A DNA stretch of 29,053 nt from a virus: the IMG/VR virus record IMGVR_UViG_3300006641_000125, positions 1 through 29,053 of that record; one strand, given 5' to 3'. The notes beneath the pieces were generated by a model. The model worked only from the letters and a program-made list of their open reading frames with translations, was not told where the DNA came from and ran no database searches. Positions 1-29,053 of this stretch are shown here, in pieces (within the stretch, counting starts at the first letter, position 1; each line of letters opens with the position of its first letter). Position numbers and translations under genes: made by a program.

Positions 1-14
1 CCCCCAATATCCAT
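1..14 (-). CDS. Start of a further gene in the early operon, cut by the left edge
   Basis: The TAA stop of the neighbouring coiled-coil gene overlaps an ATG by one base (TAATG), and the frame stays open to the window edge (Met-Asp-Ile-Gly). The same junction type is used elsewhere in this operon. No strong ribosome binding site precedes it. Nothing can be said about function from four codons. Confidence 0.35.
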
Positions 15-364
15 TAAACAATATCCATTGATGCGCGAACGCTTACAGATATTGAACGGGCAATATCTACTTGTGTTCTAATGCGTTGTACATTGGCTCT
101 TGCCGCTTTAACAGTTGCTTCAGCAATTGATAAATTCATATATGCTTCAGAATTTTTTATTAATGCCATATCTTCACGGGTTGCAACATTTATCTTTACA
201 CCCATATCTGATACTTCCATACGACCACGCGCCATTGTGATTTCGTAAGATGCTTTAGAAACATGATAGGTCTGTTCTGCCGCCGTAAGTTCTTTGTGCG
301 CTTCATCAATTTCTTTTGATAAATCTAATAGGCGCTTTTCAACCTGCATAGGAGTTAGGCTCAT
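14..364 (-). CDS. Coiled-coil hypothetical protein of the recombination operon
   Basis: 116 residues, predominantly helical and charged. Residues 5-35 and about 75-105 look like coiled-coil segments rich in Glu, Lys, Ala and Arg. There is no signal peptide, membrane segment or enzymatic motif. The ATG overlaps the stop of the preceding gene as ATGA, and AAGGA lies just upstream, so the start is well supported. It is the distal visible gene of the operon that contains the ERF annealing protein. Small coiled-coil proteins are common next to phage recombinases, but a role in recombination is inferred only from position. I do not recognise a named family. Confidence 0.75.
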   Translation of the reverse strand: MSLTPMQVEKRLLDLSKEIDEAHKELTAAEQTYHVSKASYEITMARGRMEVSDMGVKINVATREDMALIKNSEAYMNLSIAEATVKAARANVQRIRTQVDIARSISVSVRASMDIV

Positions 365-558
365 TTAGTTTCCTTAAAATTAAAAAATCTGCTAACAATA
401 GTTTTACCCGATTCAAGACATTCAAATTTAATATGTTCAACTAATTGTTTTTTTCGCCCAAAACCTGCAAGACAAAATTCGCAAATATGACGGCTTTTCC
501 AATCATAATTAATATTTGATTCAATATTTAAACCCAATATATTTGTATCAATTCTCAT
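361..558 (-). CDS. Small C2HC zinc-finger-like protein
   Basis: 65 residues. The central part reads Cys26-x2-Cys29-x12-His42-x4-Cys47, which has the spacing of a classical zinc finger with Cys as the last ligand. The segment between the second Cys and the His (FGRKKQLVEH) is basic and helix-like, as in nucleic-acid-binding fingers. The flanks are short and polar. The start overlaps the preceding stop (ATGA), and the end overlaps the next start in the same way, so translation is probably coupled. A DNA- or RNA-binding or protein-adaptor role in the early operon is likely but not proven. Zinc fingers of this spacing are uncommon in phage early proteins. Confidence 0.7.
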   Translation of the reverse strand: MRIDTNILGLNIESNINYDWKSRHICEFCLAGFGRKKQLVEHIKFECLESGKTIVSRFFNFKETK

Positions 559-773
559 TTGACCACTTCCAAATTTGCCTTCATGTTCATTAATCCTGGA
601 TAAACCTTTGCGGCATCTAAACCTACATCGTTTTCATCGGTTGCAAGACGCATACCTGAATCAGATAATCCATCAAGAACTTTCTGAACTGGTAATTCTA
701 AATTGTCTGCAAGCAATGTTGCAAAGTGAATATGCTGTTGAACAGCAAGTAGTAATCCTTCAGGGCGGTTCAT
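555..773 (-). CDS. Hypothetical early protein, 72 residues
   Basis: The chosen ATG at 773 overlaps the stop of a 27-codon upstream gene as ATGA. This is preferred over a longer reading from a TTG at 836, which would overlap nearly all of that small gene. The protein (MNRPEGLLLAVQQH...) is acidic and mostly helical, with the segment VQKVLDGLSDSGMRLATD near the middle. It has no membrane span and no motif I recognise. Its position downstream of ERF and coupling on both sides place it in the early operon. Function unknown. Confidence 0.65.
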   Translation of the reverse strand: MNRPEGLLLAVQQHIHFATLLADNLELPVQKVLDGLSDSGMRLATDENDVGLDAAKVYPGLMNMKANLEVVK

Positions 774-853
774 CGGATAAAACCTAGATAGATTCCGCCA
801 AACCAGCAAAGTGCAAAAAACAATATTGCTGGCCAAACACGTTGTTCTTTCAT
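770..853 (-). CDS. 27-residue single-span membrane micropeptide
   Basis: An ATG at 853 lies one base after the ERF stop and is preceded by a very strong ribosome binding site (GGAAGGAAAG). It opens a 27-codon frame whose product has a short charged N-terminus (MKEQR), then one hydrophobic stretch (residues 6-25, rich in Trp, Phe, Leu and Gly) and a final Ile-Arg. The stop overlaps the next start as ATGA. This looks like a translated one-TM peptide in which the positive residues would set topology. The function is unknown. Membrane micropeptides in early operons may act on host membrane processes, but that is speculation. Confidence 0.6.
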   Translation of the reverse strand: MKEQRVWPAILFFALCWFGGIYLGFIR

Positions 854-854
854 T

Positions 855-1502
855 TTACTTTCCTTCCAGTTCTTTCTTGCGATTTCCAATTGCTGTATTT
901 AGATTTGTGCCATCAAAACCAATGTAAAGCAATCCTGCATCTTGCGCGCCTTTGTAGAAGTTCTTTAGTTCTTCCATATCGGCAATATCGTTTATCTGTT
1001 CTAATGCTTCAATTACCATTTGCGTTTGTTCAGGTGTTGCAGGTGTTGATTTGGTGCGTTCAGGATTTGCAACCTTTTCTGATGCGTTACGCTCGTATGA
1101 TTGTGAATCAGGGTCAGGTTCATCTGTTGGTAATGCAAGTGTTTGCAATAATGCGGTGCGTAGCGCTACCGACATTGCTTTAGCGGTTGCCTTATCGCCA
1201 TAATCCATTGCTTCAGAAAATACGGTGGCAGAAACAAAATCGCCTTCTTCACCGTAAAACGTGTAAGCAACTTTAAGTTGAACGTGGCTCATTGCTTTAC
1301 CCTTATTGGATTCAACAAATGTTGATTCGCGTTCAAGTACGGTTGGAATAACCATTACCTTATATTTTTGAAACGCAGGTGATACTGCATTAATCACGGC
1401 ATCAATTCCGCGAAATGCAAACCCCTGCGATGTGTTGCGGTCATTCTTGCCAACCGCACCCACTTCCTTCATCACTTCAATTAGTGATTCGTGTATTTTC
1501 AT
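855..1502 (-). CDS. erf: ERF family single-strand DNA annealing protein
   Basis: 215 residues. The N-terminal half (about 1-130) carries the ERF signature: helical start, a QGFAFRGIDAVINAVSPAF segment near 26-44, and a conserved block about residues 100-132 (DYGDKATAKAMSVALRTALL, then LALPTDEPDPD). ERF proteins anneal complementary single strands during phage recombination and replication. Here the protein follows two tiny genes after a promoter-like region. After a Ser/Thr/Pro-rich linker (about 138-157) the C-terminal part (about 155-212) is a separate small helical domain, as in many phage ERF proteins. The start is TAATG-coupled to the preceding gene with AAGGAAGG upstream. No exonuclease partner is visible in this window. 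Confidence 0.93.
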   Translation of the reverse strand: MKIHESLIEVMKEVGAVGKNDRNTSQGFAFRGIDAVINAVSPAFQKYKVMVIPTVLERESTFVESNKGKAMSHVQLKVAYTFYGEEGDFVSATVFSEAMDYGDKATAKAMSVALRTALLQTLALPTDEPDPDSQSYERNASEKVANPERTKSTPATPEQTQMVIEALEQINDIADMEELKNFYKGAQDAGLLYIGFDGTNLNTAIGNRKKELEGK

Positions 1503-1693
1503 TACTTGCCTTCCTTTGTGTCTAGTTCAAAATATAAATACCAACCATTTAAATCGCCTTCAAATAACCAAGTTCCATTTTGATATTCAGGTTTTTCGTT
1601 TAATTTAATGCAAGCGTTCCATGCGCTTTGATATGAAGCATAATATTTTACTTCACCATTTTTCTTTATATAACGAATTTCCGTTGTGGTCAT
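1502..1693 (-). CDS. Hypothetical small early protein, 63 residues
   Basis: A frame could open at an ATG at 1702, but the ATG at 1693 is preferred. It lies two bases after the stop of the preceding gene and about ten bases after AAGG, whereas the first ATG is too close to that site. The product is aromatic-rich (many Tyr and Trp), with KKNGEVKYYASYQSAWNACI followed by a NGTWLFEGDLNGWYLYF stretch that suggests a small beta-rich fold. No signal or motif is recognised. Its stop overlaps the ERF start (TAATG), so it is translationally coupled to ERF. Confidence 0.7.
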   Translation of the reverse strand: MTTTEIRYIKKNGEVKYYASYQSAWNACIKLNEKPEYQNGTWLFEGDLNGWYLYFELDTKEGK

Positions 1694-1695
1694 TA

Positions 1696-1866
1696 TTAAC
1701 ATACCTTAGAACTAATTTTTGCAAGTAACTCTGTTACTGTTTTATTTGTTTCAAGTTTGTTTTGATAAATATAAGTGCTAAGAATTGCGCCCAATAATGC
1801 ACCTTCATTTGGTGTGATTTTGATAGATACTTCTTCAAGAAGTTCTGCATAAGTTTTTGTAGTCAT
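1696..1866 (-). CDS. Hypothetical first gene of the early operon, 56 residues
   Basis: The frame runs from an ATG at 1866 with a strong AAAGGAAAG ribosome binding site to a TAA at 1696. The product begins MTTKTYAELLEEVSIKITP and is a small, mainly helical, acidic-then-basic polypeptide ending in Val-Cys. It is the first gene after the candidate promoter and palindrome at 1911-1939, and its stop lies just before the next start. No family is recognised. Because it is first in the operon it might be regulatory, but nothing in the sequence shows that. Confidence 0.65.
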   Translation of the reverse strand: MTTKTYAELLEEVSIKITPNEGALLGAILSTYIYQNKLETNKTVTELLAKISSKVC

Positions 1867-1910
1867 TTCTTTCCTTTCGTTTGTGGAATCCGTTTAATTC
1901 CAACAACTGA

Positions 1911-1939
1911 ATTATTGTCGTTAGCACCGACAAATACAA
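1911..1939 (-). promoter_or_regulatory. Candidate sigma70-type promoter of the early operon
   Basis: On the minus strand TTGTAT (1939-1934) is separated by 17 bases from AATAAT (1916-1911). Transcription would start near 1904, about 40 bases before the first gene's ATG. The -10 matches the consensus at five of six positions and the -35 only partly. A promoter is expected here because a terminator lies directly upstream. A palindrome fills the spacer. Confidence 0.45.
1915..1933. promoter_or_regulatory. Palindrome in the promoter spacer, operator candidate
   Basis: TTGTCG and CGACAA form perfect six-base arms around a seven-base centre (TTAGCAC), giving a 19-base dyad that sits between the proposed -35 and -10 boxes. 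That is the classical place for a repressor site. It could alternatively form a small hairpin, but it precedes the proposed transcription start. Confidence 0.45.
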
Positions 1940-1965
1940 GAACCCTGCGGTATATGACTGGTCAT

Positions 1966-1991
1966 AAAAAAAGACCCCCTTTTGGGGGTCT
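1966..1991 (-). terminator. Intrinsic terminator after the phosphoesterase gene
   Basis: On the minus strand a GACCCCC/GGGGGTC stem (1990-1984 with 1979-1973, extended by one A-T pair) with a four-base AAAA loop is followed directly by seven Ts (1972-1966). A second copy of GACCCCC (1999-1993) overlaps the phosphoesterase TGA and could compete as the 5' arm. This separates the late block from the early operon. Confidence 0.9.
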
Positions 1992-1997
1992 AGGGGG

Positions 1998-3029
1998 TCA
2001 ATCCAACCATACCTGATAAGCGGCGGTTACACGGCCTTTGAGCGGGTCTATAAAGTGCAATCGCTGGCTAGGTACGCCTGATGCGGCCATTGAATCGCGG
2101 GCATAGCGGTTATCGGATTCAGTTGAGCCTGACCAGTAAACCGTTCCCAATCCATCGCTTAAAGGTTCTTGGGCGTGGCGATGGTAATGACCTAAATAAA
2201 TATCTTGGAAATCCCAATCAAACGCGCCCGCTTTCCAACGGTTACCTGCACCCTGCCATGCGCTAGGTGAAGCAAATCCATTTCGGCCTACTTCGTCCCC
2301 ATGCATTAACAAAGCGCGATAATTTCCAATCTCAACGCGTTGTATATCTTCAGCACCATCTTCCCAATACAAATGTTTTTCGTCTTTCATAATTGCGCGG
2401 GCTAATGCGTAAGTCATTCTATCTACGTTATCTGATTTAGGTACGTTATCGCGTTTAGAACCGATGCGACCATGATTACCCCATTCAGCAACAACGGTTA
2501 CTTTTTCAAAGTTTGCAAGAAGGTAGCGAACAAAATCAACTTCCAATCTTGCAACAGTTGTGAATTGGTCAAACAAACTTAAATCAATTTCCCACAACTG
2601 CGCGGGATAGTTGAAAAGGCCTTCAACCATATCCCCGCCAAACATAACAACACATTCTTTAACTGGGTGATGCGAGCGCTGTATTTCTGTTAAACGAACA
2701 ATCTTCTTTGCAAAATCCATTACGCGCTTTTCCATAATTTCAGTATTGTAAGATGGCGTAACTTTTGAACCTTGCCAATCGGTTGCGTGAATCAATGCAA
2801 CTTCTGCTTTTGCTTTTCGTTTATCCGCAACAGGCGGTTCAACTGGTTGAACTTTACCTAACGCTAATGTTGCATCGTATGCGGCTCGTAGTGTTGCATC
2901 AACTAATTCACTTGTACGGTCTTTTGCTTTTGCTAATTGCTTTTGTGCCTGAACTAATGCTTTGCGTAAATCCGCAATTTCAGGGTCGGTTTCTTTTTTT
3001 AATTGTTCTAAATCATCACTTAGCGCCAT
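1998..3029 (-). CDS. Calcineurin-like metallophosphoesterase
   Basis: 343 residues from the ATG at 3029, which has AAGGA five bases upstream. An in-frame alternative start at 3053 lacks such a site. The N-terminal 75 residues are a coiled-coil-like helical extension. The catalytic core then shows the metallophosphoesterase motifs in order: Asp84-Trp-Gln86, Gly-Gly-Asp133, Gly-Asn185-His186, His243-Gly-Asp, and Gly-His281-Tyr-His283. These proteins use two metal ions to cleave phosphoesters; related ones include SbcD/Mre11-type nucleases. The first motif has Gln where the usual metal-binding His of DxH sits. Substrate is unknown; DNA processing is plausible. It overlaps the upstream HTH gene by 14 bases and is followed by a strong terminator. 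Confidence 0.85.
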   Translation of the reverse strand: MALSDDLEQLKKETDPEIADLRKALVQAQKQLAKAKDRTSELVDATLRAAYDATLALGKVQPVEPPVADKRKAKAEVALIHATDWQGSKVTPSYNTEIMEKRVMDFAKKIVRLTEIQRSHHPVKECVVMFGGDMVEGLFNYPAQLWEIDLSLFDQFTTVARLEVDFVRYLLANFEKVTVVAEWGNHGRIGSKRDNVPKSDNVDRMTYALARAIMKDEKHLYWEDGAEDIQRVEIGNYRALLMHGDEVGRNGFASPSAWQGAGNRWKAGAFDWDFQDIYLGHYHRHAQEPLSDGLGTVYWSGSTESDNRYARDSMAASGVPSQRLHFIDPLKGRVTAAYQVWLD

Positions 3030-3255
3030 TGCAATCCTTACGGTGTCTAGCAATTCCCGAACGACTAATATAAATACCGTTCTTTTTTAATACATCTGAT
3101 ATTGAAGTATGCCCAATCTTCGGGTCATTTAATCTTGCCATTAATGCTTCTTTATCCGCTTTATCTAATTCTTTTAATAGTTCGCAAGTAGAACATTTGC
3201 CACCGCGAACTACATCAAAATTTGATGAATCGTTAAGGTCATCTGCCAATCCCAT
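3016..3255 (-). CDS. Small HTH-type protein with possible zinc site
   Basis: 79 residues. Cys21-x2-Cys24 near the start and His71-x3-Cys75 near the end could bind one zinc ion. Between them is a helical region, then IGHTSISDVLKKNG and a short helix followed by RSGIARHRKDC. This arrangement (CxxC, helices, a conserved HxxxC tail ending a recognition-like helix) resembles small HTH proteins found in actinobacteriophages, which often lie near packaging or DNA-handling genes. The start at 3255 has a G-rich (AGGGGGG) ribosome binding site. It shares a transcription unit with the phosphoesterase. DNA binding is inferred, and a small-terminase-like role cannot be excluded. Confidence 0.65.
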   Translation of the reverse strand: MGLADDLNDSSNFDVVRGGKCSTCELLKELDKADKEALMARLNDPKIGHTSISDVLKKNGIYISRSGIARHRKDCNGAK

Positions 3256-3270
3256 TAAGCCCCCCTAAAT

Positions 3271-3314
3271 GAAAAATAACCCCTACCTGTATATCTTACA
3301 ATACAAATAGGGGT
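3271..3314 (-). terminator. Long-stem terminator after the holin-type gene
   Basis: Fourteen-base arms (3301-3314 and 3279-3292) pair with only two adjacent mismatches around an eight-base loop. On the minus strand the stem is followed by TATTTTTC. It lies between the stop at 3331 and the HTH gene start, so it would end or attenuate the late transcript after the lysis genes. The U-tract is interrupted, so termination may be partial. Confidence 0.75.
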
Positions 3315-3330
3315 ATTTAGGGTATTTAAG

Positions 3331-3540
3331 TTACTTTTTAACAGTCATTGTTAATTCGTCTTTAGGGTTAGCCCATTTGACGATTACAGGCAATAAAGCA
3401 ATCCAAACTGTATGTGCCGCGTGTTTCCAATCTGATGAAGTAAAATCTAATGGCGATTTGCCGATTACCATAATCGCGGTGATGGCATTGCCAACAAACC
3501 ATTTAGCCCATAAATCTAAAACTTTATTATTGAATTTCAT
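3331..3540 (-). CDS. Putative holin
   Basis: 69 residues from the ATG at 3540, which has AGGA five bases upstream. The product has a short basic N-terminus, a hydrophobic stretch about residues 12-28 (AKWFVGNAITAIMVIG), a polar turn and a second hydrophobic segment about 45-58 (HTVWIALLPVIVKW). It ends with NPKDE and a lysine-rich tail. Two short spans and the hydrophobic stretch followed by Trp-Ala-Asn-Pro-Lys-Asp resemble holins of actinobacteriophages. It starts seven bases after the CHAP endolysin gene, which strongly suggests a role in forming the lysis hole. The membrane protein at 4037-4285 is a competing holin candidate. Confidence 0.65.
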   Translation of the reverse strand: MKFNNKVLDLWAKWFVGNAITAIMVIGKSPLDFTSSDWKHAAHTVWIALLPVIVKWANPKDELTMTVKK

Positions 3541-3547
3541 ACTTTTC

Positions 3548-4036
3548 CTAATCTTTGAATTGTGGTCTGCCAAAACCTGCAATAAATACAGGTAGTCCAC
3601 GCTTATTGTCTTTACGATAAGCGCGAACACGTTTCGCTACACAACCGCCATTGCTTTGCGAACCGCTTTTGCCTTCTAACGATGTATTGCCTTCAATCGT
3701 TATTACTGTTCCATCGCCATTGTCTTTAACAACAATGCCTACATGGTCTATTTTTTCTCCATCGGGAAAATCAAAAAATACTATATCGCCGCCAACTGGT
3801 TTAGCCGTAGCCGCATTAGACCATAAACCTTTACCTTGAAATCCTGCCGCACCCGCAGGTGTATAAACGCAATTAGGAATCTTTAGCCCAACTTGTTTTG
3901 CAACCCACATCACAAAATAACCGCACCAATATTGGCCATTGTTATCGTTGTATTTAACCTTGTTTGAATTAGGCGGTTCTTCCATTGTGCCGACTTCTGC
4001 GGCGGCAATCCTTACAAAATCTGCGCGTTGGCTCAT
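3548..4036 (-). CDS. CHAP-domain endolysin
   Basis: 162 residues, consisting of a single CHAP (NlpC/P60-like cysteine peptidase or amidase) domain. The catalytic Cys38 lies in QYWCGYFVMWVAKQ, His98 in KIDHVGIV, and the third polar position near Glu115/Asn117 in IEGNTS. CHAP enzymes cut peptide or amide bonds in peptidoglycan. The N-terminus (RIAAAEVGTMEEPPNSNKVKYN) is typical of such enzymes. There is no signal peptide and no separate wall-binding domain, so the enzyme is short and needs a holin. It directly follows a one-TM protein (TAAATG junction) and precedes the holin-like gene. A tail-associated hydrolase is less likely because it lies in the lysis cluster. Confidence 0.92.
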   Translation of the reverse strand: MSQRADFVRIAAAEVGTMEEPPNSNKVKYNDNNGQYWCGYFVMWVAKQVGLKIPNCVYTPAGAAGFQGKGLWSNAATAKPVGGDIVFFDFPDGEKIDHVGIVVKDNGDGTVITIEGNTSLEGKSGSQSNGGCVAKRVRAYRKDNKRGLPVFIAGFGRPQFKD

Positions 4037-4285
4037 TTATGCTTCCAATTTAGTTTTGATTATTGCCTGATTTATTTTCAATTCAATTATATCTGATTCA
4101 ATACGGTCAATTGCATCTTTCATAGATTCGCCGCCGTTATTGTGAAGTTGATATTCAATCTTATCTAATCGTTTATCAATCTTTCGGAATATGCGTTGAA
4201 ACGCATAAATGGCAGTTCCAAGTATTACTAGGCTTTCTAGGGTTGCCCATACTGCGGCAGAAGCCAAGTTCCAATTGACCAGCAT
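4037..4285 (-). CDS. Single-span membrane protein with cytoplasmic coiled coil
   Basis: 82 residues. A hydrophobic segment at about residues 8-27 (SAAVWATLESLVILGTAIYA) is followed by a basic stretch and an amphipathic coiled coil with the signature HNNGGESMKDAIDRIE. This layout, one TM plus a helical tail with an NGG turn, is frequent in actinobacteriophage lysis cassettes and is reminiscent of the DUF2746-type small proteins. The ATG at 4285 follows AAAGGTG. It is immediately upstream of the endolysin (stop and start adjacent), so it may be a holin or a regulator of lysis timing. Family name uncertain. Confidence 0.7.
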   Translation of the reverse strand: MLVNWNLASAAVWATLESLVILGTAIYAFQRIFRKIDKRLDKIEYQLHNNGGESMKDAIDRIESDIIELKINQAIIKTKLEA

Positions 4286-4299
4286 TTTGCACCTTTCGG

Positions 4300-4416
4300 T
4301 TATGATTCAGTAGTTTGTAATTTTTCAATCATTGCTTGAAGCATAGCAATTTGCCCTGCTTGGTCTGCAATGATTTGTTTAAGATTGGTAATTACTTTAT
4401 CTGCATCTAGTTCCAT
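4300..4416 (-). CDS. 38-residue coiled-coil peptide
   Basis: The ATG at 4416 directly follows the fibre stop (TAAATG) and has GGAAGG upstream. The product begins MELDADKVITNLKQIIAD and continues as one amphipathic helix with Leu/Ile/Met heptad-like spacing, ending in TTES. There is no membrane span. It lies between the S74 fibre and the lysis genes. It could be a small fibre-associated or oligomerising peptide, but this is inferred only from position. Confidence 0.6.
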   Translation of the reverse strand: MELDADKVITNLKQIIADQAGQIAMLQAMIEKLQTTES

Positions 4417-5775
4417 TTATTTGCCTTCCAGTATTTTTATTCGTTCATTTTGTTCTTGAATTAAAGCCAATAATGCTGGAACAATCATGCGGTCATTCCA
4501 TGATTCAACGCTATCAATGTAATCTGCGGCAATAGGATAAATTGCATCTACTTCTTCAGCAATAAAACCAGGTACTAATAAATTTGCTCTATCATCTGTA
4601 TCTTTTAAATATTCAGGTTTAAATCTAAAAGCGCGTACAGGTAAATTATAAAGTGCTGTTGGGTCTAATTCAGGCACATCTACAAGATTTACAATATCTG
4701 TTTTGTAACGTTCACTAGATGCGGTTGAACGTCTTAACTGACCTGTTGATGAAATCCAAACTGTTGCGGCGTTTGTTGTTGTATTGCTATAAGCAAATGG
4801 AACGCGCAATTCATAAGAACTTGTAATATTAAAATCGCCATAACCTGTAAATGTTCCATCATAACCATTACCAGTTGAACCTGAATAAATATCAATGGTA
4901 GAACTTCCAGCAAGAACGGCAGTTGAAGAACCCACATAGGTAGCAGGATAAGAACCCGAACCATAAGAAATATAAATACCGTTAGAAGTCCACGGAATAA
5001 TTTTACCTACTGTTGCGCCACCATAAATAAAATCAATTGAGTTAGTAGAACCAACCATTTTAACCGCAGTTGTTCCTGCGCTTGTTTGAATAGTTCCGCC
5101 TGTAATAACAGAACCATTAATAGCGCCGCCTGTAATACTTCCCGTTCCAACGCCTGTTATACCTGTTGAACTGATAGACCAACCATTTGATACTGTTCCA
5201 AAATAACCTGCGGTTGCATTGATTGTTCCAGTAATTGTTGCGCCAGTTGCAGTTAATAAACCACTTGAATTAATAATTGCATTACCTGCAATATTAAGTG
5301 TACCGCCTGTAATTGTTGAACCAGTAACACTACCTGAAAATACTGCCGCGCCAGTTGAAGCACTAATTGAAAATGTAGCGTTATTGCTTGAATCATATCC
5401 CGCAAGACCCAACGAATTCATTACAACGCGAGCGCCGCTAGAAGATGAAGAACCTGAATAAACGGTAATACCGTTTGCCGCAATAGCAGTTATTTGATTA
5501 GAAGCATTTACAATTGTTGAAGCACTTGGTTGAAGTGATTGGATTGCTTCGTTGTAAGCAATAGTTGCTTGTGCTAATGCTTGTACCGCTTGCGCTTGCG
5601 CGTTGCCCGCTTCAATTGAAGCCTGAATAGCATATTGAGTTGCTTGCGTAGATTGCGCTTCAGCATATTCTGCGGTGTACATAGCCTGATTAGGGCCTGT
5701 TGTAAGTTTGTTAATTTGGTCTTGCAAGTTGTTAAACATATCTTGCAAGTTAGGTGGGAGATTAACAAATGCCAT
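4417..5775 (-). CDS. Tail fibre with C-terminal S74 intramolecular chaperone
   Basis: 452 residues. The N-terminal 95 residues are helical and rich in Ala and Gln (a trimeric coiled coil is likely). The middle, about 100-345, is a Gly/Ser/Thr-rich beta-repeat shaft with repeated SGSVTGSTITGGTLNIAG-type units. The last 100 residues are a peptidase S74 auto-chaperone: Ser353/Ser354-Glu-Arg-Tyr-Lys358 at the cleavage site, then FRFKPEYL and GFIAEEVDAI, with a terminal helix IQEQNERIKILE. S74 modules help fibre trimers fold and then cut themselves off. It lies directly after the hub gene, so it is probably the central or side fibre of the tail tip, involved in host recognition. Confidence 0.9.
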   Translation of the reverse strand: MAFVNLPPNLQDMFNNLQDQINKLTTGPNQAMYTAEYAEAQSTQATQYAIQASIEAGNAQAQAVQALAQATIAYNEAIQSLQPSASTIVNASNQITAIAANGITVYSGSSSSSGARVVMNSLGLAGYDSSNNATFSISASTGAAVFSGSVTGSTITGGTLNIAGNAIINSSGLLTATGATITGTINATAGYFGTVSNGWSISSTGITGVGTGSITGGAINGSVITGGTIQTSAGTTAVKMVGSTNSIDFIYGGATVGKIIPWTSNGIYISYGSGSYPATYVGSSTAVLAGSSTIDIYSGSTGNGYDGTFTGYGDFNITSSYELRVPFAYSNTTTNAATVWISSTGQLRRSTASSERYKTDIVNLVDVPELDPTALYNLPVRAFRFKPEYLKDTDDRANLLVPGFIAEEVDAIYPIAADYIDSVESWNDRMIVPALLALIQEQNERIKILEGK

Positions 5776-5776
5776 T

Positions 5777-7138
5777 TTACAATACCGTTCCCGATGCTAA
5801 ATCTCTTGTTAAAGTAAGTGTAATGCGGCTAGGGCCATTTTCGCCAGGATTAACTGTAATAGCCATAATTCTAAATGGTTTTAATTGTCCAGTTGTGCCA
5901 GTTGTATCAATGCCTGACGGAAAGTAATCATCTTTAATCATCAAACGAACTTGGTCGCCAACACTATATTGTGGGAAATAAGGGTCTACATAAGGTGGCA
6001 AAACAACTTCAACAGTTGTTGGCGGATATGAAGTTGCGTTTAATTGACCTAATGTTAAGTCTTTAAGCAATTGAGTATCGCCAACGTCTGTGTAGTTTGC
6101 AGTATCTTCTAACAAACCAAAACCATCTGCGTATTTAGCAGAATCAATTGCAATAGCAATTATCTTACTATTGTTTGCACCATAACCTAAACCGTAAAGC
6201 CTATTAGCCGCACTTGATGCATCTTCAGGGAATTTGTAACTAACCAAGTTGCCAGGGAATTGAAGTACCGTAGCAAGCGGGTTAGTAGTGCTATATGTAA
6301 CGCCTAACGTTTGCGCAAGCGAAAATACGTTTACTAAATTGCCGTTTAACAACATAGGCTTAATTCGGAAATCAAAATAGTTTGCAGATAAATCTTTAAC
6401 TGCTTGCCCAACTGATTTTAATTCGTAACCGTAATAAATCTTTTTAGTTACATAAGCAGTTGAACCTACGCTAAAACTTAAACTTGTATTGCCGTAAGGT
6501 AAATCTTCTGCATATTCCATAAGTTGTTGCGCAATATATGCAGGGTCATAATTAGTAGCAGAATAATCTTTTGTTGTACTAATGCGGCGGCGATTGTAAA
6601 GCGACATCATTTCCTGCGCGCTAATTGATAGGCTTTGCGATGCAGAATCGTATTCACGCGCCCAAATCACGCCCGACCAAACAGGAACAGTTGTATAGGT
6701 TACTGGGTCGGTATAGAGAACCCATAAAATAGTGCGCCCTGGGATTGTGCCTTGATATGCATTTAATTGGTCAGAATTTAAACCCGACAATAAAACGTGG
6801 CCTTGAAATGTACCAACTGAATTTAACTGCGATGTAAAATTAACATTTGTAAACGGAAGTTCAGCAAGGATTGGATTGTTACCACTTGCTTGACCGCCTG
6901 ATACATAACTGCCAGTAACAGGAACATCAATTGCAAACCATGTACTAGAACGTGAAGTAATAGTACCTGTAACGTTAAATGCGCTAGGTGATACGCCTGT
7001 AATTGTTACGGTTTGACCCGCAGTAAAAGTATTGTTTGCTGTATAAGTAGTAATAATTCCATTACTAATTGCGCCTGTAACGGTTACAACGGGCGCATAA
7101 AGTTGAGTTGTTACATACCGAAATTCTGCGGTAGCCAT
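5777..7138 (-). CDS. Tail hub / baseplate protein (Gp37-like)
   Basis: 453 residues. The order Dit, this protein, fibre is that of a siphovirus tail tip, and the features fit a hub protein. There is a strand-rich N-terminal part with a target-like segment (VPVWSGVIWAREYDSASQSLSI), then an alpha/beta middle with AYIAQQLMEYA and a NRLYGLGYGANNSK turn resembling the Gp37-like siphovirus family, and a C-terminal OB-like region containing SVGDQVRLMIKDDYF. Residues about 18-65 look like an inserted Ig-like or repeat domain (TFTAGQTVTITGVSPSAFNV). It couples to Dit by TAATG. No lysozyme or peptidase motif is seen, so degradation of the wall is not indicated. Confidence 0.75.
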   Translation of the reverse strand: MATAEFRYVTTQLYAPVVTVTGAISNGIITTYTANNTFTAGQTVTITGVSPSAFNVTGTITSRSSTWFAIDVPVTGSYVSGGQASGNNPILAELPFTNVNFTSQLNSVGTFQGHVLLSGLNSDQLNAYQGTIPGRTILWVLYTDPVTYTTVPVWSGVIWAREYDSASQSLSISAQEMMSLYNRRRISTTKDYSATNYDPAYIAQQLMEYAEDLPYGNTSLSFSVGSTAYVTKKIYYGYELKSVGQAVKDLSANYFDFRIKPMLLNGNLVNVFSLAQTLGVTYSTTNPLATVLQFPGNLVSYKFPEDASSAANRLYGLGYGANNSKIIAIAIDSAKYADGFGLLEDTANYTDVGDTQLLKDLTLGQLNATSYPPTTVEVVLPPYVDPYFPQYSVGDQVRLMIKDDYFPSGIDTTGTTGQLKPFRIMAITVNPGENGPSRITLTLTRDLASGTVL

Positions 7139-7938
7139 TAGATATAGGCGCTTCTATACGGAACGGACATAGAACCAACTGTACTTGTAAATGATGTTGT
7201 TGCATTAGGATTTAATTGCAACCAACCCGTAGAACCCGCAGTTAAAATATTTCTTGTTGGGGCATTATCATAATAAACAATACGTTGTAATAAATCTATT
7301 TTAAGATTATGACCCGCAGACATTCCCGAAAATGCCATTGTGGTTGTGCCGTCTGTAATGCTTCCACTTGTACCTGAAGTAGATGCAACTGTAATTACAG
7401 GGCATGAAATAGCCCACCCTGCATTAGTCATAGATACGCTAGTGCCAGTTACGGTAGTAGCAGTATCGGTGTAATAACGTGGGTCAGGGAAAGACATCAT
7501 AATACGGGTTTGAATATACCCGTAAGTAAAATCAGGGTCAATTGGCGTAAGAATTCCACGTGAACGGCCATACATTTGCATATCACCAGTATTGGCGTTT
7601 AATCTAAATTGAAATAATTTTAACTGTTGGCTTGCAGGTGTAAGACCTGTTGGGTCAGGATAATAACCAATTGGTTGCGGTGCAAAGGCATTTTGTAATG
7701 TTTTGTAATTTGCTTGCGCAGTAGTTGAGTTATCGCCTAATACAGTTACATCAATATAAACGGTGCGTTCATCATAAAAATCGCGGCCAGTATATGAACC
7801 ATCTAAATATCCACGGTTATCATCTTGAATACGCAAAGGCGATGTTCCGCCCAAACCTTCAACATTAGTTACTAAATAATTAGTTCCATTACCAATAGTA
7901 AGGCTATTAAAAACAAACGTATAATTAGTTAGTGGCAT
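7138..7938 (-). CDS. Distal tail protein (Dit-like)
   Basis: 266 residues, directly after the tape measure gene and before the hub. The N-terminal half resembles the ring-forming Dit domain (TFVFNSLTIGNG, a DDNRGYLDGSYTG loop, then ERTVYIDVTVLGD). The centre contains a FQFRLNANTGDMQMYGRSRG strand region. The C-terminal half is a galectin-like beta domain ending in YRSAYI, matching the usual end of phage tail family proteins. Dit proteins form the hexameric ring linking tail tube and tip. Start and stop are both TAATG junctions, so it is translated with its neighbours. Confidence 0.8.
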   Translation of the reverse strand: MPLTNYTFVFNSLTIGNGTNYLVTNVEGLGGTSPLRIQDDNRGYLDGSYTGRDFYDERTVYIDVTVLGDNSTTAQANYKTLQNAFAPQPIGYYPDPTGLTPASQQLKLFQFRLNANTGDMQMYGRSRGILTPIDPDFTYGYIQTRIMMSFPDPRYYTDTATTVTGTSVSMTNAGWAISCPVITVASTSGTSGSITDGTTTMAFSGMSAGHNLKIDLLQRIVYYDNAPTRNILTAGSTGWLQLNPNATTSFTSTVGSMSVPYRSAYI

Positions 7939-9302
7939 TATTTAGACCCCACAGGTACGCCATTTTTAGCGGCTCTTGATAAGTTCTTATAAATATCATT
8001 GGTGTTGGAAGCATACACGGTTACATATTGAACGGTTTGCTTACCGCTACCACTTGCGCCACCTGCGGTATCTTTATTAAGAACATTGCCAACAATTCCT
8101 GTTGTTGTTCCTGGTTTTGCGCCGCCTGTAATGCTAGGAATTTTTGGGGTTGTAATTTTTTTGTTTGCTAATTTTTCAATTGATTCGCCAGTTTTACCAA
8201 CTGCTACTGCGGCTTTATCTGCCGCATCTGCAACGCCTTTAAGAAACCCGCCGCCAGGCAATTTAGATAAAAGACGAATCAATTTTGCAACAGCGCCAAT
8301 TACTAAACCTACTGATTGTACGGCAACAGATGCCATACCTGCCATTAATTTACGGAATGTTTCACTAGCGTTCCATAACTTAACAAACGCAACAGCCGCT
8401 ACACCAATTGCAATTGCAAGATATGTAAACGGATTAAGCGCCGCAATAGCCGCTTCTGCCGCCGCTACGCCATACATAGCGGTTGCAATAAATCCTAAGC
8501 CAACAGCAAATACTGTAAGAGAAGCAGAATTAGCGCTTATCCAATTAAATACTGCATTAACTTTTTCAAAAAACGCGCTAAGAACAGGCAATATTTTTGT
8601 TGCTATAACATCAAATACTTTTTGAAATTTCTGTTTTAAAATTTCAAATTGAACTGCGGCTGTACCTGCGGCGTTTTTTGCTTGTCCACCAATACGCGCA
8701 TTTAATTCATCAAAGGCTTTAGCAATAGCCTGGTTCTTAGGTAAATGTTCATCTAACGCAATATTAAATTGTTTAAATACCTTCATTGAACCTTGTGTAG
8801 ACATACCCAACAAACGAGCCGCGCTACCCAATGGAATAGTTTTATAGCGAGCATAATCTGCCGCAAGCGCCATAAGTTTTGTTGATTGTTCAACATCGCC
8901 TGTTGCAGTAATGAGCGTACCCATTGCATCGGCGGCTTCAGAACTCTTAAAACCTAATGACGTGTAAGCATCAACGTTTTCTAAAATAGATTTTTGCTGT
9001 TGCTTTGATGTAATGCCCATGTTAGCAAAGGCAGTTGTTAAACGTGTTACTGATTGCTGTGTAGTTTGAAATTCATGCGATGCAGATTGAAACATACTTT
9101 GCATTGCAACAACGCCCTGGGTAATCAAATTACCACCAAATACACCAAGCATTGTTTGCTTCAGGCCGCCTAAAGTGCCATTAAGTTTTTGTGAACGTGC
9201 AGAAATACCATCAATTGCGGCGGTTACTTTACCTACGCTCGCACCAACGCTAGATACGTTAAATACGACATCTACTTGTAGTGGTGGTATTGCATCGGTC
9301 AT
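7938..9302 (-). CDS. Tape measure protein
   Basis: 454 residues. It is largely helical, with Ala-rich coiled-coil stretches (about 25-230) and a long hydrophobic region about 260-308 (FAVGLGFIATAMYGVA and LAIAIGVAAVAFVK) typical of tape measure proteins. The C-terminal part is Gly/Ser/Thr-rich with a disordered linker. It lies between a gp10-like gene and Dit, and after the frameshifting tail chaperone. The short length implies a short tail: using the usual rule of about 1.5 angstrom per residue, roughly 70 nm. No lysozyme or peptidase insert is visible. The start overlaps the upstream stop as ATGA. Confidence 0.9.
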   Translation of the reverse strand: MTDAIPPLQVDVVFNVSSVGASVGKVTAAIDGISARSQKLNGTLGGLKQTMLGVFGGNLITQGVVAMQSMFQSASHEFQTTQQSVTRLTTAFANMGITSKQQQKSILENVDAYTSLGFKSSEAADAMGTLITATGDVEQSTKLMALAADYARYKTIPLGSAARLLGMSTQGSMKVFKQFNIALDEHLPKNQAIAKAFDELNARIGGQAKNAAGTAAVQFEILKQKFQKVFDVIATKILPVLSAFFEKVNAVFNWISANSASLTVFAVGLGFIATAMYGVAAAEAAIAALNPFTYLAIAIGVAAVAFVKLWNASETFRKLMAGMASVAVQSVGLVIGAVAKLIRLLSKLPGGGFLKGVADAADKAAVAVGKTGESIEKLANKKITTPKIPSITGGAKPGTTTGIVGNVLNKDTAGGASGSGKQTVQYVTVYASNTNDIYKNLSRAAKNGVPVGSK

Positions 9303-9721
9303 TTCAAAACCCCCTGAAGATTCTTAATTAAAATTCTTTTAATGTAATTACTTTTTTGAAATTGTCGTACTGCGGGTGCTAAATATGGAAACTTTTGACC
9401 ATCTTCCCAATTAGGATTACCCAATTCAAGTGCGCGAGCATAAGCAGTATCAGCGCCAACTTCAGCAACGTATACACCAAATCCTATGCGCTTGCTAATT
9501 CCTTTAATACTACGTTGTAAAGCACCCGTAACTTTCATAGGCGGTTGGCCTGAAACAGCAGGATAAGGATTAGCGGAACGGCGTTTATTAACCAATTCAA
9601 CTGCTCTTGTTTGAATACGCCCTGCTAATTCTAAACTTGTTGCTTGTACTGCTTCTAATAAACGTATTTCTATTGCTCTAAGTGCGGCAATGACTTCAGG
9701 CGCGTTATCGCTCTCGCTCAT
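9299..9721 (-). CDS. HK97 gp10-like neck / tail completion protein
   Basis: 140 residues. A helical N-terminus (residues 5-50) is followed by KVTGALQRSIKG and a beta region VYVAEVGADTAYARALELGNPNWEDG, then PYLAPAVRQF. The pattern (basic helix, GALRxSI, YAxxxExG, P-hydrophobic-PA) is that of the HK97 gp10 family, which acts at the head-tail joint. Its location here, after the tail assembly chaperone and before the tape measure, is unusual because gp10-like genes normally precede the tail tube gene. It starts inside the 3' end of the -1 frameshift product (17-base overlap). Confidence 0.8.
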   Translation of the reverse strand: MSESDNAPEVIAALRAIEIRLLEAVQATSLELAGRIQTRAVELVNKRRSANPYPAVSGQPPMKVTGALQRSIKGISKRIGFGVYVAEVGADTAYARALELGNPNWEDGQKFPYLAPAVRQFQKSNYIKRILIKNLQGVLK

Positions 9722-10249
9722 TTTCCACCTCTAGCATAATATTGTTTATAGATATTAACCATGCAAAAATATGCGCAGGTTGATTATCTGTTTCTTCGGG
9801 TGTCCAACCAAATTCTTTAGCACATAAATAATATTCCCAATACTTATCGGGATATTCAAAATCTTCGTGCCGCGAACTTCCTTTAAGTAAATCTTTTAAT
9901 CGTTGAAGTTGGCGGTATCCGCTTTTGGGTCTTGTTCAGTTTCCTTTGTTGGTTCTAATACAGGAAACAAATAATCTTGCGCTTCTTCAGTCAATGCAAG
10001 AAGTGTTGCGTAATCTTTTGGCGATAGTTCACCTAAAGATGCAATACGGATTGATGGCGGAATTAAATCAAATGACCACTCCACAACGGATACGGCAATG
10101 ATTCCATCTTGAATTGCTACGGCTTGCATTGTTTCATTGTCTGCGTTACCTGCCAATGATAAGACCTTATCGCGGTCTTTCTTTAAAAGCGTTTTTGGGT
10201 CGCGTAATTTAACTGTGTTTCCGCTTGGTAATGTAATTTCTTTAGACAT
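9705..10249 (-). CDS. Tail assembly chaperone, -1 frameshift product
   Basis: The full-length product joins residues 1-109 of the zero-frame chaperone to 72 residues read in the -1 frame, ending at a TAA at 9705-9707 (181 residues in all). The slip site is C-CCA-AAA at 9929-9923, the standard X-XXY-YYZ form with perfect re-pairing. The extension has its own conserved look: basic start, then DFEYPDKYWEYYLCAKEF followed by GWTPEETDNQPAH. In lambda the G and GT proteins are made this way; both bind the tape measure and tail tube during assembly. The extension has no plausible start of its own. Confidence 0.87.
9896..10249 (-). CDS. Tail assembly chaperone, zero-frame product
   Basis: 117 residues, the major translation product. 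It is acidic, starts MSKEITLPSGNTVKLRDPKTL and contains NAVAIQDG-like helical segments followed by LTEEAQDYLFPVLEP. It ends a few residues beyond the slip site with ADTANFND. GGAAGG lies a few bases upstream of the ATG at 10249. It is separated from the tail tube gene by a strong hairpin. This class of chaperone protects and delivers tail tube and tape measure subunits, and is not part of the mature tail. Confidence 0.83.
   Translation of the reverse strand: MSKEITLPSGNTVKLRDPKTLLKKDRDKVLSLAGNADNETMQAVAIQDGIIAVSVVEWSFDLIPPSIRIASLGELSPKDYATLLALTEEAQDYLFPVLEPTKETEQDPKADTANFND
9923..9929 (-). promoter_or_regulatory. -1 ribosomal frameshift slippery heptamer CCCAAAA
   Basis: In the zero frame the codons are GAC-CCA-AAA-GCG, so the heptamer is in phase X-XXY-YYZ. 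Slipping gives CCC-AAA and opens a 72-codon frame. A small GCGG-ATA-CCGC hairpin begins directly after the heptamer; it is short and abuts the site, so its role is uncertain. Confidence 0.85.
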
Positions 10250-10283
10250 GGTTTCCTTCCAACGCCTTCTCTTTTGGGTTGAA

Positions 10284-10310
10284 CAGGGGTGGGGAAGGCG
10301 GCCACCCCTG
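10284..10310 (-). other. GC-rich intergenic stem-loop
   Basis: CAGGGGTGG and CCACCCCTG pair perfectly (nine bases) around a nine-base loop, between the tail tube gene and the chaperone gene. It is followed on the minus strand by TTCAACCC, not a U-tract, so it is not a canonical terminator. It may stabilise or process the upstream mRNA, or partly stop transcription, lowering chaperone relative to tube protein. Confidence 0.75.
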
Positions 10311-10325
10311 CCAACATTTTACAGG

Positions 10326-11315
10326 TTACTGATATGTACCTGAAGGTTTTGCGTTCTTTAGTGTCCACTTAATGTTTGAATATCCGCCAGTTGAACCTGC
10401 ATCGGTTGTATTAGCGATTGCACGAACATCAACATCAACTTCTACATAGTCTTTGCTACGGTCAATTATTGCCGCAGTATAAGCACCCTTTGTAATTGTA
10501 AATGAAATTTGTGTTGCTGTTGAGCCTGAACCTTGCGACCAATCAAGTGTAATTGCAGGTTGTGTGTTTGTAAGGAAACGTGTTAATTCTGTATCGTTTT
10601 CCATAACAAATTTAAATTTGCCTGTTGTTTCTAGCGCGCCTAAGAAAACCTGGTATGGGTCTTTTGTATTTGCTAAACCAAAAATAGGTGTTACAGGGCG
10701 GCTTAAATTGATTTCGCCATCAACAGTATTTGAAACAGTTGAACCAGCAATTGAAACTGTTGCTATCCAAACTGGCGTTGGTAAAACTGTTGAAAATGTA
10801 GGCGATGGCGTTGAAGCAGCAGATGATAACCAACCAGTTCCTTTTGCATCATAATCCAACATACCATCTGAAGTAAACTTCATATTGAAATCATGAATTT
10901 GAACACCAGGATATGCGCGTACGTTAGCCGCATAAAAATCTGTAAGAGTAAATGCAGTTGGTTGTGCATCTGCGCCTGTTGCCGATGCGTTCTTCAAACT
11001 AATAACGTGTGTGTATGGTGCAGATGCGCCTGATGTTGCAACGCTACCCAAGATACCCGCAATAGAATATCCGATTGTGTCGGGATAAACTGGGCCACCA
11101 AAATCGTAAGTAGAATTACTACGACCCTGAACGTATGCGTAATCTTTAACAAGCGAACCTTGCGCCATATCTGAAGCGGTAAGTTCTCCAATAATATCCG
11201 CAGGTTTCATCTTTGAAGATGCAACAGGAATAAAATCAGTTGGTGCAACAGGTGTGCCTTTTGTTACTTCTTTAGCAATACCGAGGTAACTACGGGCGGT
11301 ATTTTGTACGGTCAT
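10326..11315 (-). CDS. Major tail tube protein
   Basis: 329 residues. The N-terminus (SYLGIAKEVTKGTPVAPTDF) is the typical beginning of phage tail tube proteins. Strand-rich segments follow, with a long central region and a conserved-looking end (TDAGSTGGYSNIKWTLKN). There is no signal peptide or TM. The start overlaps the stop of the 57-residue gene as ATGA. The gene is followed by a strong hairpin, consistent with high expression of a tube subunit. The extra length compared with minimal tube proteins (often 180-250 residues) probably reflects an Ig-like surface domain, though its boundaries are not clear to me. Confidence 0.85.
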   Translation of the reverse strand: MTVQNTARSYLGIAKEVTKGTPVAPTDFIPVASSKMKPADIIGELTASDMAQGSLVKDYAYVQGRSNSTYDFGGPVYPDTIGYSIAGILGSVATSGASAPYTHVISLKNASATGADAQPTAFTLTDFYAANVRAYPGVQIHDFNMKFTSDGMLDYDAKGTGWLSSAASTPSPTFSTVLPTPVWIATVSIAGSTVSNTVDGEINLSRPVTPIFGLANTKDPYQVFLGALETTGKFKFVMENDTELTRFLTNTQPAITLDWSQGSGSTATQISFTITKGAYTAAIIDRSKDYVEVDVDVRAIANTTDAGSTGGYSNIKWTLKNAKPSGTYQ

Positions 11316-11485
11316 TCTTCTTCACTCTCCTTAGTTACGGCAGGTGTTGCCTTTACGGTTTTTGTTTGTAAGACATCAGGCGCGCTAAAATCGCTTGGTG
11401 CTTCAAAGGTTTCATTAGGTTTAACAGTTATACCAAGTGAAGGAAATACGCGTTCATCTTCACCCTTGTAAACGAATGTAGCCAT
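11312..11485 (-). CDS. Small hypothetical protein upstream of tail tube, 57 residues
   Basis: The ATG at 11485 has AGGAG five bases upstream. The product begins MATFVYKGEDERVFPSLGIT, has a beta-like body (EAPSDFSAPDVL) and ends in a charged, probably disordered tail (KESEEE). Small proteins with a VFPSLGI core often lie between the tail terminator and tube genes in actinobacteriophages. I know of no assigned function; it may be a minor head-tail junction protein. Its stop overlaps the tail tube start (ATGA). Confidence 0.65.
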   Translation of the reverse strand: MATFVYKGEDERVFPSLGITVKPNETFEAPSDFSAPDVLQTKTVKATPAVTKESEEE

Positions 11486-11492
11486 GCTACTC

Positions 11493-11999
11493 CTATGCTC
11501 TAATCATTTGTGTAATAACAAATCGCATTGATGACCATATTTCAGTTGATGTTCCGTTTTGCGATAATGGTTCTCCGTAAGAAACATCAATAACTGGTTC
11601 TGCACCTTGCCAAACTAAGATGCCGCTAGGGTCCCCAAAATTATGGTCTGAACGCAAACGCGCTTTTAAATTATCAATTGTGTAATCTAAATCGTCCATT
11701 GCTTCTTCCGTAGAACGTGCGGTTGAATGTGTAAACAATTGAATTGCTACGGTGTAATCAATACGCTTCCAACCATCATGCCAGCCACCAACAGCAATAC
11801 GATTTTCTGTTTCAGATTCAATAAAAATTACTGCGGCTGTGCGTGTTTGTTGGCTAGGTAACGCATTAGTTTGAAAATTAATACGTTTAGGAAGCGACAT
11901 AAAAACTTGATTGATGCCATCTACTTGCGGCGGCTCTATGAAGTTGAATAATGTTTGGCGTACTTGTGCGCGGCCTACTGTGCCGCTTACATAGGTCAT
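11493..11999 (-). CDS. Tail terminator-like protein
   Basis: 168 residues. It begins with a helical segment (RAQVRQTLFNFIEPP), then has alternating strands and a helix rich in acidic residues (TEEAMDDLDYTIDNLKARL), and ends EIWSSMRFVITQMIRA. This size, layout and position, between the connector and the tail tube, fit the tail terminator family (lambda gpU-like) that caps the tube. Sequence identity with any single family is not obvious by eye. It couples to the connector gene by a one-base overlap at 11999. Confidence 0.6.
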   Translation of the reverse strand: MTYVSGTVGRAQVRQTLFNFIEPPQVDGINQVFMSLPKRINFQTNALPSQQTRTAAVIFIESETENRIAVGGWHDGWKRIDYTVAIQLFTHSTARSTEEAMDDLDYTIDNLKARLRSDHNFGDPSGILVWQGAEPVIDVSYGEPLSQNGTSTEIWSSMRFVITQMIRA

Positions 12000-12895
12000 T
12001 AGCGAATCCTGCGATAAGTGCTTAACAAGCGAGCGGCAAGCGCTAATTCATCTCCGTATTTTTCTGCGCCTGGGGCTTGAATTGTAGGCAATGTAGTAAC
12101 CTGCATAGTCATTGATGAATCACCACGAACTTTTAAAAACGCTGTTGTAATTAAAATTACCGCTTCTTTAATTGCAGGTGGTAATGCGCTTACTGATGTA
12201 TCAACATCATGCGCGTACAACATAGGGCGCGCAAGCGTAACCGTATTATTACCGAAAACATAATCATTTGCAACTGTAATTAATTCTGTGTTTGCGCCAT
12301 CGTAAACTGTAAGTGTTTGACCTGCAATAATACCAACTGCATCTAATACTGTAAGTTCAGTATCGCCAATTGCAGATGGTTCAGCAACAATTGTATTTGC
12401 GTATCCTGCAACGTAAGTGTATTTAACAAAGATTTCGTTTTGGTATCCGCCATTGTATGAGCCAAAAGATAGCGGGCCTTGTGAAGTCCAATTGCCTAAT
12501 TGTGCATTAGGAATAATGATTTCTTGTGGCTCAATCCATGCAATTGAACAATCGCCTAGCGATGCCATGTTAGTAGGGTATCCGTAGTTAAAATCTGTAA
12601 GTGCAACGATTGGGCTAAATTGTGGGTGTAAACGAATAGACCCATCTGAAGGTGTAACGCGTGTACGCTGTTGTTCTGTTTCTAGCGTAGCGCCCAATAC
12701 TTGATTGCAATATGTATCTGCCCATGAAGAAGCGCGAATAATTACATTTTTTAATTCCGCATCTTGTACGTCAGGGTCTTGTGAATTCCAAACTAAATTA
12801 TCTAAATCAATTGCGGTTGGTGCGCTTTTATATTCTTCAAGTGTGAGATAAGGAATTGTTGCAGGTTGTGTTGTGTATCCGTAACCATTAGCCAT
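11999..12895 (-). CDS. Head-tail connector / adaptor with inserted Ig-like domain
   Basis: 298 residues. The N- and C-terminal parts are helical (IIRASSWADTYCNQVLGATL; KEAVILITTAFLKVRG then LALAARLLSTYRRIR), as in gp6/gp15-type adaptors. A beta domain is inserted about residues 160-215 (SAIGDTELTVLDAVGIIAGQ, then YDGANTELITV). Such inserts occur on external surfaces of phage structural proteins. It follows the small zinc-ribbon gene with an eight-base overlap, and GGAG lies seven bases upstream of the ATG. The main role is bridging portal and tail. Confidence 0.7.
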   Translation of the reverse strand: MANGYGYTTQPATIPYLTLEEYKSAPTAIDLDNLVWNSQDPDVQDAELKNVIIRASSWADTYCNQVLGATLETEQQRTRVTPSDGSIRLHPQFSPIVALTDFNYGYPTNMASLGDCSIAWIEPQEIIIPNAQLGNWTSQGPLSFGSYNGGYQNEIFVKYTYVAGYANTIVAEPSAIGDTELTVLDAVGIIAGQTLTVYDGANTELITVANDYVFGNNTVTLARPMLYAHDVDTSVSALPPAIKEAVILITTAFLKVRGDSSMTMQVTTLPTIQAPGAEKYGDELALAARLLSTYRRIR

Positions 12896-13145
12896 TTATT
12901 TCTCCGCACTTTGAGCATTGTTTGAAAAAAGAACCGAAACCACATTTTTTGCAAGTAAATCCTGTAACGTGCGCCATCGCACCGCTTGCACTTGCTTCTC
13001 CTAAACCTTCTGCTTTTAATTTCTTTACTAATTTAGGGTCTGAAACATTGAACATTCCATCTTTACCCCTACGCAATACGCGTTCGCCGCGGCTTGTTTG
13101 TACGGATAATTGGTTCATACCTTTTGGGCCAATGATTTTAGACAT
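12888..13145 (-). CDS. Zinc-ribbon small protein next to the capsid gene
   Basis: 85 residues. The C-terminus carries CKKCGFGSFFKQCSKCG: two CxxC pairs nine residues apart, a typical zinc ribbon. The N-terminal 50 residues are basic and polar (KIIGPKGMNQLSV, RRGKDGMFNV) with a short Ala/Gly linker. GGAAG precedes the ATG. It sits between the capsid and connector genes, where phages often have a head decoration or completion protein. Function unknown. Confidence 0.7.
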   Translation of the reverse strand: MSKIIGPKGMNQLSVQTSRGERVLRRGKDGMFNVSDPKLVKKLKAEGLGEASASGAMAHVTGFTCKKCGFGSFFKQCSKCGEING

Positions 13146-13229
13146 TATTGCTTCCTTACATTTTTAAGGTGTTGTAATACCTTGATAAAGTGAGCCTTTT
13201 TACAACTTGCTCAGGTTGTTGCTTAATTA

Positions 13230-14897
13230 CTAAGCAGAAACGATACCTGAAACTACACCGTTCCAAGCAGGTGCGTAGCACATGAAGGTTCCACGGAAGT
13301 AGGTTGAGAAGTCGTATGAGAACTGGTTTACAGGCCATTGAATACCCATGTAATCCTGAACCATGATGTTTGCCCAAACATCTGATACCTCTGTATCAGG
13401 AATTGGCAATGTGTAAGAAAGAACAGGTGCAACACCCTGTGGTAACCACGGGTGAACAGTTAGATTAACCATCTTGCCTGTAATTTCGTTGTTCAGCGCA
13501 CCAATAACAGCGCCACCAACATAATCGCCTGTATCGGTCTGTGCCAATGTTAGACGGTAGTTAGCGGTTGAGCCATTCTTGATTGTGTCTGATAACTGCT
13601 TACGGTCTGCACCGTTAAGTAGGATTTCATCAGGGTCAGCCTTTACGTTGTTGTAAAGAAGCGCAAACACGTTCTGGAATTCTACACCTGGATTAGATGT
13701 TGAGAATGTGCTGTTGATTGTGTTGATTGCACCTGAAATAGATGGGTTAAGAACTGTTGGAAGAATTCCATCATAACCTGTTGCGTATGCAGATGTATCT
13801 GAAGCCGCAGTTGAAGCAAGCGCACCTGTTGTTGTGTATGGTGCGGTGTTTCCTGTGATTGTGGTTGAAGCCGCACCTTGAACAACGAATGTTGTTGAAG
13901 TTGTACGACCCTGGTAAGTACAGTTTGCTGTACCTGTTGTTGTACCAACATAAACGCGGTATCCAAGTGCGCCTGTAACAGCAGAAACATCAATCTGAAG
14001 AACATCGCCAGCAGAAACAGCAGTTGATTGAACTGTTGAAACAACTGATTGACCAAATGCGCCAGCATCAGCAGTTACATAAACATAGTATGTATTAGCC
14101 GCAAGTGCAGTTTGACCTGATGCCGCAACTGGAGAAGTTAAAGTTACTGTTGGTGCAGAAAGTGCGCCTGAATAACCTGAAGCAGTACCGCGAGCCATAA
14201 GCATCATACGTTCTTCCATAAGCATTGTTGCGTATAGAGTTGAAGTTGATGAAAGTTGGCGTAGGTCTTGGTAACCCAAACCTGAGAAGTTAGCATCAAA
14301 AGATACCTGGTCAGATAGTGAGTATGAGTTGTATGGTAGAACTAGGTCATCAGCAGTATAAGAAATCTGTGGGCCACGTTCGTACATAAGTGGTGTAGAT
14401 GCACCTGGCGCAAAGTCATTCTGTGTTGTCTGTGTGATACCTGGCCAAATGTTTCCTTGTCCACCTGTACCTGTACCTGTGAATCCTGTGATTCGCTTGA
14501 TACGGTGTGAAGTACCGACACCCTTCTTACGAACAATCTTGTTACGCAATGGTGTTGGGCGTGGTGTAAGCATCTTTGCAGGTGCTTCAAGGTCAAACGC
14601 CGCGAATGATGTAGATAGCGGGTTTGTAAGTGTAATTTCCTTAGCAATATCTGCGGAAATTGCACGTTGTGATGCAAGTGCTGTATTTAATGAAGCAACT
14701 GCATCAGGTGAAAGCGACTTGTTAGCAACAAGTGCTTCTAATTGTGATACTGGGTCAGCCTGTGGTGCAACACCTGGAGTATGTGAAGGGTTTGCGAAAG
14801 ACTTATTTAGTTCACCTAAATATGCTTCCTGCATTTTTGCCGCTTCAATTGGTGCAACATCACCGAACAGGTCTGATGCTTTTGGCATCTGTGCCAT
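13230..14897 (-). CDS. Major capsid protein with fibronectin-like insertion
   Basis: 555 residues, long for an HK97-type capsid protein. The first 100 residues are helical and could be a delta/scaffold segment removed by the protease. A basic segment LRNKIVRKKGVGTSHRIKR then a Gly-rich stretch mark the start of the capsid fold. Residues about 245-365 form an Ig/fibronectin type III-like insertion (AANTYYVYVTADAGAFGQS; ALGYRVYVGTTTGTANC). The rest resumes a capsid fold and ends YFRGTFMCYAPAWNGVV. The gene ends in tandem stops (TAG TAA), and an 84-base gap with only weak hairpins follows. Capsid identity rests on size, position and the protease/scaffold gene just upstream. Confidence 0.87.
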   Translation of the reverse strand: MAQMPKASDLFGDVAPIEAAKMQEAYLGELNKSFANPSHTPGVAPQADPVSQLEALVANKSLSPDAVASLNTALASQRAISADIAKEITLTNPLSTSFAAFDLEAPAKMLTPRPTPLRNKIVRKKGVGTSHRIKRITGFTGTGTGGQGNIWPGITQTTQNDFAPGASTPLMYERGPQISYTADDLVLPYNSYSLSDQVSFDANFSGLGYQDLRQLSSTSTLYATMLMEERMMLMARGTASGYSGALSAPTVTLTSPVAASGQTALAANTYYVYVTADAGAFGQSVVSTVQSTAVSAGDVLQIDVSAVTGALGYRVYVGTTTGTANCTYQGRTTSTTFVVQGAASTTITGNTAPYTTTGALASTAASDTSAYATGYDGILPTVLNPSISGAINTINSTFSTSNPGVEFQNVFALLYNNVKADPDEILLNGADRKQLSDTIKNGSTANYRLTLAQTDTGDYVGGAVIGALNNEITGKMVNLTVHPWLPQGVAPVLSYTLPIPDTEVSDVWANIMVQDYMGIQWPVNQFSYDFSTYFRGTFMCYAPAWNGVVSGIVSA

Positions 14898-14924
14898 AAG
14901 TAATTTTCCTTTTCGTTAAGTGTG

Positions 14925-16901
14925 TTATTCGTTTTCGCTTACAGGATTTGCTTTTGCCGCGAATTCATCGTGCAAAGCGCGGTATCCCTTAGCAAGAACT
15001 GGGTCGGTTGTCGCTTCGGCCTTTGCCTTATAGGTAAGTGCCTTAACGAGATATTCATTTGTCTTTGCAACAGTTGCGCTAGATGTGCGCTTAGGCCCAC
15101 CTGCAACTGCTTTTGTTAGTGCCGTTGCTAGTTCGGATTCAAGTTTTATTGATTTCTCTACTGCGGCCTCTTTATCCGCTTGCAAAGTTGCAATCTCTGC
15201 TTTTACCGATTCCATAGCACTCTTAACGGCTTTTTCAACAACATCTTCAATAGATGGTGTTTCATCTGCTACTTCTTCAGTAGCAGAAACTTCTTCAGCA
15301 ACAACTTCGGTTGCTTCAGCAACTTCTTCAATTGCTTCTACTGCATCTGCATCTGCCGACTTTTCAACGTCATCTTCATCTGCATCTGCATCTTTATCTG
15401 AACACTTGCAATCAGCCATAGCCTTATTGCACTTGTCGCATTTTTCGCCAACTGCGATTTCGCGCTGTTCGTCATCGTTTGCGGCTTTTTCTTCAACGAT
15501 TTCTTCAACAACTTCGCCTTCGGCTTCTTCGCCTTCGTACCATGCTTTTAGGTGTCCGATTGCTTCAAGAAGGTGCGAAATTGAAAATGTTTCGTCATGG
15601 CCTTCTTTGATTTCGCCCGCTTCAATACTGATTAAATCAGCGAGCGCGGCCATTGCTTCTTCATACTTTGCTTTATCAAACTTTACTGAATCGGCGTTCA
15701 AAGATTTCGCCAATTCTGTAATCTGCTTAATTGTTTCCATCTTTGTTCCTTTGTCGGTTGTTAGTGCCTTTTCTGATTTAGGGTCATAACCCCATTCAAG
15801 CCATGAATTACCTTCGGTGAAAATATCGCTTGCTTTTACTTCAAGCGACACAATCTTGTAATCACCATTTAATGCGCCTTCACCATGTGCTTCGGCATAT
15901 TCTTTAAATGGTGTTACCCAATCACCACGATTAATTCCACCCTTAGCATCGCTAGGAATTGCGCGGTAAACTTCAACTTTTGCATTAGGCTTGCCCTGCA
16001 TTTCACGGATTAATTCATGCGCTTTTGCATCTAATCCGCCGCGATGTCCTGTGCCGTAAATGTGTTCTCCCTTATCAGAATAAACATCATCAGGATAAAT
16101 TCCATTTGCGGTTAAATCATGTAACGGTGCATCATTTTCGCGTGTAGGTGCATCATGGAAACCTTCGTAATCATTTTTTGTACTTTCGGCATTAGCATTT
16201 TGACTATTGCCCCATCGTTCTTGTGCTTCAAGATGTTGTTTTGAACCTTCGCCGTGCATTTCTCTTGCAAACTCTATTCGTTGCGCATTGCTAGGCCCTG
16301 TTTTTGGGTCAATAGAATGAAATGAACGTTCGCCACTTCCACTATTTCCCCCGCCGCTACCTTCAGAAAATCGGCCCTGCTCATCGTGGTTTTCGTTGTA
16401 CTTTTCAATAACTTCTTCAACTTGAACTAAACTTGATTCGCCTTCTACTGCTTTAGCAAGAATCAATTTTGCAGATGGGTTAGCAGGTCTATCTACTAAA
16501 GATACTTCAATGATTTGACCGCCGACAATACGACCATTAACTGCCTTTGCATCACGGATAACACGCGGTGCTTTGATGCCTACTGAAAAACCCTGATATA
16601 CGCCTGTTTCAACTTTTTTAGCGGCTAATGGGTCTACAACATGAACACCGATGTAATGGCCATCTGACTTTGCTTCATATTCTTTAGCAACACCTGCGGC
16701 GCTTGGGCCATGCATCTCACGAATGTTTCCACCTGATTTAAACCATTGTGGCATTGCTTCATCAAGCCATTTTGGGTCGCAAATTTGCGAATCTAAATCA
16801 AGCGTATCGTCTGTTGCCTTTCCGAATACCATAAGTGTACCGTCATCGTTTTTATCGTATTTAACGATTGCGGCATAACTTGTTGCGTAATCCATCGCCA
16901 T
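14925..16901 (-). CDS. Prohead protease - ADP-ribosyltransferase-like - scaffold fusion
   Basis: 658 residues in three parts. Residues 1-150 resemble a prohead serine protease (His64 in REMHGPS, Ser134 in IEVSLVDRPANPSAKL). A flexible linker (KYNENHDEQGRFSEGSGGG, 168-186) leads to residues about 255-375, which look like an ADP-ribosyltransferase: Arg313 in VEVYRA, GDWVTPFKEYAEAHGE at 326-341, and Glu369 in WLEWGYD. Residues 380-658 are long, acidic and coiled-coil (Glu/Ala-rich) like scaffold proteins, with a zinc-binding-like Cys cluster (488, 491, 498, 500). Proteases cut heads during maturation, so the middle domain could be released inside the capsid. The protease and scaffold roles are well supported by position. 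The ART call rests on a few key residues and on recall of the family. Confidence 0.75.
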   Translation of the reverse strand: MAMDYATSYAAIVKYDKNDDGTLMVFGKATDDTLDLDSQICDPKWLDEAMPQWFKSGGNIREMHGPSAAGVAKEYEAKSDGHYIGVHVVDPLAAKKVETGVYQGFSVGIKAPRVIRDAKAVNGRIVGGQIIEVSLVDRPANPSAKLILAKAVEGESSLVQVEEVIEKYNENHDEQGRFSEGSGGGNSGSGERSFHSIDPKTGPSNAQRIEFAREMHGEGSKQHLEAQERWGNSQNANAESTKNDYEGFHDAPTRENDAPLHDLTANGIYPDDVYSDKGEHIYGTGHRGGLDAKAHELIREMQGKPNAKVEVYRAIPSDAKGGINRGDWVTPFKEYAEAHGEGALNGDYKIVSLEVKASDIFTEGNSWLEWGYDPKSEKALTTDKGTKMETIKQITELAKSLNADSVKFDKAKYEEAMAALADLISIEAGEIKEGHDETFSISHLLEAIGHLKAWYEGEEAEGEVVEEIVEEKAANDDEQREIAVGEKCDKCNKAMADCKCSDKDADADEDDVEKSADADAVEAIEEVAEATEVVAEEVSATEEVADETPSIEDVVEKAVKSAMESVKAEIATLQADKEAAVEKSIKLESELATALTKAVAGGPKRTSSATVAKTNEYLVKALTYKAKAEATTDPVLAKGYRALHDEFAAKANPVSENE

Positions 16902-17021
16902 TTAGTTCTCCTTAACTGCGGATTTTGAATTTTTAATTACTTCTAATTTACCGTTTACTATTTTACCTTTTTCAAGTTTTCCATTTACTAAACGGTAATA
17001 TTCATATTCCATAGGTTTCAT
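16902..17021 (-). CDS. 39-residue protein with duplicated VNGKLE unit
   Basis: The ATG at 17021 overlaps the stop of the ART-like gene (TAATG) and has AGGGG upstream. The basic product contains the unit VNGKLE twice (RLVNGKLEKGK then IVNGKLEVIK), a likely beta-hairpin duplication, and ends NSKSAVKEN. Its stop abuts the next start (TAAATG), and the AAGGAG serving that gene is inside its last codons. It lies between two effector-bearing genes. It is too short for a typical immunity protein, and its function is unknown. Confidence 0.6.
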   Translation of the reverse strand: MKPMEYEYYRLVNGKLEKGKIVNGKLEVIKNSKSAVKEN

Positions 17022-17923
17022 TACTTGCCCCTAATAATTAATGCGGAAGTATTGTAAATAACGTAATCGCCTTTTGCGCTACTTTCTGCGGTGGATTCAT
17101 AAGCACCAACTCCACTAGCCGCAATACCAACATATTCTGCGCGTTCTTTTCCACTCCATTTTGAAGGCAAAGGATTTTTTGGAACTTGTGTAATGTTTGG
17201 CGCTTTATCCATCATTGATTTAGGCGCAAGCATTGTTACAACTTCTTTGCCGCCAGTTTGCATATTAGATAATTCTGCAAAACTTTGAGCGCGTGAAGCA
17301 TCGGTTGTTACATAAGTACCTGGGCCAGCATTGCCATCGCCAATCCACGGTTTACCCGATGTAAGGCCTTCAGTAAGACCTTCAGGGCCACCACGGAATA
17401 TTTCTACATAATCACCTGATGCTTTTAACTTATCGTATTCATCAGGGCTAGCAACTAAAGATGGTTTATCCCAACCTTGTTGATGGATAATTTCACCCAT
17501 TTTATTTCTATCGGCTTCATAACTACGTTCGCCCGAAATAAATTCTTTAACATCAATTTCTTTTCCTGAAGTGGCGCGTTCTTGTGATTCTTGCGCGATA
17601 TTTGATGAACTAGCACTATCGCTATTGCCGCCCCCGTCCGTCCAACGGCCGTGGTCATCTCTTGGTTGTTCATCGCTGTATTTATTTAAATTAGAATTTA
17701 TTGATAACTTTAAATATTTTTCTGTTTCTTCTTTAGTAGAAGGAAAGATTAAATCGCTTCCTAAGAAGTACCATTCTGAAATCTTCTTAGTGGCTTTCCA
17801 TTCTGTACCATTGGGTATTTGCCACATTGATTCTTCGGTTAAAATACCTTTATCAAACGTGGCACGATATACAGCAAATACTTCGTTGTTTAATGTTTTA
17901 CCAAGAAAATACTTTGTTTCCAT
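17021..17923 (-). CDS. ADP-ribosyltransferase-like effector linked to head genes
   Basis: 300 residues. Residues 1-75 form an unknown domain (METKYFLGKTLNNEVFAVYR). A linker, KYSDEQPRDDHGRWTDGGG (81-99), has the same style as in the adjacent protease fusion. The C-terminal domain, about 120-300, has ART-like features: Arg177 in EIFRGG, GPGTYVTTDASRAQSFA (201-217), and the final DYVIYNTSALIIRG. Families with this ending (N-x-x-A-L) occur in phage head genes, usually as effector domains after MuF. I do not see a clear catalytic Glu; Glu276 in GVGAYES is one option. The gene follows the MuF gene, and AGAAGG precedes the ATG. It could be packaged with the head. ART identity is moderate. Confidence 0.6.
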   Translation of the reverse strand: METKYFLGKTLNNEVFAVYRATFDKGILTEESMWQIPNGTEWKATKKISEWYFLGSDLIFPSTKEETEKYLKLSINSNLNKYSDEQPRDDHGRWTDGGGNSDSASSSNIAQESQERATSGKEIDVKEFISGERSYEADRNKMGEIIHQQGWDKPSLVASPDEYDKLKASGDYVEIFRGGPEGLTEGLTSGKPWIGDGNAGPGTYVTTDASRAQSFAELSNMQTGGKEVVTMLAPKSMMDKAPNITQVPKNPLPSKWSGKERAEYVGIAASGVGAYESTAESSAKGDYVIYNTSALIIRGK

Positions 17924-17940
17924 ATTGCCTTCTTTCTTAG

Positions 17941-19422
17941 TTACTTAGCCTTCGGCGGTGTTTTTAATGTATCGGAAATTTCCTTCATTTTCTTGTACAG
18001 TAATAACGCTTCAGGGCTATTAGCATCTAAAACACGATATTTTTCATACATCTTGTGAATCACGTCTTTAACTTGTAAAGATTCAGGTGTATGGAACTGT
18101 AATTCAACCTTTTCACCTGTTGGGCTAGTTAAGGCTACGTTTACACCCTTGTATGAAGAATTCATTTCCCAATAGTTTTTAACTCTTGCCTTGTAGCCAA
18201 GTTTTTCCAACATTCCAACTGCTTCATCAACTACCGTCATGTAATTAGCAGGATTTGATAGCATCGTATAGCGCGTTGCATCGCTTACGTTTTGTGTTGC
18301 ACGAACTAGGTTACCATCAAAACTATTAACTGCATCTAAAAGAATCTTACGCTTTAATGAATCAGCGCCTTTAAGTCTAAACTCTAATCCGCTTAGGTCA
18401 GCGCCAACTTTATCGGCTATTACCTTCATTGTACTTGTAATAGCAGGTTCAGCGTTCTTTGCTCGGTTTTGAACTTTGCTTACAAGTTCATCAACGCTAT
18501 TTGCTTCCATGTAAGATTCAACATCTGCTTCATCAATGTTGTTAGTAACCGATTCCCTAGTAGGTAAATCAGTTTCTTCTAGCGAAACATCTTCAGGTAA
18601 ATCTTCAGGTATATCTTCTTCAGATATATCTTCTTCAGGCAAATCTTCGTAGTATGGTGTGAGCGTACACATACAATTTGGGTGCGCAGGTGGTTCTGCA
18701 TCGCCACTTGGAAAAGTATCACCAATGCCGATAGGAGAAGCATCTGCATTTTCTTGGCAAATATCGCAATTGCCTTCTTCGCCAAACACCCATTGAACTT
18801 GTTGAATATTATCTTTTTCGTATCTATCGCGGCTTGCAACAGATACAGCACGGGCGGTTTCTGTACGGGCAATAACCATTGCCGCTTCAGGGTCATCAAT
18901 AACCGTATCAATCATTTGAGCGGTTTCTCTTGCGCCATAACCTTTTTTAAGTGAAGTCGCAAGCGCTGTGCCAATACGATTTAATTTTGTATTAATAACT
19001 TCGTCAGCAATGCTAATTCTTCTACTATCTAGCAAAGAACGCAAACTGCCTGGGCGTTCTACTAATGCCGCCGCAGATTCATTACCTGGTTTCCATGTAG
19101 ACCAATCAACAACGCCTACTGATACAGGTTTTGCATCTTTCTTTAAACCTGCCAGGCGCGCCTTAGCGACACGAACTCCGAACGCATAGCCATCTGCATA
19201 AATGCTTGCAAGCGCATTTTGCATTGGTTTCTTGTTTGCTATGACGTGAGTACGCGCCCAATCTCTAGCCATTTGTGGCGAAACTGGGCCACCTGCGGGG
19301 TGGGTTTCTGCCCATGATTGAGCGATTGCATCACCATTCATTGAAACATTGAACGCTTTGCGAACCCTGGTTGCATTTTTTGCAATCAGTTTTTCCTGAT
19401 AGCGCCTTTCAGCCCATCTCAT
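17941..19422 (-). CDS. MuF minor head protein fused to a RelA/SpoT-like synthetase domain
   Basis: 493 residues. Residues about 140-257 are a MuF (SPP1 gp7-like) domain: IARTETARAVSVASRDRYEK, then a Cys/His zinc-like cluster ending HPNCMCTLTPYY. Residues 258-295 are an acidic linker with repeated EEDI/PED units. Residues about 310-465 carry the order of motifs of (p)ppGpp synthetases: FRLKGADSLKRKI (347-360), SDATRYT (Asp381, Arg384), KNYWEMNSSYKGVN (415-428), and VELQFHT (Glu440, Gln442). MuF proteins sit in or near the portal inside the head and can carry toxin domains. The fusion suggests an alarmone-type or nucleotide pyrophosphokinase effector delivered at infection. The enzyme call rests on motif order; activity is unknown. 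Confidence 0.82.
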   Translation of the reverse strand: MRWAERRYQEKLIAKNATRVRKAFNVSMNGDAIAQSWAETHPAGGPVSPQMARDWARTHVIANKKPMQNALASIYADGYAFGVRVAKARLAGLKKDAKPVSVGVVDWSTWKPGNESAAALVERPGSLRSLLDSRRISIADEVINTKLNRIGTALATSLKKGYGARETAQMIDTVIDDPEAAMVIARTETARAVSVASRDRYEKDNIQQVQWVFGEEGNCDICQENADASPIGIGDTFPSGDAEPPAHPNCMCTLTPYYEDLPEEDISEEDIPEDLPEDVSLEETDLPTRESVTNNIDEADVESYMEANSVDELVSKVQNRAKNAEPAITSTMKVIADKVGADLSGLEFRLKGADSLKRKILLDAVNSFDGNLVRATQNVSDATRYTMLSNPANYMTVVDEAVGMLEKLGYKARVKNYWEMNSSYKGVNVALTSPTGEKVELQFHTPESLQVKDVIHKMYEKYRVLDANSPEALLLYKKMKEISDTLKTPPKAK

Positions 19423-19423
19423 G

Positions 19424-21250
19424 TTACAGGCCTAGATAATGTTCAGCGTACCAACGTGCGCTATCTATATCTTTTGTTTCAACAAACTTGTTTAAAACTT
19501 CAGCATAAGTTTCATCTAATGCTTTAAATTCAAACGGGCGATTGTGTACACCCTTGCGAATCCAGCGAATAAACTTTTTTACTTCTTCTTCTGCCGCATC
19601 TTTTGGTTTTTCTTCAACAGGCGTTTCTGTTGTTGATGTATCTTCAGCGCCTAAATCGCCCATCATGCTCATTGGGTCTACCGCAGGTTGCAATCCTTCA
19701 GCACCGAAGAAATAAACGCCATTACCTGCAACAATCATTGGCATATCTGCTTCAGGTGTTTCTACCAATGGCAAACCTAATTCAGCGCGGGTTTCGTTAA
19801 GTGTGAATGTACCGTTCTTACGGCGAATATCATCACGCGCCGCCGCTTCTTGTGTATTTAGGCGCTCGCTTGGTGCAAGTCTAAATTCAAGTTCGCGTGG
19901 CATACCTAACCAACGATAAGACAACGCAGATAGCATTTGTGAAATCCAATTAGCAGTAGGAATGATTCCAATGTTTTCTGCGGTATCTGATTCACCTTGT
20001 TGTAATCCTGATGCGCCTAATGAACCTGAACTATTAAATCCAATTTCAGATGGAAGAACGCCAAAATGACCTGTAATTGATGCAATCAAATAGTTATCCA
20101 TTGCATCGCTAAACTTGTCTGAATATCCTTCTTCAAAGTGTAACTTGCCGCCAGGAACAAGAACGCGCAAGCGATTACGTTGTGCGGTTTGGCCTGATAG
20201 GTCATCGTTGTAAATATTTTCGTATGCTCTGATTTGGTCAGGGGTCATCGCTGTTGTTTCAGGCATTTCTAAGTATGACTTAGGCATTGTGCCATCGGTG
20301 AATTCTGAACGAATCCATTGTTGGCGGCGCAAATAAATATCCGCTAATGGCAAACAACGCTCGGTTGGCGATAATCCGTAAACAGAATTAGCGCGGCGAT
20401 TGCGTACAAAATATGCAAGTTCGTCAGATGTAAATTCACCATCTGCCGCTTCGTCATCAATACCTGCATTAAATTCAGAACGTGGGAATCCAAAAAGAAT
20501 CTGTTGGAAAGCAGGGCCAACGTGCGGTTCAGGGCGCATACCACGGTCATCTAACAACGGCTTAATTGTTGAGCCATCAAGAATTTGAAATCCGCGAATC
20601 TCGCCACCAACAGTTGATTGTGGCCATATAGCCCAAGCATCAAGCACGTCAATTTCTTCAAGTGCCATGTTTAGCCAATCAACAAATGCTAAACCGTTTT
20701 GTGGGTCGGGTGTATCCCAAAACTTTTTTAAGCGACCAATTTCAGGTGCTAATGTTTCACGCGCTTTTGCAAGTGCTTGTAAATGATTTCCACCTGATTC
20801 AGCAATGATGCGTTCTGTTGCCGCTTCGCTAAGAACAATATCCCATTGCAAACCTGTTAGTTTTGCTTTGCGTACTTCAATGCATCGGCGAACAATATCC
20901 ACCTGGTCTGCAACGCCACGCAAAGTTTTAAATGGAACTAAACGATTATCAGAAACATTGATGTTCTGCGCAACTTGAAATTCATAACGGCGTGGGTCAG
21001 GGCGGCCAGTATCTTCACGCAATGGGTTAATTGCGCCAGGATAAATTGGCATACCTGGGGCAAATGGAACGTTTGCCAATGCAGGGCTACGCGGCAATGC
21101 GGTACTTACGTTTGCACCATATTGCGTTTGTGCAATACCTGCAACGCTTTGCATCTGTTGCATAGACATTGTGCCAGCACCAGCAGGGAGATTTGGCGCT
21201 TTTACAATTTCATCTGCAACGCGCTTTGCGAAACGGTCAAACAAACCCAT
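19424..21250 (-). CDS. Portal protein
   Basis: 608 residues, the typical size. The N-terminus is Gln/Ala-rich. From about residue 105 there is a portal-like core (FKTLRGVADQVDIVRRCIEV at 107-126, then RKAKLTGLQWDIVL). A middle block has DELAYFVRNRRANSVYG and LADIYLRRQQWIRSEF, and a helix-rich region contains GFNSSGSLGASGLQQGES near the end of the core. The acidic tail (EEKPKDAAEEEVKKF) is followed by a WIRKGVHNRPFEFKALD segment. The portal forms the DNA entry dodecamer and is followed by the MuF gene, as in many phages. GGGAG precedes the ATG at 21250. It is the first gene of the leftward head-tail unit; only 29 bases separate it from the plus-strand cassette. Confidence 0.88.
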   Translation of the reverse strand: MGLFDRFAKRVADEIVKAPNLPAGAGTMSMQQMQSVAGIAQTQYGANVSTALPRSPALANVPFAPGMPIYPGAINPLREDTGRPDPRRYEFQVAQNINVSDNRLVPFKTLRGVADQVDIVRRCIEVRKAKLTGLQWDIVLSEAATERIIAESGGNHLQALAKARETLAPEIGRLKKFWDTPDPQNGLAFVDWLNMALEEIDVLDAWAIWPQSTVGGEIRGFQILDGSTIKPLLDDRGMRPEPHVGPAFQQILFGFPRSEFNAGIDDEAADGEFTSDELAYFVRNRRANSVYGLSPTERCLPLADIYLRRQQWIRSEFTDGTMPKSYLEMPETTAMTPDQIRAYENIYNDDLSGQTAQRNRLRVLVPGGKLHFEEGYSDKFSDAMDNYLIASITGHFGVLPSEIGFNSSGSLGASGLQQGESDTAENIGIIPTANWISQMLSALSYRWLGMPRELEFRLAPSERLNTQEAAARDDIRRKNGTFTLNETRAELGLPLVETPEADMPMIVAGNGVYFFGAEGLQPAVDPMSMMGDLGAEDTSTTETPVEEKPKDAAEEEVKKFIRWIRKGVHNRPFEFKALDETYAEVLNKFVETKDIDSARWYAEHYLGL

Positions 21251-21279
21251 TGTTATCTCCCTATTGGTATTGTTGTCTT

Positions 21280-22287
21280 ATGAATTTAGTGATGAAGGCT
21301 ATTAATAGCGGTGGCGTTTTAGCACCGCTTGTAATTCCTGAAGGTTTAACATCGGGAACTGGTTTAATGAATCCATCAATTTTTATTGATGATGATGGCG
21401 ATATTCTTGTGAATCTTCGTCATGTGAACTATACATTAGTTCATTCTGAAGCGGGTCAAAAATTTCCGTCTAGGTGGGGGCCGCTAACTTATCTTCACCC
21501 TGAGAAAGACCAACGATTAGTTACTGAAAACTATCTATGCCGTCTTAATCAAGATTTAGAAATGACCGACTTTGCCCGTGTTGAAATGCTTGATTTGCAC
21601 AAACCCATTTGGGAATTTCATGGGCTTGAAGATTGCCGATTAGTTCGTTGGGAAGGCGCGCTTTATTTGATTGGCGTTCGCCGCGATACTACTGATAACG
21701 GACAAGGCCGCATGGAATATTCCAATGTTGTTTTAGATAAAAACAAATGGACAGTTAAGGAAGTTGGTCGTAAGCGTATTCCTGCACCTGCGCCTGATGA
21801 TTCATATTGCGAAAAGAATTGGTATCCTGTTTTGGATAAACCATTTACTTTTATCAAATGGTCATGCCCTACTGAAGTTATATTCCATGACCCAAACGAA
21901 TTAGATAATCCTAATAATGAAACAATCCAACTTGCCTTACGCGCTTGCGAAATGCCACAAAAAGACCAACGCGGTTCATCGCAGTTAATCCGTTGGGGCA
22001 ATATGTATATTGCTATTACCCATGAAGTTGATTTATTTAAAAACTACTTAGGGCAAAAAGATGCAATTTATCGCCATCGTTTAGTTATTTGGGATACTGA
22101 ATATAACCTTGCGGGTATGTCTAAGCCGTTCAGTTTTCTTGATGGCAATATTGAATTCTGCGTAGGTGCGGCCAAACAGGGCGATGATTTGCTGTTATCC
22201 TTCGGTTTCCAAGATAATGCCGCTTTTGTGCTTCGCGTTCCTAAGCCGATTGTGGAAGAATTAATCTTGGAAGCGTTGGAAGGCTAA
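21280..22287 (+). CDS. GH130-like five-bladed beta-propeller glycan enzyme
   Basis: 335 residues from the ATG at 21280. An in-frame reading from 21169 would enter the portal gene and is less likely, although no clear Shine-Dalgarno site precedes 21280. Motifs are those of GH43/GH130-type propellers and their virus relatives: LMNPSIFIDDDGDILVNLRH, RHVNYT, FHGLEDCRLVRWEGALYLIG (the Glu-Asp-x-Arg motif), CEKNWYPVLDKPFTFIKW, and a late DGNIEFCVGAA block. These proteins cleave, phosphorolyse or bind mannose-like glycosides. In giant viruses and phages related proteins sit in glycan gene clusters. Substrate and direction are unknown. It is cotranscribed with the TPR and FkbM genes. Confidence 0.65.
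   Translation: MNLVMKAINSGGVLAPLVIPEGLTSGTGLMNPSIFIDDDGDILVNLRHVNYTLVHSEAGQKFPSRWGPLTYLHPEKDQRLVTENYLCRLNQDLEMTDFARVEMLDLHKPIWEFHGLEDCRLVRWEGALYLIGVRRDTTDNGQGRMEYSNVVLDKNKWTVKEVGRKRIPAPAPDDSYCEKNWYPVLDKPFTFIKWSCPTEVIFHDPNELDNPNNETIQLALRACEMPQKDQRGSSQLIRWGNMYIAITHEVDLFKNYLGQKDAIYRHRLVIWDTEYNLAGMSKPFSFLDGNIEFCVGAAKQGDDLLLSFGFQDNAAFVLRVPKPIVEELILEALEG
21307..21329. promoter_or_regulatory. Inverted repeat near the divergent gene starts
   Basis: AGCGGTG and CACCGCT form seven-base arms around a nine-base centre, 27 bases into the plus-strand gene and about 57 bases upstream of the portal ATG. It could be an operator for the leftward portal promoter or an early hairpin in the rightward mRNA. It shares TTAGCACCG with the palindrome at 1915-1933. 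Chance is possible. Confidence 0.35.
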
Positions 22288-22288
22288 T

Positions 22289-22861
22289 ATGGATAAATTA
22301 CCTAATCTAATACATAGATTATCACAAGACCCGTTTAATTACTTACTTAATTTTGATGTGGCGCAAAAATATTTAGAATTAAATCAAACTGCATCTGCCG
22401 TATCGTTTTATTTGCGTTGTGCCGAATATGGCGAAAACGTAGTTGGTGCTAAACGATATGTTTATTCATCGCTATTGGCGATTGCTAAATGTTTTGATAC
22501 TCAAAAGGGTCGTGAATTATCAGTTAGCAATACCTTACTTCAGGCTATTGCCTATGATGATTCTCGCCCTGAAGCCTATTTTATGCTTTCTAACTATTAC
22601 GAGCGCGCAAGTCAATGGCAAGAATGTTATACGTTTGCTGTATTAGGTTTAGGTTGGTCGTATGAACAAGAAGAACAATTAGTAGATATTGGTTACGATG
22701 GCGAATATTGCTTACGCTTTGAAAAGGCTGTATCGGCTTATTGGATAGGCCGTAAAGATGAATCGCTTGAACTATTTAAGCAATTATCTACCGAAAGTAT
22801 ATTGCCGCATTATGCTAATGCTGTTAAATACAATTTGGAGAAATTAAATGCTGGCATTTGA
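22289..22861 (+). CDS. TPR-like helical repeat protein in the glycan cassette
   Basis: 190 residues, all helical. Repeat-like units carry the TPR pattern (small residue, then Tyr/Ala): FDVAQKYLELNQTASAVSFY, then a helix pair around DDSRPEAYFMLSNYYERASQ, and a third around EKAVSAYWIGRKDESLELF. TPR proteins mediate protein-protein contacts and are often linked to glycosyltransferases and polysaccharide modification. No catalytic motif is seen. GGAAGG lies just upstream of the ATG, two bases after the previous stop, and its 3' end overlaps the FkbM start by 14 bases. It is probably an accessory subunit of the glycan-modifying set. Confidence 0.65.
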   Translation: MDKLPNLIHRLSQDPFNYLLNFDVAQKYLELNQTASAVSFYLRCAEYGENVVGAKRYVYSSLLAIAKCFDTQKGRELSVSNTLLQAIAYDDSRPEAYFMLSNYYERASQWQECYTFAVLGLGWSYEQEEQLVDIGYDGEYCLRFEKAVSAYWIGRKDESLELFKQLSTESILPHYANAVKYNLEKLNAGI

Positions 22862-23507
22862 TATAGGCGCTAATCGTGGTGATTGGACATACGCGGCGCT
22901 TGCTAAAGGCTATGATGTTGTTGCGTTAGAACCTGCATCAATCTTTAAGCAATTAGCCAAAAACTTTATTTACGATAATCGTGTTACGCCGCTTAAATAT
23001 GCGGTAAGCATGAACGACTATGATGCGGTGGAATTTTATGAAGCAGAAGAAGATGGGCTTTCTACGCTCAATAAAGATTGGCTTACTGATGAAACTATGC
23101 CTTATTGCGGCAAGCCGTTCAAACAGGTTCTTGCTACAACTATTACGCTGGACACTTTGGCGTTAAAGTATGGCAAACCTGATTTAGTTAAGATTGACGT
23201 GGAAGGGGGCGAATGGCACGTTTTCAAAGGTATGTCTAGTTACATGGGAACAATTGCCTTTGAATGGACAGATGCCACAATAGACCAACACCAACTACAA
23301 CTTGAATACCTTATGCATGGCAATTACAAATTAGTTGCGCCGCAATTCATAGTTAATCATTGTGAAGAACCTAATGAATGGTTTGATATTCGCACATTTG
23401 ATTTAGCCCAATGGGTTGCAGATAATTCTGCGGATTGGATTAATGGCGGTTGGAAAGTAGCGGGGCTACGACCTACTGCCGATGTTGGAATGTTATGGGT
23501 TCGTTAA
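22848..23507 (+). CDS. FkbM family SAM-dependent methyltransferase
   Basis: 219 residues. It has the SAM-binding motif FDIGANRGDW (4-13) and the acidic post-motif LEP (27-29), and the FkbM signature DLVKIDVEGGEWHVFKG (112-128). FkbM enzymes methylate hydroxyls on sugars or polyketides. In a phage next to GH130-like and glycosyltransferase genes, a methylated glycan on a fibre, capsid or host surface is likely, though the target is not visible. GGAG precedes the start. The last 15 bases overlap the converging glycosyltransferase gene on the other strand. It is the end of the plus-strand cassette. Confidence 0.88.
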   Translation: MLAFDIGANRGDWTYAALAKGYDVVALEPASIFKQLAKNFIYDNRVTPLKYAVSMNDYDAVEFYEAEEDGLSTLNKDWLTDETMPYCGKPFKQVLATTITLDTLALKYGKPDLVKIDVEGGEWHVFKGMSSYMGTIAFEWTDATIDQHQLQLEYLMHGNYKLVAPQFIVNHCEEPNEWFDIRTFDLAQWVADNSADWINGGWKVAGLRPTADVGMLWVR

Positions 23508-24140
23508 TCGCTCAATAAATGAATTGAAATCGCCTTGAAATTTTAACGCGCCTACATGATTACAAGTATAAACAGGGTTGATATACACGCCAAATTTTTC
23601 TAACTTTTGGCAAAGTAATACATCTTCGCTAATAATGTCGTTGTCTTGTATTTTGACTTCAAACACCCAACGGCGTTCTTGTTCATTATGAATATAAGGT
23701 GTTGAAGTTTCCCATAAGTAATCAATGGCTTCTTTGCTCATATACAAAAAACCTGTACCTACTGATTCAACTTTAATCAAACCATCTTCATCTTTGATTA
23801 AATCTTCAGGTTTGCATTTAACATTGTATTGTTCGGCGATTGACTTTTTAATACAAGGCAAGCCGATTACATCTTTGCCCGAATTGACTAACTCAATAGC
23901 CCAATTAGCCGCCCATTCAATATCACTATCAATCCATAAAATGCCGTCAAATTCATTTTCTTTAGCAATTGCCAATAGGTCATTGCGGCTTCTTTGAATT
24001 AACGCATCATAAGACATAAAGATTGGTTTGAAATAAATATCATTATCAAAACCCGCTATTACTGTTTCCAGCAATGCATTTGTGTACCATACATCTAAAC
24101 GCCCGTCATAAGACGGTGTTGCTATTAAAACGTTTTTCAT
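23493..24140 (-). CDS. GT-A fold glycosyltransferase
   Basis: 215 residues. It has a nucleotide-sugar-binding start (ATPSYDGRLDVWYTNALLET), a catalytic region ILWIDSDIEW with an Asp-Ser-Asp metal-binding motif at 71-73, a VGTGFLYMSKEA block (127-138), an acidic SED at 171-173 and a late His in YTCNHVGA (191-198). This is the GT-A pattern of small phage glycosyltransferases. It has no membrane segment and probably acts in the cytoplasm. It is transcribed with the long fibre gene but is separated by a 97-residue gene, so fibre glycosylation is one hypothesis. AGGAAGG precedes the start. It converges with the FkbM gene. Confidence 0.82.
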   Translation of the reverse strand: MKNVLIATPSYDGRLDVWYTNALLETVIAGFDNDIYFKPIFMSYDALIQRSRNDLLAIAKENEFDGILWIDSDIEWAANWAIELVNSGKDVIGLPCIKKSIAEQYNVKCKPEDLIKDEDGLIKVESVGTGFLYMSKEAIDYLWETSTPYIHNEQERRWVFEVKIQDNDIISEDVLLCQKLEKFGVYINPVYTCNHVGALKFQGDFNSFIERLTNP

Positions 24141-24157
24141 ACTGCCTTCCTATCGTT

Positions 24158-24451
24158 TTACTTTAGTGAATTAACGTCAAAATCATCAACCTTTGTATCG
24201 GTTGATACGGGTGCATTGACTACTGATTCGTATTGTGAATCAAATACAGCGTCTAAATGTGTTTCGTTAATGGCTTCAAACAATTCTGCCTTAGTAAATG
24301 CAGATGTTTCTTTTGTGCCATCAAATTCTACATTTTTATTAAATGTTGATTTGTAGTCATTGCGTTCATATTCAACTTCAATATCCCACGCAATTACTTT
24401 ATTATCGGCATTAACGGTAGGAATTGCCTTTGTTAAGGTCTTAGTTACCAT
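24158..24451 (-). CDS. Hypothetical protein after the long fibre, 97 residues
   Basis: The ATG at 24451 overlaps the fibre stop by 11 bases, and AAGGAAA lies upstream. The product is acidic and beta-rich in the first half (VIAWDIEVEYERNDYKSTF), then helical (TKAELFEAINETHLDAVFDS), and ends DDFDVNSLK. It has no membrane span or catalytic motif. Small genes in this place often encode fibre chaperones or adapters, but I recognise no family. It is probably coupled to the fibre. Confidence 0.65.
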   Translation of the reverse strand: MVTKTLTKAIPTVNADNKVIAWDIEVEYERNDYKSTFNKNVEFDGTKETSAFTKAELFEAINETHLDAVFDSQYESVVNAPVSTDTKVDDFDVNSLK

Positions 24452-27400
24452 TTAGTTTCCTTTCTAATTCGGCTACTTTATCAGATAGTTCTTGAATTGC
24501 TTTAACAAGGATAGGGATTAAGCGCCCCTGCGTTGCTTCAAGTTGTTCAGGATTATCGCGGTAAGTTAATTGTAAATAATCTGCCATCTCAATAGCATCT
24601 TCTGCCGCCATTAAATCTTGCGCAATAAAACCAGTATCAGGAATATCTACTTTGCCGCCATTGCGCATATTCCATTTGTAAGTAACAGGTTTTAGTGTTT
24701 TAACAAAATCAAGACCTACTGCAAGTGTTTCAATATCTTTCTTATCGCGCTCATCAGAGAGTGCGGTGATAGAAGTTACTTGGCAGCGTAAGGTTGCAAT
24801 GCTTGAATTACCGAGAGTAATTGTGTTAGATACGGTTGCAGATGATGCTGCAGCCTGATACCCAATAATAGTATTGTTAGTTCCAGTAGTTAGGTTATTA
24901 GTTCCAGAAAAACCTGCAGAAGAACCAATAACGGTATTAGTATATCCAGTAGTAATTGCACCACCAGCACTTCTACCAATACAAGTATTATCATAACCAG
25001 TAGATATTGATTCTGCTGTATATACACCAACTGCAACGTTTCTTACACCTGTTGAATTTGTAACTAATGCGTTATATCCTACGGCTACGTTCTCGTTACC
25101 TGTTGTATTGTTGCCAAGAGAACCCATACCAACACCAGTATTTAACTGACCAATACTATTAGTTGTTAAAGAATTCACACCAATTGCAGTATTGTTTATT
25201 CCTGTCGTATTAGAACCAAGCGCATTTTGTCCAATAGCAACATTGTAAGTTCCTATTGTATTAGCATCAAGTGCGTAAGTTCCAACTGCGGTGTTGTATG
25301 ACCCTGTTGTGTTTGATACTAAAACATTTCTACCAATGGCAACGTTTTCAACGCCAATTGTGTTGTAAACCATTGCACTTGTGCCAATAGCAACGTTATT
25401 AACGCCAGTTGTATTTAATTGTAATGCGTAATCACCAACTGCGGTATTGCTTCCGCCAGCCGTATTGGAAGTTAATGCGGAACGACCAATAGCAACGTTA
25501 TTTGAACCAATGATATTTGTATAAAGCGCCGCATAACCAACTGCGGTGTTGCTTGCACCTGTAGTATTGCCAATTAACGAATAAGCACCAAGTGCGGTAT
25601 TTTGACCGCCTATTGTATTGGCATACATTGAATACATACCGATAGCAGTATTTTCAATACCTGTTGTATTGCTATTTAATGCAACATATCCAACTGCCGT
25701 ATTATTAAAACCTGTTGTATTGGAAAGTAATGCTTGGCGACCAACGGCAGTATTTTGATAACCAACTGTGTTGGTATATAAAGCACGACTTCCAATGGCA
25801 GTATTGTTTGCGCCTGTTGTATTGCTAAATAAACTATAAGCGCCTACTGAAACGTTATATACGCCAATAGTATTTGTATAAGCGCTAGAACGACCAATTG
25901 CAACATTTTCAATAGCCGTAGTTGAACTATACAATGCAGAAGAACCGATTGCGACATTGTCGTAGCCATTAGTATTTGTTTGAAGCGCACCACTGCCAAT
26001 ACCAACACTTTGAATACCTGTTGTATTGCTATAAAGAGCAAGATGTCCAATACCAACGTTACTTGTTCCAATGGTATTGGATTGAAGTGCGCCACTGCCA
26101 ACACCAACATTTTGAATACCTGTTGTATTTGCAACAAGAGTATTGTAGCCAACGGCAATATTGTAGTTTCCAGTAGTATTGCTTAATAATGCCGATGAAC
26201 CAACGGCAACGTTGAAATCTGCATTGTTGTAATAAAGTGAATTGCGACCTACGGCAACGTTGTTTGAACCAAGAATGTTGGTAAATAATGATTGAGAACC
26301 GATTGCGGTGTTATTAATGCCAGTTGTGGTATTGCGCAAAGCATTATGACCAACACCTGTATTTTCAGTTCCAATTGTGTTTGCGCCTAAAGTTGCTTGA
26401 CCAATAGCGATGTTGTATTGACCCGTAGTGTTGGCTTGCAACGTAAATGTTCCAACGCCAACATTGTAATTAGCAGTTGTATTAACATAAAGTGAATTGG
26501 CACCAATTGCTACATTGTCTAAGCCAATAGTGTTGGCATTTAACGCACCCGCACCAACTGCAATATTTCTAATACCTGTTGTGTTACTAAATAAACTATA
26601 ACCACCTACAGCGGTATTGTTTGTTCCAGTTGTATTAGTTTTTAATGTCCAACTTCCAATTGCGGTATTACCAGAACCATTTGTGTTTGCGTTTAATGCA
26701 TAAAAACCAACTGCTACGTTTTCAGAAACAGTTGTGCTTAATTGTAAAGCGTAAGCGCCGATAGCAACATGATTAGCGCCAAGTGAATTAGCCTGAAGCG
26801 CACTTCTACCCATCGCAACGTTATTGCCACCTGTTGTTGTTGCATTAGCGGCATAAGCACCAACGGCAGTATTACTTCCTGTGGTATTGGAAAATAATGA
26901 TGAACTACCAACTGTGGTGTTGTATTGTCCCGAAACCACATTACTTAAAGATTGATTGCCAACTGCGGTGTTATGTTGTCCTGTTGTGTTGGCATCAAGC
27001 GATAAATGACCAATTGCAATATTTGCTATACCAATTGTGTTGGCAGTTAAAGCATTGTAGCCAATTGCAATGTTACTTGCGCCAGTTGTATTAGCAACTA
27101 AAGCACCATAACCAAGTGCAACAGGTTCGCCCGATACAGACGTTGTTTCGCCATAAACAGTACCAAGTGTTGTAGGTGTTGCTGCAGATGTTCCAATGCC
27201 TTGTGCGCCTTCGGTTCCTTGAATACCAAGTATTCCTTGAATGCCTTGAATTCCTTGTGTTCCTTGTAAACCTGTTGCGCCAGTAGAACCTTGAATACCA
27301 TTTAAGCCTTGTAAACCTTGTGAACCAGTAATGCCTTGCGTTCCCTGTGCGCCATCATTTCCTTGAATACCGATAAGACCCTGCGCGCCAGTTAATCCTT

Positions 27401-28805
27401 GCGTACCAGTTGCACCTTGAATACCGATAATGCCTTGCGTTCCATCAGTTCCTTGAATACCGATTGCGCCCTGTGTTCCTGTTAAACCTTGTGTTCCAGT
27501 AGAACCTTGCGCGCCTTCAGAACCCTGAATACCTTGCAGACCAATAGAACCTTGCGCACCATTAGTTCCAACTGCACCTTGCGAACCTGTGATGCCTTGA
27601 ATACCTTGAAGTCCAGTAGCGCCCGCAGTTCCTTGTGCGCCTGTTAAACCTTGTGGGCCAGTTGCACCTGTTGCGCCTTGAATTGAATATGCAACTTGTG
27701 TAACTGTAACAATGATTGATGGAATAGATGGGCCAGCATCTAAAGGAACAAGACTTGAATTGATTTCTAAATTCAAACCATCAGTTGCGTAAACAATTTC
27801 AATGTAATCGTTAGCATTTAAAGTCATTACCCAGTTCCAAGCAGGAACATAAGCAGATGCATTACCAACGATTGTAATGTTGGTATTTGTCCATGCAACA
27901 TTTGTGCCATTTCGGCGAATCCAAATATCCATGTTTTTAGCAGATGAAGATGTTGATGTAATCTGCATTGAGAATTGAATATTGTAAGTTCCACCGCTTG
28001 CAACTTTAATGCGTGATGTAATTGTTGGGTCAATACTTACGCCAAATGATTCTGCGGTTGTGTTGATTGTGATTGGGTATGCAGTATTGATTGCCGCAGG
28101 TGATTGATTAGTTGTATCGTAAAAAGAACCATAAAATGCAAGCGAACCACCTGCACCAACAGAACCTTGAACACCTTGTAAACCAATTAAACCTTGTACG
28201 CCTTGTGAACCGATTGCACCTTGCGCGCCAATACCAGTAATACCTTGCGTTCCAATTTCACCTTGAACGCCTTGTGTTCCTTGCGTTCCAACTGCGCCTT
28301 GCGTTCCAGTTAATCCTTGTGAACCTTCAGTTCCTTGTACGCCTTGCGCACCAATCGCACCTTGTATTCCAACTAAGCCTTGTGTGCCATCTGCGCCTTG
28401 AATACCTGCAACACCTTGCGCGCCTGTTGTTCCCTGCGCACCTGTTGTTCCAGTTGTTCCCTGCGTTCCAGTTAAGCCTTGTAATCCTGTTGCACCTTGC
28501 GTTCCTGTAATTCCTTGCAAGCCAGTAATGCCTTGCAATCCTTGAACACCTTGCGCACCTGTTGCACCGATAGTTCCTTGCGCGCCAATAGCACCTTGAA
28601 TTCCTGTTGTTCCTTGTGCGCCCTGAATTCCTTGCGCGCCAACAGTTCCTTGTGTTCCTACTGCGCCTTGTGTGCCAATCGCGCCTTGTGAACCAGTTGT
28701 TCCTTGCGAACCTGTTGTTCCTTGAACACCTTGAATACCGCGCAAACCTGCCGCGCTAATAATGATGTCGGGGATTATTGGCGATACAACAATATCTTCA
28801 GACAT
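24441..28805 (-). CDS. Giant collagen-like, repeat-rich tail fibre with S74 chaperone
   Basis: 1454 residues. Residues 1-19 are a short N-terminal anchor. Residues 20-216 are a collagen-like Gly-x-y array (about 65 triplets, one interruption near 191; very rich in Gln and Thr). Residues about 217-376 form a C1q/TNF-like beta domain (GTYNIQFSMQI; DIWIRRNGTNVAW). Residues 377-538 are a second collagen array (54 triplets). Residues 571-1299 contain about 43 tandem 17-residue YadA-head-like repeats such as SNTTGANNTAIGSRALY. Residues 1350-1454 are an S74 auto-chaperone (SDERDKKDIE, GFIAQDLMAAED). This is a trimeric receptor-binding fibre that probably cleaves off its chaperone. Its start overlaps the upstream stop (TAATG). 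The repeats make assembly errors and recombination possible. Confidence 0.9.
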   Translation of the reverse strand: MSEDIVVSPIIPDIIISAAGLRGIQGVQGTTGSQGTTGSQGAIGTQGAVGTQGTVGAQGIQGAQGTTGIQGAIGAQGTIGATGAQGVQGLQGITGLQGITGTQGATGLQGLTGTQGTTGTTGAQGTTGAQGVAGIQGADGTQGLVGIQGAIGAQGVQGTEGSQGLTGTQGAVGTQGTQGVQGEIGTQGITGIGAQGAIGSQGVQGLIGLQGVQGSVGAGGSLAFYGSFYDTTNQSPAAINTAYPITINTTAESFGVSIDPTITSRIKVASGGTYNIQFSMQITSTSSSAKNMDIWIRRNGTNVAWTNTNITIVGNASAYVPAWNWVMTLNANDYIEIVYATDGLNLEINSSLVPLDAGPSIPSIIVTVTQVAYSIQGATGATGPQGLTGAQGTAGATGLQGIQGITGSQGAVGTNGAQGSIGLQGIQGSEGAQGSTGTQGLTGTQGAIGIQGTDGTQGIIGIQGATGTQGLTGAQGLIGIQGNDGAQGTQGITGSQGLQGLNGIQGSTGATGLQGTQGIQGIQGILGIQGTEGAQGIGTSAATPTTLGTVYGETTSVSGEPVALGYGALVANTTGASNIAIGYNALTANTIGIANIAIGHLSLDANTTGQHNTAVGNQSLSNVVSGQYNTTVGSSSLFSNTTGSNTAVGAYAANATTTGGNNVAMGRSALQANSLGANHVAIGAYALQLSTTVSENVAVGFYALNANTNGSGNTAIGSWTLKTNTTGTNNTAVGGYSLFSNTTGIRNIAVGAGALNANTIGLDNVAIGANSLYVNTTANYNVGVGTFTLQANTTGQYNIAIGQATLGANTIGTENTGVGHNALRNTTTGINNTAIGSQSLFTNILGSNNVAVGRNSLYYNNADFNVAVGSSALLSNTTGNYNIAVGYNTLVANTTGIQNVGVGSGALQSNTIGTSNVGIGHLALYSNTTGIQSVGIGSGALQTNTNGYDNVAIGSSALYSSTTAIENVAIGRSSAYTNTIGVYNVSVGAYSLFSNTTGANNTAIGSRALYTNTVGYQNTAVGRQALLSNTTGFNNTAVGYVALNSNTTGIENTAIGMYSMYANTIGGQNTALGAYSLIGNTTGASNTAVGYAALYTNIIGSNNVAIGRSALTSNTAGGSNTAVGDYALQLNTTGVNNVAIGTSAMVYNTIGVENVAIGRNVLVSNTTGSYNTAVGTYALDANTIGTYNVAIGQNALGSNTTGINNTAIGVNSLTTNSIGQLNTGVGMGSLGNNTTGNENVAVGYNALVTNSTGVRNVAVGVYTAESISTGYDNTCIGRSAGGAITTGYTNTVIGSSAGFSGTNNLTTGTNNTIIGYQAAASSATVSNTITLGNSSIATLRCQVTSITALSDERDKKDIETLAVGLDFVKTLKPVTYKWNMRNGGKVDIPDTGFIAQDLMAAEDAIEMADYLQLTYRDNPEQLEATQGRLIPILVKAIQELSDKVAELERKLNGN
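24909..27095 (-). repeat. About 43 tandem 51-base repeats coding for 17-residue fibre units
   Basis: The protein repeat follows xNTxGxxNxAxGxxxLx, with two copies one residue short (units 5 and 18). Most units carry Asn-Thr-Thr. Pairs of adjacent units are similar but not identical. The repeat matches head-type motifs of trimeric adhesins, which fold as a left-handed beta roll. DNA similarity is high enough to allow recombination. Confidence 0.9.
27192..27677 (-). repeat. Second collagen-like Gly-x-y array
   Basis: 54 continuous triplets without interruption, mostly Gly-x-Gln alternating with Gly-x-Thr, with a single Pro (GPQ). It links the C1q-like domain to the 17-residue repeat shaft. Proline-poor, Gln/Thr-rich arrays are typical of phage collagen-like proteins. 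Confidence 0.88.
28158..28748 (-). repeat. First collagen-like Gly-x-y array
   Basis: 57 triplets, then one shortened unit (Gly-Ile only) near residue 191, then eight more. About every second triplet ends in Gln. The break may kink the rod. The array follows a 19-residue N-terminal anchor that would attach the fibre to the tail. Confidence 0.88.
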
Positions 28806-29053
28806 TAACGGCTCACATTCGCTTCAACTATAACGATGCCTTCGCCTAAGTAGATTGAACCATCTTCATTATCCATACGCAAATCCCATTCATACTTGCC
28901 AGGGTCGCAATTGATTGGTGCAGATACTTGAACTTGCGGGCAAGTTGTTGGATTAAATGTTAATCCGTTGCTTTCAGTTAATGAAAGAACTGTTGTCTTT
29001 GCAAGCGCGCTTGTGCGAAACTGCAAAATAGGTGTAAAGCCTACTAATGAAAT
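28805..29053 (-). CDS. Tail / baseplate Ig-like protein, 5' end outside the window
   Basis: The frame is open to the right edge; the only in-window candidate start is a TTG at 29026. The visible 83 residues end a beta-sandwich domain: LQFRTSALAKTTVLSLTES, a PINCDPGKYEWDLRMDNEDG turn and GEGIVIVEANVSR. This is the pattern of the N-terminal domain of BppU-like baseplate proteins and other phage fibre-attachment proteins (G-x-Y-x-W/Y-D-L, then Gly-x-V at the end). The one-base overlap with the giant fibre gene suggests it forms the fibre's attachment partner. The N-terminus and true length are unknown. Confidence 0.7.
   Translation of the reverse strand: MSLVGFTPILQFRTSALAKTTVLSLTESNGLTFNPTTCPQVQVSAPINCDPGKYEWDLRMDNEDGSIYLGEGIVIVEANVSR

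What the first reader, a model, noticed from the sequence alone, without database searches (positions are those of the whole stretch)
14925..16901. Protease, ART-like domain and scaffold in a single polypeptide
Prohead proteases and scaffolds are often fused, but an enzyme-like domain inserted between them means the maturation protease itself would set it free in the head. Key features are Arg313, GDWVT and Glu369. The insertion sits behind a Gly/Ser linker of the phage effector type.
Basis: partly seen in the sequence, partly recalled or inferred. Interest (0 to 1): 0.75.

Follow-up and report, generated by a model that had tools for sequence, protein, structure and literature searches.

The report
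Swappable enzyme cassette inside capsid protease
A virus of bacteria carries a predicted ADP-ribosyltransferase-like enzyme as a removable cassette between its capsid-maturation protease and its capsid scaffold, which suggests the enzyme is packed into the virus head, cut loose there and delivered into the next cell with the DNA.

Summary
The 658-aa ORF (minus strand, 14925-16901) is an S78-type prohead protease (res 1-163; H64/S106/E132 invariant in 51 relatives), a KYNENHDEQGRFSEGSGGG linker, an ART-like domain (243-379) and a scaffold (388-658). The middle domain is neither disordered nor a scaffold element: a confident model retrieves almost only ART-superfamily structures, though weakly (best Z 4.8). 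Its family exceeds 500 viral loci, has no Pfam/NCBIfam model, and keeps R313, the GDWV[T/S] strand and E369. Ten close relatives share protease and scaffold (protease 79-92% identical) but lack the domain, so it is an accessory cassette. A related phage (L205) carries this domain and the ART of the neighbouring ORF (17021-17923) together on its MuF head protein. In 51 linker-bearing proteins the linker joins head carriers (portal, MuF, proteases) to known effectors (ADPrib_exo_Tox in 8, zeta toxin in 6). Best explanation: a head-delivered ART effector cassette, known from MuF toxins, relocated to the protease-scaffold junction. Packaging, cleavage and catalysis are inferred, not shown. A Nudix fused to the capsid-processing peptidase and T4 Alt trimmed by its prohead protease are precedents: a new variant of a known kind.

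The parts
16413..16901 (-). S78-type prohead (head maturation) protease domain, residues 1-163; catalytic-type H64, S106, E132
   Evidence: phrog_21715 6.8e-32; relatives match PF04586/PF14550/phrog_80; these residues invariant in 51/51; lies between portal/MuF and the major capsid protein, order conserved in relatives
16332..16406 (-). Linker EKYNENHDEQGRFSEGSGGGNSGSG, residues 166-190
   Evidence: Same motif in 53 non-identical ORFs of fetched loci; joins head carriers to effector domains; position counts
16176..16331 (-). Spacer between linker and ART-like domain, residues 191-242, no known domain
   Evidence: Direct reading; no family hit
15765..16175 (-). ART-like domain, residues 243-379; R313, GDWVT 326-330, E369
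   Evidence: phrog_2579 7.6e-35; AF2 mean pLDDT 87.8, core 90-98; VIA-align rows almost all ART superfamily, best Z 4.8; conserved residues
15741..15752 (-). Shine-Dalgarno-like AAAGGAACAAAG directly before an in-frame internal ATG (M388)
   Evidence: AAAGG-type stretch before the same ATG in 14 of 15 sequences, AAAGAG in L002; lowered synonymous diversity. Suggestive only
14928..15740 (-). Scaffold region, residues 388-658: acidic C-terminal part
   Evidence: Conserved in all relatives regardless of the insert; position between protease and major capsid protein. Scaffold role inferred
17021..17923 (-). Neighbouring ORF (300 aa): N-terminal domain, linker YSDEQPRDDHGRWTDGGG, and a second, different ART-fold domain (residues 102-300, ART2)
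   Evidence: AF2 pLDDT 82.4; Foldseek/VIA: ExoA/cholix/ParT/PARP, Z up to 6.6; fused to MuF in L201, L203, L205, L207
17941..19422 (-). MuF minor head protein; C-terminal part resembles a RelA/SpoT-type synthetase (by eye)
   Evidence: PF04233 5.4e-9; C-terminal part is a separate linker-bearing ORF in L201 and a linker-bearing module in L044

Best explanation
The middle region is a linker-tagged effector cassette with an ART-like fold, relocated from the usual head carriers (MuF, portal, free ORFs beside them) to the junction between an S78 prohead protease and its scaffold. Step 1 (shown): the cassette is accessory and modular. Step 2 (inferred): protease-ART-scaffold chains co-assemble into the procapsid through the scaffold part, while scaffold alone may be made in excess from the internal start M388. 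Step 3 (inferred): during maturation the protease trims itself and the scaffold, freeing the ART domain inside the head, comparable to T4 Alt, which the T4 prohead protease trims at both ends. Step 4 (inferred): the ART is ejected with the DNA and uses NAD+ to modify a host macromolecule, or hydrolyses NAD+, early in infection (host takeover or counter-defence). The target is unknown.
For: Fold: confident model; VIA second look returns 22 chains with Z of 2 or more, almost all of the ART superfamily by name (KptA/Tpt1, CNFy 576-684, Vis, TreTu, cholera toxin, ExoS, Plx2a, IcmQ), best Z 4.8; Foldseek's top rows include ExoS, cholera toxin, Tse6, ART2.2. Putative active-site residues conserved: R313 and E369 37/37, T330 T/S 37/37. 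Modularity: ten close relatives have the same protease and scaffold without this domain. Carriers: L205 MuF holds this domain and ART2 together while its protease-scaffold holds a different insert; L044 holds linker plus this domain (59% identical core) between MuF and protease. Linker proteins: PF03496 in 8 of 51, zeta toxin 6, MuF 7, portal families, Acb1 1. Close relative L010 has MuF fused to PF03496 (1.8e-20) and L114 has portal-linker-PF03496. The family also sits in polyvalent proteins with SLT, ART-PolyVal and LPD domains. Published: ARTs fused to MuF, and a Nudix fused to the capsid-processing peptidase (PMC9503650); Alt trimmed at both ends by gp21 (PMC5694885).
Against: No virion, cleavage or enzyme data. 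Structural scores are low (best Z 4.8; Foldseek PDB E about 1), no sequence family links it to a characterised ART, and the canonical [EQ]-x-E signature is absent (W/I two before E369). Family members in Vibrio T4-like phages lie beside replication genes and mycobacteriophage members are standalone genes outside the structural region, so the family can work without packaging. Only this phage (the window and the identical contig L001, which covers residues 250-658) shows the ART in the protease-scaffold gene; none of 50 other protease relatives scanned did. Some cassettes behind the same linker at this site look helical, not enzyme-like (L002, L107).
Confidence: 0.6

Rival explanations
1. The domain is an ART effector but is not virion-delivered: it is expressed late as part of a fusion and acts in the producing cell, the head gene being only a convenient genomic site.
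For: Standalone family members in non-structural regions: beside regA and DNA polymerase in Vibrio phage VH7D and in mycobacteriophage IHOP.
Against: In-frame fusion to scaffold and protease, MuF placement in L205, linker association with portal, MuF and proteases, and presence in polyvalents with a transglycosylase domain all point to virion carriers.
Confidence: 0.2
2. The insert is a catalytically dead ART-like binding module (for NAD+, nucleic acid or capsid) used in head assembly or DNA condensation.
For: Low structural similarity to active ARTs; no [EQ]-x-E motif; other inserts at the same junction are small modules such as DUF6582, DUF5872 and DnaJ-type zinc fingers.
Against: Conservation of R313, T/S330, E369 and of Y335/H339 in 37 diverse members; relatives do without it; co-occurrence with clear effectors.
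Confidence: 0.15
3. The fusion is an assembly artefact joining separate genes.
For: The window is a metagenomic virus contig of 29 kb with no completeness estimate.
Against: One continuous open frame; independent contig L001 is identical over residues 250-658; the same protease-linker-insert-scaffold layout occurs with other inserts in L002, L107 and L112 from other samples.
Confidence: 0.02

Closest known systems
MuF polymorphic toxins (PMC5576092) and MuF-ART fusions (PMC9503650; VIP2-MuF in Microbacterium phages, PMC7302621)
   Same: Head-protein carrier plus effector, ART and RelA-like effectors frequent; a relative of this phage carries this very domain on MuF
   Different: Here the carrier is the prohead protease-scaffold protein and the effector is internal, between two assembly functions; the ART-like family has no curated model
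T4 Alt (head-packaged ART trimmed by the gp21 prohead protease at both ends, PMC5694885)
   Same: ART in the head, proposed to be freed by the maturation protease and ejected
   Different: Alt is a separate gene with propeptides; here the flanks are the protease itself and the scaffold. The domain is much smaller and not detectably homologous by sequence
[quoted passage not shown]
   Same: An NAD/ADPr enzyme fused to the maturation protease, proposed to be packaged and injected
   Different: Different enzyme class (hydrolase, not ART-like); position relative to scaffold not described in the passage read
Polyvalent phage proteins with ART-PolyVal domains (PMC5512222; PF18760)
   Same: The present family occurs inside such proteins, near ART-PolyVal and LPD domains
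   Different: Distinct sequence family with an R, T/S, E pattern rather than H, Y, D, and not matched by PF18760
Protease-scaffold-capsid and MuF-protease fusions (PMC7302621)
   Same: Protease fused to other head functions in one chain
   Different: No effector between protease and scaffold in the passages read

Membership tests
Peptidase S78 / prohead protease | Sequence homology to S78 or head-maturation-protease profiles | tested here: met
   Not directly, but transitively: phrog_21715 for the protein, and aligned relatives match PF04586 (20/51), PF14550 (18/51), phrog_80 (42/51)
Peptidase S78 / prohead protease | Conserved His-Ser-acidic catalytic residues | tested here: met
   H64, S106, E132 invariant in 51/51; their role as a triad is from knowledge of the family
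Peptidase S78 / prohead protease | Proteolysis of head proteins | not testable with these tools
   Needs biochemistry or virion proteomics
ART superfamily | ART fold | tested here: inconclusive
   Confident model that matches almost exclusively ART-fold chains, but best Z 4.8 and insignificant Foldseek E; supportive, below a firm level
ART superfamily, R-S-E clade | Arg on first strand, S/T on second, Glu on a later strand | tested here: met
   In model numbering R78 lies in strand 73-81, T95 in 93-95, E134 just before 135-137; R and E 37/37, T/S 37/37. Superposition on a solved active site not tested
ART superfamily, R-S-E clade | [EQ]-x-E signature of many protein-modifying members | tested here: not met
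   Position two before E369 is mostly I, W or L
ART superfamily | NAD+-dependent activity | not testable with these tools
   Needs an enzyme assay
ART-PolyVal PF18760 / ADPrib_exo_Tox PF03496 | Match to the curated model | tested here: not met
   None of 37 family members matched any ART model in Pfam or NCBIfam
MuF polymorphic toxin | MuF domain N-terminal to the toxin | tested here: not met
   Carrier here is a protease; the same domain is on MuF in L205, so it may work like one without being one
MuF polymorphic toxin | Variable module behind a constant carrier | tested here: met
   Ten relatives with a near-identical protease and similar scaffold carry no insert, a helical insert or a DUF5872-type insert
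ParB (phrog_2579 label) | ParB/Srx domain | tested here: not met
   The match covers only profile positions 334-467 of 472; no ParB Pfam hit in P0001

The most novel reading that the evidence does not exclude
The KYN[EP]NHDxxGRF-(G/S) linker is a general tag of head-delivered effectors across unrelated tailed phages, acting as a capsid-targeting or maturation-cleavage element that lets cassettes hop between portal, MuF, S78 and ClpP-type proteases; in this phage the protease carries, packages and frees its own cargo while nested translation supplies plain scaffold.
Probability: 0.3. Interest if true: 0.85.

Novelty: new variant of a known kind. Interest (0 to 1): 0.64.

Why it matters
If right, capsid maturation proteases serve as delivery vehicles, and the same shuffling effector cassettes are shared by portal, MuF and protease carriers. 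The linker gives a searchable tag for finding head-delivered effectors, most of which have no annotation. It also points to a large ART-like family (over 500 viral loci) without a Pfam or NCBIfam model that is currently labelled 'ParB C-terminal domain'.

Tried and rejected
Full-length model of P0001: the mixed alignment put the ART-only rows on the protease, so it was not submitted. Genome-contig scan for the ART family found no relative; this used one narrow pattern and does not show absence from bacteria. PDB sequence searches with the protein and the profile gave nothing convincing. tblastn with the 27-aa linker against phages found nothing, as expected for so short a query. Literature search for the linker letters found no phage paper. 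'Scaffold element' rejected: relatives lack the domain. 'ParB' label rejected: only the C-terminal, non-ParB part of that profile matches. The plus-strand ORF 15085-15789 inside the gene was taken as a mechanical artefact; no family search was run on it. No prohead cleavage motif could be assigned to the linker or flanks from sequence.

Full report
Observation. The ORF at 14925-16901 lies on the minus strand and encodes 658 aa. Layout: protease 1-163, linker 166-190, spacer 191-242, ART-like domain 243-379, scaffold 388-658.

Protease. The window protein has no direct Pfam hit but hits phrog_21715 over residues 8-154. Aligned with 50 relatives from viral contigs, 20 of 51 match PF04586 Peptidase_S78, 18 match PF14550 and 42 match phrog_80 head maturation protease. 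H64, S106 and E132 are invariant. Gene order portal, MuF, (ART2 ORF), protease, major capsid protein, adaptor is kept in relatives.

Middle domain. It matches only the last part of phrog_2579, whose 'ParB' label therefore does not apply to it. Relatives occur in Vibrio, Mycobacterium, Gordonia and Rhodococcus phages and in more than 500 viral contigs, from standalone proteins of about 130-145 aa to 3,400-aa polyvalent proteins. None of 37 members matches an ART model in Pfam or NCBIfam. The AlphaFold2 model is confident. Structural neighbours are almost all ART-superfamily chains but at low scores, so 'ART-like' is well supported and 'ART' is not proven. R313, the WV[T/S] strand and E369 are conserved in all 37 sequences; the [EQ]-x-E signature is missing.

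Cassette behaviour. Ten close relatives (L002-L011; protease 79-92% identical) share the protease and the scaffold start KG[ST]KMETIKQ or a near variant. None has the ART domain: most have no insert, L002 has a different insert behind the same linker and L003 a DUF5872-like insert. L107, L112 and L115 again have the linker plus a helical region there. The two ART domains of this window, the one in the protease and the one in ORF 17021-17923, occur side by side on the MuF protein of a related phage (L205), whose protease-scaffold gene carries another insert (34% identity for the first; 62% for the second). In L044 the linker plus this domain (59% identical core) sit between MuF and the protease. 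L201, L203 and L207 show MuF-linker-ART2, followed by an ORF with a constant N-terminus, a linker and a variable effector: RelA/SpoT-like in L201 and L203, P-loop/zeta-like in L207 (read by eye). A close relative, L010, has MuF fused to PF03496 (1.8e-20), and L114 has portal-linker-PF03496.

Linker. In 51 linker-bearing ORFs, Pfam finds ADPrib_exo_Tox in 8, MuF in 7, zeta toxin in 6, three portal families in 5, 2 and 1, ART-PolyVal in 2, and one each of Acb1, ClpP protease and PARP; PHROGs lists many head and portal families. The set was gathered partly through the linker pattern itself and partly through the ART and protease searches, so these are counts, not enrichment statistics.

Second ART. 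ORF 17021-17923: model pLDDT 82.4 from five sequences. Foldseek's top rows and nearly all VIA rows shown are ARTs (ExoA, cholix, PARP, ParT, MbcT), Z up to 6.6; one row is a cyanophage A4 pre-ejectosome chain (Z 6.3).

Internal start. An AAAGG-type stretch lies just before the in-frame ATG of the scaffold in 14 of 15 sequences; mean synonymous diversity is 0.18 just before and 0.24 just after M388 against 0.39 overall, but parts of the late scaffold are lower still. This suggests, without proving, a nested scaffold product like lambda C/Nu3 (comparison from general knowledge).

Mechanism. Shown: modularity, carrier switching, conservation, fold resemblance. Inferred: incorporation through the scaffold part, release by the protease, ejection, NAD+ chemistry. 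Precedents: T4 Alt trimmed at both ends by the prohead protease (PMC5694885); NAD/ADPr enzymes fused to MuF, portal and the capsid-processing serine peptidase (PMC9503650); MuF toxins (PMC5576092). Because of these the case is a new variant of a known kind.

Noticed in passing
17021-17923 (-): Separate ORF with linker YSDEQPRDDHGRWTDGGG and a second ART-fold domain (PARP/ExoA/ParT-like, Z up to 6.6); fused to MuF in L201, L203, L205, L207.
   Followed up: yes
17941-19422 (-), residues about 313-490: MuF C-terminal part resembles a RelA/SpoT-type synthetase by eye, a class known among MuF toxins (PMC12226406); a separate linker-bearing ORF in L201 and L203.
   Followed up: partly
Fetched loci, e.g. 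L013, L044, L101, L104, L105, L108, L111, L117, L215: The K[YF]N[EP]NHDxxGRF(A/S)xGxGG linker recurs up to several times per protein, separating different effector-like domains; no paper found for the motif letters.
   Followed up: partly
L118:1722-3176: A ClpP-type head maturation protease also carries two copies of the linker with inserts behind them.
   Followed up: no
L207:3687-4460 versus L203:2630-3439 and L201:4687-5514: Same N-terminal carrier and linker followed by a P-loop/zeta-like domain in one phage and a RelA/SpoT-like domain in the others: a polymorphic-toxin pattern in a free head-region ORF.
   Followed up: partly
Linker-ORF set A9; by eye L111:1965-3884: One linker protein matches Acb1 (anti-CBASS, 1.6e-37), which would fit a counter-defence role for these cassettes; which member it is was not resolved, L111 is a guess by eye.
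   Followed up: partly
15741-15752 and M388 at 15738-15740 (-): Possible internal translation start for the scaffold; in several relatives the protease start also lies inside a longer ORF with its ribosome-binding-like site kept.
   Followed up: partly
Scaffold residues about 535-594 (window about 15120-15300): Unusually low synonymous diversity in late scaffold windows, lower than at the proposed internal start; unexplained.
   Followed up: no
L121-L180, protease-scaffold junction: The junction is a general insertion site: DnaJ-type CXXCXGXG zinc fingers, DUF6582, DUF5872, DUF5824 or nothing in different phages.
   Followed up: partly
9k3a_B residues 1275-1600 (PDB entry): ART2 model matches a cyanophage A4 pre-ejectosome chain at Z 6.3, hinting at an ART-fold domain in a solved ejection apparatus.
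   Followed up: no
21169-24140 (+ and -): FkbM methyltransferase and a glycosyltransferase-like gene lie between the portal and a 1454-aa collagen-like tail protein.
   Followed up: no
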